A stretch of DNA of 64,000 bases, taken from positions 62,001 to 126,000 of the forward strand of contig JBCCHD010000007.1 of NCBI GenBank assembly GCA_039028935.1, given 5' to 3'. Numbering within the stretch: position 1 is the first letter of the stretch; every line of letters begins with the position of its first letter. The notes beneath the pieces are model-generated. The model worked only from the letters and a program-made list of their open reading frames with translations. It was not told the DNA's origin and made no database searches. Below are positions 1 to 64,000 of this stretch, piece by piece. The translations under genes were made by a program, and so were the position numbers. The stretch is from Pseudomonadota bacterium. GTDB lineage: Bacteria; Pseudomonadota; Gammaproteobacteria; Steroidobacterales; SZUA-146.

Positions 1-969
1 CGGCGCGGCGCGACCAAAATCGAGCCAGTCGGTTAGGCGATCAAGCGGCGCGTGATCCAAGTGCCACGGCGTAGCGCCGTGCACAACCGGCTTGGCACGG
101 TAGGCCACACCAACGCCGGCTTCGCCAAGCATGGCCATGTCATTGGCGCCGTCGCCAATGGCACACACTTCGTGTGGCGCCAGATTGAGCCGCTCACGCT
201 CTTCGCGCAGCACGTCCAGCTTAGTCGCCTGCGTTACGATCGGTGGGCTGACAAGACCGGTCAGTGCGTTGTTGTCCAGCGCCAGCGTGTTCGCCACCAC
301 GCGGTCAACATCAAGAAGACGGCCGACATGATCGGCGAAATGGGTGAAGCCTCCGCTGATGAGGACAGTGCGGGTGCCTCCGGTATTGGCCGCGTCCAAC
401 AGTGTTTTTGCACCCTGGCTGAGTTCCGTGTGCTGCACACACGCATTGAGTTGTTGTAGGGAGAGTCCCGCCAGCAATGCAACGCGTTCGTTGAGCGCCG
501 CAACGAAATCGAGCTCGCCGTTCATCGCACGCGCGGTAATCGTTGCTACCTGCTCGCCGATGCCAACATGCGCGGCCAACTCGTCGAGCGACTCGGTGGT
601 GATGAGGGTGCTGTCCATATCGCAGACGAGCAATTTGACCACGGGTTTATCGATCGGCATGACCCACACGTCGACGGCCTCTTTGGCACGCCACAGTGTT
701 TGCCACAGATGCCAAGCCCGGCGACCATCGGCATAGATGGACAGCGCACAGTGTGTGTCATCCGTGATCCAGTCACCGGTGGAAGTGAGACCCACGCGTG
801 CCAGGAGTCCCGTGGTGCTTTTTTTGGCCTCGCTCAAGACCGAGTCGTCCCCGGCGAGTCGAATCTCAAACTCGCCGGTGATTGCCTCAACCCAGTAAGG
901 CACAGAGTCGCTAAACGGTGCCTGCGCCGCGTCGCCGGAGCGAAGCCGTGGCAGTTGCGTTATCGACAT
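1..969 (-). CDS. serB: Phosphoserine phosphatase SerB (cut by left edge)
   Basis: Catalyses the last step of serine synthesis, O-phosphoserine to serine, in the cytoplasm. The protein opens with an ACT-like regulatory region (about residues 1-110), followed by the HAD core: motif I DMDSTLIT carries the phospho-accepting Asp, a Ser/Gly motif VLISGGFTHFA follows, and motif III/IV GDGANDMAMLGEAGVGVAYRAKP is complete. The 323 codons visible run off the window without a stop, but essentially the whole domain is present. The ATG at 969 lies 34 bases after the serA stop on the same strand, so serC-serA-serB is a likely operon. The assignment is secure; only the C-terminal end is unseen. Confidence 0.93.
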   Translation of the reverse strand, partial: MSITQLPRLRSGDAAQAPFSDSVPYWVEAITGEFEIRLAGDDSVLSEAKKSTTGLLARVGLTSTGDWITDDTHCALSIYADGRRAWHLWQTLWRAKEAVDVWVMPIDKPVVKLLVCDMDSTLITTESLDELAAHVGIGEQVATITARAMNGELDFVAALNERVALLAGLSLQQLNACVQHTELSQGAKTLLDAANTGGTRTVLISGGFTHFADHVGRLLDVDRVVANTLALDNNALTGLVSPPIVTQATKLDVLREERERLNLAPHEVCAIGDGANDMAMLGEAGVGVAYRAKPVVHGATPWHLDHAPLDRLTDWLDFGRAAP

Positions 970-1003
970 TGCGATTTCGATCCAGTATCGGCCGTCATGT
1001 GGG

Positions 1004-2590
1004 TCATTGGCCAAACCGGAGGCTGTGGGCATCCTGAATGTGATCGAGCGAGCGCAGACCGGCCAGTTGCTCAGGTCCCAGCGGGGCATCGACCTCAAGC
1101 AGCGCGATGGCCTCGCCGCCACTATGGCGTCGACCAAGATGCATGTTGGCAATGTTAATGTCGTTCTGGGCGGCAAACGTACCGATGGCACCGATTACCC
1201 CAGGCTGGTCCGAGTTGGTTAGATACACCATATGTGGGCCAAATTCGGATTCGAGTTTGACGCCTTTGATATCCACTATGCGGCCCACTTTCTTAAACAG
1301 CGTGCCGCTGACGGTGCGCGAGCGACTTTCGGTCGTGACTTCAAGCGTAATGCGATTATGGTATTCGTTTTCAACTTCACTGCTGGCGGTCGTCACGACA
1401 ATGCCCATATCACGGGCGACTTGCTGGGCGTTCACCGCGTTGACATTGCAATTGCTGGGTTCCAGCACGGCCTGTACCGCCTGCGTTACGATCGGCTCCA
1501 TATTAAGGGTGGTCACGTCGCCATAGAGCGACAACGTGATGCCCTTTATCGCCTCGCGCGACAGCTGTCCGGCAAACGCGCCAAGGTTTTTTGCGAGTGT
1601 TAAGTAGGGAGTGAGTACGATCGCTTCTTCGGCGGTGAGATTCGGCGCATTGAGGGCGTTAGCGATCGCGCCATCAAGTAGATAATCCGACAGTTGTTCG
1701 GCGATCTGTACTGCCACTTTCTCCTGCGCTTCTTGTGTTGAGGCGCCAAGGTGTGGCGTGCAAATCACATTGGGTAATCCGAACAAGGGATTTTCTTTCG
1801 CGGGCTCATCGGTGTACACATCAAGCGCGGCCCCATGCAGATGATCGTTGAGCGCCGCCATTAGCGCCAGTTCGTCGACCAACCCCCCTCGTGCGCAGTT
1901 GATGAGCATGGCACCCGCTTTCATTTTGTTGATCGCGGTGGCGTCGATAATGTTCTCGGTGTCGGGCGTGCGCGGCACATGCAGTGACACGATGTCGGAG
2001 CTTTTGAGTAAGTCGTCGAACTCCACTTTTCGAATGCCAAGACTGTCGGCACGCACTTCGGTTAGGAATGGATCGTAGGCTTGGACGCGAAGGCCAACCC
2101 CCATCGCTTTTTTGGCGACGATCGAGCCGATATTGCCTGAGCCGATAATACCAAGGAGTTTGCCCGACAGTTCCGTGCCCATAAATCGAGACTTTTCCCA
2201 TTTGCCAGCATGCGTTGAGGCATTGGCCTGCGGAATGTGTCTGGCTAACGCGAACATCATGGCCAACGTGTGTTCGGCCGTGGTGACGGCGTTACCAAAC
2301 GGTGTGTTCATCACAACGATACCGCGCTCGGTACAGGCGCCTTTGTCAATGTTGTCGGTGCCAATGCCGGCGCGCCCGACCGCTCTGAGCCGGGACGCAT
2401 GCGCGAGCAGTTCGGCGGTGACTTTGGTCGATGAGCGCACGGCAAGTCCGTCAAACTCCCCGATCAAATCGGTGAGCTCTTCGGGCGACAGTTTGGGCGA
2501 CGAAACGGCTTCGATACCCCGGCTTTTGAAGACGGCCGCAGCCTGACTGGACATGGTGTCGGAAATTAAAACGCGAAGGGGAGTAGTCAT
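1004..2590 (-). CDS. serA: D-3-phosphoglycerate dehydrogenase SerA (long form)
   Basis: Oxidises 3-phosphoglycerate to 3-phosphohydroxypyruvate with NAD, the first committed step of serine synthesis. At 528 residues it is the long form, longer than the about 410-residue Escherichia coli enzyme. The N-terminal half has the substrate/NAD domains: GRAGIGTDNID, the Rossmann fingerprint GIIGSGNIGS, and the catalytic region ending in TPHLGASTQEAQ. An intervening domain follows (about 320-450), then a C-terminal ACT domain starting near VYLTNSDQPGVIGAIGTFAA, expected to bind serine for feedback control. It starts 13 bases after the serC stop and precedes serB. Confidence 0.96.
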   Translation of the reverse strand: MTTPLRVLISDTMSSQAAAVFKSRGIEAVSSPKLSPEELTDLIGEFDGLAVRSSTKVTAELLAHASRLRAVGRAGIGTDNIDKGACTERGIVVMNTPFGNAVTTAEHTLAMMFALARHIPQANASTHAGKWEKSRFMGTELSGKLLGIIGSGNIGSIVAKKAMGVGLRVQAYDPFLTEVRADSLGIRKVEFDDLLKSSDIVSLHVPRTPDTENIIDATAINKMKAGAMLINCARGGLVDELALMAALNDHLHGAALDVYTDEPAKENPLFGLPNVICTPHLGASTQEAQEKVAVQIAEQLSDYLLDGAIANALNAPNLTAEEAIVLTPYLTLAKNLGAFAGQLSREAIKGITLSLYGDVTTLNMEPIVTQAVQAVLEPSNCNVNAVNAQQVARDMGIVVTTASSEVENEYHNRITLEVTTESRSRTVSGTLFKKVGRIVDIKGVKLESEFGPHMVYLTNSDQPGVIGAIGTFAAQNDINIANMHLGRRHSGGEAIALLEVDAPLGPEQLAGLRSLDHIQDAHSLRFGQ

Positions 2591-2602
2591 TGACAGGTTT
2601 CC

Positions 2603-3784
2603 TTAAGAGTGTTCGTGCAACCAGCGAGTAAATGCCCAGTCGAGCCAGGGCAGCATGGCGGTAATATCGTCGGCTTCGACCGTCGCACCGCCCCAGATAC
2701 GCAGGCCCGGGGGTGCGGCTCGGTAAGCATTGATGTCGAAGGCCACACCTTCGTCGGCCAGCCAGCCGCAGAGCGTTTTAACGGCGCTGCGCTGTTCCTC
2801 TTCACCAAGACGGGTAAACGTCGGGTGGGTAATCTTGAGGCACATTGATGTACACGATCGTGTTGCCGGTTCGTCGGCCAGCCAGTCTATCCACTGGCTG
2901 TCTCGCACCCACTGATCAACGGCCGCAAAATTGCGTTTCGAGCGATCGAACAGTGCCTTTAGCCCGCCTACATCCTGCGCCCAATCGAGCGCTGAATGGA
3001 GATCCTCAATGGCCAGCATGCTGGGTGTGTTGATGGTGGCGCCTTCGAACACCCCTTCATTCAGTTTGCCCTTTTTTGTGAGCCTGAAGATTTTGGGTAA
3101 TGGCCGGGGTGGTGTGAACGTCGTCAGTCGCTCCACGGCTTTGGGCGATAACGCCAGCATGCCGAATCCTGCCTCGCCGCCGAGCACTTTTTGGAACGAC
3201 CACGTAACGACGTCGAGTTTTGCGTAGTCGAGCGGCATGGCGAACGCGGCAGACGTCGCGTCGCACAGAGCGAGCCCCTCTCGATCGGCGGTCAACCAAT
3301 CCAAATCGGGCACACGTGTGCCGCTGGTGGTGCCGTTGTACACAAACACCACATCGCGGTCTGGCTGTACCGCCGATAAGTCAGGCAATGCGCCATAGGG
3401 CGCGCGCAGATAACGAACATCGTCCAGCGCGAGCTGTTGCTCAATGTCGACCGCCCAGTCCGATGAAAAGCTCTCCCATACCAACACGTCGACGCCGCGG
3501 GCACCGAGTAGTGACCACATGGCCATTTCGAATGCTCCGGTGTCGGAGGCAGGTACCAGTGCCAGTCGCCAGTCGGCGGGTAGCTCGAGCAGAGTGGCCT
3601 GACGATTGATAACCGATTGAATGCGTGCTTTGTGTTTCGGTGCGCGGTGGCTGAAACCAAGATGTTGGTCGGAGAAGTGGGCGGGCGACCAACCCGGATG
3701 CTTTTTGCAGGGGCCCGACGAAAAGCGTGGGTTCACCGGGCGCACAGACGGACGACCGGCAACACCCCGATTAGGCGTGTTCAC
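2603..3784 (-). CDS. serC: Phosphoserine aminotransferase, Methanosarcina/alphaproteobacterial type
   Basis: A PLP-dependent transaminase making O-phosphoserine from 3-phosphohydroxypyruvate and glutamate. The N-terminus (PVNPRFSSGPCKKHPGWSP) and WSFQKVLGGEAGFGML, whose Lys should bind PLP, match the SerC subfamily described from Methanosarcina and Alphaproteobacteria rather than the usual E. coli-type SerC. At 393 residues it fits that subfamily. It is the first gene of serC-serA-serB, and its stop lies 12 bases before the serA start. The context makes the role firm. The subfamily is atypical for a gammaproteobacterium and may reflect gene replacement by transfer. Confidence 0.92.
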   Translation of the reverse strand: MNTPNRGVAGRPSVRPVNPRFSSGPCKKHPGWSPAHFSDQHLGFSHRAPKHKARIQSVINRQATLLELPADWRLALVPASDTGAFEMAMWSLLGARGVDVLVWESFSSDWAVDIEQQLALDDVRYLRAPYGALPDLSAVQPDRDVVFVYNGTTSGTRVPDLDWLTADREGLALCDATSAAFAMPLDYAKLDVVTWSFQKVLGGEAGFGMLALSPKAVERLTTFTPPRPLPKIFRLTKKGKLNEGVFEGATINTPSMLAIEDLHSALDWAQDVGGLKALFDRSKRNFAAVDQWVRDSQWIDWLADEPATRSCTSMCLKITHPTFTRLGEEEQRSAVKTLCGWLADEGVAFDINAYRAAPPGLRIWGGATVEADDITAMLPWLDWAFTRWLHEHS

Positions 3785-3991
3785 AATGTTAACCTCTAGT
3801 TATTGGCGGTTTGCGCCGCCGACGCACGAGTGACGATACAGAGGTTTTCGAGGAATGCAACCGCGTGGCGTGGCGACTGAGTGAGTGCTCAGTTTGGTAT
3901 GCGGTTTAAGAGCAGGCGCAATAGCAGTTTGTTACACTCGTTGCACCGTGCCAGACACCGCCTAATGACACTGCGCTGACAGCTTGCACTC

Positions 3992-5335
3992 ATGAATCAG
4001 GAAATACGTTTTCGCAAACGCCAGCGGCACGGCAAGTACCGCATTGAGAGCTGCTTATTGCGCGGGCCTTACGCGAATGTGTACAGCGCGTGCGATACGG
4101 TCGAAGGCGTTAAGGTAGCGCTTAAGCTGCCGCATAAAGATCTGTCGAACAAGGATTACCTGAGCGATTTTTTGCGCGAAACACGGATTGCCGCCAAGCT
4201 TGAGCACGAGAATGTGCTGCCGCTCAAAGACGCCAGCTTCATAAACGATATTTTTACCATGGTGACCCCGCTTGGCGCGGAGACGCTCGAGGCGCGACTC
4301 AAGCGGCGGCTGTCCAATGAAAAAGCGTTCGACTATGCAAAGCAGCTGATTTGCGGGGTAGCGTACGCCCATGAGCAGGGCATCATGCACTGTGATATCA
4401 AGCCCGCTAATTTGATTTTATTTGGTGACGGTCGCCTTCGTCTGGCGGATTTTGGTATTGCCAAAACCACGTATAAAACCATTCAAGCATCTGGATCCGG
4501 CACGCTGGGGTATCTGGCGCCCGAACAAGCGATGGGTCGCCCTTCGTTTCGCTCAGACGTGTTCGCGGTGGGATTGATTCTGCACCAAATGCTCAGCGGT
4601 GCACTGTACGAGTGGCCGTTTCGATGGCCATCGTCGGGTTACAAGCGACTCAAGCAGCGTGCGCACCCAAAACTCGTCGACTTTCTGCGCAAGGCGCTTG
4701 AATTTCAGCCCAACAAGCGGTTTCGAGACGGTCCCGCGATGCGTAACGCCTGGATACTGTTGGAGCGACGCGGCCACCTGCATGGCAAAACACGCTCCGC
4801 GGCCACCAAGATGGCACCGGGGCGTCAACACACCGGTAGTAAAAGTGGTCGGCATTGGCGCGAAATTCAGTTCAAACAATTCCAGCGGCGTTTTGGTAAA
4901 GCGCTGGACACCCACATGCAGTGCACGGAGTGCCAGGGGCCGATTGCCGAGAGCATGACGTACTGCCCGTGGTGCAAAACGAAAACGCAAGGCCAACCCG
5001 ACAACACGCGTTATGCCTCGGTGTGTCCACACTGCCAGCACGGTGTTAAGAACGACTGGGAATACTGTCCATGGTGCTACGGTTCGGGCTTTGAAACGTC
5101 GACCAAGCGGCGCGCGGATAAACGCTATACCGCGACGTGTCATCGCAAATCGTGTGGCGGGCCGATTATGCCTTTCATGAAGTACTGCCCTTGGTGCCAT
5201 GCGCGAACCAAGCAACAGTGGACGCTGCCGGGTATGGTTCAATGCGAAAAATGCAATTGGGGTATCGCCGGCGAATATTGGGACTACTGTCCGTGGTGTT
5301 CAACAGCCAATACGGCCAATAAGGAACGTCGATGA
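3992..5335 (+). CDS. Ser/Thr protein kinase with four C-terminal zinc ribbons
   Basis: A Hanks-type kinase. The ATP-binding Lys is K45 (VALK), the catalytic loop is HCDIKPAN (D135, N140), the DFG is at 153-155, and GTLGYLAPEQ forms the P+1/APE region. The glycine loop (LLRGPYANVY) is degenerate. A basic linker (about 265-305) leads to four zinc ribbons (about 311-440), each ending in CPWC: CTEC/CPWC, CPHC/CPWC, a C-x4-C version (CHRKSC)/CPWC, and CEKC/CPWC. There is no membrane segment, so the kinase should be cytosolic. Its stop overlaps the start of the next gene (ATGA), a PP2C phosphatase, indicating a coupled kinase/phosphatase pair. The substrate is unknown. Confidence 0.92.
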   Translation: MNQEIRFRKRQRHGKYRIESCLLRGPYANVYSACDTVEGVKVALKLPHKDLSNKDYLSDFLRETRIAAKLEHENVLPLKDASFINDIFTMVTPLGAETLEARLKRRLSNEKAFDYAKQLICGVAYAHEQGIMHCDIKPANLILFGDGRLRLADFGIAKTTYKTIQASGSGTLGYLAPEQAMGRPSFRSDVFAVGLILHQMLSGALYEWPFRWPSSGYKRLKQRAHPKLVDFLRKALEFQPNKRFRDGPAMRNAWILLERRGHLHGKTRSAATKMAPGRQHTGSKSGRHWREIQFKQFQRRFGKALDTHMQCTECQGPIAESMTYCPWCKTKTQGQPDNTRYASVCPHCQHGVKNDWEYCPWCYGSGFETSTKRRADKRYTATCHRKSCGGPIMPFMKYCPWCHARTKQQWTLPGMVQCEKCNWGIAGEYWDYCPWCSTANTANKERR

Positions 5336-6153
5336 GCGGTCTGCTGACTATTCCAAAGAGTCAGAAACTGGTTCGCGGTGATTTGGCCACGATTGAGCAT
5401 CAACGTATCAACGTCGGGGAAGTGGCGTATTTTGCCCACTCGAGCCCGGACAAATCGACCGGCAATGAAGACAGCCTCGGCGTGATGGAGCTCGATGATC
5501 GACGCGCCGCGCTGGTGGTGGCGGATGGCTTAGGCGGTCATCGCGCGGGTGCGGAGGCCTCGGCGACCGCGATTAACTCGTTGTTCAGCAGTTTGGCCCA
5601 ACACGACGACGCACGTTCACTGCGCGCGACGATGATGAATGGTTTAGAGGCGGGCAATCGCAATGTGATGGAGGTGGGTGGTGGTGCCGCGACGACCATA
5701 ATCGGCGCGTTGCTCGAGGACCATACGCTGCGCATCTATCACATTGGTGATTCGGGCGGCCTGCTGGTTGGACAGCGCGGCGCCATCAAGCTGCGCACAG
5801 TGGCGCATTCACCGGTGGGTCATGCGGAGGCAAGCGGGCTCATCGATGAGGAGATGGCGCTTGCGCATGAGAGTCGGCACATTGTGTCGAATGTGCTTGG
5901 CAGCAACGAAATGAGTATCGAGGTCGGCCCTATCGTAAAGCTTGCTCGCTTTGACACGCTGCTGCTTGCCAGCGATGGCTTGCTCGACAATTTGCGTACC
6001 AGCGAAATCGCGGCCCTCATACGCAAGGGCAAATTGCCCGTCATCGCCGAGGCGTTGCGGGCTAAGATTCAGGAACGTATGACCACGCTGTCGCCGCAAC
6101 ATCCCAGCAAACCGGATGACCTGAGTTTCGTATTGTTCCGGCGCACGGCCTGA
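5332..6153 (+). CDS. PP2C-family Ser/Thr protein phosphatase
   Basis: Metal-dependent (PPM/PP2C) phosphatase, expected to reverse phosphorylation by the upstream kinase. Motifs seen: GNEDSLGVM (E46, D47), VVADGLGGHRAGAEAS with the metal-binding DG at 65-66, IYHIGDSGGLLV, and LLASDGLLDNL near the end. The first about 30 residues are a non-catalytic lead. At 273 residues it is a single-domain enzyme without a membrane segment. The ATG shares bases with the kinase stop codon, so the two proteins are probably made in a fixed ratio. Confidence 0.93.
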   Translation: MSGLLTIPKSQKLVRGDLATIEHQRINVGEVAYFAHSSPDKSTGNEDSLGVMELDDRRAALVVADGLGGHRAGAEASATAINSLFSSLAQHDDARSLRATMMNGLEAGNRNVMEVGGGAATTIIGALLEDHTLRIYHIGDSGGLLVGQRGAIKLRTVAHSPVGHAEASGLIDEEMALAHESRHIVSNVLGSNEMSIEVGPIVKLARFDTLLLASDGLLDNLRTSEIAALIRKGKLPVIAEALRAKIQERMTTLSPQHPSKPDDLSFVLFRRTA

Positions 6154-6301
6154 TTCATCGCGACCCGCTCGCGCGTTACCCGCCTCCAATTTATGACAAA
6201 TGCCTCGCTGCGCCAGGGGCCGATCGCGAGCCGGTGCGGTGTATCGGTAAATTGGGGGTGTGTCGTGACCGGTATTGAATCCGTGCTCGCAACCGGCGAA
6301 G

Positions 6302-7774
6302 ATGTCAGTTTGCAGCGCAAACAACGACAAAAACACCGTGACTCGATGGCTTAACACGCGCTTTATCTTTCTTCTTCTGCTCGCAACGGCTGGCTGCGAG
6401 CGCGGGGCGCGTGTGGCCGATCTTGAGCCGGTACCGGTGGTCGAGACATCGCGCTACTTGCCGGTGATACAAGCCCAGTTTGCCGACGCGATGCAGGCCG
6501 TTGACGAGTCACCCGGCAATCCGGACGTCAATGCACAGCTTGGTCGCCTGCTGTACACATACGATCAGTTTGAGTCTGCAGCAGTACTATTTGAACGTGC
6601 GGCGGCGCTTCAGCCGCGCGAGTTTATTTGGCCCTATTTGTCGGGCCGAGCCCGCGCCGAACTTGGGCAGACCGAACGGGCTGAACAATCGCTGACGCGG
6701 GCGCTGGCGCTTGAATCGCGCTACGCGCCGATCAATGTGCACTTAGCGGAGCTGTATCTCAAAGCTAATCAGGATGCGGCCGCTCGTGACGCCGCTGAGC
6801 GCATTCTCGAGCACGCACCTGAGCGCCCGGAAGCGCATTTTATTTTGGCGAAACTAGCTGTCCGCGATGGCAAGTTCACGCAAGCACTGGCGCGTCTACA
6901 GCGTGTCGAACAACTCTCGGGCCGCTTCGCCGCACTACACTATCAGTATTCGCAAACGTATCGCATGCTCAATCAACCGGATCAGGCGGATGTGCACCTT
7001 CGGCTTTATGAGCAACTGCGAGAGGTCACCGCCGATATTAAGGACCCGGTGATGGGCGAGGTGCACGCACTCAATCAAAGCGTGGACTATCTGGTGTCGC
7101 AAGCGAAATGGCATGTGGCGAACGGTCGCAACGAACCCGGCTTAGCCTTGCTGGAACGAGCGGTCGAGAACAATCCGCAAAGCCTAGCGGCGCATGTCAC
7201 ATTGGTCGGCGTATACTCGTCGAATCGTCGCTTTGCGGACGCCGACCGTCATATCGCGGCCGCCAGCGCCATCGATGAGAATCACCCTAAACTTCAATAT
7301 GCCATTGGCGTTGCGCGAATGATCGAGGAACGTCGCACCGAAGCCACCCGAGCATTTGAGCGTGCCTTACGCGCCGATCCGCAAAACGTTGACGCCCATG
7401 TGCAAATTGGCGTGCTTCTGGAACAGCAGCGGCAGCCGGAGCGCGCCGCGCGTCGTTATGAGCGAGCGCTGGATCTCAAACCCGCACATCGCGTTGCGCA
7501 TTGGCGGCTAGGTCGGCTTAAATTGAATCAGAACGATGCGACGGGTGCGTTGGCGCATCTGACGCAAATTCGCTCGTTGGTAGACCCCGCTTCGCCCGAA
7601 ATCTTGCTGGATCTGGCCCGCGCGTTGGCGCTCGACGAAGACTATGCCCAAAGCATTGTTGTACTGGAGGAGGCCAAAGCTGTTGCTCAGCGTTTCCGCA
7701 ACCAGAATGCGGCTCAACAGGCGTCGATGCTACTCAACCAATATCGCAATAGGCGCTCGGACAGCACACCATGA
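6302..7774 (+). CDS. TPR-repeat lipoprotein
   Basis: The N-terminus has a hydrophobic stretch FIFLLLLATAG followed by Cys, a lipobox, so the protein is probably anchored in the outer or inner membrane facing the periplasm. The rest (about residues 60-480) is tetratricopeptide repeats, with recurrent A-x-L/Y-A helix patterns such as AVLFERAAALQPRE and AARRYERALDLKPAH. The ATG at 6302 is chosen; a TTG at 6275 would add nine residues and a GTG at 6338 would give a shorter signal. The gene ends 13 bases before the FG-GAP/ASPIC gene, a common pairing of TPR and FG-GAP proteins. Likely a scaffold; no enzyme motif is seen. Confidence 0.85.
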   Translation: MSVCSANNDKNTVTRWLNTRFIFLLLLATAGCERGARVADLEPVPVVETSRYLPVIQAQFADAMQAVDESPGNPDVNAQLGRLLYTYDQFESAAVLFERAAALQPREFIWPYLSGRARAELGQTERAEQSLTRALALESRYAPINVHLAELYLKANQDAAARDAAERILEHAPERPEAHFILAKLAVRDGKFTQALARLQRVEQLSGRFAALHYQYSQTYRMLNQPDQADVHLRLYEQLREVTADIKDPVMGEVHALNQSVDYLVSQAKWHVANGRNEPGLALLERAVENNPQSLAAHVTLVGVYSSNRRFADADRHIAAASAIDENHPKLQYAIGVARMIEERRTEATRAFERALRADPQNVDAHVQIGVLLEQQRQPERAARRYERALDLKPAHRVAHWRLGRLKLNQNDATGALAHLTQIRSLVDPASPEILLDLARALALDEDYAQSIVVLEEAKAVAQRFRNQNAAQQASMLLNQYRNRRSDSTP

Positions 7775-7787
7775 TCAGTCGACCACG

Positions 7788-9551
7788 ATGAACATTCGTC
7801 TCTTCCACTGCCGGGTACTGACGTCCATCGTCGTCGCTATGCTCATCACGGCCTGCGGGGAGCAGAACACACCCACCACTCAATCGGCCGTCGAGGACAC
7901 GGCTGCCGCCGCTCCGATCGGCCCCATGTTCGACGATATCGCCGCTCAGACCGGTCTTGAGTTCGAGCACTTTGTTGGCGCAACGGGTGAGTTTCTGATG
8001 AGCGAAGTCATGGGCTCGGGCGTGGCGCTGATGGATTACGATAATGACGGCGATCTCGATGTGTATTTGATACAGGGCGCCATGGCGGACCCGCGGCGTA
8101 GTCTTTCCGAGTCGATTTTTGACCCGCCCGACGGCGCGCTGACCAATCGCCTGTTTCGCAACGAACGCATTCCCAGCGGCACGCTCTCATTCACCGATGT
8201 GAGCGAGATCTCGGGTCTGGACCATGATGGCTATGGAATGGGTGTTGCGGTTGGGGATATCGATAACGACGGGGACGCGGATGTCTACCTCACCAATTTC
8301 GGACCCAACGTTTTGTATCGCAACAATGGTGACGGCACCTTTGAGGACATCACCGATAACAGCGGCATCCGCGCGCCGGGTTGGACCACCAGTGCCGCGT
8401 TTGCGGACTTTGATCGCGACGGGGATCTGGATTTGTTTTCGGTGGATTACGTAGCGTTTGACGTGTTGCGTAATACTGAGTGTTCCAGCGTGGGAGGGCG
8501 ACGCGATTATTGTGGTCCACAGGTGTACCCGCCCATGGCCGATCAACTGTATGAAAATCTCGGTGACGGTCGGTTCCGTGATATCAGCGCGACCGTCGGC
8601 GTAGCGGGTGCAACCGGTCCGGGTCTGGGTGTGGTGTGGGCCGATTTCAATGGCGATGACTGGCCCGACGTGTTTGTTGCTAATGATGGTGCGGCGAATT
8701 TTTTGTGGTTAAACGAAAACGGCAAACGCTTTGAAGAGGCTGGATTGCGTTCGGGCACAGCCTATAACGCCATGGGTGGTGCTGAGGCGAGTATGGGGGT
8801 AACGGCGGGCGATTATGATAGCGATGGCGATATGGATTTGTTCATGACCCATCTTGTTCAAGAAACCAACACGCTGTATGTCAACAATGGCAATGCGCAG
8901 TTCTTTGATGGCACCGACCGCGCCGGACTAGGTGCAAGTAGTTTACCGAGCACGGGCTTTGGCGCGCGGTTTTTCGACCTGAATAACGACGGCTGGTTGG
9001 ATTTGTTTATTGCCAACGGTAACGTCAAGCTTGAGGAAAAACGGGTGGCCGTATCGGACTATCCACTCGAGCAACCCAATCAACTGTTCATCGGCAAAGA
9101 AGGGCGTTTCCAAGACGTGTCGCTCAGCGCGGGGGAGAGCGTGAATGAGCTTCGGGTCAGCCGAGGCGCCGCGTTTGGTGACATTGATGACGACGGCGCC
9201 ATAGACGTTGTCGTGACCAATAATAATGGTCCGGTGCGACTCATGCGCAATGTCTTTGCACCGCAAGGCCGCGCCTTGACCGTACATCTACAGGGCACAG
9301 AATCGAGCCGCGATGCGACCGGCGCACGCGTGGCGCTATTGCGCGACGATCAACCGCCGATCTGGCGACGCGTGAGCACCGACGGCAGTTACCTTAGCGC
9401 CAATGCACCATCAGTGCATTTCGGTCTTGGCGATCGCGCAGAGGCACGTGTCACGTTGGGAGTGATTTGGCCGCTCGGCAAAAAAGAAACGTTTTCGGTC
9501 CCCACAGACCGGACGTCGACGCTGGAAGAGGGCACCGGTCAGTCTTGGTAA
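7788..9551 (+). CDS. FG-GAP/VCBS-repeat protein with C-terminal ASPIC/UnbV domain (CRTAC1-like)
   Basis: A surface or periplasmic beta-propeller protein of 587 residues. The ATG at 7788 gives a signal peptide ending LITAC, a likely lipobox. Repeats with calcium-binding Dx(D/N)xDGxxD loops recur: DYDNDGDLDVYL, DIDNDGDADVYL, DFDRDGDLDLFS, DFNGDDWPDVFV, DYDSDGDMDLFM, DLNNDGWLDLFI and DIDDDGAIDVVV. The last about 80 residues resemble the ASPIC/UnbV domain (GARVALLRDD, VSTDGSYLSANAPSVHFGLG). It follows the TPR lipoprotein by 13 bases, so co-transcription is likely. The ligand is unknown; adhesion or extracellular binding is inferred from the family. Confidence 0.9.
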   Translation: MNIRLFHCRVLTSIVVAMLITACGEQNTPTTQSAVEDTAAAAPIGPMFDDIAAQTGLEFEHFVGATGEFLMSEVMGSGVALMDYDNDGDLDVYLIQGAMADPRRSLSESIFDPPDGALTNRLFRNERIPSGTLSFTDVSEISGLDHDGYGMGVAVGDIDNDGDADVYLTNFGPNVLYRNNGDGTFEDITDNSGIRAPGWTTSAAFADFDRDGDLDLFSVDYVAFDVLRNTECSSVGGRRDYCGPQVYPPMADQLYENLGDGRFRDISATVGVAGATGPGLGVVWADFNGDDWPDVFVANDGAANFLWLNENGKRFEEAGLRSGTAYNAMGGAEASMGVTAGDYDSDGDMDLFMTHLVQETNTLYVNNGNAQFFDGTDRAGLGASSLPSTGFGARFFDLNNDGWLDLFIANGNVKLEEKRVAVSDYPLEQPNQLFIGKEGRFQDVSLSAGESVNELRVSRGAAFGDIDDDGAIDVVVTNNNGPVRLMRNVFAPQGRALTVHLQGTESSRDATGARVALLRDDQPPIWRRVSTDGSYLSANAPSVHFGLGDRAEARVTLGVIWPLGKKETFSVPTDRTSTLEEGTGQSW

Positions 9552-9774
9552 GGGCGTCGGGGTGCGCGTGACCCATGCGGGCTTTTGGTCGCCACCGTGC
9601 TGAGCGTTTTAAACACCGTGAAACGGTTGATGGCGCGTCCTGCTCACTCTCGTCACAGATCATAGGTCACACGCCAGCGGTCCTATTTCACAGATCTCAG
9701 TGCTCCAGCGGAGTGGCCGTGCATGCGTTGCCACACGATCTCCATGACGTGGGGCAACCCGGTAAGTAGCGGGC

Positions 9775-9805
9775 AAAAAAAACCCCGCCGTTTGGCGGGG
9801 TTTTT
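9775..9805. terminator. Bidirectional rho-independent terminator
   Basis: A 9-bp GC-rich stem (9781-9789 with 9794-9802) around a GTTT loop is flanked by an A run on the left and a T run on the right, so it can work on both strands. It lies between the convergent FG-GAP gene and the VPLPA-CTERM gene. Confidence 0.85.
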
Positions 9806-9826
9806 CACAACGTAAACGGACGTCGT

Positions 9827-10375
9827 TTAGCGGCGTCGTCGGAGTCCTGCGAGACCGACCAGACCACTGAGCATCAGCCATACGGCCGCAGGCAGTGGCA
9901 CGGCGGTAACGTTACCAGGACCGGTGATGTCGATTTCCCATGCGCCGTTGGGCTGACCAAAGCTGTTAGGCACATCGGTGAACGAGGTGATCACGAGAAA
10001 GTAGCTCGTGCCAGCTGTGAGGTTCACATCGAGGATCTGTGAGGTGTTTGAGCCACTCGGACCATCGTCGTCGAACGACAGGGCGCCCGCACCGTCACCG
10101 GCGGGATCAAACGCGGCTTCGAAAATGTAGATGTAGCCGTCGAGGTTCTCGTCGAGGGCCGTGTCACCTGGGTAGAGCGCGTCGATCGTGTACAGACCAC
10201 TGGCGTCGACCGAGAATTCAACCACGTCGTAGTTACAAGAAGGCGGTGTGGCTGATCCACAGCCTCCCCACGTTGGATCGCTAGGATCCAGGCTTCCGCT
10301 GAACAAAGCAGCGCTGGCGGCTGAGCTCATAGCGAACGTACCCAGCAGCGTCGCGAGTGCGAACAGTTTCTTCAT
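9827..10375 (-). CDS. Secreted protein with VPLPA-CTERM sorting tail
   Basis: An exported protein of 182 residues. It has a clear signal peptide (MKKLFALATLLGTFAMSSAASA), a short beta-rich domain with Asp/Gly-rich turns, and a C-terminal tail made of VPLPAAVWL, a hydrophobic segment and RRRR. That tripartite tail is the VPLPA variant of PEP-CTERM, recognised by an exosortase. No exosortase gene is in this window. The N-terminal domain was not matched to a known family; CGSATPPSC may form a disulfide. The ribosome site AGGGGAGA is strong. A bidirectional terminator follows the gene. Confidence 0.88.
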   Translation of the reverse strand: MKKLFALATLLGTFAMSSAASAALFSGSLDPSDPTWGGCGSATPPSCNYDVVEFSVDASGLYTIDALYPGDTALDENLDGYIYIFEAAFDPAGDGAGALSFDDDGPSGSNTSQILDVNLTAGTSYFLVITSFTDVPNSFGQPNGAWEIDITGPGNVTAVPLPAAVWLMLSGLVGLAGLRRRR

Positions 10376-10878
10376 TATTGGTTCTCCCCTGATTTGTTTT
10401 CCATGCTTATTAAAGGTCAGAAACAGCTACGGATTGCCCACAGTGCCAATAACCGATGGCAGAGTATATTCATATGTGACGACATAATGCCAATTTCGCC
10501 GCCATTGAATGAAAACAACTCTATTGCGACGCAGCAATAGGAGTATATTGTCAATAAATACCCTGGTTTGTGATGAGCGAGTCGAAGCAGTGAACAGCAA
10601 AAAGATTATGTAAAGCCAGTGGTTGCGCAAAAAAACGGCAATTTTTTGCAAGCCATGCGGACGATCCCGACGACCGTAGACCGTTATGGCGACCCGGGCC
10701 GACTGAAGGGGCCATCGACTCGCGTTTGACCTAATTTACGGCGGCGCGTTTGAGGGTTATGTCCAGAGCCGGTATTGCGTTGCTGCGGTCTTGCCAACCC
10801 GGCCGATGGGCCGTCCAGTCATCCGATTTCCAGACATTGGTCACAGATCGGCGCAGCGAAAATTCGTACCGTAGCGCT
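10376..10878. other. Gene-poor region upstream of the VPLPA-CTERM gene
   Basis: No convincing gene is seen in about 500 bases. The A/T-rich part holds a 7-bp inverted repeat and a TTGACA on the minus strand (10552-10557), consistent with the control region of the minus-strand VPLPA-CTERM gene. The 10.65-10.88 kb part shows nothing recognisable. Confidence 0.5.
10521..10540. promoter_or_regulatory. Operator-like inverted repeat CTATTGC-N6-GCAATAG
   Basis: A perfect 7-bp inverted repeat with a 6-bp spacer lies 12 bases from a minus-strand TTGACA, about 150 bases upstream of the VPLPA-CTERM gene. The symmetry and position suggest a regulator-binding site; no regulator was identified. Confidence 0.35.
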
Positions 10879-11058
10879 ATGAACAATGACATTCATTATT
10901 TTATCGTCGATACCCACCCCGATAAGATTGCATCACGCAAGCTTCCGACGCCGTTTCCCAACCTGCAGCAAGCCGTGAAAGCGCTGGGGTTCTTGCGCCG
11001 TCATCATCAGTATCCGGAGTGCCTGTCTATCTCCCAGGACGTCAATACGCCCAATTAG
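10879..11058 (+). CDS. Small hypothetical protein (59 aa)
   Basis: An open frame beginning MNNDIHYFIVDTHPDKI and continuing through LQQAVKALGFLRRHHQYPECLSIS. It has a globular-looking composition with mixed aromatic and charged residues and no signal peptide or membrane segment. The ribosome site is poor, and the reading frame extends upstream with less protein-like content, so the ATG at 10879 is inferred. No family is recognised. It ends close to the stop of the convergent coiled-coil gene. Confidence 0.4.
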   Translation: MNNDIHYFIVDTHPDKIASRKLPTPFPNLQQAVKALGFLRRHHQYPECLSISQDVNTPN

Positions 11059-11072
11059 TGTGTTGCCGGTTG

Positions 11073-11423
11073 TTAGCCGATAAGCGGTAGTTTGACGATC
11101 GTGTTGAGCATGCGTAACAGGTCGTTAACTTTCTTTAGTGCCGTTTTGACTTTGGTCAGCGATTTGCGCGCTTTTCGAAGCTCAGCGATACCCGCTTTCA
11201 ATTCTGCTTCATTGGCTTTGAGCTGCCTACCAATGTCACGCAGTTTGGCGTTGCCCAGTGTGAGGATAGCCATCTCGATGTCGAGGCGGGCAGCGGCGTC
11301 GTCGCGCCGCACAGACTTGGGTTGACGTTGAATGGCGAGCAGCCATTTGGCGGTGGACATGTCGCGGCGTGTGCCACGCAACGTGGACAGTGTCTCTTGC
11401 TTAAGTCGTGTTGGGGATGTCAT
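11073..11423 (-). CDS. Coiled-coil hypothetical protein
   Basis: A protein of about 116 residues rich in Lys, Leu and Ala. A long predicted coiled coil covers most of the C-terminal two thirds (around GRQLKANEAELKAGIAELRKA and on to LTKVKTALKKVNDLL). It ends with a hydrophobic MLNTIVKLPLIG. There is no signal peptide. The ATG at 11423 is chosen because a longer version would overlap the upstream lipoprotein gene; the gap is 82 bases on the same strand, so the two are probably co-transcribed. Function unknown; a helical partner of the lipoprotein is a guess from context. Confidence 0.55.
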   Translation of the reverse strand: MTSPTRLKQETLSTLRGTRRDMSTAKWLLAIQRQPKSVRRDDAAARLDIEMAILTLGNAKLRDIGRQLKANEAELKAGIAELRKARKSLTKVKTALKKVNDLLRMLNTIVKLPLIG

Positions 11424-11505
11424 TGGCGTCTTCCATTCATTGGTTAAACCCGACTCGATTCCACGGGAGTCGTAACAGGCGATGGTTGCATCGATCGTGC
11501 GCCGA

Positions 11506-12399
11506 TCAGTCGTCGTCTTTAAACCGGTTTGTGAGCGCAATAAGGTTTTGGATGTCTTGGATTAGCACCGCGATCGCCGGATCGGCATTTGACTGGGCGG
11601 CAAACGCGCGCCAGGTTCTGCGCAGGTTGCCAGCAGCCGTGCGTATGTCGGCGTAGGATTCCAGCTCAATCGATCGTGAGAATTGGGCCAGGCGCCGTTC
11701 ACTCCAATCTTTATTGACGCTGTTGCCCGTAGCGAAATCGATGACGATCGGATTGGTTTCTTCCATGAGTAGAATCTGTTGCGCATTGTCGATCATGTCT
11801 TCAACGAGCAGCGCGATGGCCGTTTCTTGTAGGGCAAGCTCCGTATCGATGACGTTCCGGCGAGCGTCGATTTCGTTTTTCAGCGCGGCGTTTTGAAAGG
11901 CACCCACCGCTATTGAGGTGGTTTGTTCAATGGCCTCGCCGACGGTGGCACCGCCCACTGACGCATTCTCGATTCTGGGCCGTAGTTGCGCCAGCTGGTC
12001 GATCACCGAGTTGGCTTCGCTCGTAATGCCGGTGGCGTTGTCGCTCGACGCCAGCGCTCTGAGTGCAGCAAAGTAATTCTTCAAGACGTTCGCGTGCCGC
12101 TGGAGATTGCCCAGTAGTGTGGCGCGTTCGCGCAGGACTTCGTCAAACAGCGCCAGACGACGCTCGCGCTGTTCTTCGCTGAGATCGGCGCGCGCATTGA
12201 GAAGCTGTAGCGAATTTTGCCTTACCGACAGCCGAAACGATTCGTCGAGCACAGCGGGGAGCGCTTCGGTATAGCCGATGCCCGCGGTAGCGAACGCCTC
12301 GGCATTCCCAAGGCGCTGTTGCGTGGTAGTGCAGGCGCTCATCAATGCGAGCAGTGTCAGAAGACCGATCCTTTGGCCCAAGCGGCGTGTGAGAATCAT
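11506..12399 (-). CDS. Predicted lipoprotein, mostly alpha-helical
   Basis: The signal sequence LLTLLALMSAC is a lipobox, giving a mature protein of about 275 residues that starts CTTTQQRLGNAEAF. The rest is almost all helix: long stretches of Ala, Leu, Glu and Arg such as LSEEQRERRLALFDEVLRERATLL. No catalytic motif was recognised. The next gene on the strand is a small coiled-coil protein, so the two may form one envelope unit. Confidence 0.72.
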   Translation of the reverse strand: MILTRRLGQRIGLLTLLALMSACTTTQQRLGNAEAFATAGIGYTEALPAVLDESFRLSVRQNSLQLLNARADLSEEQRERRLALFDEVLRERATLLGNLQRHANVLKNYFAALRALASSDNATGITSEANSVIDQLAQLRPRIENASVGGATVGEAIEQTTSIAVGAFQNAALKNEIDARRNVIDTELALQETAIALLVEDMIDNAQQILLMEETNPIVIDFATGNSVNKDWSERRLAQFSRSIELESYADIRTAAGNLRRTWRAFAAQSNADPAIAVLIQDIQNLIALTNRFKDDD

Positions 12400-12587
12400 C
12401 CGTGTCTCCTTATTCGAGTGCGGCGCCTTGCGTTCAGCAGTCTGTGCACTGAGCGATCATCCAGGCACGCAGTACCGCTCGGGTTGAGCTAACCCGCCAT
12501 GAATCACGCCCTTTCTCGGCGTTGAATGTGTACGAGCTACCGATGAATAATGTACGCCGTTAGGTGAAGTGGCGCAATGTTGGGTGA

Positions 12588-13757
12588 TCAGCCCGTGCGG
12601 TGTTCGATCGATGCGGTGGCACTAAGATCGGCGGCGGCATACGCGCGCACCACACGAAACAGTTCGGCCGCTGATTTTTCAAACGTATACCGCATGGCGC
12701 TCTTGTGATTGCGGCCGCTGACGATAATTCGAAAGTGAATATCCGCCATAGACCGTTCGAGCGTATTGGCCAGATCGTTCGCATCGCCCTGTATAAAAAA
12801 ACGTACTTTACTACCCAAGTGTTTTTTGACCATCTCAGCGTTGGGCGCGACGACCGGTAGCCCGCTGGCCATCGCTCGCAGCATAGGCGCATGGGAATGG
12901 TCGGAGCGGTCACCCCACACAAACCCATCGGCGGCCGCAAAATGACCGGTTAACTTTTCGGGCTGAGTTTCATCGATGAGCTCAACGAAACTCAGCTGTC
13001 TAAATCGCTTTTCGAGTGAACGATTAAATTCCTCACCGCGTTCGTGAGCTTCATCGGGTGCGGGTACCAGCACTTTGAGTTCAATGCAGGCACCATAATC
13101 ACGCAGAATCTGCACGGCCTTAATGGTCGTGTCGATCGAGTCGGACGCCGGATCAGCGGCCGCCAGCCAAATGAAAGGGTTTTCGATCGTCACTTCATCC
13201 ACGAGCCGGTGTCGCCGAAGAGACGAAAAAAACTCAGGCGCGACGCCCAATGGAATGAGGTGCTGCATTTTTTTGAACTGCGCGGTCTTGGCTACCGCGA
13301 AGCAACTCAGCGCGATGATGCCGCTGGCGCTGTCGATCTCAGGCAGTGCGGACCGCGCTGAAATTTTTTCTTTGAGCCGCTGTAAAAAGCCACCGTCACC
13401 CTGATGCGTGAGCACAGAGCTTGCTGAATCACTCATCAACACCGCCGAGCGCTCGTGGGTAAAACGCATGGTATTGAGTGACACAAGTACCGTTTGTGGC
13501 TGGTTGTCGAGCTCAGCTTGGATATGGTCATCGGTTTTGGTGTTGTCGCCCGATTCACCGCTTGCTCGCGTTATCGTTAGCCACGCGATGTCGGGCCAGT
13601 CGGTCGCGTCCTCCGCGTGGACGACCAGCTCAACCTGACCAAAGCCAAAGGCAGAGGGCGTGGCCGCCTGTAGGATGCGCGCCACGACGCCACACAGCCC
13701 CTGCGCCATGTCGGAGGAGGCGTCGATGAGCAGCCGATACGAACCGTCGTCGCTCAT
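12588..13757 (-). CDS. Glycosyltransferase-like protein (GT4/GT-B fold, tentative)
   Basis: A 389-residue protein without a signal peptide. The C-terminal half resembles a GT-B glycosyltransferase: a substrate-domain opening NPFIWLAAADPASDSIDTTIKAVQIL, then HFAAADGFVWGDRSDHSHAPMLRAMASGLPVVAPN, which fits the E/S-x7-E nucleotide-sugar region of family 4, with Ala-Pro in place of the first usual Glu. The N-terminal half is divergent. It is a single gene with neighbours on neither side in an obvious pathway. Donor and acceptor are unknown, and the fold assignment rests on the C-terminal motif only. Confidence 0.6.
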   Translation of the reverse strand: MSDDGSYRLLIDASSDMAQGLCGVVARILQAATPSAFGFGQVELVVHAEDATDWPDIAWLTITRASGESGDNTKTDDHIQAELDNQPQTVLVSLNTMRFTHERSAVLMSDSASSVLTHQGDGGFLQRLKEKISARSALPEIDSASGIIALSCFAVAKTAQFKKMQHLIPLGVAPEFFSSLRRHRLVDEVTIENPFIWLAAADPASDSIDTTIKAVQILRDYGACIELKVLVPAPDEAHERGEEFNRSLEKRFRQLSFVELIDETQPEKLTGHFAAADGFVWGDRSDHSHAPMLRAMASGLPVVAPNAEMVKKHLGSKVRFFIQGDANDLANTLERSMADIHFRIIVSGRNHKSAMRYTFEKSAAELFRVVRAYAAADLSATASIEHRTG

Positions 13758-13897
13758 AATGTGCAGATAAGAAGCGGCATAACCTGAAAACTATAGTCAA
13801 TAATGGCCGTAAAATCTGTGAGCGATCTCAACAAACGATCTTAATAACTGAATGATTTGCCAGGCATCCTTGGAGGGCTTGTGAAAGCCCGCGCGGT

Positions 13898-13936
13898 ACG
13901 ATAGTCTACGTAGTACGATAGATTACGTACTATCGT
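13898..13936. repeat. Imperfect inverted repeat (ACGATAG...CTATCGT)
   Basis: The left arm ACGATAGTCTACGTA (13898-13912) pairs with TACGTACTATCGT (13924-13936), with two extra bases in the left arm. A second copy of GTACGATAG sits between the arms, so alternative pairings are possible. It may be a regulator site or an RNA hairpin. Confidence 0.6.
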
Positions 13937-13939
13937 TTC

Positions 13940-13987
13940 CATTGTGTGGCCACAATGACGGGGCAGCGTCTTTGTGGCCACACGATG
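13940..13987. repeat. Pair of inverted 18-bp sites around TGTGGCCACA-like cores
   Basis: CATTGTGTGGCCACAATG (13940-13957) and CTTTGTGGCCACACGATG (13970-13987) match as inverted copies at 16 of 18 positions, separated by 12 bases. Each is itself nearly palindromic. Two near-identical dyads at this distance fit two dimer-binding sites, or a long hairpin if transcribed. Confidence 0.65.
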
Positions 13988-14118
13988 GTGTTGGTCAAAA
14001 AAACAGCAAGATTGACCCTCTTTTTTGAATCTAAATCGGCGTTTTACCCTCTGCGCTGAGATGATAGGACTGAGCGTAACTATCTGTTTTTTCGTGATGT
14101 TCCGCTTTCAGCTGATTG

Positions 14119-14147
14119 TTGACAACGTTGTCTTTTCTGAGTATAAC
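14119..14147 (+). promoter_or_regulatory. Sigma-70 promoter with palindrome GACAACGTTGTC over the -35
   Basis: TTGACA (14119-14124) and TATAAC (14142-14147) are separated by exactly 17 bases. The perfect 12-bp palindrome 14121-14132 overlaps the -35 element, a typical repressor position; the AACGTT core resembles operators of LacI/GalR-family repressors. The start codon of the downstream gene is about 50 bases further on. Confidence 0.7.
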
Positions 14148-14198
14148 GAGTCTGTAGCTACCTACTAATAACTAACGAAAACCCTTGGGGAGAGAAAA

Positions 14199-14855
14199 AT
14201 GTACAAATCTGTTCGTCTTTCAATCGCTGCCCTCGCAACGGCACTACTGTTCAGTGCAAACGCGATGGCCGCAAACATTGCCATTAACGGCGACGTCGAA
14301 ACCGGTGATCTGACTGGCTTCGAACTGTTTCCAACCGGGAACGGCAGCTTCGCGGAAGCGTCAACGGTCAACCCATCTAGCGGTGCCTATTCACTGCACA
14401 TCGTTAACCTGCAAGAAGCGTCAGCCTATGTGGTCAAGCAGCCTAATCTGGCGGCGGGTCAGCTGATGCCTGGCCAAGAAGTCACCATCTCATTTGATGT
14501 GCGTGGTTCTTTCGGTCCTGGCGGCGTGCTGTTCGCGGAATTGTTCTCAGAGCTTGATGGTGGCGGTACCTCTGCGTCTGAACTGCTGGGAGGTGCTCCA
14601 ATCTTCCCAAGCGCTAACGTCGATGAGTGGACCACATTCAGCTTCACGACGAACCTGGGTCCTGATGTGTCTGGCGGTCTGACGCTGCAGTTTGCTGCGG
14701 TGACCGGTGCTGTTGCTGGCAGCTTTGCGGACGTGTTCATTGACAACATCGTCATCGAAGCGGACCTGCCGGCACCTGTGCCTGTACCGGCCGCTGTTTG
14801 GCTCATGGCTTCGGCATTGGGTCTTCTTGGGCTGAATCGCAAGAAAGCTGCCTAA
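14199..14855 (+). CDS. Secreted beta-sandwich protein with VPLPA-CTERM-type tail
   Basis: An exported protein of 218 residues with a signal peptide (MYKSVRLSIAALATALLFSANAMA). Its single domain starts NIAINGDVETGDLTGFELFP, a pattern of carbohydrate-binding-like jelly rolls (galactose-binding fold), and ends FADVFIDNIVIEAD. The tail VPVPAAVWLMASALGLLGLNRKK is a VPLPA-type sorting signal. The ribosome site GGGGAGAG is strong, a good promoter lies at 14119-14147, and a terminator follows. It looks like a strongly expressed, regulated surface or exopolysaccharide-associated protein; the ligand is unknown. Confidence 0.88.
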   Translation: MYKSVRLSIAALATALLFSANAMAANIAINGDVETGDLTGFELFPTGNGSFAEASTVNPSSGAYSLHIVNLQEASAYVVKQPNLAAGQLMPGQEVTISFDVRGSFGPGGVLFAELFSELDGGGTSASELLGGAPIFPSANVDEWTTFSFTTNLGPDVSGGLTLQFAAVTGAVAGSFADVFIDNIVIEADLPAPVPVPAAVWLMASALGLLGLNRKKAA

Positions 14856-14879
14856 GCGAGCAACGCCTCTTTGCTCAGA

Positions 14880-14907
14880 AAAGCCCGGCAATGCCGGGCT
14901 TTTTTTG
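14880..14907 (+). terminator. Rho-independent terminator
   Basis: A stem AGCCCGG/CCGGGCT with the loop CAATG, followed by seven T residues, lies 25 bases after the VPLPA-CTERM stop codon. Confidence 0.88.
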
Positions 14908-15028
14908 TTTCTAACACTTCACATTCCGGCCTATTGGCAAAACTGTGACATGGCCACAGACACTTTCGTTGGGTTGCTCTACAGTGAACATGGGGGCAAG
15001 TATCAAGGCGCTGGCAAACGGAGTCATT

Positions 15029-15631
15029 ATGGACATGAAAGAGTGGTTGGTTCAGGAGGCGCAAAAACTCACCAACGACATCAAGGAATTGCAAACAGAC
15101 ATTGCCGTGCTCGAACGAAAGTTTGAGATTCAGGTTGTTGACTCGGAAAATACGCTGCCACTGGGTCACAACGAATGGAAGCAGTTCAAGGACAACATTC
15201 TGTCCTCGTGCATGATCATGATTGAACAACTCGAAGACTTTATCGACAATCGCTACGAACGACAGCTTCATTGGTCTGCGCTTCGCCTGCTCGCCGCTTC
15301 CGGTGTGCTGTCAGCTGAAATCGATTCCTATCAATCTAAACTGGCGTATGTCGCCAAGAATCCGTCTGATCGGTCGCCGGGCGTCACCATGCTGTACGAC
15401 TACTTTGTTGCTCGACTTCAACCGGTCGGGAGTCGATTCTCGCTTCGCATCACGCAACTACTGACACGTGTAATGGACCCATTCTCTTGGTCCGTTGAAG
15501 CGAATTTGACGCAGAGTCAGTCTGATCCAGGCAGCGTCAAACTGCGCATGGAATTTCACCCCAACACGAAGCAGCGTCGCAAAGAGGAACTGGCACGCGA
15601 GAAACATCTTAAGCGTCTCGAACTTGATTGA
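15029..15631 (+). CDS. Hypothetical protein, helical, cytosolic
   Basis: A 200-residue protein starting MDMKEWLVQEAQKL; the ATG at 15029 is preceded by GGAG at good spacing. The N-terminal 40 residues look like a coiled coil. It continues with helices around WKQFKDNILSSCMIMIEQLEDF and ends with a very basic tail (TKQRRKEELAREKHLKRLELD). No signal peptide, membrane segment or catalytic motif was recognised. It stands alone between two terminated or spaced units. Confidence 0.7.
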   Translation: MDMKEWLVQEAQKLTNDIKELQTDIAVLERKFEIQVVDSENTLPLGHNEWKQFKDNILSSCMIMIEQLEDFIDNRYERQLHWSALRLLAASGVLSAEIDSYQSKLAYVAKNPSDRSPGVTMLYDYFVARLQPVGSRFSLRITQLLTRVMDPFSWSVEANLTQSQSDPGSVKLRMEFHPNTKQRRKEELAREKHLKRLELD

Positions 15632-15872
15632 ATCGTCGATGGTTTCGTGGCGTAGTGGGATTCTAACCGTTACTCGATGGCACCTAACCCGCACTAAGGT
15701 GCGATTACCGCACTTCTAACCGACTGAATTTATTGATCGGCCTTGCCCGACTGTACCCCTTGAGCCTGGAAAAGCCGGTGGCCCCAACGTGCGCATCAAC
15801 GTGTTATGCCTTTAGTTTGTGTGCTCGCTTCGCTACACTTTGGGACTATTCGATGACAGACGGAGTGAACGC

Positions 15873-16562
15873 ATGTTTTCAGACACTTTGGATCAACTGA
15901 GCGAAAAAACACAGGGTCGTGAGCGGTTTATCACCCGATCGTACAATCATCTGCTGTTGGCTGTGGGCGCGTTTGTCGCCTTTGAGTACTACCTGTTTAG
16001 TTCCGGACTTGCCGAGCGCATTGCGGCCGCACTCACCGGCGTATCGTGGTTACTCGTGCTGGGCGCATTTATGATTATCGGTTTTCTCGCCTCAAGCGCC
16101 GCGATTCGCGCTGAATCAAAAGGTGTGCAGTATGCGGCGCTGTTTGGTACGTCCATCGCGTGGGCCATTATTTTTGTGCCGCTGATCTATTTCGCGGAAA
16201 TGCGTGTGCCCGGCGTGACGAAAACGGCGGGTATTGCCACTATTTTAGGATTTCTCGCGCTAACCTCAATCGCTTTTCATACGCGCAAAGATTTTTCGTT
16301 TCTCGGCGGCTTTTTACGCTGGGGCGGTTTGATCGCAATTGGCCTGATTGTACTGGCCGTTTTGGGCATGCTGGATCTGGGCGTGTGGTTTTCGGCGGCA
16401 ATGCTGCTTTACTCCGGTGCTGCCGTGCTGTTCAAGACGTCTGAAATCATTCATCACTATCCGGATGATCGCTATGTTTCAGCGGGCCTTGAATTGTTCG
16501 CTGCCATTGCGCTCATGGCCTGGTATATGGTGCAGATCTTCACCTCGTTCTCCGGTGACTAG
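15873..16562 (+). CDS. Bax inhibitor-1/YccA-family membrane protein
   Basis: An inner-membrane protein of 229 residues with about seven hydrophobic segments. The C-terminal block (HHYPDDRYVSAGLELFAAIALMAWYMVQIF) fits the conserved end of the Bax inhibitor-1 (UPF0005) family, whose bacterial members resemble pH-sensitive calcium-leak channels and FtsH-associated YccA. The ATG at 15873 has GGAG upstream; a longer version would start with an unlikely N-terminal extension. A terminator follows, so it is probably a single-gene unit. Confidence 0.85.
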   Translation: MFSDTLDQLSEKTQGRERFITRSYNHLLLAVGAFVAFEYYLFSSGLAERIAAALTGVSWLLVLGAFMIIGFLASSAAIRAESKGVQYAALFGTSIAWAIIFVPLIYFAEMRVPGVTKTAGIATILGFLALTSIAFHTRKDFSFLGGFLRWGGLIAIGLIVLAVLGMLDLGVWFSAAMLLYSGAAVLFKTSEIIHHYPDDRYVSAGLELFAAIALMAWYMVQIFTSFSGD

Positions 16563-16595
16563 CCGACCGCTAGTGGCAACACCACCTTCAAGAGA

Positions 16596-16627
16596 GGTCC
16601 ACGCCAACGGCGGCGTGGACCTTTTTT
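16596..16627 (+). terminator. Rho-independent terminator
   Basis: A 10-bp stem GGTCCACGCC/GGCGTGGACC with a 6-base loop and a T6 tail lies 34 bases after the Bax inhibitor-1 gene. Confidence 0.9.
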
Positions 16628-16644
16628 CGTGAGCGAGCATCGCA

Positions 16645-17379
16645 ATGCCCTTCATTATTCTCAGTGGACTGATCACCGTTGTGTTGCTTGTGCACTGTTA
16701 CAAAACCGGACGCGACCGTTCGTGGCTGTACATTCTTCTCATTGCACCCGGCATTGGTGCGGCGGCCTACATCCTGATCGAGATTCTGCCTGAGTTCTTT
16801 CGCGGCATTACGGGTCAGAAAATGACGCGTAAAGTGAAGAATGCGATTAACCCTGGTGGGGAGCTCAAAAAGCGTTCCCAGGATTTTGCCCGAAGCCAAA
16901 GTGCAGCCTCAACTCATCAACTGGCCGAGGAGCTAATGACGCGCGGTGACTACGCGCAGGCTGAAACGTTGTATCGCGAAGCGCGCACGGGCATGTTCGA
17001 ATTTGATCCGGTGCTTATGCAAGGGCAGGCAACCGCGCTGTTTGGTCTGAATCGGTATGACGACGTGATCGAGATGATGGACGCGTTGATCATGCAGGTG
17101 CCCGACTATCGCAGTCAGCATGGTCATTTGCTCTATGCGCGAGCGCACGCAAACGCGGGCCGCGAGGCGCGCGCAAAAGAAGAGTTCGATGTGTTGGTTG
17201 ATTATTTTACCGGGCCGGAAGCCCGTGTACGCTACGCCGAATACTTGACGAGTCTGGGCGACGAGGCCGGGGCGCATGCCCAGTGCGAGGAGGTTATGCG
17301 AACCGCAGAGCTGTCGCCTAGGCACTACCGACGCACACACAAAATATGGCTTCAGCGCGCCAAGTCGCTGCTCAAATAA
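16645..17379 (+). CDS. Membrane-anchored TPR protein
   Basis: The first about 55 residues contain two hydrophobic segments (FIILSGLITVVLLVHCY and WLYILLIAPGIGAAAYILIEIL). A basic linker and a soluble TPR-like region (about residues 90-240) follow, with repeats around AEELMTRGDYAQAETLYREA and ALFGLNRYDDVIEMMDALI. Probably anchored in the inner membrane as a binding platform. The next gene, a secreted hydrolase, starts 4 bases after its stop, so the two are likely co-transcribed. Partner unknown. Confidence 0.8.
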   Translation: MPFIILSGLITVVLLVHCYKTGRDRSWLYILLIAPGIGAAAYILIEILPEFFRGITGQKMTRKVKNAINPGGELKKRSQDFARSQSAASTHQLAEELMTRGDYAQAETLYREARTGMFEFDPVLMQGQATALFGLNRYDDVIEMMDALIMQVPDYRSQHGHLLYARAHANAGREARAKEEFDVLVDYFTGPEARVRYAEYLTSLGDEAGAHAQCEEVMRTAELSPRHYRRTHKIWLQRAKSLLK

Positions 17380-17383
17380 TGGT

Positions 17384-18151
17384 ATGCGCATAGAACCGGC
17401 AATCGTGTTGAGTGTTGCGATCTGTCTACTGCTGTTCATGCCGGAGACTGCAATGGCCGCCAGCGAACATGATGCCGAGCCCGTGGTGTTGTTACATGGA
17501 CTGAAACGCACGCGCTACTCCATGAATAAGATTGCCAGAGGGCTGGACAAAGCGGGCTTTCATACGTGCAACATCACCTATCCATCGAATCGGCTGCCGG
17601 CCGTCGAACTCGTGGCGTTTATTCGCGATGAAATTTCGCGGTGTTTTGGCGACACCACGGTGCCTGTCAAATTTGTCACCCACTCTATGGGCGGCATCAT
17701 GGTGAGAGCGCTGGCCGCTACTGGCGGCACGCCCAGAATGGGTCGCGTGGTGATGATCGCGCCGCCAAATCACGGCAGCGAAATTGTCGACCTACACGGC
17801 AACTCCGCGCTCTTTCGTTGGCTCATGGGGGAGGTGGCCACTCAGCTGGGCACCGGCGCTAACAGTTTGCCCCTGCGGTTGGGGCCCGCTGAATTTGAGG
17901 TCGGCGTAATTGCAGGTGAAGGCCTGTCCAACCCCATGGGTCTGTGGGTGTTCGATGAACCTAACGACGGAACGGTCGCCGTCCGCAGCACGCGGTTAGC
18001 GGGGATGAGTGACTTTATTGTCGTACCGTATGGTCACACACTCATCATGCGCAAGCCGCGTGTGATCGAGGAGGTCATTCACTATTTTCAGCACGGCGTA
18101 TTCAGTCCCCGCTATCGGGAATGGGCAAAGGACTCGCAAAGTGGCGACTAA
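17384..18151 (+). CDS. Secreted alpha/beta hydrolase (lipase/acylhydrolase-like)
   Basis: A 255-residue protein with a signal peptide (IVLSVAICLLLFMPETAMAA), then an alpha/beta-hydrolase: the oxyanion segment VVLLHGLKRTRYSM, the nucleophile elbow THSMGGIMVRA, and late in the sequence a DGTVAV acid region and VPYGHTLIM carrying the likely catalytic His. This fits lipase-like proteins of the triacylglycerol lipase/PGAP1-like group; the natural substrate is not known. The ATG at 17384 lies just after the TPR gene stop, so co-transcription is likely. Confidence 0.85.
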   Translation: MRIEPAIVLSVAICLLLFMPETAMAASEHDAEPVVLLHGLKRTRYSMNKIARGLDKAGFHTCNITYPSNRLPAVELVAFIRDEISRCFGDTTVPVKFVTHSMGGIMVRALAATGGTPRMGRVVMIAPPNHGSEIVDLHGNSALFRWLMGEVATQLGTGANSLPLRLGPAEFEVGVIAGEGLSNPMGLWVFDEPNDGTVAVRSTRLAGMSDFIVVPYGHTLIMRKPRVIEEVIHYFQHGVFSPRYREWAKDSQSGD

Positions 18152-18187
18152 AGTCAATTCGTATTGGCCACCGCAGCAGGGGATGCG

Positions 18188-18793
18188 ATGACAACACACG
18201 CCGATTCCCATGATGATGTTTCAGCCGTCGCGCTCGAGTCCATGGTTAATGCCAGCTGGTCACAGTTAGCCCGCGCGCTGAGTCAACCTTCCCACCCCAT
18301 GCGTTTTCCGGTCGTTGCGACGCGCACAGCGTCGGGGGTCGATGCGCGGATCGTTGTGCTTCGCCATGCGGACCAGGCTACGCGAACCTTGGAGTTTCAC
18401 ACCGATACACGGTCGGCGAAACGGCATCAGCTTGATAAGAGCGCTGCATTGATCTGGGTGTTTTACGACCCTGAGACGTCGCTGCAGCTGCGGTTTCGCG
18501 GTCGGGCGTTGCGTTGTCGAGATGAACAAATGGTGGCCGACCGGTGGACAGCGCTTGCTGAGCACGTACAAAAAGCCTACACGCAGTCTTTGGCGCCCGG
18601 TACGATAGTTGACGCCATTGTCGACGGTGCACCGTGTCCAAATGCCACCGACACGCAGAGTGGGCGCCAACACTTTGCCGTCATGCACTGTGCGGTCGAT
18701 GAGATCGAATGGCTGCGGTTATCGCGGCACGGCCATCAACGCGCCCGGATGGTGTTTGCAGATGAGTGGACGGCCAATTGGGTGATGCCTTAA
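18188..18793 (+). CDS. Pyridoxamine 5'-phosphate oxidase-family flavin-binding protein
   Basis: A 201-residue cytosolic protein of the PNPOx-like split-barrel fold, likely FMN-binding. Seen: FPVVATRTASGVDARIVVLRHAD (first strands), LEFHTDTRSAKRHQLDKSAALIWVFYDPETSLQLRFRGRA (the FMN-site region of the family), and the C-terminal WLRLSRHGHQRARMVFADEW, which matches the family ending. It resembles the pyridoxamine-phosphate oxidase-like proteins of gammaproteobacteria rather than PdxH itself. The ATG at 18188 has AGGGG just upstream. Confidence 0.8.
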   Translation: MTTHADSHDDVSAVALESMVNASWSQLARALSQPSHPMRFPVVATRTASGVDARIVVLRHADQATRTLEFHTDTRSAKRHQLDKSAALIWVFYDPETSLQLRFRGRALRCRDEQMVADRWTALAEHVQKAYTQSLAPGTIVDAIVDGAPCPNATDTQSGRQHFAVMHCAVDEIEWLRLSRHGHQRARMVFADEWTANWVMP

Positions 18794-18918
18794 TCGCGCC
18801 ATTCACCCGCCGATGGGCCCTGCGGAGCGAATCGACTGGGTGCAATTGAGCAACAGGGCAACCGCGTGCTGTTTTTGTTAGCATCAGATGCTCGACGTTA
18901 ATCCACAAAGGTCTGTCT

Positions 18919-19389
18919 ATGCGCTCGAATTCACTGTCTGCCCTGCTCTTGTTGGTGTGCGTAGCACTGGGCGCGTGCAGTCCAGGAAAGTCCTCGATGC
19001 CGACAAAGGCGGCCGCCGCGTCGATGGCCGTGAAGGCGCTGCCAGCGGCCTCACCTCGGGTGTACATTATCAGCCCAGTTGATGGCGAGACCGTTGCGTC
19101 GACATTCAAAGTGGTGTTTGGCCTTGATGGCATGGGCGTCGCGCCAGCGGGAATTGAGTTGAACAACACCGGTCATCACCATCTGCTGATCAACATGGAT
19201 ACGCTTCCTGATCTGACTCAACCACTGCCGGCGAGTGAGCAGCTGGTGCACTTTGGCGGTGGACAAACCGAAGCGAGCGTTACGCTACCCGCCGGGTCGC
19301 ATACGCTACAGCTCTTACTCGGCGACTTTTCGCATGTCCCCGTTGAGAACATGCTGTCGGAAAAAATCACCATCACGGTCGTCGAGTAA
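18919..19389 (+). CDS. DUF4399 lipoprotein
   Basis: A 156-residue protein with a lipobox (LLLLVCVALGAC) and a single beta-rich domain of the DUF4399 type: VYIISPVDGETVASTFKVVFGLDGMGVAPAG, then NNTGHHHLLINMD, and near the end GSHTLQLLLGDFSHVP. The His-rich TGHHHLLI motif is typical of the family, whose function is unknown. It ends 3 bases before the LplT-PlsC gene, suggesting a joint role in the envelope. Confidence 0.87.
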   Translation: MRSNSLSALLLLVCVALGACSPGKSSMPTKAAAASMAVKALPAASPRVYIISPVDGETVASTFKVVFGLDGMGVAPAGIELNNTGHHHLLINMDTLPDLTQPLPASEQLVHFGGGQTEASVTLPAGSHTLQLLLGDFSHVPVENMLSEKITITVVE

Positions 19390-19392
19390 GCG

Positions 19393-21342
19393 GTGAACGA
19401 CGGGCCGGCAGCCCCTCGCTCGACCTCATCGGAGGCGGATGCCGCAGCTGGTGGCGCACACCCCAGCGCCTGGACGCTCTTGCGTCAGCGCAAGTTTGGC
19501 GCGTTTTTCAGCACGCAATTTTTAGGCGCGTTTAACGACAATGTCTATAAGAACGCCCTGGTGGGGCTATTTACCTATCAGTTGGTGTCGTTGGGAGTGT
19601 CTCAAGCCCATAGCCAGTCGTTGATCAACATCGCGGGCGGCCTATTTATTCTGCCGTTTTTTCTGTTCTCCGCGATTGCCGGGCAAGTGGCCGAAAAGTA
19701 CGAGAAAGCCATGCTCATTCGCCGCATTAAAAATTACGAAATCGGCGTCATGCTGCTGGGCACGGTAGCGCTCGTCACGCAGCAACTTTGGCTGCTCATG
19801 ACGGTGTTGTTTTTAATGGGAACTCAGTCAACGTTTTTCGGGCCATTGAAATACAGCATTTTGCCGCAGCACTTGCGCAACGATCAGCTTATGGGCGCGA
19901 ACGCGCTGGTCGAGATGGGCACCTTTCTTGCGATTATTCTTGGCGTCATCGCAGGGGGGTTACTGTCAGCCATTCCGGATGTCGGTATCTATGTGGTGGC
20001 GATCACAACCGTTTCACTGGCCATCGCTGGCCGCCTTTCTAGCGGTTTTATTCCGTCTGCCGATGCCACCGCACCGGCGCTCAAACTGAGTTGGAATGTG
20101 CCGGTAGAGAGCTGGCGTATCTTGCGTAACACCCGTAAAAATCGCACCGTGTTTCTTGCCATCATGGGTGTATCGTGGTTCTGGTTTTTCGGCATTTATG
20201 TGTTAAACCAGGTGCCAAGCTATGTCGCGGACAGTCTCGGCGGCACGCAAACGGTCGTCACCACGCTAATGGCCACCTTTTCAGTTGGGATCGGCATCGG
20301 CTCTATGTTGTGCGCGCGCTGGAGCGGTCGCGCGGTGGAAATCGGGCTTGTGCCGCTCGGTGCGTTGGGCATGACGCTCTTTGCGCTGCATCTTGGTTTG
20401 GCCCCTGTTGCCACGGACACCAGCACACTCGTTGGCGCGCGCGAGTTTTTGGCGCGACCCGGGAGTTGGCGTATTTTGCTCGATCTATTGGGCATTGCCG
20501 TATCGGGTGGACTGTACATCGTACCGCTGTATTCCATGATTCAAACGCGCGGCGATCGTGGTCACCTATCGCGAACTTTCGCCGGACTCAACATCATGAA
20601 TTCATTTTTCATGATCGCGGCAACCGTGGTGGCGCTGCTGCTGCTCAAGGCTGGGTTGACGACCTCACAGCTGTTTATTGTCCTGGCCCTTATGCATGTG
20701 GCGGTGGCCCTGTTTATTTTCTTTCTCGTGCCAGAGTTTGTGCTGCGACTGGTCGCGTGGGTAATTGTGCGCGTGTTCTATCGTTTGAAGGAAACCGATT
20801 TGCATCATATTCCGCTCGAAGGCGCGGCGGTGATGGTGTGCAATCACGTGGCGTTTGTCGATGCGTTAGTGGTCGGAAGCTGTTCGCGTCGCCCGCCGCG
20901 ATTTGTCATGTATCACAAGATTTATGACTCGAAACTGCTCAACCCTGTGTTCAAGACAGGCAAGACGATTCCCATCGCGCCGGCCAAAGAAAACCCGGAG
21001 CTGCTTGAGGCAGCCTACGATGCGATACATGACGCCCTGAATAATGGCGAGTTGGTTTGCGTGTTTCCTGAGGGCATGCTGACGCGCGATGGGGAAATGG
21101 GTGAGTTCAAACCCGGCATTGAGCGCATTCTTGAACGTAATCCCGTGCCGGTCATACCGCTTGCGCTGCGCGGATTCTGGGACAGTTTATTCAGTCGTCA
21201 GCCGGGCGGCTTTTGGCGCCGTTTTCCAGGTGTGCTGTTTAAGCAAGTTGAAGTGGTTGTCGGGCCGGCGATCGCACCGGAACGCGCGACAAAAGACCAT
21301 CTGCATGAAGTCGTGAGTGCGCTACGCGCGGGTAAAGCCTGA
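19393..21342 (+). CDS. Lysophospholipid transporter LplT fused to a PlsC-type acyltransferase
   Basis: A two-part protein of 649 residues. About 20-430 is an MFS carrier with many membrane segments, opening with FFSTQFLGAFNDNVYKNALVGL as in LplT. About 450-640 is a 1-acylglycerol-3-phosphate acyltransferase: NHVAFVDALVV (NHx4D), FPEGMLTRDGEMGEFKPGIERIL and PVIPLALRGFWDSLFS. Together these could import lysophospholipids and re-acylate them. In E. coli the tasks are split between LplT and Aas, and the acyl-ACP synthetase part of Aas is absent here. The start is a GTG 3 bases after the DUF4399 stop; no in-frame ATG lies before the conserved region. Confidence 0.9.
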   Translation: MNDGPAAPRSTSSEADAAAGGAHPSAWTLLRQRKFGAFFSTQFLGAFNDNVYKNALVGLFTYQLVSLGVSQAHSQSLINIAGGLFILPFFLFSAIAGQVAEKYEKAMLIRRIKNYEIGVMLLGTVALVTQQLWLLMTVLFLMGTQSTFFGPLKYSILPQHLRNDQLMGANALVEMGTFLAIILGVIAGGLLSAIPDVGIYVVAITTVSLAIAGRLSSGFIPSADATAPALKLSWNVPVESWRILRNTRKNRTVFLAIMGVSWFWFFGIYVLNQVPSYVADSLGGTQTVVTTLMATFSVGIGIGSMLCARWSGRAVEIGLVPLGALGMTLFALHLGLAPVATDTSTLVGAREFLARPGSWRILLDLLGIAVSGGLYIVPLYSMIQTRGDRGHLSRTFAGLNIMNSFFMIAATVVALLLLKAGLTTSQLFIVLALMHVAVALFIFFLVPEFVLRLVAWVIVRVFYRLKETDLHHIPLEGAAVMVCNHVAFVDALVVGSCSRRPPRFVMYHKIYDSKLLNPVFKTGKTIPIAPAKENPELLEAAYDAIHDALNNGELVCVFPEGMLTRDGEMGEFKPGIERILERNPVPVIPLALRGFWDSLFSRQPGGFWRRFPGVLFKQVEVVVGPAIAPERATKDHLHEVVSALRAGKA

Positions 21343-21482
21343 CCAACTCTGGCGCGTTGCGTCGAGCCTTCACATTGGCGTGCACTATGGCGTGCTCGAC
21401 GGTGGCGTAGCGTCCGAATAAGTCGTTCGGTTTCGCTGAGAAACCGCGTACACTGTGCGGCTCATTCATCAATCAAATCGAC

Positions 21483-22340
21483 ATGCCGGCCATCCTCACA
21501 GAATTACTGGACCACTTGGCGCTTGAGCAACTCGAGCGTTTTTTATTTCGCGGCGAGTCGCGCGACATCGGTAGTCCGCGCGTGTTTGGCGGACAGGTGT
21601 TGGCGCAGGCATTGAGTGCGGCACTCACCACGGTTAAAGAGCGGCCGGTTCACTCGCTGCATGCCTATTTTTTGCGTGCCGGCGATATTAAAAGTCCGAT
21701 CGTTTATGAGGTGGACAGAGCGCGCGATGGTTTGAGTTTTTCGATGCGCCGCGTTACAGCAATCCAGCACGGCCGGCAGATCTTTAATTTGTCCGCATCG
21801 TTTCATAAAGCTGAGCAGGGACTGGAACACCAATTTTTAATGCCGGATGTAAAACCGCCGGCGGCACTGCCCGATGCACAGGCGTTCGTAACAAAGATGG
21901 GTCAGCGTATGGCGCCAGCGCTGCGCGACTTTTATCTGCGAGAACGGCCGTTTGAATTCCGTTTCGGCTGGGGTGAACCGCTGGGCGAGGGTACGGGACC
22001 TGATCCGAAAACGTATCTGTGGTTTAAAACCCGCGGCTCACCGCCCAATGATGATGATCTGCATCGCACATTGCTCGCCTACGTTTCTGACTATCATCTT
22101 ATTCGCACCGCTACACTGGCGCATGACGTGCAATTCGGCGATCAGCGCGTGCAGCTTGCCAGCCTCGATCACGCCATGTGGTTTCATCGTGACGTGCGGG
22201 TTGACGATTGGTTGTTGTACACGATGGACAGTCCCAACACGAAAGGCTCTCGAGGCCTGGCCCGTGGCATGATTTATAACCAATCGGGCGAGCTTGTGGC
22301 TTCAACTGCGCAAGAAGGATTAGTGCGCGTGCTCGATTAG
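21483..22340 (+). CDS. tesB: Acyl-CoA thioesterase II (TesB)
   Basis: Hydrolyses medium and long acyl-CoA to free acid and CoA in the cytoplasm. The 285-residue length and double hot-dog layout match TesB: N-terminal RVFGGQVLAQALSAA, HSLHAYFLRAGD and the C-terminal ASLDHAMWFHR, with DWLLYTMDSPNTKGSRGLARGMIYNQSGELVAS at the end. The conserved Asp and Ser/Thr residues of the active site appear to be present. Single gene. Confidence 0.94.
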   Translation: MPAILTELLDHLALEQLERFLFRGESRDIGSPRVFGGQVLAQALSAALTTVKERPVHSLHAYFLRAGDIKSPIVYEVDRARDGLSFSMRRVTAIQHGRQIFNLSASFHKAEQGLEHQFLMPDVKPPAALPDAQAFVTKMGQRMAPALRDFYLRERPFEFRFGWGEPLGEGTGPDPKTYLWFKTRGSPPNDDDLHRTLLAYVSDYHLIRTATLAHDVQFGDQRVQLASLDHAMWFHRDVRVDDWLLYTMDSPNTKGSRGLARGMIYNQSGELVASTAQEGLVRVLD

Positions 22341-22450
22341 TCGGCCTATCCTCTGCCTCATCAACACTTCGCTGTGTTACCGCACACTCGATCTTCCCAC
22401 CTTGACGTTCGATCACCGATTGAGTGAAGGGGTTCGTTCGACTTAAGTGC

Positions 22451-22478
22451 CTGACAATCCGCGTCTTTCGGTTATACT
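22451..22478 (+). promoter_or_regulatory. Sigma-70 promoter for the secreted hydrolase unit
   Basis: CTGACA (22451-22456) and TATACT (22473-22478), 16 bases apart, lie about 85 bases upstream of the hydrolase start. Transcription would begin near 22485, leaving a leader that carries a short reading frame and a hairpin. Confidence 0.5.
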
Positions 22479-22500
22479 GGTTGAACACATGAGGGGGATT

Positions 22501-22551
22501 ATGTCATGTGTATTCACTCTGCTCGTGCGGCGTGAGTTGCGCGAGCCCTAA
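22501..22551 (+). CDS. Possible 16-residue leader peptide
   Basis: A 16-codon frame (MSCVFTLLVRRELREP) starts with ATG right after GAGGGGGATT, a strong ribosome site, and stops 12 bases before the hydrolase start. Its 3' half folds into an 8-bp stem (GCTCGTGC with GCGCGAGC, one G-U pair) just ahead of the hydrolase ribosome site. Translation of the leader might open or close that site. Chance occurrence cannot be excluded. Confidence 0.3.
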   Translation: MSCVFTLLVRRELREP

Positions 22552-22563
22552 TCAGGGGGATTT

Positions 22564-23418
22564 ATGCAACGACTAACACTATGCGCTTTAGCCTGCGCAG
22601 CGTTATTGCTGGGGGCGCCGGCGCTGGCCAACACGGGCGTCGCGTTCGTACACGGCACAGGTGATCAAACCAACGCTGCGAACGACTATTGGCAATGGAA
22701 CAACATCAATTCCGTACGCCAAGGCCTGTCAAATCAGAACAATTACACGGTAATCAATTGTCAGTTTTCGCAGTATATGTGGCGATCCGGGGCGGCTGGT
22801 TGTTTGGCTGACCAACTGACCAGTTTTATTAATAGCCGTAACATCACTGACCTGGTCGTCATTACGCATTCAAATGGTGGCAACGTCATGCGTTGGATCC
22901 TGTCCAATCCAACATGGGACAGTCGCTATCCCAACATCATCAGTAAAACGCGTCGCGTGTACGCGGTTGCGGCCTCAAGTCTCGGCACTCCGCTGGCCGA
23001 CGCCGTAACCAATGGCAATGTCTTTGAGCAGTCCCTCGGTTGGCTGTTGGGTTACGCGAGCGATGCGGTGCGCATGCAGCAGGTATCGTGGATGGCCTAC
23101 TACAACGCGTATTGGCTATTGGGCACATCGGGCCGTCCGGCGTTACCGAAGCCGATGACCAACATTGTCGGTACGGATGTCGAAACGGCGTTTTGGGACA
23201 GCGACTCCTATTGTGGCGGATATACGCTGAACCTGGGTCTCGAGTTCACGCAAAACTGGCTCAATAACTGCTCCGACGGTTTTATCGACTGTAGTTCGCA
23301 GGCGGGCGCTGGCAGCGACACCCTTTACGATAGTGCGTTTACTAATGAACCACTCAGCCACAACCAGAGTCGCCGCAAGTGCTTCGGCATCGACGTATTG
23401 CTGCGTAACGCACTTTAA
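22564..23418 (+). CDS. Secreted alpha/beta hydrolase
   Basis: A 284-residue exported protein: signal peptide MQRLTLCALACAALLLGAPALA, oxyanion region GVAFVHGTGDQTNA, nucleophile elbow THSNGGNVMRW, then a cap-like region. NEPLSHNQSRRKCFG near the end carries the likely catalytic His. Several Cys pairs (NCQF...GCLAD; YCGG; NNCSDGFIDC) suggest disulfides, as in extracellular enzymes. The GHSNGG-type elbow is lipase-like; the substrate is unknown. The next gene, a periplasmic Ig-like protein, starts 11 bases after its stop. Confidence 0.82.
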   Translation: MQRLTLCALACAALLLGAPALANTGVAFVHGTGDQTNAANDYWQWNNINSVRQGLSNQNNYTVINCQFSQYMWRSGAAGCLADQLTSFINSRNITDLVVITHSNGGNVMRWILSNPTWDSRYPNIISKTRRVYAVAASSLGTPLADAVTNGNVFEQSLGWLLGYASDAVRMQQVSWMAYYNAYWLLGTSGRPALPKPMTNIVGTDVETAFWDSDSYCGGYTLNLGLEFTQNWLNNCSDGFIDCSSQAGAGSDTLYDSAFTNEPLSHNQSRRKCFGIDVLLRNAL

Positions 23419-23429
23419 GGAGAACCGAT

Positions 23430-24614
23430 ATGAAACTACAAAAAACAGTTCTCATTCTTGCGGCATGTCTGCAAGGCGGTGTGACATTGGCGGAGTCGCT
23501 GCAGTTGCGCAGCGAGGGCAACGATTTGCGTGTGAGCGTATTAACCGCCGCGCCCGATAGTCCGCTTGCCAACACTCGGCGCGAAGCCGTTTCGTTTTCA
23601 ATGCCGCTTAACGGCTCTGCAGCCGGATTCACAACCCCTTCGGCGTTTACGGCCGTGAGTCGCGAATACCGAATTCCGGTAAGCGCGAAAGCACTTGCCC
23701 AGGGCGTGTCGGTTCGTACCACTGCCCCGGGTGCCGTATTGGCATTGAGTCCGGTTGGGTCGGTCAACGGCGCGGCCCTTGGCCCACTTGATCTGACGAT
23801 CAAAACCCCGGCTGGCGCAACGTTACGGGGCAGCGACGCGATGGATCAGCTTGTCGACCAACGGGCCATTGCGGCCACGGGCGTGCCCTTTTCCAATGGC
23901 ATGATTGGTTTTCGATTCAATCGTGCGCTGGGGGCGGGCGAGTTTGTGGTATCCGCGAACAAACGCGTCACGCAACACTACGTGCTGCATGTGTTTGATG
24001 CGTCCAGTCGCGCGACACTGAGTCTCGCTGCGCCCGAGCAGGCGTTGGTGGGACAGACGTTTCGAGCGGCGGGAGGCTTCTCTGGCAATAATGCGCCGAT
24101 CGAGCGCGCGGCGGGTTTTTTAGTAAGCCCTAACGGCGATCGCGTGCCAGCCGAGGTTTCGATCGACGGTGCCTCGTTTGACGTTAAAGCCAATGCGACC
24201 GATGCGTCATCGTTCGACGGCCTGTGGGAACTTCACGTTTCGGCTGTCGACGCCAATGGGCTGCAGCGCGACGTGAAAACCGCACTCGCGGCCGCGTACG
24301 CGACGGCTCGACTCGACGGCACGATCGAAAAACGCGGCCTTCAGTTTGAGTTTGGTATCGAGGCGGCCATCGCGGGGCGGTATGAAGTCAGTGCGGTACT
24401 GGTTGGCACCGGCGCGTCTGGGCCCACGCCAGTGCTCATGGGTGCATCAGCAAAGTGGCTCGAGCGCGGTGCGGGGCACATCACACTCGAGTTTGATGCG
24501 GCTGCGCTTAAGGCGGCGGGCGTGGATGCGCCATTCGCACTGATGTCTGTGGCGCTTAAAGATCAGAGCCGCATGGCGGTGCTTGAACGCGTCGCACAAG
24601 GCGTCAGCTTCTAG
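23430..24614 (+). CDS. Exported beta-sandwich protein (DUF4785-like)
   Basis: A 394-residue protein with a signal peptide ending about ...GGVTLA (MKLQKTVLILAACLQGGVTLA). The rest is beta-rich with repeated Val/Thr and Gly/Asn turns and no Cys-rich or enzyme motif. Sections such as YEVSAVLVGTGASGPTPVLMGASAKWLERGAGHITLEFD resemble the C-terminal part of DUF4785 proteins, which contain Ig-like domains. Co-transcription with the upstream hydrolase (11-base gap, ribosome site AAGGAGAA) suggests it is a partner, for example an inhibitor, chaperone or activator; this is inferred from position only. Confidence 0.72.
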   Translation: MKLQKTVLILAACLQGGVTLAESLQLRSEGNDLRVSVLTAAPDSPLANTRREAVSFSMPLNGSAAGFTTPSAFTAVSREYRIPVSAKALAQGVSVRTTAPGAVLALSPVGSVNGAALGPLDLTIKTPAGATLRGSDAMDQLVDQRAIAATGVPFSNGMIGFRFNRALGAGEFVVSANKRVTQHYVLHVFDASSRATLSLAAPEQALVGQTFRAAGGFSGNNAPIERAAGFLVSPNGDRVPAEVSIDGASFDVKANATDASSFDGLWELHVSAVDANGLQRDVKTALAAAYATARLDGTIEKRGLQFEFGIEAAIAGRYEVSAVLVGTGASGPTPVLMGASAKWLERGAGHITLEFDAAALKAAGVDAPFALMSVALKDQSRMAVLERVAQGVSF

Positions 24615-24630
24615 TTTGACTGCTTGCCCG

Positions 24631-24666
24631 GCGCCAAGGCAGCGGCTGTTTACGCTGCCTTGGCGC
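24631..24666. terminator. Perfect 14-bp hairpin between convergent genes
   Basis: GCGCCAAGGCAGCG (24631-24644) pairs perfectly with CGCTGCCTTGGCGC (24653-24666) around an 8-base loop. It lies 17 bases after the exported DUF4785-like gene. There is no strong T run on either side, so it may be a terminator without a U tract, or an mRNA stabiliser. Confidence 0.6.
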
Positions 24667-24851
24667 TGCTTTGCGCTCGGTATTATCGGCAACTAGCCCC
24701 ATCCGGGTGGCGCATCGAAACGTTGTCCTCCGGGCTTAGATTGTTGGCCTATGGGGCCGTGCACAGCGTCTGCCACCTCAACGACCTCGCCCACCCTGCT
24801 CCGTCGAGGTCGCCACCGCAGCGGGCGTTGCTTGGTGCGGCAGTCGGTGCG

Positions 24852-25469
24852 TTAGGCACGCCGTCGACGAAAGAGACCGACCAGTGCCAGCGATGAGGCC
24901 AGCAACGGCAGCGCCGCCGGTATCGGCACAGGACTGCCGAATCCTTGTCCTGTATTGAGTAGCCCGCTACTGGCTAGCCCAACAACCCACTCGAATTTAT
25001 CCGGATGAGGCCCAGTGAGTTGGAGGCTCATGCCCGGAGCGGTGTCCGGCGCCTCGAAGAGTCCAATATCGACGCTGAACTGGCCGACGGCGGCACCCTC
25101 GGTGGCGGCAAAGGCGCCTTCGTAACTAATGAACTGCAGCACATTGCCGTCGGGATCGGTGAGCGCGATGCCGTCTGGTCCGTTTTGTAATCCGGTGGCG
25201 AAAAACAGTGCACCGTAGTTCTGACCTTGATTTTCGATTACGCCCTCAAGCGCGATGTTGTCGTACACCGATCCATTGCTGCCGTTGTACAAAAGTAACG
25301 AATAGCCAGTTAAGTCCGTGCCGGCGATACCGGCGATTTCGATTCCTTCGTTCGCGTCAACCCCGGAGTTGTCGTAATGAAACTCATTGATGAACAAACT
25401 GGCGTGTGACGGCGACGAGAGGGCGGTGATCAAACAGACCGTGGCCAATCTGACTAAATCCTTTTTCAT
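24852..25469 (-). CDS. Secreted lamin-tail-like protein with VPLPA-CTERM-type tail
   Basis: An exported protein of 205 residues: signal peptide MKKDLVRLATVCLITALSSPSHA, then LFINEFHYDNSGVDANEGIEIAG, the start of a lamin-tail-domain-like fold often seen in secreted nucleases and surface proteins, ending with VPIPAALPLLASSLALVGLFRRRR, a VPLPA-type sorting tail. The ATG at 25469 has AAGGAAACC upstream. No nuclease domain follows the LTD-like part, so only a binding role can be proposed. This is the third sorted protein in the window. Confidence 0.87.
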   Translation of the reverse strand: MKKDLVRLATVCLITALSSPSHASLFINEFHYDNSGVDANEGIEIAGIAGTDLTGYSLLLYNGSNGSVYDNIALEGVIENQGQNYGALFFATGLQNGPDGIALTDPDGNVLQFISYEGAFAATEGAAVGQFSVDIGLFEAPDTAPGMSLQLTGPHPDKFEWVVGLASSGLLNTGQGFGSPVPIPAALPLLASSLALVGLFRRRRA

Positions 25470-25726
25470 GACGGTTTCCTTTCCATGACAAGAGTGAGTG
25501 GAGGGCACCACGGTAGAGCGTCTCCGCACCGGTCACCAGCGATGTTTATCGCCAATTCCCACATAAACTCAGATCGGTAACGGAAAGGATTCGCTGATGC
25601 GCGGCAAAGCATCGCCGTCGGATTTGGCAGTTGCCCGCGAACACGTTCGCGACGCAGCCTTGAAGCGAATGGCTGCGCAGAATGAAATCGGTAATTCGCT
25701 GTGCCGTCGGCCAACGGCCGGTAACG

Positions 25727-26704
25727 CTAGGAAGGGTCTTCGAGTCGGAAAGAGCTGAGTGTTGTGCGAAACACGTCGAAGTCGTTTTCGCGATCGTCCA
25801 GTTTGGTGAATCCTTGCGCGACAAAGAATCCTGAATGGGTTTCCATGATGACCTGCATGACCGCGACTTCATAACCCAAATGACGATGTTTCCCGGTGCC
25901 TTCGATAATGACACTCGGTACACCGGCTATCGACTTGCTCTGCGTCAGGCCGATACTCGGGTTCTCGAGCAGCGTGATGCGTTTGAACTGCCCAAGGGCG
26001 AAGTCTTCATTCAGCGCTGTGCCTTCCGGTACCGGTTTGAGCGACATCATCAGCAGCGCATCGGTGTAGTAGAGGTCCGGCATGCGTCCCGTTTCGGTGA
26101 ACACGAGACTATTACTCATTCGCGTCACGACCCGCAGATTCGGTACGTCGTCGACACGGAATCCTAGGCCGTCGAAATGATCGAGTGACCGAGACGAATC
26201 CCAAAATGATGAGCGCAATGCTTGTTCAATTGGCGCGCGCAGCTTGCGCGCGTTTGCGATCGGAAAATAGCCGGCGACCATGACGCTTTCCCTTGTGTCG
26301 CCAGTGATGAGAATCCAACGCTCATACTCAACACCCCGCAATATTTGTCGCACGCTCAGCAACTGTCCCGATAAGCCATCCCGTTCAAGCAATTCGCGTT
26401 TAATTAGGCGCATTTCCGACTTAGCAAGACCCGCGGCACTGTAGTTTCGTGAAAACTGAATGTATGAACTGGGCACTTCGTTGACGACAATGGCCGACAC
26501 GATGCTGCTGTGCTGTACGCCGGGGAAATACAGCGAGGGCTTAAAATTATCTGGAGGCGTTAAGGTGACGCGTGTGCCCTGGATTTGCAGCGCCATGCCG
26601 TGACTCGCCATCAAGGGGCTCCACGTAAGGGCCGCCACGATCAGTAGCATGATGATCGATCGACGTCGGCCGGGACGAAGTAAATCCAAAGGTCTGTTCA
26701 ACAT
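25727..26704 (-). CDS. Exported protein of unknown function
   Basis: A 325-residue protein. A long N-terminus (MLNRPLDLLRPGRRRS) precedes the hydrophobic IIMLLIVAALTWSPLMASHGMA, which looks like a signal peptide with an extended basic n-region. The mature part is mixed alpha/beta, beginning LQIQGTRVTLTPPDNFKPSLYFPG and ending VFRTTLSSFRLEDPS. No family or active-site motif is recognised. Neighbours are unrelated, so there is no context clue to function. Confidence 0.75.
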   Translation of the reverse strand: MLNRPLDLLRPGRRRSIIMLLIVAALTWSPLMASHGMALQIQGTRVTLTPPDNFKPSLYFPGVQHSSIVSAIVVNEVPSSYIQFSRNYSAAGLAKSEMRLIKRELLERDGLSGQLLSVRQILRGVEYERWILITGDTRESVMVAGYFPIANARKLRAPIEQALRSSFWDSSRSLDHFDGLGFRVDDVPNLRVVTRMSNSLVFTETGRMPDLYYTDALLMMSLKPVPEGTALNEDFALGQFKRITLLENPSIGLTQSKSIAGVPSVIIEGTGKHRHLGYEVAVMQVIMETHSGFFVAQGFTKLDDRENDFDVFRTTLSSFRLEDPS

Positions 26705-27061
26705 GAGCTCCGAGTCTTGAGTCGTTATTTATAGCCGATTCTATTCGGATCGGTCCAGTGTCTACGATATTATGTCGCCAAAGGTTGCCATGTGCGGCGG
26801 TTGATGCACGACAGGGCGGTCGTGCGGGGTGCGCTATTTGCCGCGGTTGACGCTACAATTGTTCGTCGTTTCAACGGACTCAACGCATGGCGCAATGTGC
26901 GTGCCGTTATCTCTGACAAGCGCGTGCTGACAGGGTTCAGGTTTGATGCGCAAAGGCTAAACGGGGATCCGACGCTCCACCGATTCGTTTTGATCGAGCG
27001 ATCCACGATCGGTGGACAATACGCGAAGTGACGCACAGACAAAAACAGATAGGTTCTCGAT
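26705..27061. other. Intergenic region without a supported gene
   Basis: The 357 bases between divergent genes contain short open frames on both strands that lack protein-like composition and good ribosome sites. No clear promoter pair, terminator or repeat was seen. Confidence 0.4.
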
Positions 27062-27760
27062 ATGAGTGACAATGAATCAACGTCCGTGATCGGCGCGATC
27101 ACCAAGCAAGCACAGGTCATTCTGACGCTCTTTTACCTGTCGACGGTGGCCATCGGAATGCTTTACTACCACCAAAAGTATTCCGAGTTTGGGATCAATA
27201 TTTTCCAGTACGCTGATATCCTACATTTTCTGGTCGCGCCATTTGAAGATGCGTATATTATTCGACTGTGTCTGGTTGCCATTGTGGTGTTGGCGTTCGG
27301 CTACTCGGTCGACCGTTTTTCGATGCAGCACTTTCCAAGGCTATACCGCGCCAGCTATTGGAATCTCAATGACAAGCCGTGGTTTGAAACCTTTAAAACA
27401 ACGTCCTGGCTATTGTCGTTGGTGGCCCTCATTGTGATTAACTCTTATTCGTACGGCGCAAAATCAAAGGACAAAATCTTGGCGCGAGCACCCGTGACGG
27501 TGACGTTTGAGGACGGCAGCACGATGACAGGACGCATGATTGGCAAAGCGAGCGATACGGTATTTTTGATTGATGGCGATTTGGTCAGAGCCATTCCGAT
27601 GCAAGCGCTGGTGCGTGACTTGACGGTAGGCCGACTTGACGGTATCGCGCCCGAGGCCCGCCCGGCGACGACCGCCGCCAATCCAGCGAATGTGTTGGAT
27701 GACCGTGTGCGCTCAAAAAAGTCCAGCGCGGTGCAAGCGGAGACAGAAACACGCGAGTAA
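27062..27760 (+). CDS. Inner-membrane protein of unknown function
   Basis: A 232-residue protein with three hydrophobic segments in the first 140 residues (about AQVILTLFYLSTVAIGMLYYH, IIRLCLVAIVVLAFGYSV, and TSWLLSLVALIVINSYSYGA). A soluble C-terminal part follows, VTVTFEDGSTMTGRMIGKASDTVFLIDGDLVRAIPMQAL, which reads like a small beta barrel. No family recognised. It faces the HD phosphodiesterase gene tail to tail. Confidence 0.72.
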   Translation: MSDNESTSVIGAITKQAQVILTLFYLSTVAIGMLYYHQKYSEFGINIFQYADILHFLVAPFEDAYIIRLCLVAIVVLAFGYSVDRFSMQHFPRLYRASYWNLNDKPWFETFKTTSWLLSLVALIVINSYSYGAKSKDKILARAPVTVTFEDGSTMTGRMIGKASDTVFLIDGDLVRAIPMQALVRDLTVGRLDGIAPEARPATTAANPANVLDDRVRSKKSSAVQAETETRE

Positions 27761-27772
27761 CCGTAGTAGTAG

Positions 27773-28771
27773 TTAGGCTTTTGGTAGCTCGCTGAGTTTG
27801 AGCGCAACCATTTTTTGCGTATCGCTCAGGCTATCTTCTTCGACTGTGAACACCGGTGGTGTGCGCCGAAGCCGACCGAGGTCGTCAGATACAAGCAGAT
27901 TTTTGAGAAACTCTAGGTTTTTCTCAATGCCCGCGGCGTACGGATCGCCATCCGGGAACCAAGCACCGAGGTAACGCATTGCGTTATCAAAGGTGCCTTT
28001 GAGGCGTTCGCGCGTCACGTTTTCATAAAACATGGGCGTTTTCTTGAGCAAGTCTTCGCCGGACTGATACTCAACGCGAGTCGTTCCGTCGTGCTGTTCG
28101 CTGATGGCGACACCACCGAGAACAAACTCCGAGTAGAGTCGGTCGCGACACTTTTCCAGGTAGCAGCGGTCCGCCATTTGCGCGACTAAGTCGGCGGTTC
28201 CCAGCAGCTTGCCCATAATGCGATAACGCGGGTCAGAAAACTGCAGCGCATTAAGATCCACCTCGTAGCCGGTGTAGTGCACTAACTGAACCGTGTCGTT
28301 GATATGCGCGTCCATTTCAAACTGCGGCATGAAGCGTTCGAGAAACCGGGCGCTGCGCGATACATGACTCTTGGTGTACTGCGCACCGTTAACAAATTCG
28401 AGATCGTCTGATTTGCGAATATAGCCGGCGTCATGGAAAAGCGCGGCGACGATGCCGACCATGCACAGTTCATGACCCAATTTTTCACTGGCCGGTGCGG
28501 CACGCTCTTGGCCGCCAAGAATGCGCGCCATCGCGAGCGTCACGTCGAGCGAATGCTGCATGTCGTGGTAGATCGTGTCGCAGCCAGCGTAACCGGGCAG
28601 CTCGCCCTCAAAGAGTTGCCGGAATATGTCAAACGCTCGGGACATGCGCGAGTGGTCTTCGCCCGCGAAGCACTCGTCGAAAATATCGATTACGGCCTCT
28701 CGTACCGCGTACGGATTTGAGACCTGTACGGTGCCGGTTACGTCGTAATCGCTGTTGCGCGAATTGTCCAC
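27773..28771 (-). CDS. HD-domain protein, class I-like cyclic nucleotide phosphodiesterase
   Basis: A 332-residue cytosolic metal-dependent phosphohydrolase. The first metal motif is YHDMQHSLDVTLAMARIL, close to the HNxxH signature of class I cyclic nucleotide phosphodiesterases; the second is ALFHDAGYIRKS (HD). Further conserved features follow at HINDTVQLVHYTGYEVDLN and LLGTADLVAQMADRCYLEK, the later Asp and helix of the family. The substrate could be cAMP or another nucleotide; the sequence alone does not decide. The next gene on the strand is xthA, read away from it. Confidence 0.8.
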   Translation of the reverse strand: MDNSRNSDYDVTGTVQVSNPYAVREAVIDIFDECFAGEDHSRMSRAFDIFRQLFEGELPGYAGCDTIYHDMQHSLDVTLAMARILGGQERAAPASEKLGHELCMVGIVAALFHDAGYIRKSDDLEFVNGAQYTKSHVSRSARFLERFMPQFEMDAHINDTVQLVHYTGYEVDLNALQFSDPRYRIMGKLLGTADLVAQMADRCYLEKCRDRLYSEFVLGGVAISEQHDGTTRVEYQSGEDLLKKTPMFYENVTRERLKGTFDNAMRYLGAWFPDGDPYAAGIEKNLEFLKNLLVSDDLGRLRRTPPVFTVEEDSLSDTQKMVALKLSELPKA

Positions 28772-28889
28772 TCACAAACTCCAATGGAATGCCCCCAAGT
28801 CTAGGAAATATATAGGGCAAACGCGAGGCAAGGAGGCCGTAAAATGCGTGTTTTATGGCCCTCAAAGAGCCCAAAACAGACAATTTTTT

Positions 28890-29681
28890 CTAAACTGTGA
28901 ACTCGGCCACAATCGGCGCGTGATCGGACGGACGCTCCCAGCCTCTTGGGGTCTTATCGATCGTGCTGTGAGTGAGTGATGCGGTGAGTGCAGCGGAGGT
29001 TAACAGCAGGTCGATGCGGACGCCGCGGTTGCGGCGAAAGCCAGCCGCTCGGTAGTCCCACCAACTAAACAGTGCGGGTGCCTGATCGAAGGCACGAAAG
29101 CTGTCCGTGAGACCGAGCGACAGCAATCGTTCGTAGGCCGCGCGCTCAGCGGGAGACACCAGCACCTGTCCTTCCCACGCGATTGGATCGTGCACATCGT
29201 CATCGGTCGGAGCGATGTTGAAATCGCCCATTACAATGAGCTTTGAATGGGCGCGAATCTCTTGTGCCAGATGGTGCTCAAGATGCTGCAGCCAGTCGAG
29301 CTTGTAGCGATATTTATCCGAGTCAGGCGTGGCGCCATTGGGTACATACAAGTTGGCGATGCGTAGGTCACCGAGGGTTGTGATAATCACGCGTCGCTGC
29401 GGATCGTCTAGGCCCGGTAGGTCGGTTACGATTGACTGCGGACGGCCAACGCGATTTGTCACCGTCTCGGTACGCATGAGCATTGCCACGCCGTTGTAGG
29501 TTTTCTGCCCGTTGAACACCACATCGAAACCCGCCTTGTTGAGCGCCTCAACCGGAAAGTCAGCATCGGGTGTTTTGGTCTCCTGCAGCCCGAGAATATC
29601 CACACCGGTATTGTCGAGCCACTTGATGACTTGGGGCAGGCGTACACGCAGTGAGTTGACATTCCAGCTTGCGATTTTCAT
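28890..29681 (-). CDS. xthA: Exodeoxyribonuclease III
   Basis: An AP endonuclease and 3' to 5' exonuclease in base-excision repair. The full family pattern is present over 263 residues: MKIASWNVNSLRVRL, GLQETKT with the metal-binding Glu, LIVMGDFNIAP (Asp and Asn), RAAGFRRNRGVRIDLLL, and the terminal SDHAPIVAEF with the catalytic Asp-His. It is a standalone gene with no leader features. Confidence 0.96.
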   Translation of the reverse strand: MKIASWNVNSLRVRLPQVIKWLDNTGVDILGLQETKTPDADFPVEALNKAGFDVVFNGQKTYNGVAMLMRTETVTNRVGRPQSIVTDLPGLDDPQRRVIITTLGDLRIANLYVPNGATPDSDKYRYKLDWLQHLEHHLAQEIRAHSKLIVMGDFNIAPTDDDVHDPIAWEGQVLVSPAERAAYERLLSLGLTDSFRAFDQAPALFSWWDYRAAGFRRNRGVRIDLLLTSAALTASLTHSTIDKTPRGWERPSDHAPIVAEFTV

Positions 29682-29847
29682 GACGTGTGCTCCCCCGATT
29701 GATGGTCAGTCTTTTTAAAATCGATCCGGTGTGATGATGCGCACGCGCCCCAACGATAACGGCCAACTGCCCCGCTGGCGTGGGTGCTGACCGTGTTACC
29801 GTGCACCGTTAGACAGAGTGTAGGCGGAAGTCGCCGGCCGGTGGAGT

Positions 29848-31878
29848 TTATGTCGCGGCCAGTCCGTTGTGTCGGATGAGCGCATCAACAGTCGGCTCGC
29901 GCCCCCGAAAGGCGGTAAACGCGTCCATGGCATCGACCGATCCGCCTTTTTCAAGAATGCAGTGCTTGAAGCGCTGGCCTGTCGTTTGATCGAGAATGTG
30001 GGTGTCTTCAAAGGCGCTGAACGCATCGGCCGACAGCACTTCGGCCCATTTATAGCTGTAGTAGCCTGCGGCATATCCCCCTGCAAAAATGTGCGAGAAC
30101 GCATTGGCGAAACGATTGTTGGGTGACACCGGCACTACCGACACCTCTTCGCGCACTTCATGCAGAATGTCCTCATAGTGTTGACCCGGCGGCTCAAGAT
30201 GCAGGCGCATGTCAAACAGCGCAAATTCAAGCTGACGAACCGACTGAAGCCCGGCGTGAAAGGTGCGTGTGCCGAGTAGTTTGTCAAACAACGCTTCCGG
30301 CATGGGTTCGCCTGTTTCGTAATGACCACTGATGAGGCTCAACGTATCGCGCTGCCAAGCAAAGTTCTCGAGGAATTGGCTAGGCAGTTCCACCGCATCC
30401 CAAGGTACGCCGTTAATGCCCGCGATACCCGGATACGCGACTTTGCTGAGCAGCAAGTGCAGTGTGTGGCCAAATTCGTGGAAGAGGGTGACAATTTCAC
30501 TGTGCGTCAGCAGCGCAGGCCGGTCGCCCGACGGTGGCATGAAATTACACACCAGGTAGGCGACTGCTGAACTGTCTGGGCCGTTAATGCGGTTGTGGCC
30601 GATGCACTCATCCATCCATGCGCCGCCGCGTTTTTTACTGCGTGCAAACAGGTCTGTATAGAATCGACCCGCGCGCTGACCGTCGCTACCGGTGACTTCA
30701 AACAAGCGCACATCGTCGTGCCAAGCTGTTGCGGCATCGAGTGGGCGAATGGTGATTCCGAAAATTTTACCCGTGATGTCGAACATGCCTTCGAGCGCTT
30801 TTTCAAGCGGAAAATAGGGCCGTAATGATTCATCGGAAATCTCAAAACGGTCTTCGCGGAGTCGTTCCGCGTAGTACGAAATGTCCCACGGTTTGAGTTC
30901 GCTCCCCGCAAAATCTTGTAAATCGCGAAACTCACGTTCAGCGGCTGGGCGGCTGCGACCGGCCAGATCGCGCACAAAATGCACGACCTGTTCACCCGAC
31001 GCGGCCATCTTCTTAGCCAGTGAATACTCCGAGTAATGGTCAAAGCCGAGTGCCGTCGCGAGCTCTTGGCGCAATGCCAACGTTTCTTCGATGATCGGCG
31101 TGTTGTCATAGGCATCGTCGTGCACGCTTCCGGCGGAGGCGCGTGTCGACCAGGCGTTGTAGAACCGCTCGCGCAGTGTGGCGTTTTTGGCATGCGACAG
31201 AACAGCAAAATACGCCGGAAAATCGAGGCCAAAATACCAACCGGTCAGGTCACGATCGCGCGCTTCTTGTGACGCCCGAGCCAGAGCGCTCGGCGGTAGG
31301 CCTTCAAGTTCTTCGTCCGACTCGGTGTGGTAGTGCCAGGCGTTTGAGCAGTCGAGTACGTTTTCTTCAAATTTCGAGCGTAGCGCCGACAGACGCAGCT
31401 GGATTTGCGTAAATTTCTCGCGCTCGTGCGGCTCGAGCGCGACGCCGGCGAGCGTAAAGTCGATCAGCGCGAGATCGAGTAGGCGGGCCTGCTCGGCCGA
31501 CAGCGCGTCGGTCTCTCGGACAGTCTGATAGGCTTGATACAGCGCCTGGTTCTGACCCACTTCTGACCAAAACGCGGTGATCTTTTCTAGACATGCATTG
31601 TGCGCTTCGCGCAGTGCATCGTTGCTCATGACCGAGTTTAAATGACTGATTGGCGACCAAACACGCGCGAACTGGTGGCTCATGATTTCGAGTGGTTCGA
31701 CGATATCAGTAAAGGTGCGCGGTGTGGTCTCACGCAGCACCGAGTCGATCAGCGCGCGGGACCGGTCGAGCACGTGCTCAATGGCTGTGGTGGCCTCCTC
31801 AGCACCCACGCGCGAAAAATCGGGTAGATCGTCCAATATCAATAAAGGGCTAATCGACTTATCGTATTCAAGCGTCAT
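29848..31878 (-). CDS. prlC: Oligopeptidase A (M3 zinc metallopeptidase)
   Basis: A cytosolic peptidase that degrades signal peptides and other short peptides. The HEFGHTLH zinc motif is present and LFHEFGHTLHLLLSKV matches the M3 family core. Other family segments are AGRFYTDLFARSKKRGGAWMDE, VELPSQFLENFAWQ (the downstream Glu ligand) and the C-terminal FSHIFAGGYAAGYYSYKWAEVLSADAFSAFE. The 676-residue length matches PrlC. The ATG at 31878 has GGATG upstream. It lies 166 bases from xthA, both on the minus strand. Confidence 0.96.
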   Translation of the reverse strand: MTLEYDKSISPLLILDDLPDFSRVGAEEATTAIEHVLDRSRALIDSVLRETTPRTFTDIVEPLEIMSHQFARVWSPISHLNSVMSNDALREAHNACLEKITAFWSEVGQNQALYQAYQTVRETDALSAEQARLLDLALIDFTLAGVALEPHEREKFTQIQLRLSALRSKFEENVLDCSNAWHYHTESDEELEGLPPSALARASQEARDRDLTGWYFGLDFPAYFAVLSHAKNATLRERFYNAWSTRASAGSVHDDAYDNTPIIEETLALRQELATALGFDHYSEYSLAKKMAASGEQVVHFVRDLAGRSRPAAEREFRDLQDFAGSELKPWDISYYAERLREDRFEISDESLRPYFPLEKALEGMFDITGKIFGITIRPLDAATAWHDDVRLFEVTGSDGQRAGRFYTDLFARSKKRGGAWMDECIGHNRINGPDSSAVAYLVCNFMPPSGDRPALLTHSEIVTLFHEFGHTLHLLLSKVAYPGIAGINGVPWDAVELPSQFLENFAWQRDTLSLISGHYETGEPMPEALFDKLLGTRTFHAGLQSVRQLEFALFDMRLHLEPPGQHYEDILHEVREEVSVVPVSPNNRFANAFSHIFAGGYAAGYYSYKWAEVLSADAFSAFEDTHILDQTTGQRFKHCILEKGGSVDAMDAFTAFRGREPTVDALIRHNGLAAT

Positions 31879-32181
31879 AAATCATCCAGGTGAATTCCCA
31901 ACTGCCGCCGATGGTAAAGCAAATGTTCACCCTCGCCAATTGGTGACCGTTGCATTTTCGCCCCTTTTCTTGCGGTTTTGCCCTATCTTCTTTCCGAACC
32001 GAACGCGCTGATACGGTTTTGATTCGACGGCACTTCGCAAGGCACGTTGATGCTCGGTCGGCGTGGGGTAGTGATGATGAGGTGAAAGCGCGCCGAAACG
32101 CTCGTTGGACGCGACCGAATTTACCCACACACGACGCGAACGGGTTACTATTGAGCGCTGTCTAAAACAACAGGAAGAAAC
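31879..32181. other. Divergent intergenic region between prlC and the oligopeptidase B gene
   Basis: The region carries a weak -10-like TTACTAT near 32143 before the plus-strand gene. A minus-strand open frame over it has basic, Ser-rich composition without family features and was not kept. No terminator is expected here because the genes diverge. Confidence 0.4.
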
Positions 32182-34335
32182 ATGCGCATCCTCGCCCCAA
32201 TTTTGGCGCTCTGGCTACTGACACTGGCCAGTGCGTGCACGTCAACCGATTCCGTTTCCAGCCCATCGCCTGACAAAGGGTCTTCTATGAATACACCGCC
32301 GATCGCCAAAGTCGCGCCGCATTCCCTGACGGCGCATGGTCACACACGGGTTGATCCGTACTATTGGATGCGCGATGACGCTCGGGAAGACACGGAGGTG
32401 CTGGCGTATCTGGAGGCCGAAAACGCGTTCATGAAAACGCAGATGTCGCACACCGAAGAGCTCCAAGAACAACTGTTTGACGAGTTGAGTGCACGCATCA
32501 AGCCCGATGATACGAGCGTGCCGGTTCGATATGGCGATTACGAATACTGGACTGAATACCGCGAAGGATTGGAGTACCCCATCTATAAGCGGCGTGATCC
32601 GGACGGTTCAGGCGAGCAAGTCATTTTGGATGTCAATGCGCTGGCTGAGCCGTTTGACTACTACAACGTCAGTGCAACGGAAGTCAGTGACAACGGCGAG
32701 TGGTTGGCGTATGCCGAAGATACGGTGAGTCGCGGAGAATATCAGCTACGTTTTAAGAATCTCAAAACGGGTAACACGCTCGACACCCGTATTCCGATGG
32801 TATCGGGATCTGTGGCCTGGGCCAGTGACAATCAGACGGTGTACTACGTGCGACTGCAGGACGACACACTCATCCCCTATCAGGTCTATCGCCATTCCAT
32901 TGGCGACGATCCAGCCAATGATGTGAAGGTCTTTGAAGAATCCGATAGCACGTTTTTCGTATGGATGAGTCGCACCCGAGACGGTAATCACATTCAAATC
33001 GGTTCCTCGAGCACGCTATCTTCTGAGATGCAGCTCATCGATGCGCACGACGCGGCGGCGTCTGCGGTAACGGTGCTGCCTCGCGAATCCGATCACGAGT
33101 ATTTTATTGAGCCGCGAGGTGATCATGCCTTGATTCTCACTAATTGGATGGCGCCCAATTTTCGCCTGATGAAATCAAAGCTGGCCACAATCAGTGACAA
33201 GTCAACCTGGAAAGAGGTAGTGGCCACCAAGGACGATGTTCTGCTCAGTCGATTTCAGACGTTTAACGACTTTTTGGTGCTTGAGCAGACCGAGGAGGGC
33301 ATCAATACGCTCACCATCTTGCCCGACGGCGGTGAGTCGTTCGTGATCGACTCCGACGAAGCCGCTTATGCCGCCTCCATTGATGCCAATCCCAATATGG
33401 ACAGCCATGTGTTTCGTTATCGCTACGAGTCGCTGGCCACACCCGATTCGATCATCGATTACGACCTTAAAACGGGCAAGAAGACGATTCGCAAGCAGCA
33501 ATATGCTGGCCCCGATTTTGATTCGACTGATTACGAAACCGCGCGCATTAATACCATCGCCCGTGACGGTACGGCCGTACCGGTCTCACTACTGTACAAG
33601 AAGGGGCTCAAACCCGATGGGTCTCACCCCCTTTATTTGCTCGGATACGGTTCGTACGGCTCGACCTATGAGCCTGGGTTTCGTAGCCAACGCATGAGTA
33701 TGGTGGATCGAGGCGTGGTGTTTGCCTTGGCGCATATCCGCGGTGGACAAGAGAAAGGTCGCCAATGGTATGAGGACGGCAAGCTGCTCAAAAAGAAGAA
33801 CACGTTCACCGATTTTATCGACGTCGCTGAAGATTTGAAGGCGCGTGGGTGGGCGCATCCGGACAAACTGGTGGGCACCGGGCGTAGTGCTGGTGGCTTG
33901 CTCATTGGGGCGGTGGCCAATATGGCTCCCGAGACGTTCGCCATCTTGCTAACCGAAGTACCGTTTGTGGATGTCGTGACCACCATGCTCGATGAGTCGA
34001 TACCGCTTACAACGTTTGAGTTTGATGAATGGGGCAATCCAAAAGATAAGGCGTACTACGACTATATGCTGTCTTATTCGCCCTATGATCAGATCGAGGC
34101 CAAAGACTATCCCCACATGCTGGTCAGTACCGGCCTATGGGATCCGGCTGTGCAGTATTGGGAGCCGGCAAAATGGGTCGCCAAACTGCGCGCAACAAAG
34201 ACTGACGATAACCGTCTGCTTTTTTATACCGATATGAACGCCGGTCACCGAGGATCGGCGGGCCGCTTTAAGCGCCAGCGAGATTTTGCGATCAAGTATG
34301 CTTTTATGTTTGATTTGCTCGACATTGACTTCTAA
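32182..34335 (+). CDS. ptrB: Oligopeptidase B-type S9 peptidase with lipoprotein signal
   Basis: A prolyl-oligopeptidase family serine peptidase (717 residues): a beta-propeller followed by the alpha/beta catalytic domain. Seen: HTRVDPYYWMRDDARED (the conserved start), LLGYGSYGSTYEPGF, GGQEKGRQWYEDGKLLKKKNTFTDFIDVAE, nucleophile GTGRSAGGLLIG, and NAGHRGSAGRF with the catalytic His. These fit oligopeptidase B, which cleaves after Arg/Lys. The N-terminus LLTLASAC is a lipobox, so it should be membrane-anchored outside the cytoplasm, unlike cytosolic E. coli PtrB. An internal ATG at 32287 would give a form without the signal. Confidence 0.9.
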   Translation: MRILAPILALWLLTLASACTSTDSVSSPSPDKGSSMNTPPIAKVAPHSLTAHGHTRVDPYYWMRDDAREDTEVLAYLEAENAFMKTQMSHTEELQEQLFDELSARIKPDDTSVPVRYGDYEYWTEYREGLEYPIYKRRDPDGSGEQVILDVNALAEPFDYYNVSATEVSDNGEWLAYAEDTVSRGEYQLRFKNLKTGNTLDTRIPMVSGSVAWASDNQTVYYVRLQDDTLIPYQVYRHSIGDDPANDVKVFEESDSTFFVWMSRTRDGNHIQIGSSSTLSSEMQLIDAHDAAASAVTVLPRESDHEYFIEPRGDHALILTNWMAPNFRLMKSKLATISDKSTWKEVVATKDDVLLSRFQTFNDFLVLEQTEEGINTLTILPDGGESFVIDSDEAAYAASIDANPNMDSHVFRYRYESLATPDSIIDYDLKTGKKTIRKQQYAGPDFDSTDYETARINTIARDGTAVPVSLLYKKGLKPDGSHPLYLLGYGSYGSTYEPGFRSQRMSMVDRGVVFALAHIRGGQEKGRQWYEDGKLLKKKNTFTDFIDVAEDLKARGWAHPDKLVGTGRSAGGLLIGAVANMAPETFAILLTEVPFVDVVTTMLDESIPLTTFEFDEWGNPKDKAYYDYMLSYSPYDQIEAKDYPHMLVSTGLWDPAVQYWEPAKWVAKLRATKTDDNRLLFYTDMNAGHRGSAGRFKRQRDFAIKYAFMFDLLDIDF

Positions 34336-34478
34336 ACGCACGAATGGTCTTTGCCGTTGGCGCTAGGTGAGGATCCGGGTTCTGTCGAACAACGGCTCGA
34401 TCAGGTGATGGCCGGTGAGGTTGAGTGGCGGTGACTTGGCATCACCGGCTGATGAGATGGTTGATCGGCAACGTGCGG

Positions 34479-35039
34479 TTACGTTAGCGATGCCAATCGT
34501 GCTCGGATGGCGTGTAGGCCCAGTGCGTTGAGTTTTTCAATGTTATTCGCGGGAATTTGATCGGGATTGGCATAACGCTTGAGCGCCGCTTCGACACTGG
34601 CCTCTCTTAGAAGGTGCAGCATCGGATAGGGGGAGCGATTCGTGAAATTTTCTGGGTCATTGTTCTTGGTGCCGGCAAATTGGTAGTCAGGATGAAAGCT
34701 GGCAACCTGATAAACACCGGCATGCGACAGTCTCACGAGCGCGTCGTCCGCCGCGTTGAGAAACTGGTTGTAGTCGAGAAACTGTGTGAGCACATGCGGA
34801 TGGATGAGCAGCGTGGTCGCGACTTCGGGATGCTGATCGAGATGCGACAATTCAGTCTCTAGGTCGCAGAGCAAATCGGCTTCGGTGGCGGCATCGGAGA
34901 CGCAAAAACGAATCGTCTCGAGCACGCGTTCGCGTCGAGCGAACGGGCATAGGTCCAGTTCAATAACGAAGTGATCGAGCCACTGTTGGGTCTGACGAAC
35001 CGCGGTCGCTGCGTTGATCAGTTCGTTATCCTGCATCAT
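34479..35039 (-). CDS. DUF1415 protein
   Basis: A protein of about 186 residues of the DUF1415 family, cytosolic and of unknown function. Conserved blocks: TQQWLDHFVIELDLCPFARRE, TTLLIHPHVLTQFLDYNQFLNAAD, VASFHPDYQFAGTKNNDPENFTNRSPYPMLHLLRE and YANPDQIPANNIEKLNALG. Two ATG codons (35039, 35036) are the natural start; a longer frame to 35081 would add 14 residues with no family match. Confidence 0.9.
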   Translation of the reverse strand: MMQDNELINAATAVRQTQQWLDHFVIELDLCPFARRERVLETIRFCVSDAATEADLLCDLETELSHLDQHPEVATTLLIHPHVLTQFLDYNQFLNAADDALVRLSHAGVYQVASFHPDYQFAGTKNNDPENFTNRSPYPMLHLLREASVEAALKRYANPDQIPANNIEKLNALGLHAIRARLASLT

Positions 35040-35132
35040 ACGTTGATCGTCGAGGTCGGCGTGGCCTCTCCCTTGTCCCATCCGCTAGCACGGCGCGAAC
35101 CTCGAATGACGGAAAACCTGGCATGACGCTAA

Positions 35133-35372
35133 TCAGAGAGGGTCTGACTCAGTCAAGGCGGGTTGGCAGCGGACTTGGTATCGTTCGCCGTCAATCTCGA
35201 TGATATCGCGGTCTACGATCTTCCGCCGTTTGCGGGTTTCAGGCTCATTGTTGACCTGAACATTGCCATCGGCGATGCGCTGTTTGGCTTCGCCGCCGCT
35301 CGTCGCTAGATTCTCGAGCTTAAGCAACTTGAACAGTTCAATGGGTTGATGGCTGATGTGGATAATATTGAT
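35133..35372 (-). CDS. YbcJ-like S4 RNA-binding protein with an ATC/ATT start
   Basis: A small S4-domain protein like E. coli YbcJ. The fold runs IHISHQPIELFKLLKLENL, SGGEAKQRIADGNVQVNNEPETRKRRKI and a short C-terminal strand. The only standard-type start in frame is TTG at 35327, which would remove the first helix needed by the fold. In-frame ATC (35372) or ATT (35366) after GGGGG (35378-35382) would restore it, like the ATT start known for infC. The upstream gene's stop codon (35374-35376) lies directly before it, so coupling is possible. The start is unproven. Confidence 0.75.
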   Translation of the reverse strand: MNIIHISHQPIELFKLLKLENLATSGGEAKQRIADGNVQVNNEPETRKRRKIVDRDIIEIDGERYQVRCQPALTESDPL

Positions 35373-35373
35373 G

Positions 35374-36279
35374 TCAGCCCCCGTAGCGTTTTATCAGCAC
35401 ATACGTCAGTCCAACCCCTAAGAGCACCGATACGGCAAAAGAGCCCAAGGCTTTCCAACGCATTTTTTTTGCAAAATCGCGGTTGGTAAACGGCGCGATT
35501 AAGAATGGACGCTTGTCTGGTGGCGCGCCGATCACATTAATGCCGGGAATCGTCGCATGGCGTCGTTTCTCGAGCGCGATTTGCTGACGGGCGTCCTCGC
35601 GCGCGACTTCCCACTCGGCTTGGTCTAGTACGCCATCGTTGTTGCTGTCAAAGCGATTAATCAACTCGGTTTGGTTTTTTTTCCAGTTGGTGATCAATCG
35701 CCGGATTTCATCCGCATCGTTCCAATCGTCAATCGCCTCATGCGTTTTGTGCAGTCCGATGACGCAAATGAGTTCATTCGGCATGATGAAGTACTCGCGA
35801 AAACGATAGTTTGTGCCGCGAAACGAACCTACGGTGCGGAGCGTGGCGGCTTGATTGCCGTTCCAGGTGCGTTTGTGCACGGGAAACACGTCGGCGCCCT
35901 CAGGATCAATGACGCAGGTGCCGGTCTCATCGCGTATCGCAAACAGCGAATCACTGGTTTCACTTTCCACATGCACCCAGTCATTATTGCGATTGCGCTC
36001 AACAACATACGACCACCACGCGCACTCTCGACCTGAGAGGGGGGATTGGATGGGTGGCCCGTCGAGCAATTCGGCGCGGCCTTCAAGCTCCACATAGCCT
36101 TGCTCAGCGGAACGGGCTTTAGAGGTGGGAACGTCCTCAAGGGTCCGAGCGCGAATAAGATAGCGAAACGCCCAGAACAGTGACAAACACAGCACAACGG
36201 CTAAACCACCGCCGATCATCAGGAAACCCTGGGTATCGGCGGTGGCAATGTTGTCACCGATGCGCGTAAGAAACCTCAT
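35374..36279 (-). CDS. Membrane protein with GIDE (MULAN-like) domain and EF-hand
   Basis: A protein of about 301 residues: an N-terminal membrane segment (IGGGLAVVLCLSLFWAFRYLI), a middle region GYVELEGRAELLDGPPIQSPLSGRECAWWSYVVERNRNN resembling the GIDE domain of MULAN-type E3 ligase homologues, an EF-hand loop DSNNDGVLDQAEW, and a C-terminal membrane segment (FAVSVLLGVGLTYVLI). No RING finger is present. The ATG at 36279 is preferred; an ATG at 36348 would add 23 residues. It lies directly after lemA, a common pairing. A role in envelope homeostasis is inferred from that pairing only. Confidence 0.75.
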   Translation of the reverse strand: MRFLTRIGDNIATADTQGFLMIGGGLAVVLCLSLFWAFRYLIRARTLEDVPTSKARSAEQGYVELEGRAELLDGPPIQSPLSGRECAWWSYVVERNRNNDWVHVESETSDSLFAIRDETGTCVIDPEGADVFPVHKRTWNGNQAATLRTVGSFRGTNYRFREYFIMPNELICVIGLHKTHEAIDDWNDADEIRRLITNWKKNQTELINRFDSNNDGVLDQAEWEVAREDARQQIALEKRRHATIPGINVIGAPPDKRPFLIAPFTNRDFAKKMRWKALGSFAVSVLLGVGLTYVLIKRYGG

Positions 36280-36419
36280 TTGCGGAGTGTGGTCGCGTGC
36301 TACTGCCAGTAACGTTACCGCGTCAATCGGCTCGATTGACCCGCGCATTGAGCGGCGAGCCGGTGAAACCGCACGCCACTAGGTTCGCTAGCTGTCCGCT
36401 CGACCGCGTGCATCCTGCG

Positions 36420-36989
36420 CTAGTTAAACAACGCTTTGACGTTAACGTCGGCTTTTTCTTCTTCGGCAAACTCAAGCAAATCCGCTTTTTCGAAGTTGAA
36501 AAAGCGCGCGATAAGCAGGTCCGGAAACTGGTCAACCCGAATGTTGTTGAGATTGACCGAGGCGTTGTACAGCTCGCGACGGTCGGCAATCGACTCTTCC
36601 AATGATGTGATGCGCTTGGCCAGATGCTGAAACGACTCGTTTGCTTTGAGGTCAGGATAGTCTTCTGCCACAGCAAAAAGGCTGCCTAATCCCATGCGCA
36701 GCTGCGTTTCGGCTTTGCCCAGTTCGTCGAGGTTGCCACTTTGCTGGGCTTGCGATACACGGGTCCGCGCTTCCATTACTTGGCGCAGCGTTTCCTGTTC
36801 ATAACCCATATATTCTTTACAGGTATCGACCAGCTTGGGCAATTCGTCGTGGCGTTGTTTGAGCAGCACGTCGATGTTGGCCCAGTTTTTCTTGACGTTC
36901 TCGCGCAGTGCCACCAGGTGGTTATAGAGCACTACGCCGTAGGCAAATATCAGACCAAGAACGGCGAGTGTGATCAAAAAAGAAACCAT
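36420..36989 (-). CDS. lemA: LemA-family membrane protein
   Basis: A 189-residue LemA protein. One N-terminal membrane helix (ITLAVLGLIFAYGVVLYNHL) is followed by the helical domain NVKKNWANIDVLLKQRHDELPKL, FAVAEDYPDLKANESFQHLAKRITSLEESIADRRELYN and VNLNNIRVDQFPDLLIARFF. Family function is unclear. An extended -10 (TGATATAAT) lies about 32-40 bases upstream of the start codon. The downstream GIDE-domain gene is on the same strand, 140 bases away. Confidence 0.93.
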   Translation of the reverse strand: MVSFLITLAVLGLIFAYGVVLYNHLVALRENVKKNWANIDVLLKQRHDELPKLVDTCKEYMGYEQETLRQVMEARTRVSQAQQSGNLDELGKAETQLRMGLGSLFAVAEDYPDLKANESFQHLAKRITSLEESIADRRELYNASVNLNNIRVDQFPDLLIARFFNFEKADLLEFAEEEKADVNVKALFN

Positions 36990-37020
36990 AGTCGGCCCCT
37001 TGTATACTTAGACAGCAATC

Positions 37021-37029
37021 ATTATATCA
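37021..37029 (-). promoter_or_regulatory. Extended -10 promoter element for lemA
   Basis: TGATATAAT on the minus strand (37029-37021) fits an extended -10 (TGnTATAAT), 32 bases upstream of the lemA start. No good -35 was seen, as expected for such promoters. The divergent gor gene starts 31 bases away on the other side. Confidence 0.4.
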
Positions 37030-37059
37030 TTGCCACCCATCTTAAAAGGGACCTGTTTC

Positions 37060-38406
37060 ATGTCTTATGAATTCGATCTGATCGCCATCGGCGGAGGGAG
37101 CGGCGGCTTAGCGGCGGCTCAGCGGGCGGCGTTACACGGCGCCAAAGCGTGCGTCATTGAATCGGGGCCGCTGGGTGGCACCTGTGTCAACGTGGGGTGT
37201 GTGCCCAAAAAGGTGATGTGGTATGCCGCGCATGTTGCGCATGCCGTGCATGACGCCAACGGCTATGGCGTGCTGGCAGCGCAAACCGGTATGGACTGGG
37301 AAGGGCTTGTGACGCGGCGGGACGCCTACGTTAAGCGGCTCAACGGTATCTACGAGCGCAATTTGGCCAATAAAGACGTGGAGTATGTGGTGGGCAGCGC
37401 GGCATTTGAGGATGCCCATTCGGTACGTGTAGGCGATCGACGCCTCACCGCGAAGCACATCATCATTGCGACGGGCGGTTTTCCTACCCGGCCCGATATC
37501 CCGGGCGGTGACCTTGGCATTACGTCTGATGGGTTTTTTGAACTGACGCATCAACCCAGAAAAGTCGCCGTAGTGGGAAGTGGCTATATTGCAGTCGAAC
37601 TGGGCGGAATGCTCAACGCATTGGGCAGCGAGGTGCATCATTTTGTGCGCAAGGAGTCGGTGCTGCGGGGGTTCGATCCGATTCTTAAGGACACACTGAT
37701 GGAAACGATGGCGGCGCAAGGTGTGTCGTTCTACACGAATACGGCGCCAACAGCGGTCGCCAAGCAAGGCGGCGCGTACACGCTCACCACCAACACCGGA
37801 GACCAGCACGAGGGTTTTGACGAGGTGCTGTGGGCCATCGGTCGGACCCCCAATACGGCGACACTCAATCTGGATGCAGCGGGCGTCGAGCATGACCGTC
37901 GAGGCTTTGTGCCGACCGATCGATATCAAAATACCAATGTCGAGAACATTTATGCGATCGGCGATGTGGCGGGTACTGTAGCGCTTACCCCGGTTGCCAT
38001 CGCCGCAGGTCGACGATTGTCCGACCGCTTATTTGGCGGCATGAGCGACCGCTATCTGGATTACAGCGATATCGCCACTGTGGTGTTCTCTCATCCTGTG
38101 ATGGGCACCGTCGGGCTGACTGAACCTGAGGCGCGTGAGCAGTTTGGCGACGACATCGAGGTATTTACCTCGCGATTCACGCCGATGTACTACCAGCTGA
38201 CCGAGCGAAAACTGCCCGCCGCCATGAAGCTCATCACGCAGGGTAAAACACGCAAAGTCATCGGTTGTCACGTGATTGGTGACGGCGCCGACGAAATGAT
38301 GCAAGGCTTCGCCGTCGCGGTAAAAATGGGCGCAACGAAAGACGACTTTGATAACACCGTCGCCATTCACCCCACGAGTGCCGAAGAGTTTGTGACCATG
38401 CCGTAG
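37060..38406 (+). CDS. gor: Glutathione-disulfide reductase
   Basis: Reduces glutathione disulfide with NADPH in the cytoplasm; a FAD-dependent homodimer. FAD fingerprint [13 protein letters not shown], redox disulfide [13 protein letters not shown] (C42 and C47), and a second Rossmann motif [11 protein letters not shown] followed by FVRKESVLR, whose two Arg residues favour NADPH. The C-terminus [12 protein letters not shown] carries the catalytic His-Pro-Thr-x2-Glu. The start ATG at 37060 has AAAGGGA upstream, so the ATG at 37030 is not used. The 448-residue length matches the family. Confidence 0.95.
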
Positions 38407-38418
38407 TGGTGTTGATGC

Positions 38419-38892
38419 GTGTATCACCTTGCTCAGCTCAACATCGCACAACTTGTCGCGCCACTGGATTCGCTTCAGCTCAAGGGGTTTGTCGATCAGC
38501 TGGAGGGCATCAATGCTCTGGCCGATAACGCGCCCGGTTTTGTGTGGCGTCTGCAGACTGAAGAAGGCGACGCGACCGGCATTGACGCGTTCGGCGACGA
38601 CATCATTGTCAATCTCTCCGTGTGGGAAAACGCGGAGGCACTTCGAGCATTTGTCTATGGTGTCGCACATCGAGATGTCATGCGGGGCCGCAGGCAGTGG
38701 TTTAAGAAAATGGAGGCGGCCCATTTGGTGATGTGGTGGATAAAAAAGGGCGATCTGCCGACGGTCGAGGACGCTCGGGACAGGCTTGATCATCTGCGCG
38801 CCCAAGGTCATAGCGCTCGCGCATTCGATTTTCGGCATCTCTATCCGATCGCCCAGCCGTGCGGTCGACCAACGCCTAAAAGAACTGACTGA
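38419..38892 (+). CDS. DUF3291 protein
   Basis: A 157-residue protein of the DUF3291 family, small and probably an alpha/beta barrel-like fold of unknown role. Conserved: YHLAQLNIAQLVAPLDS, PGFVWRLQTEEGDATGIDAFGDDIIVNLSVWEN, FVYGVAHRDVMRGRRQWFKKMEAAHLVMWWIKKGDLPTVEDARDRLDHLRAQG. The start is a GTG, as no in-frame ATG precedes the conserved N-terminus. The stop overlaps the start of the carbonic anhydrase gene. Confidence 0.9.
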   Translation: MYHLAQLNIAQLVAPLDSLQLKGFVDQLEGINALADNAPGFVWRLQTEEGDATGIDAFGDDIIVNLSVWENAEALRAFVYGVAHRDVMRGRRQWFKKMEAAHLVMWWIKKGDLPTVEDARDRLDHLRAQGHSARAFDFRHLYPIAQPCGRPTPKRTD

Positions 38893-39443
38893 TGACCGAC
38901 AATACTCACATTCGACGCTTTCTCGACTACACGCCCATGCTAGGGCAACGTGTTTTTGTCGATTCGTCAGCGGTGGTGATCGGTCAGGTAACACTGCACG
39001 ACGACGTGTCGATCTGGCCGCTTGTCGTCGCACGAGGCGACGTCAATTTCATCAGTATCGGGGCGCGCAGTAATATCCAAGATGGTAGCGTGCTTCATGT
39101 GGCTTCACGTCGCCCGGATTTGCCCGAGGGTTATCCGCTCATCATCGGTGAGGATGTCGTGGTCGGTCACAAGGTAATGCTGCATGGTTGTCGCATTGGC
39201 GATCGGTGTCTGATCGGTATGGACGCGATGGTGATGGATGGGGCGGTAGTTGAGTCGGAGGTGCTCGTGGCAGCGGGTTCGCTGGTGGCCCCCGGCAAAG
39301 TGCTGGAGAGTGGGTTTTTGTATCAGGGACGACCGGCACGGCGGGTGCGGGCGCTAACCGACAATGAGCACAAGCGGCTGCACTCGGGCGCGGCCCACTA
39401 CGTGGAGCTCAAAAACGCCTATTTGGCTGATGAAAACTCGTAA
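38892..39443 (+). CDS. Gamma-class carbonic anhydrase family protein (YrdA-like)
   Basis: A left-handed beta-helix (hexapeptide repeat) protein of 183 residues. The repeats carry metal-ligand positions: GARSNIQDGSVLHV, VVVGHKVMLHGCRIG and DRCLIGMDAMVMDGAVV, consistent with the three His ligands of the YrdA/CaiE/gamma-CA group. The C-terminal helix includes HSGAAHYVELKNAYL. The ATG overlaps the DUF3291 stop (ATGA), so the two are translationally coupled. Confidence 0.9.
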   Translation: MTDNTHIRRFLDYTPMLGQRVFVDSSAVVIGQVTLHDDVSIWPLVVARGDVNFISIGARSNIQDGSVLHVASRRPDLPEGYPLIIGEDVVVGHKVMLHGCRIGDRCLIGMDAMVMDGAVVESEVLVAAGSLVAPGKVLESGFLYQGRPARRVRALTDNEHKRLHSGAAHYVELKNAYLADENS

Positions 39444-39570
39444 ACGATTGAAAAGACTGGGCTAGTGGCCTTAAGCTGCGCGACGATTTGCGGTATCTTG
39501 AGCGTGGTTTAACCCCTTTTTCAGGTGCTGGTCGTTTCTACACGCATACCGATCAACTCCGGAGTTCTTC

Positions 39571-41115
39571 ATGATACCCACTTATCAGTCAGATTTATTC
39601 TCTCGCCGCCGCATCGCGTTCCCGCGTTCGCGAGCGGGTGGCATCCTGAGCCTGCGGCAAAAACTGGCCGACGCACGCTTCAGCACCCTGGCTGTGTTGT
39701 TATTGACGGCCGGTTGCATTGCAGAGGCCCCCTCTTTGAAAGCAGAAGAAATACGCACCACGTTGGATGACCAGCAATCCGTTGCGGTCACTATCTATAA
39801 TGAAAATTTGGCGCTCGTAAAAGACGCACGGCAGGTCACGCTCGACAGTGGTGTGAATCAGCTGGCCTATCGTGGCGTGAGCGCCCGTATGCGTCCCGAA
39901 ACCGCCCTCATCCGCAGTCTGACCAAAACCGGGAGTGTTCAGGTCATTGAGCAAAACTTCGATTTCGACTTGCTCACCCCGCAAACGCTGCTTGAGAAGT
40001 ACACGGGCAAAACGGTGCAGATTGCGACCATGAACCCGGCTACCGGCAAGGAGACCATTGAAGATGCAACCGTGCTCAGCACGAACGGGGGTACAGTCGT
40101 GCGCATCGGGGATCGAATAGAGGTTAATCCCACTGGCCGATTTATTTTCAGCGATGTGCCCGCCAATTTGCGCGACGAACCCACGCTGTCGATCATGATG
40201 AACAACAGTGGCGCGAAGTCTCAAGATCTTGAGCTTAGCTATCTGACCGGCGGCTTGTCGTGGAAGGCCGACTATGTGGCTGAAATTAGCGACGACGATC
40301 GCGAGCTCGACCTGATGGGGTGGGTCACACTTAACAACCAAAGTGGCGCGACGTACAACAATGCAACGATGCAGTTAGTCGCCGGCGATGTGAACCAAGT
40401 ACAGCCGGAGAACATGGCGCGCATGATGAAGTCGCGCTCTATGATGGCCGAATCCGTGGCCGCCGATGCGAGCATGGCTGAAGAAAGTCTGTTCGAATAC
40501 CACCTGTATACCCTCGGGCGACCTACGACGATAAAAGACAAGCAAACCAAACAGGTCTCTTTGCTGACGGCAGCCGATGTCGGCGTTAAAAAAGAACTGG
40601 TGTTGCAAGGGAGTAATTACTACTACAGCTCGAGCTATGGCGACATTGGCCAAAAAATGAAGTTTGGTGTGTTCGTGCAGTTTGACAATGAAAAGAGCGA
40701 AGGACTGGGCGTGCCGCTACCCAAAGGCGTGGTGCGTGTCTACAAGAAAGACTCGAAAGGCAATGCGCAGTTTGTGGGCGAAGACCGCATCGATCACACA
40801 CCCAACAAAGAGCGCGTGCGACTCAAGCTGGGTGACGCCTTCGATGTTACAGCGAACAAAAAACAAACCGATTTCAAGGTGCGAGAGCGTGTGATGAAGC
40901 GCAACGTGTTCGACTCCAGTTTTGACATTGAAGTGAAAAACGCCAAGAAAGAAGCGGTGGAAGTGGTGATTCGCGAACCGATTCCGGGTGACTGGGAAAT
41001 GTTATCGGAAAGCGAAACACATAAGAAAGTAGCCGCTGGCACGGCGGAGTGGCGCATCCGAGTGCCGGCCGAGGGGTCCAAAACCCTCACCTACACGGTG
41101 CGGGTGAAATACTGA
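39571..41115 (+). CDS. DUF4139-containing exported protein
   Basis: A 514-residue protein with an N-terminal hydrophobic segment FSTLAVLLLTAGC, a likely lipobox following an unusually long n-region, and a body of the DUF4139 family: VAVTIYNENLALVKDARQVTL, LSYLTGGLSWKADYVAEI, GWVTLNNQSGATYNNATMQLVAGDV, and KRNVFDSSFDIEVKNAKKEAVEVVIREPIPGDWEM. Role unknown. The ATG at 39571 has GGAG upstream. Single gene between coupled units. Confidence 0.85.
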   Translation: MIPTYQSDLFSRRRIAFPRSRAGGILSLRQKLADARFSTLAVLLLTAGCIAEAPSLKAEEIRTTLDDQQSVAVTIYNENLALVKDARQVTLDSGVNQLAYRGVSARMRPETALIRSLTKTGSVQVIEQNFDFDLLTPQTLLEKYTGKTVQIATMNPATGKETIEDATVLSTNGGTVVRIGDRIEVNPTGRFIFSDVPANLRDEPTLSIMMNNSGAKSQDLELSYLTGGLSWKADYVAEISDDDRELDLMGWVTLNNQSGATYNNATMQLVAGDVNQVQPENMARMMKSRSMMAESVAADASMAEESLFEYHLYTLGRPTTIKDKQTKQVSLLTAADVGVKKELVLQGSNYYYSSSYGDIGQKMKFGVFVQFDNEKSEGLGVPLPKGVVRVYKKDSKGNAQFVGEDRIDHTPNKERVRLKLGDAFDVTANKKQTDFKVRERVMKRNVFDSSFDIEVKNAKKEAVEVVIREPIPGDWEMLSESETHKKVAAGTAEWRIRVPAEGSKTLTYTVRVKY

Positions 41116-41232
41116 CTTGTAGCGCTTAATCGCGACGTCCGTGTTCGCTGTGGAGCCGTCCTGGCCAGCAGCGGATGCGTCGGCGTCGCGAGCGCGCGTC
41201 AGGCGGTGATGATCGGACAGTATCGCGACGCC

Positions 41233-41514
41233 CTATTCTACGACCTCAACACCCCGCCAAAACGCCACGCGATCTTTGATGTTGCTCGCCGCTTTTTTGG
41301 GCTTCGCGTAGTAGAACGCGGCGTCTGCATTTTCTTTTTCCGCCACGACTACGTTGTAATAATTGGCCGTGCCTTTCCAAAAACACGTGCTGGTTGTGGT
41401 GCTGTCAGTAAAGTACGCTCGATTGAGCGACGCCTCCGGAAAATAGTGATTCCGCTCCACGACCACTGTGTCGTCCGACTCAGCGAGTACCACACCGTTC
41501 CATATTGCTTTCAT
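41233..41514 (-). CDS. DUF427 protein
   Basis: A 93-residue protein of the DUF427 family: MKAIWNGVVLAESDDTVVVERNHYFPEASL, CFWKGTANYYNVVV and AFYYAKPKKAASNIKDRVAFW. It forms a small cytosolic beta fold of unknown function. It lies alone, with a short inverted repeat just upstream of its start. Confidence 0.94.
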   Translation of the reverse strand: MKAIWNGVVLAESDDTVVVERNHYFPEASLNRAYFTDSTTTSTCFWKGTANYYNVVVAEKENADAAFYYAKPKKAASNIKDRVAFWRGVEVVE

Positions 41515-41531
41515 CTCAATTCCTCTTTCCC

Positions 41532-41547
41532 GCGGATGCGTATCCGC
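41532..41547. promoter_or_regulatory. Short inverted repeat GCGGAT-GCGT-ATCCGC
   Basis: A perfect 6-bp stem around a 4-base loop, 18 bases upstream of the DUF427 start and 31 bases after the YbbP stop on the same strand. No T run follows, so an operator or weak hairpin is possible. Confidence 0.25.
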
Positions 41548-41577
41548 TCAATGGCTTGACCCCCGCCAACCTCCGCG

Positions 41578-44142
41578 TCAACGCAATACGGTGACGGGGG
41601 GAGTGTCGATCGCACTTTTCGTCGCGGCAATGCCGCTTACGCCAACGATTGCGGCGCCGGCAGTAGCGCCGACCAGCCACAGCCACGGATTGATCGACCA
41701 GGGCATGTTAAACAGCTGCGTCGCCGCCAGCGCGCCGACAATGGTGGCCCCAAGTGCTGCGAACAAACCGCTCGCGAGGCCAAGCAGGGTGAACTCGGCG
41801 GCTAGACCCATAAAAACCGTGCGCCGTTTGGCGCCGAACGTACGGAGCAGCGCACTTTCGTAGCGGCGCTCGTCCAGCGTGGATTGAACCGCGGCAAATA
41901 AGACAACCACGCCAGCGAGCAGCGTGAACAGAAAGACGACCTGCACCGCGAGTACCGCCTTGTCGATAATGCGGCGAACTTGATCGAGAGTGGCTTCAAT
42001 GTCGATGACCGAAATGCCAGGATAGGCGCGCACCAGCTTTAGCAGGGCTGAGCGCTGATCGTCTTCAACATTAAAACTGGTGATAAAAGTTTGCGGTGCA
42101 TCGGCCAGCGCGGCGGGCGTGAACACCATAAAAAAATTGGGCTCAAACGACTCCCATCGCACTTCTCGATGGGAGGTGACAGTCGCTTCGATCTCATTAC
42201 CGGCCACGTTAATGGTGATTACGCTGCCCAACGGGAGCGCCATGGATTGGGCGGCATCGATCTCCACTGACACCTGGTTTTGATCGGGGCTGGATGTGGC
42301 CGACCCGTTGCGGTGGTGTGGAGCGTTGGGCGTGGCTGACACGTCGTCGCGTTCGTCCAAGTAGTCGCCATCGATCGTGCCCCACCACTCGCCGGCCACA
42401 ACGGTGTTCGAGGCAGGCAGTTGATTGCCGTAAGTCAAGTTGGCATCGCGGTTGGCGAGCCGTCGACCGCGGGGGTCGGCGTACACACGCTGCGTTACCT
42501 CGACGCCATCGACATGGGTCATGCGCGCGCGCACCAGCGGCACCAACTCCGGTTGCCCCAATCCCTCTGTATCCATCAGCGACATCAGTCCGTCGACTTC
42601 GCCGGGTTGAATATTGATGATGAATTGATTCGATGCGGTGGCGTCCAGCGTCGCGCGCCAACCCAGCAGCAAATCGTTACGCACAATCGTCAGAACGAGC
42701 AACACCATCAGCCCCAGACCGAAGGCCACTATCTGCACCGCACTGTCGGAGCCGCGACGCGCGATGTTGGCCAGCCCATAGCGCCACGCCACACCCACGC
42801 GGTTGCTGCGCTTGGACAGCAGCGCAACCAACAAACGCCCGACGCCAAACAATACCGCGCCGGTTACCGCGGTACCGCCGAGAATAACAACCAGCAGCGG
42901 TAAATCGCGCACCGACCAATAGACCAACCCACCCAGTGCCAGAATGGCCAGGCCGTACGTCAGCCAGGCGCTGGTCGGGGGCGGCAACAGGTCTTTGCGC
43001 AGAACGCGCGCGGGCGGCGTGTCGCCCAGATGCATCACCGCGGGCAACGCGAACCCCGTAAGCAAAATAAGCACCGTGCCGATGCCCAACACAAACGGTT
43101 TGAATGAGGCGGGCGGTAGGTCGTCTTGCAGCAAGTCAGCCAGAATAGTTGTCAGTAAGCGCTCGGCACCGTAACCCAACGCCGCGCCGATAAAACTGGC
43201 GATCAACCCGATCACCACCAACTGCGACAGCGCGCTGAGTAACACAAAGCGCTGTGAGGCGCCCACCGTCTTCATCAGCGCGGCGGTATCGAGGCGACGT
43301 TGGGCATAGCGGCGCGCCGACATGGCCACGGCAACCGCCGCCAACAGCAGACTGATCAGCGACGCGAGCCCCAGAAACCGACCGGCCCGGTCAATGGCGT
43401 TATTGAGCTGATTGCCCGCATCGCCCTGACTTTGAAGACGCACTCCTTCCAGGTCGAGCGCCTGGATATCGCCGATAAAGCGCTCGACTTGAGCGGGTTG
43501 ACCTGCCATCAGGCCAAAATGTTGAACGCGCGAGCCTTCCTGCACCAGCTGGGTGGAGGGCACGTCGTCGATATTCATAATGAGCGTCGCGGACAGTCCT
43601 GAAAACCCAGGGTTTTGATCCGGACGGAAGCTGAGCACCGCACCGATGGTGAACGTGCGAGCGCCAATCTCAACTTGCTCACCCGGTGCGGCGCCGAGGC
43701 GCGCGAGCAAGGCGGTATCAAACCACACGACCCCAGGTTCGGGCATCGATTCAACACGCTCCCCCGGTGCGCCGATGCTCGGCGCGATGCGCACCTCTCC
43801 TCTGAGCGGATAGTCACTGCTCACCGCCTGAATGGTTGCGAGCACACTTTCGTCGTCGCGAAACACAACGGATGGAAAATTGAGGATTCGAGCGGTGCGC
43901 AAATCGAGTCCGCGCGCGGTGGCAAACACAATCGGGGGTAACGGCTGTGCCGAACGCAAACGCACATCCGCCGCTAACACTTCCGACGCTTGGCGCTGCA
44001 CGGCCTGGTTGATGCGGTCGGTGAGAAAACCGATGGCTGTGACGGTTCCCGCCGCCACAATGAGGGCCGCGAGCAATACCGCGAGTTCACCCGCCCGTGC
44101 GTCACGCCAGAGCGAGCGGAGGCCAAACCGAATGGCGCGCAT
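41578..44142 (-). CDS. ybbP: ABC transporter permease (YbbP-like, FtsX/MacB fold)
   Basis: A large permease of 854 residues with the FtsX/MacB-like architecture of YbbP: a membrane helix at the N-terminus, a long periplasmic region (about 50-250), clusters of helices (about 255-495), a second extracytoplasmic region and a last helix set ending around SALLRTFGAKRRTVFMG. The FtsX-like segment VVLFAAVQSTLDERRYESALLRT is typical. It partners with the ATPase encoded directly upstream. In E. coli ybbA-ybbP lies next to tesA, as here. The substrate is unknown. Confidence 0.9.
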   Translation of the reverse strand: MRAIRFGLRSLWRDARAGELAVLLAALIVAAGTVTAIGFLTDRINQAVQRQASEVLAADVRLRSAQPLPPIVFATARGLDLRTARILNFPSVVFRDDESVLATIQAVSSDYPLRGEVRIAPSIGAPGERVESMPEPGVVWFDTALLARLGAAPGEQVEIGARTFTIGAVLSFRPDQNPGFSGLSATLIMNIDDVPSTQLVQEGSRVQHFGLMAGQPAQVERFIGDIQALDLEGVRLQSQGDAGNQLNNAIDRAGRFLGLASLISLLLAAVAVAMSARRYAQRRLDTAALMKTVGASQRFVLLSALSQLVVIGLIASFIGAALGYGAERLLTTILADLLQDDLPPASFKPFVLGIGTVLILLTGFALPAVMHLGDTPPARVLRKDLLPPPTSAWLTYGLAILALGGLVYWSVRDLPLLVVILGGTAVTGAVLFGVGRLLVALLSKRSNRVGVAWRYGLANIARRGSDSAVQIVAFGLGLMVLLVLTIVRNDLLLGWRATLDATASNQFIINIQPGEVDGLMSLMDTEGLGQPELVPLVRARMTHVDGVEVTQRVYADPRGRRLANRDANLTYGNQLPASNTVVAGEWWGTIDGDYLDERDDVSATPNAPHHRNGSATSSPDQNQVSVEIDAAQSMALPLGSVITINVAGNEIEATVTSHREVRWESFEPNFFMVFTPAALADAPQTFITSFNVEDDQRSALLKLVRAYPGISVIDIEATLDQVRRIIDKAVLAVQVVFLFTLLAGVVVLFAAVQSTLDERRYESALLRTFGAKRRTVFMGLAAEFTLLGLASGLFAALGATIVGALAATQLFNMPWSINPWLWLVGATAGAAIVGVSGIAATKSAIDTPPVTVLR

Positions 44143-44166
44143 TAGAGGTTGGCTCCCGATAGGGCG

Positions 44167-44853
44167 CTACGCATCGTTGACCAGTTGTCCGGCGGCAAGC
44201 CGCAATGTGCGATCGCATCGGGCCGCCAGTGTTTCATCGTGCGTGACGAGCACCAGCGTGGTTTGCTGCTGATCGTTAAGTGCGAACAACAGATCGACGA
44301 TCGTATCGCCCGTCGCGCTGTCGAGATTACCGGTGGGCTCATCGGCAAACAGCACGCTGGGTTTGCCCGCAAACGCTCGAGCGATTGCCACGCGCTGTTT
44401 TTCGCCGCCGGAGAGTTGATTGGGATAGTGTCCGGTTCGGGCACCCAGTCCCACCGATTCGAGTATCTCCAGCGCGCGGCGCTTGGGGTTATGGGTGTCC
44501 CCGAGCTCGAGCGGCAGCATCACGTTTTCCAACGCGGTGAGTGAGGGCACAAGATGAAACGACTGAAACACAAAGCCAACGCGATTGGCTCGAAGTGCTG
44601 CACGTCCGTCTTCATCCAGTGCACCGAGCTCGGTGCCGTCGAGACTGATTGAACCGCGGCTGGCGGTGTCGAGCCCCGCCAAAAGTGCCAGCAGTGTGGA
44701 TTTGCCTGCGCCGGACGGTCCACAAATTGCCACAGTTTGACCCGGGTCAATACGGAAACTCACGTCGTCGAGAATGGTCAGAGATCCCTCGGGACTGGTA
44801 ACCTGTTTAGTCAGCGATTGCGCGTCAAGTGCCGGAGGTTGGTGATTGCTCAT
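44167..44853 (-). CDS. ybbA: ABC transporter ATPase (YbbA-like)
   Basis: A 228-residue nucleotide-binding subunit of the MacB/LolD-type exporter group. Walker A GPSGAGKST, Q-loop FVFQSFHLVPSLTALENV, signature LSGGEKQRVAIARA, Walker B VLFADEPTGNLD, and H-loop LVTHD. The ATG at 44853 shares bases with the tesA start on the opposite strand; a longer frame to 44922 would run inside tesA. The gap to the permease is 24 bases, so the two are translated from one message. Confidence 0.93.
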   Translation of the reverse strand: MSNHQPPALDAQSLTKQVTSPEGSLTILDDVSFRIDPGQTVAICGPSGAGKSTLLALLAGLDTASRGSISLDGTELGALDEDGRAALRANRVGFVFQSFHLVPSLTALENVMLPLELGDTHNPKRRALEILESVGLGARTGHYPNQLSGGEKQRVAIARAFAGKPSVLFADEPTGNLDSATGDTIVDLLFALNDQQQTTLVLVTHDETLAARCDRTLRLAAGQLVNDA

Positions 44854-45496
44854 GAAGAAAATCTGGATAGCTGTGTGGTGGATGGTGTTGGTGGCGTTTC
44901 CAGCGGCCGCATGTGAACACACGAACGATGAAAAACCGGTGATTCTGGTGGTTGGCGACAGCTTGAGCTCGGCCCTTGGCCTCGATCTGAATCAAGGTTG
45001 GGTGGCCTTACTCGAGCAGCGTCTTGCCCAACAGAGTATGGACTATCGAGTGATGAACGCCAGTATTTCTGGCGACACCACATCCGGTGGCTTATCAAGG
45101 CTCAAAAACGCCCTGCCCGAGCTTAACCCAACGCTCGTTGTCATCGAACTGGGTGGCAATGACGGGCTGCGCGGCTTGTCGCTCAAATCGATGAAACAGA
45201 ATCTCACCGACATGATTCGCTTGGCGTCAGAGCAGGGTGCCCATACCGCACTGCTTGGCATGCGCATTCCAAGTAATTATGGACCGCGCTATACCCAAAG
45301 GTTCCACGCCATTTACGCTGAGCTCGCCGAGGAGCATGACTTGCCCTACGTGCCGTTTTTCATGGAGGGGGTTGCGCTTGATCAGACGCTCATGCAGAGC
45401 GACGGCATTCACCCGAATGCAAGTGCACAACCGGTGCTGCTCGACACCGCCTGGCCGGCCATTGAGCAGGGCCTGAAGGAAGCCTGCGCGCGGTAG
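44852..45496 (+). CDS. tesA: Arylesterase/acyl-CoA thioesterase I (SGNH family)
   Basis: A periplasmic SGNH esterase like TesA/lysophospholipase L1. Signal peptide KKIWIAVWWMVLVAFPAAAC, then the GDSLS block (nucleophile S37), GGND and DGIHPN (Asp/His). The C at position 21 may instead form a lipoprotein end. The ATG at 44852 overlaps the divergent ybbA start in CATG. A TTG at 44846 lies at better spacing to GGAGG and is an alternative start. The divergent tesA/ybbA arrangement matches E. coli. Confidence 0.92.
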   Translation: MKKIWIAVWWMVLVAFPAAACEHTNDEKPVILVVGDSLSSALGLDLNQGWVALLEQRLAQQSMDYRVMNASISGDTTSGGLSRLKNALPELNPTLVVIELGGNDGLRGLSLKSMKQNLTDMIRLASEQGAHTALLGMRIPSNYGPRYTQRFHAIYAELAEEHDLPYVPFFMEGVALDQTLMQSDGIHPNASAQPVLLDTAWPAIEQGLKEACAR

Positions 45497-45657
45497 CACT
45501 TCCACGCCCACGCCATCAATCGCCTTAATTGTTGAGCGCGGGTGTTCAGCGTCTTCGTGACGGCGACGGGTGGTCGAGTGCGTTTTAGCGCAGGCCAGTA
45601 CGCGCTTTGCGGCCGAGCGTTGGTGATTCACTGCCGCGCCCGATTGGATGTTGGGCG

Positions 45658-46485
45658 TCAGCGTCGGCGGGGTTGCGACGCCATGAGCGTGTCGCGCACC
45701 GACGCGGTATCGGGTCGTACTTCGTGCCATACCCAAAACGCCTCGGCGGCCTGTTCAATCAGCATGCCAAGTCCGTCGTGCGCCGCGTGGGCACCCTGTG
45801 CCAGCGCCCATTTTAAGAATGGTTGAGCGGCGTCACCGTACATCATGTCGTAACACACCGCGTCGCGCAGCCACGCCGGATCGATGTCGGGCTGATGCCC
45901 GTGCAGCGATGCACTGGTGGCGTTAATGATGACATCCATCGGTTCGGCCGCGGCCGTTACTGAGTCGATTAAACGCACGTCGCCCAGACGGGCGACTCGT
46001 TCGATAAGGGTCTCGGCGCGCGACACGGTGCGATTATGGATGAACACCGCCGACGGCATTTCGGCGAGTATCGCACCCAGACTGCCTCGCGCCGCGCCGC
46101 CGGCCCCCAATAACAGCACGCGCTTGTTCAGTAGCGAAACACCGTGGAATCGCAAATCGGCAATTAACCCGGCACCGTCCGTGTTGTCGGCCAGCACCAC
46201 ATCGTGATCCAGAAACTGCAGCGTATTTGCGGCGCCCGCATTGAGCGCGCGGTCGGTGCGCAAATCGGCGTACTCAAACGCTCGCGCTTTGTGTGGCACC
46301 GTGACGTTGAGGCCGCGGCCACCCGAAGCGAAAAACTCGTTCACCTCGTCGTCAAACTGCTCGACCGTTACACGTTGGCGCTGATAAGACAGATCGATGC
46401 CAAACTGACGCGCAAAGGCATTGTGAATCGTGGGTGACAGGCTCTGAGCGATGGGGTCGCCAATAACGGCAAAGCGCAGCGTCAT
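45658..46485 (-). CDS. aroE: Shikimate dehydrogenase
   Basis: Reduces 3-dehydroshikimate to shikimate with NADPH, in aromatic amino-acid synthesis. Seen: RFAVIGDPIAQSLSPTIHNAFA (substrate site with the catalytic-region Ser-Pro), GLNVTVPHKARAF (catalytic Lys), NTDGAGLI (Asp), the NADP Rossmann GAGGAARGSL with IHNRTVSRAETL, and a C-terminal AHDGLGMLIEQAAEAFWVWH. The ATG at 46485 is chosen; a frame to 46557 adds residues without family match. Confidence 0.94.
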   Translation of the reverse strand: MTLRFAVIGDPIAQSLSPTIHNAFARQFGIDLSYQRQRVTVEQFDDEVNEFFASGGRGLNVTVPHKARAFEYADLRTDRALNAGAANTLQFLDHDVVLADNTDGAGLIADLRFHGVSLLNKRVLLLGAGGAARGSLGAILAEMPSAVFIHNRTVSRAETLIERVARLGDVRLIDSVTAAAEPMDVIINATSASLHGHQPDIDPAWLRDAVCYDMMYGDAAQPFLKWALAQGAHAAHDGLGMLIEQAAEAFWVWHEVRPDTASVRDTLMASQPRRR

Positions 46486-46611
46486 GGCGTCGGCCGTCGT
46501 TCGCGGTTCGTAGATCGACTGGAAATCGGGTTTGCAGAGGAGGGTAAAAAGGCGCACGCGCGCACGCGGTGCGTCTCAGCGCAGGCCGTTTGCGTGTTTC
46601 TTGGCACGGGC

Positions 46612-48247
<1,636 letters not shown>

Positions 48248-48272
48248 TCAGCCGGCGTGACGAGAAGTAACG

Positions 48273-49034
48273 ATGAAGAAAGACAAACCGTTCATTCAAG
48301 ACATGGTGGCCGACCCGGGCAACCTTAGCGATGAATTGAGGGACCATCTCGCCCGCGATGATGACAGTCGTGCGTTGCATGAGGCGGTCGTTGAGTTCGA
48401 CGAGGCCATGCGCGCCGCGCTGGATGTTGATGTGCCCGAGGGACTTGGCAATCTCGATGCGCTGCTCGCGCGAGACAGTGCGCAGGACACGAGCGGCCAA
48501 AACGTGGTACCGCTCAGGAAGCCAGCCACCGCCAGCACACCCATCGAACCCCGCAGCAATAAACCACTCTTTGCGTTGGCCGCGTCGCTGTTGTTGGGCG
48601 TGGGTGCACTGTTCGGTGTTCAGCTAGGGAAAATCTCTACGGATTTACCTGAGGCGATGGTGGCGCACGTCGATCATGAGCCCCATTTACTGTCTGGGGA
48701 CTGGTCGACTGTGCCGGCGTTTCACGTGCAATCGGTGTTAAACCGGGGTAACGTGTCGCTAAAAGGCGACATTGGCACTGTCAGGCATGCTGGACTATGT
48801 TCATTTCGGGGAAATAATGTTGCGCATGTCGTGGTCCAGTCTTCTAACGGACCTGTAACGCTGATGTTACTGCCCGATGAAAAAACTCGGGGTATTCAGT
48901 CGTTCGAAGAGGAAGGCTATAGCGGTGTTCTGATTCCGGTTGGCGACGGTAGCATTGCGATAATTGGCAATGACGAACAGTCAACCGAAGAGGTGCGACA
49001 AAACGTAACCGACAAAGTCGCTTGGACAATTTAA
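48273..49034 (+). CDS. Anti-sigma factor, membrane, DUF3379-like
   Basis: A 253-residue protein. The cytosolic N-terminus (about 1-90) should bind the sigma factor, followed by one membrane helix (PLFALAASLLLGVGALFGVQLG, about 91-112) and an extracytoplasmic domain. In the latter, AHVDHEPHLL has three His spaced by three, near LCSFRGNNVAHVVVQSSNGPVTLMLLPDEKTR, a block typical of DUF3379-like anti-sigmas. The His cluster and a Cys could sense metal or redox state; that is inference. It sits 25 bases after the sigma factor and 59 bases before the peptide gene. Confidence 0.85.
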   Translation: MKKDKPFIQDMVADPGNLSDELRDHLARDDDSRALHEAVVEFDEAMRAALDVDVPEGLGNLDALLARDSAQDTSGQNVVPLRKPATASTPIEPRSNKPLFALAASLLLGVGALFGVQLGKISTDLPEAMVAHVDHEPHLLSGDWSTVPAFHVQSVLNRGNVSLKGDIGTVRHAGLCSFRGNNVAHVVVQSSNGPVTLMLLPDEKTRGIQSFEEEGYSGVLIPVGDGSIAIIGNDEQSTEEVRQNVTDKVAWTI

Positions 49035-49093
49035 GCGCGTAACTCAACTCAAGCCCTGTTTTGGGGGCAATTCTATCTTGGAGATTTACCATC

Positions 49094-49516
49094 ATGGCGA
49101 ACAAATCAAACTTAAACCCACTGGCTCTTGCTGTTAGCGCTGCTGTTGCAGGTTCAGTTCTTGCCGCTCCTGTCAGCAATGCAAGTCCCTTTGGCATGAA
49201 CGCCATGGGTGCTGGCTACATGGTTGAAATGGGCGAAGGCAAATGCGGCGAAGGCAAATGTGGCGGCGAAAAGTCTGAAGGCGAAGGCAAGTGCGGCGAA
49301 GGCAAATGCGGCGGCGACAAAGCTGAAGGCGAAGGCAAGTGCGGCGAAGGCAAATGCGGCGGCGACAAAGCTGAAGGCGAAGGCAAGTGTGGCGAAGGCA
49401 AGTGCGGCGGCGACAAAGCTGAAGGCGAAGGCAAGTGCGGCGAAGGCAAATGCGGCGGCGACAAAGCTGAAGGCGAAGGCAAGTGTGGCGAAGGCAAGTG
49501 CGGTGGTGCTTCCTAA
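49094..49516 (+). CDS. HvfA/bufferin-like secreted precursor with twelve EGKCG motifs
   Basis: A 140-residue exported protein: a signal peptide (NPLALAVSAAVAGSVLAAPVSNAS), a short linker, then six near-identical units carrying two EGKCG motifs each, giving 12 Cys and little else. In the HvfA/bufferin family, Cys in EGKCG motifs is converted by an MNIO (DUF692) enzyme with a DUF2063 partner to oxazolone-thioamide groups that bind copper, and the product is exported through its Sec signal. The gene follows an ECF sigma and its anti-sigma. No MNIO or DUF2063 gene lies nearby, so the cassette is split or orphan. The start ATG at 49094 has GGAG upstream. Confidence 0.9.
   Translation: MANKSNLNPLALAVSAAVAGSVLAAPVSNASPFGMNAMGAGYMVEMGEGKCGEGKCGGEKSEGEGKCGEGKCGGDKAEGEGKCGEGKCGGDKAEGEGKCGEGKCGGDKAEGEGKCGEGKCGGDKAEGEGKCGEGKCGGAS
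49235..49513 (+). repeat. Six tandem 48-bp units (EGKCG motifs)
   Basis: Units of 48 bases start at 49235, 49283, 49331, 49379 and 49427, with a shortened last unit at 49475. Each encodes EGKCGEGKCGG, followed by EKSEG in the first, DKAEG in the next four and AS in the last. The units differ by few synonymous changes, indicating recent duplication or gene conversion, and number variation between strains is likely. Confidence 0.95.
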
Positions 49517-49550
49517 GCAAGCTACCTGACGCCCTTCGCGGGCTCGATCA

Positions 49551-49582
49551 AAGAGGGTCTGCTTCGGCAGGCCCTTTTTTTT
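49551..49582 (+). terminator. Rho-independent terminator
   Basis: An 8-bp stem GGGTCTGC/GCAGGCCC (one G-U pair) with a UUCG-type tetraloop is followed by eight T residues. It lies 38 bases after the EGKCG gene, so the sigma/anti-sigma/peptide operon ends here without modification genes. Confidence 0.9.
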
Positions 49583-49885
49583 GTCGCGGTGATGCCCGGT
49601 GGGTGGATCTTGGCTTGCGTCCATGAGTCGTCAATCGCGATACAAGATCGCGATGAATAAGAAGTGGTTGCGCCAAAGACTCATTGCGTCACTCGGTGGC
49701 CACTCCTGCGTGCTCGAGCGGGGCAATGGACGCGCATCACCGGATCAGCCGTCTTCGCGCAACGAATCAGGCCTCATTGCAGGGTGCGTCGGAAATTTGT
49801 TTTGCACACAATGTGCCCACCTTCACCCTACCGGTGGTTTGGGCAATAATCCCGTGACAAGAATCAGTAAACAGAGGCGGGTTCT
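49583..49885. other. Intergenic region without a supported gene
   Basis: About 300 bases between the terminator and tag. An open frame from 49599 has no protein-like features and overlaps tag. No promoter motif was clear. Confidence 0.4.
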
Positions 49886-50482
49886 GTGGACGGTGCAGTG
49901 AAACGATGTGGTTGGGCGAGTGGACAGGATGACGCGTACGTGCGGTACCACGACGAAGAGTGGGGCGTGCCGTGTTACGACGACACCGTACTGTTTGAGT
50001 TTTTGATTCTCGAAGGCGCACAGGCGGGTTTGAGTTGGGCGACAATCTTGAAAAAGCGTGAGGGCTACCGACGCGTGTTCGTCGATTTTGAGGCCGCAAA
50101 AATTGCGCGTTTCACTCAGAAGCGAATAGAAAAAGCGCTGCTTGATCCGGGCATCGTGCGGAATCGACTCAAAGTGAACGCGGCGGTGACGAACGCCAAA
50201 GCCTTTTTATCGGTCCAGAAGGAATTCGGCTCTTTCGCGGAGTTCATTTGGGGCTTTGTCAACCACACGCCCGTTCAGAATCGTTGGACCTCAATGAAGC
50301 AGGTGCCGGCGAGTACCGCGGAATCTGATCGAATGAGCAAGGACTTAAAAAAACGGGGCTTTAAGTTTGTGGGCAGCACCATCCTATACGCGTACATGCA
50401 GGCGGTGGGCATGGTGAATGACCACACGACCGATTGCTTTCGTCACGGACCCTGTAAAAAATTGGCCAAAGCGGGTCGTTAA
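49886..50482 (+). CDS. tag: DNA-3-methyladenine glycosylase I
   Basis: Excises 3-methyladenine from alkylated DNA. The N-terminus after the start has KRCGWASGQDDAYVRYHDEEWGVP, with the first zinc Cys and His of the family; then FEFLILEGAQAGLSWATILKKREGYRR, and the C-terminal TTDCFRHGPC with the remaining zinc ligands. The start is a GTG at 49886 (GAGG upstream); a GTG at 49898 giving MKRCGW would match E. coli Tag length more closely. Confidence 0.94.
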   Translation: MDGAVKRCGWASGQDDAYVRYHDEEWGVPCYDDTVLFEFLILEGAQAGLSWATILKKREGYRRVFVDFEAAKIARFTQKRIEKALLDPGIVRNRLKVNAAVTNAKAFLSVQKEFGSFAEFIWGFVNHTPVQNRWTSMKQVPASTAESDRMSKDLKKRGFKFVGSTILYAYMQAVGMVNDHTTDCFRHGPCKKLAKAGR

Positions 50483-50559
50483 CATGCCGACCCGATTCGG
50501 GCGTTGTGTGCCGAAAGCGATTCGGTCAGGGTCGCCGCGGTGCGGGTTTCGTTCGCGAA

Positions 50560-51243
50560 TTACGGCAGTGGGTTGGTTAGATCAAACACGACTCGGAACA
50601 TGCGCTGCTCTTCGATTCGCTGCAGCTCATAGGCAAACGACTCACCCGGCATGATCTCAATGGCCCAGACGTTGGTGGCGGCCGCCGGAATCAGAGAGCC
50701 CGTATTTTTGTCCGCCGGAAACTCTTGTCGAATCGGATTGCCCTGATTCGCTGTGGTGCCCCCATAACCGCTGGTGGCGTCGGGTTGGCCCGATTTATCC
50801 AGATGTCGATGGTGCAGGGAGATCGCGCCATCGACGCGCCGAAACATCCAGGTGCGGGAATCGTCTTCGTCGGCTTTAAAACCGATATCAATGGCGTCGG
50901 GCTGACACTGTCGCGCTTTCATAGTCAGGTCGGCTAGGCCGAAATCGCGATCCGATTCCTCCGTGCCAATCGTAAGCTGTCCGCGAAAACGTCCATGACA
51001 GAGGGTTTTCAGCGCCTCCCAAAATATGACCTGCGCATTTTCGATCGGTGCGACCGCGATCGAAGGTGTGGTCGATGACTCAATGGTGGATTGTTCAACC
51101 GCCGGCGCCATGTCGGACGGCGCTTTGGGTGCGGTTGTGTTGTCAGATTGACAGCTCGCGATACTCAACGCGATGCCCACGACGACGACGGTATATCGAA
51201 CGCGGCGAAGAGATGGTGACAGAGGGTTCTGGCGGATTTTCAT
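50560..51243 (-). CDS. Predicted lipoprotein of unknown function
   Basis: A 227-residue protein with a basic N-terminus and lipobox (VVVVGIALSIASC), a Ser/Thr/Pro-rich linker, and a folded part starting AQVIFWEALKTLCHGRFRGQLTIGTEESD and ending FAYELQRIEEQRMFRVVFDL. Three Cys in the mature part. The ATG at 51243 has GAGG upstream. No family recognised. Single gene, divergent from the MAPEG gene. Confidence 0.8.
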   Translation of the reverse strand: MKIRQNPLSPSLRRVRYTVVVVGIALSIASCQSDNTTAPKAPSDMAPAVEQSTIESSTTPSIAVAPIENAQVIFWEALKTLCHGRFRGQLTIGTEESDRDFGLADLTMKARQCQPDAIDIGFKADEDDSRTWMFRRVDGAISLHHRHLDKSGQPDATSGYGGTTANQGNPIRQEFPADKNTGSLIPAAATNVWAIEIMPGESFAYELQRIEEQRMFRVVFDLTNPLP

Positions 51244-51332
51244 CGTTATCGCCTCTTTTGAATGGCCGAACAATTGACTCCGGATTATACTGTTTGCCCC
51301 TGATTTAACCAGCTCATTGCAGGAGACTCACT

Positions 51333-51728
51333 ATGCTCGCATTGGTTACGGCCCTCTATGGTTCACTCGCGGCGCTTTTAATCGTTATCACCGCACTGGG
51401 TGTCGTGAAGGTTCGACGTCGCGAAGGCATTGGCCTGGATAATGGTGGGAATAAGTCGCTGACTCATGCCATGCGTATTCACGCTAACCTCGTCGAGTAC
51501 GCGCCCATCTCGGTACTGCTACTTCTGTTTCTGGAGCTCAATCAGGCGGAGACGGTATGGCTGCACACGTTTGGTATCGTGTTTTTGTTTGCACGCGTCA
51601 TCCATTTGTGGGGCTTTTCGAGCAATCATGGCTATAGTCACGGTCGTTTTTTAGGCACGCTCATCACGTTACTCAATATTATCGCGATGTCGTTGGCCAA
51701 CGTGTTTTTACTGTTACGCACGGTTTGA
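51333..51728 (+). CDS. MAPEG-family membrane protein
   Basis: A 131-residue four-helix membrane protein of the MAPEG superfamily (glutathione-linked membrane enzymes): MLALVTALYGSLAALLIVITALGVVKVRRREGIGLDNGGNKSL, then HAMRIHANLVEYAPISVLLLLFLELN (the conserved R-x-H-x-N-x2-E pattern), LFARVIHLWGF and a final helix. Substrate unknown. Confidence 0.93.
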   Translation: MLALVTALYGSLAALLIVITALGVVKVRRREGIGLDNGGNKSLTHAMRIHANLVEYAPISVLLLLFLELNQAETVWLHTFGIVFLFARVIHLWGFSSNHGYSHGRFLGTLITLLNIIAMSLANVFLLLRTV

Positions 51729-51894
51729 TCTAACCCACTATCGCCCCTCGGTCACGGCCGCCATCGCGTCGGCACGACGGACTCTGCGCGTCGATTCTTG
51801 GCGCGTTGATCTCGCCGTGTTGATGCCATCGCTCCATACCGCACAACACACTCTGCGGGCGCCGGCGATCCGAGGTAAAGCGCCTGGCGCATCC

Positions 51895-54894
51895 TTACGG
51901 AATGATCAGTGACTGAGTTGGCGCGGGGTTGGTTGGAAAGAGCCAGAGCTGGTTAGAGGTTGTTGCGACCTCATCACCCAGTGTGAGCGTGCGGGTGGAT
52001 TGCGCGTTTGCGGCGGGGTTGTCGAGGTCGATTGTGCCGGACAGTTCCGAGGCGTTCCCATAGCGATCGAGCACGATCAGCGTCACATCGAACCGGCGCT
52101 CATGGGGTTTGAACAACGCATTGGGGCCTTGCTCGGCGTTGAACCACGGAAGAATGATGGTGCGATCATTGTAATCCACGTTTTCGGCGATCCAATGCGA
52201 GACGCTGTTATCGGTGCCCACATCGTTCAGATCCTCGAGGTAGTCAAGGCCGGTAATAATGATGCCGGGATCAAAACCCAGGCGCGACCAGTCCACCGCA
52301 AACAGTGTGCGCTCTGCCGCCGGGTCGTTGTCGGTGTTGAGGCGAAGGAAAAACCGATAATTGGACGGATTGTCCCAGGGATCGCGAAGCGCGACCGCCA
52401 CTTCCAACACCGGCTGGGTGAAAAGCTCGGTGTGTCGCCACCCGAACGCCTCAATGGGATTACTGCGATCATCGCCAGCATGACCGGTCAGCACAAAGCT
52501 ATGGGCAATGCCCTTTTGGGGGCCTGAGTTGGTCAGTGCGAGCGTGCTGCGGCCTGTTGCCGACGAACGCATCGCGCTCGTGGTAGGGAGTTTGTGAGTG
52601 CGCAACGCGCGATCGCTCGCCTTAGATGCCGGCGCCGCGCGCCCTCGTGGTCCATGCGCCGCGCGCTGTCGGAATCGGGATGACGCGTGTGCCGTCGGGT
52701 GAATATTCGATGCGCCGTCAGCGCCGACAACATAGCCAACGCGCAACGTGTCGCGCTCGTCGCTAAAGACGCACCAGCCGCTGGCTTCGCGTCGATTGAG
52801 TAAGGCATCATCATTGTCGAGCGCATTGGCGTCTGCGAAAAGTTCGATGCGCACATCCGCTGTACCCAGAGCGTCCACTTCGATTTCTGCCGGGCACGTC
52901 ACGTCAATGCCGTTCAGAGAGGTAGCGATGTCTTGGCTGCCGCGAAAACGACGGGGCGTATTGTCGAGGTTGTGTAGGGTAAGCACACGCCGGGCGGACT
53001 TACTCACCAGCGGATTGATGTAGCCAAAAGAGGCGCTGGCCGGCTCGATCAGACTCGTCAATCGGCTGGCGTCGGCACCGCGCATCACACCGATACCTTG
53101 CCGTGTGAGTGGCTCCGGCGTGTCGGTGCCGGGACCATCTTGCTGCGAGGGTTGTGCGCTATTCATCAACAGCGCTTTGATAAAGCGCGGTTCGAGCGTG
53201 GGGTATTGCTGACGCAACAGCGCGGCCATGCCCGCCACATGCGGGGCCGCCATCGAGGTGCCGCGACGCTGAACGCCGGCAAAGCCTGTGCCCGCCTGCG
53301 TTGAAACCGTAAAACGCCCAGGCGCGGCGAGGTCCGGTTTGAGGCCCACGCGACCCGCGCCGGGTCCCTGCGACGAGAAACTGGCAATGACGTCGTCCAG
53401 GTGTGTGCCGGTGGGCAATGAAAACGATGTGCTCAAGCGTATCGCCGTGTCGGCGGCGGCCAGCGCCTCGATTAACCGGTCTCCATCGAGCGACGTAATC
53501 ATGAGGCCGGGAATGTGGATGTTCTCTGGATAGATTCCGCCCATGATGAACAAGTTGTTGACGTCATCCGAGCTGTTGCGAAGGATCAGTGCGGCGCCGC
53601 CAGCGGCCTGCACCTGAGTGAATTTATCCGGGAATAAACAACCCCCTCGCGCCACGATCACAGCCTTGCCATTGAACGTTTCCGCCAGGGGTTCGCAGGC
53701 GTCTGAGAGATCGCCGTCGGCGTTGTAGGCAACCGCGAGAGGCATTGTCTGCACAGACGGACCGATGCGCGCTGGGCTGGCACTTTCCAGCGCTGGCATC
53801 AATGGGCGTTCGTCAAGATCGGTGGCCAGCGCAATCTGCCGACGCCCACCGCTGATGGAGGCGGCAACGGTGATGACCTCGGGACTCACCCCGGGCGAAC
53901 CGGTGACGTACGCCAGGTCGCCGTTATTGCCGGCGCTGGTGACAACAATCACGCCCGCTTGCACCGCGTTACTTGCGGCGATGGCTGACGGGTCGGTGGC
54001 AAGGCCAAATCGTGCGCCGAGGCTCATGTTGATCACGTCCACCCGATCGTCGATGGCGCCATCGCCGTTAGGATCGAGCGCCATATCGATGCCGTCGACC
54101 ACAAGATCGGTGGACCCACCGATATCGCTAAACACTTTGATGGCCAACAGTTTTGCGCCGCGCGCCACGCCCGCGCCCACATAGCCGTCCACTCCCAGGC
54201 CCGCGGCGGTGCCGGCTACATGGCTGCCGTGGCCGTGCCCGTCGAGTGGGTCGGGGTCGGGCAGGGGCGCGTCATCAATGCGCGAATTGTAAGTGGGTCC
54301 GGCAAAGTCCCAACCGCCGATGACTTTCGAGGTGGGGAAGCTCGCGTCCTCGATGACCGCTCGATCGTTATCGGCATAGGCCTGCGGATCGCCGAGGCCG
54401 CCGAAGTTCGCGTGCAAGTAGTCGATACCCGAATCGATGATGGCGATGGTCATGTCATCGCCATCGCCGAGTGTTTTCCACAGTTCGGGTGCCTGTACCC
54501 ACGGCACGCTGTCGATGTTGGCCAGTGTGTGGTGTTTCAGTGGCGTGACTGATTTAACGCCCTGTGTGTTGCGCAAAGTCGGCAGGTCGGCGCGCCTTAC
54601 CGTGGCACGAAAGCCGCTCAGCGCGACACGCAGACGGCTGTGCTCTTTGACAACGAGTGGCGCAAGCTGCTGTGACAACAGCTGGTGTTGTTGACTCAGC
54701 AACCGCGCGTGGCGACTTTGCTGCTGGCGCGAGGGCGCCGCACCGCGCGCGTTGCGTTCGTTAATCACATACTCTGCCACCGATGGGGAGTGCGTCGCGA
54801 TAAACACATTCACCACCCCGCTGTCGCCTATCGCTGGAGGCGCAAAAAGAAAGGGGATCAGAGTGCAATAAAGTGTTGTGCGTAAGTGCTTCAT
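51895..54894 (-). CDS. Secreted subtilase (S8) with PA domain insertion
   Basis: A 999-residue exported serine protease. Signal peptide KHLRTTLYCTLIPFLFAPPAIG, an inhibitor-like propeptide (about 25-150), then the peptidase domain: AIIDSGIDYLH (Asp), DGHGHGSHVAGTAAG (His) and RGTSMAAPHVAGMAALL (Ser). A PA domain is inserted between His and Ser (around ADGDLSDACEPLAETFNGKAVIVARGGC). The C-terminal third is beta-rich and ends without a sorting tail or membrane helix, so it should be released or loosely bound. The ATG at 54894 gives the best signal peptide. Confidence 0.92.
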   Translation of the reverse strand: MKHLRTTLYCTLIPFLFAPPAIGDSGVVNVFIATHSPSVAEYVINERNARGAAPSRQQQSRHARLLSQQHQLLSQQLAPLVVKEHSRLRVALSGFRATVRRADLPTLRNTQGVKSVTPLKHHTLANIDSVPWVQAPELWKTLGDGDDMTIAIIDSGIDYLHANFGGLGDPQAYADNDRAVIEDASFPTSKVIGGWDFAGPTYNSRIDDAPLPDPDPLDGHGHGSHVAGTAAGLGVDGYVGAGVARGAKLLAIKVFSDIGGSTDLVVDGIDMALDPNGDGAIDDRVDVINMSLGARFGLATDPSAIAASNAVQAGVIVVTSAGNNGDLAYVTGSPGVSPEVITVAASISGGRRQIALATDLDERPLMPALESASPARIGPSVQTMPLAVAYNADGDLSDACEPLAETFNGKAVIVARGGCLFPDKFTQVQAAGGAALILRNSSDDVNNLFIMGGIYPENIHIPGLMITSLDGDRLIEALAAADTAIRLSTSFSLPTGTHLDDVIASFSSQGPGAGRVGLKPDLAAPGRFTVSTQAGTGFAGVQRRGTSMAAPHVAGMAALLRQQYPTLEPRFIKALLMNSAQPSQQDGPGTDTPEPLTRQGIGVMRGADASRLTSLIEPASASFGYINPLVSKSARRVLTLHNLDNTPRRFRGSQDIATSLNGIDVTCPAEIEVDALGTADVRIELFADANALDNDDALLNRREASGWCVFSDERDTLRVGYVVGADGASNIHPTAHASSRFRQRAAHGPRGRAAPASKASDRALRTHKLPTTSAMRSSATGRSTLALTNSGPQKGIAHSFVLTGHAGDDRSNPIEAFGWRHTELFTQPVLEVAVALRDPWDNPSNYRFFLRLNTDNDPAAERTLFAVDWSRLGFDPGIIITGLDYLEDLNDVGTDNSVSHWIAENVDYNDRTIILPWFNAEQGPNALFKPHERRFDVTLIVLDRYGNASELSGTIDLDNPAANAQSTRTLTLGDEVATTSNQLWLFPTNPAPTQSLIIP

Positions 54895-54966
54895 GCTGCC
54901 TGCTTCCATCATGAACAGGGTCAAATTACCGTAACGTGGATATCGTGTCTGCCTCGGGCGGTTCAC

Positions 54967-55373
54967 TGGGCGTTTTCATCACTCACCCAATTGCTCGTTT
55001 TTTAAACTTGACGATACGCCCTCGAGGCTAGCCCCCCAATGCGACCATTGCAATGTGTCGAATCCACATTGTGTTCGGGTCCAGTAAAAAAGGGGTTTCA
55101 CGCACGAAACGGCTGGGATCTTCGGCAAACCGCTCTCCTCGGGTAATGTGATGCGGTGTGGTGATTTGCCCTATCCGCGGATGAAGTGCGCGTGAAACAC
55201 CATCCTCCAACCGTTCATCGCGCTATTTCTAAACCGCTGCGCGCGTGCAGTGGGCGGAATAGCAGAGCCGGTTGTCGAGGTGGTTCGCAACCCTAAACTT
55301 GTGTAAACGTTCGTTAAAACCTGCCACACTTTAGGTCGACCGGGCACGCGCCTTAACCATTGGACTCGGCACC
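54967..55373. other. Intergenic region without a supported gene
   Basis: About 400 bases upstream of the CoA-transferase gene. Short open frames on the minus strand have no protein-like character. No strong promoter or terminator was found. Confidence 0.4.
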
Positions 55374-57537
55374 TTGGCTGTACATATTGAGCACGACCTC
55401 GACCGCTGCGTCGATCAGATTATTCAAACGGTGGGCAAGCAGATCGTTGTGGGCACGCCGCTTGGACTGGGCAAAGCCAATCTGCTGCTCAATGCCTTAT
55501 ACGCGCGCGCCGTTGCCGATCCGTCGCTCTCGCTGACCATTTTCACCGCTTTGACACTCGATGTGCCGACGCCTCGGCCCGGCATTGAACAACGTTTCAT
55601 GGCGCCGTTGCTGTCGCGCTGGTTTGATGGCTACCCGCATCTTGACTACGCGCGTGCTCGCAACACCGGTTCGTTGCCCACCAATGTGACCGTGCATGAA
55701 TTTTTCATGTCGCCCGGAAAATTTTTGCGCAACGTGGTGGCCCAGCAAAAACTACATCAGCACCAACTACACGCATGTCGCTCGCGATATGCTCAGTCGG
55801 GGCGTCAATGTGGTGGTGCAGATGGTGAGTGCGACGCAGATTCAGGAACCCCCTGAGCGCGTGAGTTTGTCGTGTAATCCCGATGTCACGCTTGAACTCA
55901 TTCCCACGATGCGCGCGTCGGGCCGGCCGATGATCGCCATTGGTGAAGTCAATACCCAGCTGCCGTATCTCCATGGTGATGCGGATGTCGAGGCGGTGTT
56001 TTTCGACACGTTGTATGTGCCGCCATCGCCCTACACATTGTTTGCTGCGCCCAAAGCGTCAGTGAGTGTGACCGATCATCTAATTGGTTTGCATGCCAGC
56101 TCGTTGGTGCGCGACGACGGCACGCTTCAAGTCGGTATTGGCTCGCTCGGTGATGCCGTCGCCAATGCACTGGGTATACGCCACACCGATAACCCGACCT
56201 ATCGTGCATTGCTCGATCGCATCGATAGTCCTCAATCGCGTGACGTGCGTGAGCGGGTGGGTGCCGATACCGTGTTTGAGCGGGGCTTGTACGGCGCCAC
56301 TGAGATGTTTGTGGATGGGTTTTTACATCTGTTCAAACTCGGCATTCTCTCGCGACGTGTCTATGACGATGAGTCGGTACAATTCCTACTCAACGAGGGC
56401 GTGATCAGCGAGCAGATTACGGCCGATACACTCGACGCACTCGAACAGCATGGTGCCTTCGAATACCCATTGACCGCACGCGGCGCGCGATACTTGCAGC
56501 GCGTGGGTGTTATCACGCGCAACGCGTCGATCGACGAAACGTTGTTGGCGGATGGCGAGGCCATGCTGTCTCTGCCATCGTCGCGTGACGAGGCGCGGCC
56601 ATTTATCGTGGCAACGATGCTGGGCCATGTATTGAACAACCCAAGCGTGTTGCACGGTGGTTTTTATCTTGGTGATCACGCCTTTTATGAGGCGTTGCGT
56701 GCACTGAGCGACGACGAACGACCGCTGCTGAAGATGACCAGCGTCGATCGAATCAATCAACTCTACCGAGGGGAGGCGCTCGATCGTTTGCAGCGACGTA
56801 ACGCTCGGTTCATCAACACCTGCCTGATGGTCACGCTTAATGGTGCGGTCGTGTCAGACGGCCTTGATGACAATCGTGTGGTGAGTGGCGTCGGTGGGCA
56901 GTACAACTTTGTCGCCATGGCGCACGCGCTCGATGCGTCGCGATCGATCATCAAACTGCGCGCCACCTATGATTCCTCCGATGGGCTGCGTTCGAACATT
57001 GTGTTCAACTATGCCCACTGCACCATCCCGCGCCATCTTCGAGATATTGTGGTGACCGAATACGGCATCGCCGATTTGCGTGGACGCAGCGATGCAGAGT
57101 GCGCGGCGATGCTCATCAACATCGCCGACAGTCGATTTCAAAGTGAACTGCTTGCCCAAGCCAAAGAATCCGGGAAACTCCCTGCAGACTACGACGTGCC
57201 CGCCGACTATCGTCGAAATACGCCACAGCGCATGGCCACACTGGTGGGGGACTACACCGAGAGCGTGCTACCACTGTTTCCACTCGGCACCGATCTTACC
57301 GCCGACGAAATTAAACTGGGTGGCGCGCTAAAACGCGTTGCTGCCCAAACCCGCTCACCGCTGGCGACAATCAAGGCGCTGATGCGGTCAGCGCCACCGG
57401 ACGACGCCTACCGAGCGTTGCTTACGCGAGTGGGGTTGGACGCGCCTCGTACGCTAAAAGACCGCATTGCGCGTCGATTACTGTTGTGCGCGCTTCATGA
57501 CGCAGCGTCTAGCGCGTCGTCGCCGGCGCGTTCATAG
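55374..57537 (+). pseudogene. Acetyl-CoA hydrolase/transferase-family gene with a one-base frameshift
   Basis: A CoA hydrolase/transferase of about 720 residues in two frames. The first part (55374 to about 55746) has KQIVVGTPLGLGKANLLLNALY and ends in PGKFLRNVVAQ; the second (from about 55752 to 57537) resumes with NYISTNYTHVARDMLSRGVNVVVQMV and includes EYGIADLRGRSDAECA near the C-terminus, as in the family. The two match only if one A is removed from the A5 run 55747-55751. Both parts are well conserved, so a recent mutation or a base-calling error is likely. The start is TTG at 55374; no in-frame ATG precedes the conserved region. Confidence 0.85.
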
Positions 57538-57555
57538 GAGTGGGTAAGAGTCGGG

Positions 57556-58137
57556 TCAGCGCTTCTTCTTTCGCTTGGGGTTTTGTTTGTAGCCGGTGAT
57601 TTCATCTTCGCTAAATTCAACACCCAGTCCACACGCGATGCGATTAGAAAAGTTGAAATAAGCGGCGAGCATATTCACCTCCAAAATCTCCCGATCATCC
57701 AAGCCGGCGTCGCGCAAGCCCTGCACATCGTCTTGACCCATTTTGTCGGGTTGCTGAGTGAGTTTGGTGGCGTATCGCAACATAGTGGCTTGGCGGTCGC
57801 TCAACTCTAAAAACTGACGACCGGTCACAATTTGCTGCATGCGAGTGTTGTCTTTTTCATAGCTCGCCAGCGCGTCCGCCACATGGCTGACACTGTAGGC
57901 ACAGTTGTTTGAGGCTGACACAACGAGTGCCACCATCTCGCGCTCTGCAGGCTCAAGCGTCGATTCGCCGTACATAAGACATTGGTAAAGCTCAAGATGA
58001 TGATCGAGCGCCTCGGGGAACAGGCTCTGCGCTTTCATGATGTTGCTCACCTTGCCGCGCGACTCGCGAATCTTGGCATAGGCTTCGCATAACGGATCGT
58101 CTTTGTCAGGACGGTTGACGGTTTTGATCCAACTCAT
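57556..58137 (-). CDS. CMD-domain protein, peroxidase-related family, lacking the usual second active-site Cys
   Basis: A 193-residue alkylhydroperoxidase-D/carboxymuconolactone decarboxylase-type protein. The family core (EREMVALVVSASNNCAYSVSHVADALASYEKD) keeps the first Cys and the His but has Ser where the family's CxxC has its second Cys (CAYS), which would prevent the usual disulfide. C-terminal IACGLGVEFSEDEITGY and a basic end (QNPKRKKKR). Possibly an altered reductase or binding protein; it lies between the CoA-transferase and VOC genes. Confidence 0.82.
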   Translation of the reverse strand: MSWIKTVNRPDKDDPLCEAYAKIRESRGKVSNIMKAQSLFPEALDHHLELYQCLMYGESTLEPAEREMVALVVSASNNCAYSVSHVADALASYEKDNTRMQQIVTGRQFLELSDRQATMLRYATKLTQQPDKMGQDDVQGLRDAGLDDREILEVNMLAAYFNFSNRIACGLGVEFSEDEITGYKQNPKRKKKR

Positions 58138-58303
58138 GCAATGGATCCTTCTTTTAGTGAGTAACGTTTCCGCCGCATTTCGACGTTACTGGGCCGAGCA
58201 TTGGGTGTGGCGGTCTGAGCAAAACGGCCGGGCATAGTGACTTGGACCATCGTGGTGTCAGATCGGTTTCGACGTTGTCGGTTTGAACAAAGATGCGGCA
58301 CGA

Positions 58304-58729
58304 TCAATCTTGAGCAAAAATATAGGATGGGTCGTTAAAGGCTTTAAATTCCAATGCGTTACCGCATGGATCGTAAAAGAACAGGGTGGCCTGTTCGCCC
58401 ACTTCACCCTTAAAGCGAATATGCGGTTCAATCACAAAATCGGTGTTAGCCGCCGTCAGTCGATCGGCCAGGGCTTGCCATTGAGGCATCGACAAAATCG
58501 CGCCGAAGTGTCGCACGGGCACGTCGTCGCCATCCACCGGATTGGTCGTCACCGTGTCGTGCGTGTCGACCAGGTGCGCGGTGATTTGATGGCCGAAAAA
58601 ATTGAAATCAATCCATCGATCCGACTCTCGCCCGATCGGACACGCTAACGTGTCGTGATAGAAGCGCCGGGTTTTTTCAAGATCGTTTACTGGGAACGCC
58701 AAGTGAAAGGGGTGTTCGGGTGTGCTCAT
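58304..58729 (-). CDS. VOC-family (glyoxalase/dioxygenase-like) protein
   Basis: A 141-residue vicinal-oxygen-chelate fold protein: [31 protein letters not shown], then [17 protein letters not shown], and [17 protein letters not shown], with His and Glu at the metal-ligand positions. The substrate is not determined. It lies 18 bases after hemF on the minus strand, and the gap suggests co-transcription with hemF-tsaC. Confidence 0.9.
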
Positions 58730-58747
58730 GTTATTTCCGAATGTGCC

Positions 58748-59665
58748 TTATGATTCGTGACGCCAATCTCGCGGCACGAGATAACGGGTGTACAGGGTTT
58801 CTTCAGCCGATCCCGGAGCCGGCGTATGGTTGTATTCAAAGCGCACTAGAGGCGGCATCGACATGAGAATCGATTCGGTGCGACCCCCCGACTGCAGACC
58901 AAACAGCGTGCCGCGATCGTAGACTAAATTAAATTCCACATAGCGGCCGCGACGGTAAAGCTGGAACGCGCGCTGTTCGTCAGTGTAGTCCAGCGTATGG
59001 CGGCGCGACACAATCGGCACGTAGGCTTTGACAAAGTGTTGGCCGACGCGCTCGATAAAGTCCAAACAGGTGTCGAAGTCTGGCGAATTGAGATCGTCAA
59101 AGAAAATGCCGCCGATGCCGCGCTGCTCGTTGCGATGCTTAATGTGAAAATAGTCGTCACACCAGGCTTTGTACTGCTCATAAGTGTCGTCGCCGAATGG
59201 TGCGCAGGCGGCGTGTGCCATGGTGTGCCAGTGCACAGCGTCGTCGTCGAAGCCGTAGTAGGGCGTAAGATCGAAGCCGCCCCCAAACCACCAGATGGGC
59301 TCGTCCTGGTCATTTTGTGCAATGAAGAAGCGCACGTTCATATGCGACGTGGGTACCAGGGGATTGCGCGGATGAATCACGACCGACACTCCCATCGCTT
59401 GGTATCGACGCCCGGCAAGCTGGGCATTGCGTTGTGTTGCGGTTGCCGGCATGGCGTCGCCGCGAATGTTGGAAAACAGCACGCCGGCTTTTTCGATGAC
59501 ATCGCCGTCGCTCATCACACGACTGTTGCCACCTCCGCCTTCCGGTCGTTGCCACACGTCCGATTCAAAGCGCACCGTCGGTTCGAATGTCTCCAGCGAT
59601 TCGCAAATGTGCTGTTGAAGCGCAATCAGGCGTTGTTCGACGTCTTTTGGATCAATCCGGCTCAT
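58748..59665 (-). CDS. hemF: Oxygen-dependent coproporphyrinogen III oxidase
   Basis: Decarboxylates coproporphyrinogen III to protoporphyrinogen IX using O2, in heme synthesis. Seen: [74 protein letters not shown], and [32 protein letters not shown], all conserved HemF blocks. The 305-residue length is standard. It follows tsaC by 173 bases on the same strand. The oxygen-dependent enzyme implies aerobic growth. Confidence 0.96.
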
Positions 59666-59838
59666 GCTTCACTCTTGGCGCTCATCAACGATTATGATCA
59701 CGCGATTTGCTCGGCTTGTCGATAGTGCGTGAGCACGTGGCTGCGTTGTCCCACCGGTCCGGCAGTGAGCGGCGTGGAGCGTGTGATCGCCGCGGGCAGT
59801 GTGTGGTGCGGTGCGATTGCCGTCATGCTTCGGTCGCG

Positions 59839-60396
59839 CTAACTCTGCCGCAACACGCGGTCGGTGCGGCAATCGATGATTTGAGAGGGGTTCGCCGCGT
59901 CGCCCAGCTGGCCACCCATGATGTGATGGATGCCGGTCGGGAACTGTGCCCGCAACTGCAGACGGTTGAGCGCGGGCGGGCGTCCGCTCACATTGGCGCT
60001 GGTCGACACGACCACATCGCCAAAGGCGCGACACAGGCCCTGACACACTGGGTGGTCCGGTACGCGAACCGCTACCGTGTCGCGACCACCGGTAACCCAG
60101 TCATTGAGGCCCTGCGCCTCGACAATCCAGGTGGTGGGTCCGGGCCACGAACGGTGTAGTTTCTTGATCACTATATCGCTGGGTTTGGCCAGATACGGCA
60201 TAACGGCGTCGATCGACGCACCAATGACAATCAGTCCGAGCGCAGGCGAGCGTTGTTTGAGTGTGAGCAGCGCCTTCAGCGCGTTCGGGTCATGGGGATT
60301 GCAACCCAGACCAAAAACCGCTTCGGTGGGGTAGGCCACAATGCCGCCGTCGCGCAGCACGTTGGCGGCAATCGAGTAATTAAAGTTCGAAGTCAC
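59839..60396 (-). CDS. tsaC: Threonylcarbamoyl-AMP synthase TsaC
   Basis: Makes threonylcarbamoyl-AMP for t6A in tRNA (YrdC/Sua5 family). Core motifs: GGIVAYPTEAVFGLGCNP, LKQRSPALGLIVIG, the PGPTTWIV segment, TVAVRVPDHP and VVSTSANVSGRPPA. At 185 residues it is the short TsaC form without the Sua5 domain. The gene order topA-tsaC-hemF resembles other gammaproteobacteria. Confidence 0.95.
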   Translation of the reverse strand: MTSNFNYSIAANVLRDGGIVAYPTEAVFGLGCNPHDPNALKALLTLKQRSPALGLIVIGASIDAVMPYLAKPSDIVIKKLHRSWPGPTTWIVEAQGLNDWVTGGRDTVAVRVPDHPVCQGLCRAFGDVVVSTSANVSGRPPALNRLQLRAQFPTGIHHIMGGQLGDAANPSQIIDCRTDRVLRQS

Positions 60397-60533
60397 GCCG
60401 GTGATCGAAGCAACGATCGTTTGACTGAACGGTGGCCGGACGACGCGCCGAACCCGACGATGTGTTGGGAGTCGGATCGCTCATCACCACCACAAACCGC
60501 TGCTGTAACACTGACTGCCGCATTGCGTGCAGG

Positions 60534-63053
60534 TTAGTCGGCGTCCTTACTCGCCGTTTTTTTCTTGGTCACCTTTTTTCGCGTGGTCTTTTTCTTAGTT
60601 GTTTTCTTTTTGGTCTTCTTCTTGGTCTTTTTCTTTTTGGTTTTTTTCTTCGCAACCTTCTTTTTACTCGTGGCTTTCTTCTTCGCGGCGGCTTTTTTCG
60701 TCACTTTCTTTTTCTTGCGGCCTCGGCGCACCGGCGCTTTTTCAAGCAGCTCGATGCATTCCTCGAGCGTCAGATCCTTGGGTTCGGTGTCCTTCGGTAC
60801 GCGCGCGTTCTTCTCTTTATTGGTGATGTACGGCCCGTAACGACCATTCAAAATTTGAATGCCGTTTTCGCCCTCGTCTGGCCACTCTTTAATAAGGCGG
60901 TTCGCGTCTTCGATCTTCTTGATCTCGATGAGCTCAATGGCGCGCTCGAGCGTGATGCTGTACGGATCGTCGGCTGGCCCTTCGTCGTCTTTTTTCTTGC
61001 GGATCGAAACATACTTGCTGCCGTACTTTACATACGGGCCGAACGGTCCGATGCTGGTCGACACAGGTTCACCCTCGGCGGTCTCCGCGAGTTTACGCGG
61101 CAGCTTGAAGAGCGCCAGCGCTTCGTCGAGCTGCACGCTGTCCATTTTCAGCCCTTCGCGCAGTCCGGCAAACTTGGGTTTGTCCTCGTCGTCGCGCGTG
61201 CCGATTTGCACAAAAGGTCCATAGCGACCCATGCGTACACTGACCGGCTTACCGCTTTTTGGATCAGTGCCCAAAATGCGTGCCTGTACAGCCTCGTCAC
61301 GGCTTACCGACACTTCTTTGTCTTCGACAAGCTCCTCGAACGGCTTCCAAAAACCATCCAGTAGAGGCACCCAGTCTTTTTCACCGCGCGACACCGCATC
61401 GAGGTCGTCTTCAAGACTCGCCGTGAAGCCATAGTCGACATAGCGGGTGAAGTGAGCGGTGAGAAAGGTGTTCACGATCTTGCCAACGTCGGTGGGAATG
61501 AAGCGGCGTTTGTCCATTTCTACGTATTCCCGCTTTTGCAGCGTGCCGATGATGCTGGCATACGTCGACGGACGTCCAATGCCGTACTCTTCGAGTGTTT
61601 TAACCAGGCTCGCTTCGGAGAATCGCGGCGGCGGTTCAGTGAAATGTTGTTCGGGGCGAATCGCCAACAGATCGATCACCTCCGCTTCTTTTAGCGGCGG
61701 TAAAATTTTGTCATCGTCCGTTTCGTGGCCTTTGTCACTTTGGTAAACGCGCAAAAAGCCGGGTTCGACCAGTACCGAGCCATTGGCGCGCAGGCACGAG
61801 GTCGACTCGCCGTTTTCGCCTGGGGCAAGATCGGCCGCCACGGTGTCGAACACCGCGGGGACCATTTGGCTCGCCATGGTGCGTTTCCAAATGAGGTCAT
61901 AAAGCTTGAATTGATCGGGTTCTAGCGAGCCTTTGATTTCAGATGGTATGCGCGCGGCCGACGTGACACGCACCGCTTCGTGCGCCTCTTGTGCATTCTT
62001 AGCCTTGGTCTTGTAGACGTTGGGCGACTCAGGCACGTAGTCGGCGCCGTACTTTTGGTCAATGACCTGGCGCAGTTCGTTGATGGCGTCCTGCGACAAG
62101 GTGACCGAGTCGGTACGCATGTAGGTGATCAGGCCCACTTCGCCTTCGCCAACGTCAATGCCCTCATAGAGTTTCTGCGCAGTGCGCATGGTGCGCTGAG
62201 CGGTGAAGCCCAGTTTGCGCGATGCCTCTTGCTGCAGCGTTGATGTGGTGAACGGCGCAACCGGGCTGCGACGGCGTTTTTTCTTGTCGATCTTGACGAC
62301 GAAGAGCTTGCCTTTAGCTTCGGCATTCAGCGTCTTCTCTACAGCAAAGGCCGCGTCTTCATTTTCGAAGCTGAATTGCTGCACTTTTTCGCCCTGATAT
62401 TGGATCAGGCGGGTGACAAATTGTTTCGCGTCTTTCTTAACATCGCCCTCGACGCTCCAGTATTCACGGGGTTTAAACGCGTCGATTTCTTTTTCGCGTT
62501 CGCAAATCAGGCGCAGTGCAGGGCTTTGCACGCGACCGGCAGACAGGCCGCGACGAATTTTCTTCCACAGCAGTGGCGACAGATTAAAGCCAACCAGATA
62601 GTCGAGTGCTCGGCGTGCTTGCTGCGCGTTAATTAACTCACTGGAGAGCTCGCCGGGATGATCGATGGCGTGACGCACGGCCGTTTTAGTGATCTCGTGG
62701 AAAACGACGCGGAAAATGCCTTTGTCGTTGAGTTTGCCGCGCTCCTTGAGCAGTTCAACCAGATGCCACGAGATCGCTTCCCCTTCGCGGTCGGGGTCAG
62801 TGGCCAGATAGAGTGTGTCGGCCTTCTTCAGGGCTTTTTCAATCGCTTCAACGTGTTTTTCATTACGCTCGATGATCTGATACTTCATGGCGTAGTTGCT
62901 GTCCGGATCGACCGCGCCCTCTTTTGGAATGAGGTCACGCACGTGCCCGTAAGAGGCGAGAACCTCGAAGCCTCGGCCCAGATACTTTTTAATGGTTTTG
63001 GCTTTAGCGGGTGATTCCACTATGACGAGACTATTGCTCATTTCGTTCTTCAT
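60534..63053 (-). CDS. topA: DNA topoisomerase I with a long Lys-rich C-terminal tail
   Basis: Relaxes negative supercoils by a type IA mechanism. Toprim start SNSLVIVESPAKAKTIKKYLGRG with YLATDPDREGEAISWHL, the active-site region GLITYMRTDSVTLS (catalytic Tyr), and typical domain 2/3 segments. After the core come repeated Topo-C-associated modules (VRMGRYGPFVQIG, SIGPFGPYVKYG, NGRYGPYITN) instead of the Cys-rich zinc fingers of E. coli TopA. The last about 60 residues are nearly all Lys, Thr and Ala (e.g. KKKTKKKTKKKTTKKK), probably an added DNA-binding tail. The start may be the ATG at 63053 or 63041. Confidence 0.94.
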   Translation of the reverse strand: MKNEMSNSLVIVESPAKAKTIKKYLGRGFEVLASYGHVRDLIPKEGAVDPDSNYAMKYQIIERNEKHVEAIEKALKKADTLYLATDPDREGEAISWHLVELLKERGKLNDKGIFRVVFHEITKTAVRHAIDHPGELSSELINAQQARRALDYLVGFNLSPLLWKKIRRGLSAGRVQSPALRLICEREKEIDAFKPREYWSVEGDVKKDAKQFVTRLIQYQGEKVQQFSFENEDAAFAVEKTLNAEAKGKLFVVKIDKKKRRRSPVAPFTTSTLQQEASRKLGFTAQRTMRTAQKLYEGIDVGEGEVGLITYMRTDSVTLSQDAINELRQVIDQKYGADYVPESPNVYKTKAKNAQEAHEAVRVTSAARIPSEIKGSLEPDQFKLYDLIWKRTMASQMVPAVFDTVAADLAPGENGESTSCLRANGSVLVEPGFLRVYQSDKGHETDDDKILPPLKEAEVIDLLAIRPEQHFTEPPPRFSEASLVKTLEEYGIGRPSTYASIIGTLQKREYVEMDKRRFIPTDVGKIVNTFLTAHFTRYVDYGFTASLEDDLDAVSRGEKDWVPLLDGFWKPFEELVEDKEVSVSRDEAVQARILGTDPKSGKPVSVRMGRYGPFVQIGTRDDEDKPKFAGLREGLKMDSVQLDEALALFKLPRKLAETAEGEPVSTSIGPFGPYVKYGSKYVSIRKKKDDEGPADDPYSITLERAIELIEIKKIEDANRLIKEWPDEGENGIQILNGRYGPYITNKEKNARVPKDTEPKDLTLEECIELLEKAPVRRGRKKKKVTKKAAAKKKATSKKKVAKKKTKKKKTKKKTKKKTTKKKTTRKKVTKKKTASKDAD

Positions 63054-63422
63054 CCGTCCGGCTCGTCATCGCGTGTGATGGTGCCGTGCTTGCGATTGAT
63101 CATCGTCAAAACGCTGTGATCGGGCGGGCGCTTTTGATCGATACTATTAAATATGTTGCGAAATGGGCTGGGGCCCGAGACGCGGTTAGAGAACATAATG
63201 GAATTTTGAAGTCCGATCAATTCATCGGTTGATCGAGCGCATGGTCGCCGGTTTGTGGGACGGCACCCAGCGTGTAGTGGGCGGCCACACGCCGTCAGTC
63301 CGCCTTGCTGGACGGATATGGCTGAAAACGCTGTGTTTATAATGTGTGGCACCGAGCGGGTGGCTGGCGGTTGGGTGCGCTCAGTGCTCGGCGCAATGAG
63401 ACTGAGTCAGTTCGCGATGGCG
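63054..63422. other. Region between smg and topA
   Basis: About 370 bases. A minus-strand open frame (63050-63352) overlaps the topA start by 4 bases but reads with little protein character. A probable promoter for topA lies near 63192-63220; nothing else is clear. Confidence 0.4.
63192..63220 (-). promoter_or_regulatory. Putative sigma-70 promoter for topA
   Basis: On the minus strand, TTGATC (63220-63215) and TATGTT (63197-63192) are 17 bases apart. A transcript would start near 63185, leaving about 130 bases before the topA start. This would let topA be transcribed separately from dprA-smg. Confidence 0.4.
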
Positions 63423-63896
63423 CTAGTGAACGACGCCAACTTTTTCCTCAAATACAAGGTCTTCCATCCGAGCGTACGCGTCTTCTTGTCCGGGTTGCGT
63501 GAACAGCACCATGAGCACCACCCATTTGATGTCGTCGAGGTCGATGTCACGTTCGCCGAGCGCCAAAATGCGGTCGAGCACGCGCTCGCGCTGTGTGGTG
63601 TTGAGAATGCCAATCTGTTCGAGGTAGACGATGTAGCCGCGGCACTCCACATCGATGCGCTGGCATTCGCGGCCATTGAAGATGCGCATGGAACTGGCCG
63701 GCGCGGAGTAGTCGCTGTCGTTGTGAAAATCGCCCAGGTCGTCGAGCCACTCTAGGGCATGCGTGATCACCCGATTGTTGAAACCCGCCAGCTCCAGTTC
63801 GCTACGCAACACGTTACGATCAGGCTCTGGCTCGATGTCTTCCCCAATGTACGTTTCAAACAGGTACATCAACACATCTAAAACCGACTCTTTCAT
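63423..63896 (-). CDS. smg: Smg-family protein
   Basis: A 157-residue Smg (DUF494) protein, usually found beside dprA: MKESVLDVLMYLFETYIGEDIEPEPD, LRSELELAGFNNRVITHALEWLDDLGDF, MRIFNGRECQRIDVECRGYIVYLEQIGIL, and KWVVLMVLFTQPGQEDAYARMEDLVFE, all conserved. Function unknown. Its ATG overlaps the dprA stop (ATGA). Confidence 0.94.
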   Translation of the reverse strand: MKESVLDVLMYLFETYIGEDIEPEPDRNVLRSELELAGFNNRVITHALEWLDDLGDFHNDSDYSAPASSMRIFNGRECQRIDVECRGYIVYLEQIGILNTTQRERVLDRILALGERDIDLDDIKWVVLMVLFTQPGQEDAYARMEDLVFEEKVGVVH

Positions 63897-64000
63897 TTAT
63901 TCTCCTTCTTATAGGCGCGCACGTAGCGGCCCCCATCGGTTGTTTCGACAAAACCCTGTAGGTCCAGAATCAGGAGCATGGATGAAACCGCATCCGCCGT
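63893..64000 (-). CDS. dprA: DNA processing protein DprA (C-terminus only, cut by right edge)
   Basis: The last 35 codons of DprA: residues reading MLLILDLQGFVETTDGGRYVRAYKK, the C-terminal winged-helix end of the family. DprA loads RecA on incoming single-stranded DNA in transformation. The stop (TGA, 63893-63895) overlaps the smg start. The rest of the gene lies beyond the window. Confidence 0.85.
   Translation of the reverse strand, partial: TADAVSSMLLILDLQGFVETTDGGRYVRAYKKENK

Follow-up and report, generated by a model that had tools for sequence, protein, structure and literature searches.

A conserved gene pair of a non-RD Hanks-type kinase with four predicted zinc ribbons and a PP2C-type phosphatase

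Hanks-type kinases of the PknB/StkP type have a cognate PP2C phosphatase (PstP or Stp). The window analyzed here, a 64-kb stretch of DNA, encodes a pair that shares with these systems the kinase fold and the pairing of kinase and PP2C genes, but whose kinase lacks a PASTA or membrane part, carries four zinc ribbons at its C terminus, and reads HCD in place of HRD.

The kinase and its partner phosphatase

The kinase gene lies at 3992–5335 on the forward strand (447 aa, ATG start, TGA stop), and the gene for the PP2C-type protein phosphatase lies at 5332–6153 on the same strand (273 aa, metal-binding residues intact). The kinase TGA and the PP2C ATG share the ATGA at 5332–5335, the stop/start overlap pointed out in a previous reading of the locus from its letters (the sequence-only reading). 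The kinase domain spans residues 15–255 (4034–4756, limits set by eye), with the Pfam Pkinase match (PF00069) covering residues 23–243 at 121.3 bits against a cut-off of 31.7; the same model matched in all 61 members scanned. The predicted fold is PknB-like, its nearest structure being PknB 1o6y (Z 27.5, 237 aligned residues, rmsd 2.4), and StkP is the best sequence match in the PDB. Among the 16 kinase matches in the 4.1-Mb genome, only 3992–5335 spans the whole query, the other 15 ending at or before residue 251.

A scan of named genomes yielded 308 pattern matches, 247 of which encode a relative, and the named-genome analyses use the best 80 of these 247 loci. In the kinase alignment (80 rows: the window and 79 of these loci, with L087, whose 5′ end is cut, omitted), K45, the αC glutamate E63, H133-C134-D135, K137, N140, D153, the APE glutamate E178, and R243 are invariant. 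The domain is complete, as had been proposed. The sequence-only reading had named an inactive kinase as a way in which its proposal could fail; with every catalytic residue retained, the sequence lends this possibility no support. The glycine loop (residues 22–30, LLRGPYANV; 4055–4081) is degenerate, again as described, in a pattern that runs through the family: measured against the usual GxGxxG over the 80 rows, the first glycine is lost in 75, the second is kept in 77, and the third is replaced by alanine in 79. Judged by this alignment, the degeneracy is a trait of the family and not a sign of decay.

A feature missed by the earlier reading is the catalytic loop, where the HRD motif reads HCD at residues 133–135 (4388–4396) in 80/80 rows and also in 24/24 rows of a set made up of the window and order relatives; nine other kinases of the same genome, fetched from its 15 further matches, read HRD in eight cases and HSD in one. 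With cysteine in place of the arginine before the catalytic aspartate in every one of the 80 rows, the kinase falls outside the RD subclass and is probably independent of the customary contact between this arginine and a phosphothreonine of the activation loop. Non-RD kinases of the HCD type are discussed mainly for plant immunity, and the pair offers a bacterial one.

The 273-aa partner matches PP2C_2 (PF13672, 40.1 bits, cut-off 24) and PF00481 (35.7 bits, cut-off 20.3). In an alignment of 74 rows, limited to sequences longer than 240 aa, D47, D65, and D215 are kept throughout and D262/D263 in 72, the remaining two rows being gapped at this point. The kinase scores 131.5 bits with the PknB_PASTA model (NF033483, cut-off 450), with PASTA absent among its Pfam matches, and the phosphatase scores 109.5 bits with the Stp1/IreP equivalog model (NF033484, cut-off 230).

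Among the best 80 of the 247 loci, the PP2C gene lies 3′ of the kinase gene on the same strand in 77, at spacings that range from a 35-base overlap to a 134-base gap (−4 in 17 loci and −8 in 16, with starts chosen by script). The search of other genomes for the array and its conserved neighbors that the sequence-only reading had recommended thus recovers the array together with PP2C as its recurrent neighbor, and the coupling of kinase to phosphatase described there is supported as a strong link. In two of the three remaining loci, L093 and L128, the contigs end 185 and 119 bases past the kinase, respectively; the third, L133, has 8 kb more. The kinase copy of the latter (L133:288–1583) is of planctomycete origin, and a PP2C match is absent within these 8 kb. 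In 25 stretches from order relatives, which are partly the same contigs as the 80 loci, PP2C is adjacent in 24, counting L038 and L039, where it is cut by the contig end, and absent in L051. Kinase and PP2C distances correlate with r = 0.93 over 73 rows, although much of the correlation would be expected from common descent by itself. On this sequence evidence, the two genes are a conserved unit. Fusions of PP2C and kinase in Pseudomonas and Deinococcus, listed as one protein in Table 2 of PMC1262709, also combine the two enzymes, whereas the window pair consists of separate genes; the main text of that paper uses neither the word “zinc” nor the word “ribbon”.

The linker and the zinc-ribbon array

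Following the kinase domain, a basic linker (4757–4921) with a predicted helix at residues 285–305, assigned from charge and structure models, leads into four putative zinc ribbons. Ribbons 1 (4922–4975; C311/314–325/328) and 2 (5024–5077; C345/348–359/362) have the form C-x2-C-x10-CPWC, ribbon 3 (5138–5197; C383/388–399/402) the form C-x4-C-x10-CPWC, and ribbon 4 (5243–5299; C418/421–433/436) the form C-x2-C-x11-CPWC, all on the forward strand; the cysteines that would share one metal were assigned from spacing and secondary structure alone. YCPWC closes each of the four, and the ribbon cysteines total 16. Across the 64 kb of the window, the DNA pattern that encodes CPWC is found four times, in each case inside the open reading frame at 3992–5335, against an expected 0.13, and none of 100 shuffles reached four. 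The residue positions and this count confirm the four CPWC-ended ribbons, one of them with C-x4-C, that had been described.

The Pfam double zinc ribbon (DZR, PF12773) matches the window protein at 36.2 bits against a cut-off of 27.3 and is found at E up to 0.1 in 61/61 scanned members, and the structure models contain four repeated β-knuckle pairs. Both results support the zinc-ribbon reading, in which the array would bind zinc. From double zinc ribbon proteins, the family differs by its two tandem DZR-like pairs, the C-x4-C of its third ribbon, and the fused kinase. All 16 ribbon cysteines are invariant in the 80 aligned rows (17 invariant cysteines together with C134), where the scan patterns, M-Y-CPWC of ribbon 3 and DW-YC-WC of ribbon 2, favored those motifs by selection but not the other ribbon cysteines. 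Ribbon 3 reads C-x4-C in 40/40 rows of the array alignment (A4). Among the 24 rows that comprise the window and order relatives, Cys388 is displaced in L057 and L058, as it is in the fragment L061; the first two cysteines of ribbon 3 are spaced C-x-C rather than C-x4-C in these three, and the way in which this ribbon binds metal may differ in that genus.

The conservation of the array extends to residues such as P317, M322, G351, K353, W356, R373, D376, Y379, M396, W410, and W430, which are invariant in 61/61 rows; as far as an alignment can tell, these non-cysteine residues exceed the needs of metal binding. The median charge over the 80 rows is +12 for the linker and +11 for the ribbons, compared with +10 and +5 in the window protein, where ribbons 1, 2, and 4 carry 0, −2, and −2 and a clearly basic character is confined to the linker and ribbon 3. 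Together, the invariant non-cysteine residues and the charge of the array argue for a binding surface. The basic linker and ribbons fit binding to a nucleic acid or an acidic protein, and a role as redox switch suits the cysteines equally well. Hydropathy finds no 19-residue stretch over KD 1.6 in any of the 80 rows, in agreement with the soluble protein that the sequence-only reading had envisaged.

A full-length AlphaFold2 model (61 rows) has a mean pLDDT of 86.5 and a pTM of 0.62. Confidence is low in the activation loop (residues 163–170) and in the linker, where residues 268–283 fall below a pLDDT of 50, and, with a pTM of only 0.62, the model does not predict how the arm is placed relative to the kinase domain. 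The array modeled by itself (40 rows; pLDDT 88.1, pTM 0.81) is confidently predicted to fold into one helix and four repeated knuckle pairs. A comparison of the array with PDB structures gave no significant match (best Foldseek E 0.3; best Z 2.3), so there is no binding mode to borrow. The Foldseek and VIA matches to IFT-A, GATOR2, RanBP2, and FUS fingers, none of them better than E 0.3 or above Z 2.3, were set aside, as was a likeness to ribosomal L33 or L32 (E 0.07 or worse). The second ribbon ends in CxxCxGxG, and the DnaJ-like 1exk tops the PDB profile matches with an E of only 0.03. The DnaJ Cys-rich domain (PF00684) scores 12.5 bits against a cut-off of 32.7, reaches E 0.1 or better in 7/61 members (lowest value 0.0077), and was rejected; the order in which the knuckles repeat in the structure models also weighs against a DnaJ-like reading.

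Candidate roles of the ribbon array

The reading that we favor, at about an even chance, is that of a cytosolic kinase that a zinc-ribbon docking arm would steer and its own PP2C would counteract. The two genes would form a kinase–phosphatase switch, in which a soluble, cytosolic, and presumably active kinase with a PknB-like but non-RD catalytic domain is recruited by an arm composed of the basic helix and the four tandem C-terminal zinc ribbons. The arm would target the kinase to a single conserved partner, probably acidic, which may be a nucleic acid, a ribonucleoprotein, or a protein complex, and PP2C, probably made from the same message, would strip the phosphates. The opposition of the two enzymes is modeled on known PknB/PstP-type pairs.

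The main rival, possible but distinctly less probable, is a redox or zinc switch in which the Cys4 sites, perhaps together with Cys134 beside the catalytic aspartate, sense oxidation or loss of zinc and toggle the kinase, with PP2C resetting the system. The 17 invariant cysteines would fit such a device, and a gene that looks peroxiredoxin-like by eye (cluster 9) is found near the pair in 24 loci; however, it lies on the opposite strand in 24/24 and is seen in no planctomycete locus within the fetched flanks. Redox modulation is reported for SpkB of Synechocystis, a Hanks kinase with a Cys-rich N-terminal extension, in the account given in PMC10651672, according to which the stress phenotype of the SpkB mutant differed between two studies. 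Set beside the window kinase by this description only, SpkB resembles it in having a Cys-rich appendage on a Hanks kinase, whereas the appendage is N-terminal in SpkB and C-terminal in the window kinase, which has four ribbons and a linked PP2C gene. The C-terminal position of the Cys-rich part, its fourfold repetition, and its many invariant non-cysteine residues suggest a binding surface instead. In addition, cysteine in place of the HRD arginine occurs in plant non-RD kinases too, so that Cys134 requires no redox device.

The sequence does not decide between a docking arm and a thiol/zinc switch, and the docking idea is plausible. A broader version of the switch, in which the output of a non-RD kinase would be set by a four-site zinc-thiolate arm, with Cys134 part of the same thiol/zinc sensor and a dedicated PP2C as reset, common to Woeseiaceae-type Gammaproteobacteria and Planctomycetota, is in our view rather doubtful.

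It is unlikely that the ribbons act without an outside partner, as an intramolecular or dimerization element that stabilizes the kinase fold or keeps the enzyme autoinhibited. In favor of this reading, divergence in the ribbons goes along with divergence in the kinase domain (r = 0.92), and the linker helix could pack against the kinase by way of W289 and F297, which are conserved; on the other hand, the low confidence of residues 268–283 and the higher pTM of the array alone than of the full-length protein suggest two separately moving bodies. Still less probable is a pseudokinase that serves as a scaffold without phosphotransfer, which could be read from the lost first glycine and the HCD motif, but which is countered by the invariance of K45, E63, D135, K137, N140, and D153 and by the retention of the gene together with a PP2C that still has its metal-binding residues. 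An anti-phage defense kinase of the PD-T4-6 or MAD6-like kind is barely credible, in spite of a PADLOC PD-T4-6 score of 158 bits (E 9.4e-47), since kinase-domain pieces from seven of the 15 other matches in the genome all score higher (best 195 to 305 bits), which marks the PADLOC defense-kinase models as unspecific, and since Woeseiaceae-type loci often preserve the order of the genes that surround the pair, unlike a defense island.

Distribution, history, and gene neighborhood

The family is, as judged from its sequence, a variant of the theme of Hanks kinase and PP2C, and what sets it apart is strict conservation, the non-RD motif, and a distribution split across phyla. No description of a kinase with four ribbons was found among the open-access papers listed by literature searches, subscription papers lying mostly outside their scope. 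The ribbon array is present in 26/97 relatives, the genome of the window included, and in 93/296 genomes of the order with one match each, that in G971 being only a fragment. At E 0.001 or better, there are matches in 5/369 genomes of the class and 3/398 of the phylum. The strong matches are all members of the order (the genome of the window and G007 in the class set, the genome of the window in the phylum set), and the remaining three and two matches, respectively, are fragments at E 7e-5 to 6e-4. A plasmid search returned 756 records, every one below 60% identity; those ranked 1, 2, and 4 were rejected as family members because they read HRD and have no CxxC in or just behind the match, which marks them as other kinases. 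A single copy is the rule, with the exception of MAG MO_071.B18 unless it is mixed. This MAG holds two family loci on different contigs (L066 and L092), either a second copy or the product of a mixed bin.

The best 80 of the 247 loci comprise 71 from proteobacteria, many of them Woeseiaceae, eight from Planctomycetota, and one from an Acidobacteriota MAG. Woeseiaceae are abundant in marine sediments, and to our knowledge little is known of their signaling. The planctomycete carriers include Aeoliella straminimaris, Botrimarina colliarenosi, and B. hoheduenensis, so the pair may be testable in named strains of Botrimarina and Aeoliella. Mean identity of the kinase–phosphatase pair between the two phyla is about 46–55%. 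An unrooted tree joins the window and two genus relatives in one clade (100/100), and a strong split (100/98) separates this clade and the Planctomycetota and Acidobacteriota rows from 68 other proteobacterial rows; the side that holds the window clade has long end branches, two of which meet, and placement there is uncertain. Transfer of the pair between phyla is plausible from these sequences, with no direction implied. Given its retention across phyla and its unchanged catalytic residues and ribbon cysteines, the pair is, on the evidence of the alignments, under strong selection.

Many gammaproteobacterial loci have an FGGY (glycerol-kinase-like) gene together with genes for a thioesterase and an acyl-CoA synthetase upstream of the pair, and a second kinase, with TPRs, and a PEGA/FGE-sulfatase protein on the downstream side. 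Of 71 loci whose upstream sequence is long enough, 37 have the FGGY gene within 150 bp of the kinase. Of 53 loci with at least 6 kb downstream, 41 have the PEGA protein there, and five of the 12 without it are planctomycetes. Within the fetched flanks, none of these clusters was seen in the eight planctomycete loci or in the genus relatives L063 and L064, where three planctomycete loci have less than 1.4 kb downstream and one has 0.3 kb upstream, and the genus loci have less than 0.6 kb downstream. The only clusters common to any two of the eight planctomycete loci are the kinase and PP2C. A function read from the neighbors was set aside.

In the window, serC (GTG start) and serA at 1004–3784 are divergent from the kinase, a placement that recurs among the 25 stretches only in the genus relatives L038 and L039. 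Downstream, 6275–9551 holds a TPR lipoprotein (lipobox LATAGC; judged by eye, its start is probably near 6337) and, after it, an FG-GAP/ASPIC-UnbV protein; neither has a match above 60 bits in the 25 stretches, apart from one ASPIC protein in L045 that lies more than 6 kb from the kinase. A small protein at 9827–10375 ends in an anchor that resembles PEP-CTERM, with a match (E 0.016) that falls short of the cut-off. In L135, the pair is followed at 9484–16457 by two proteins of 374 and 412 aa without a Pfam match, a TPR kinase in which a TM-like stretch can be made out by eye, and a protein of the PEGA/FGE-sulfatase type.
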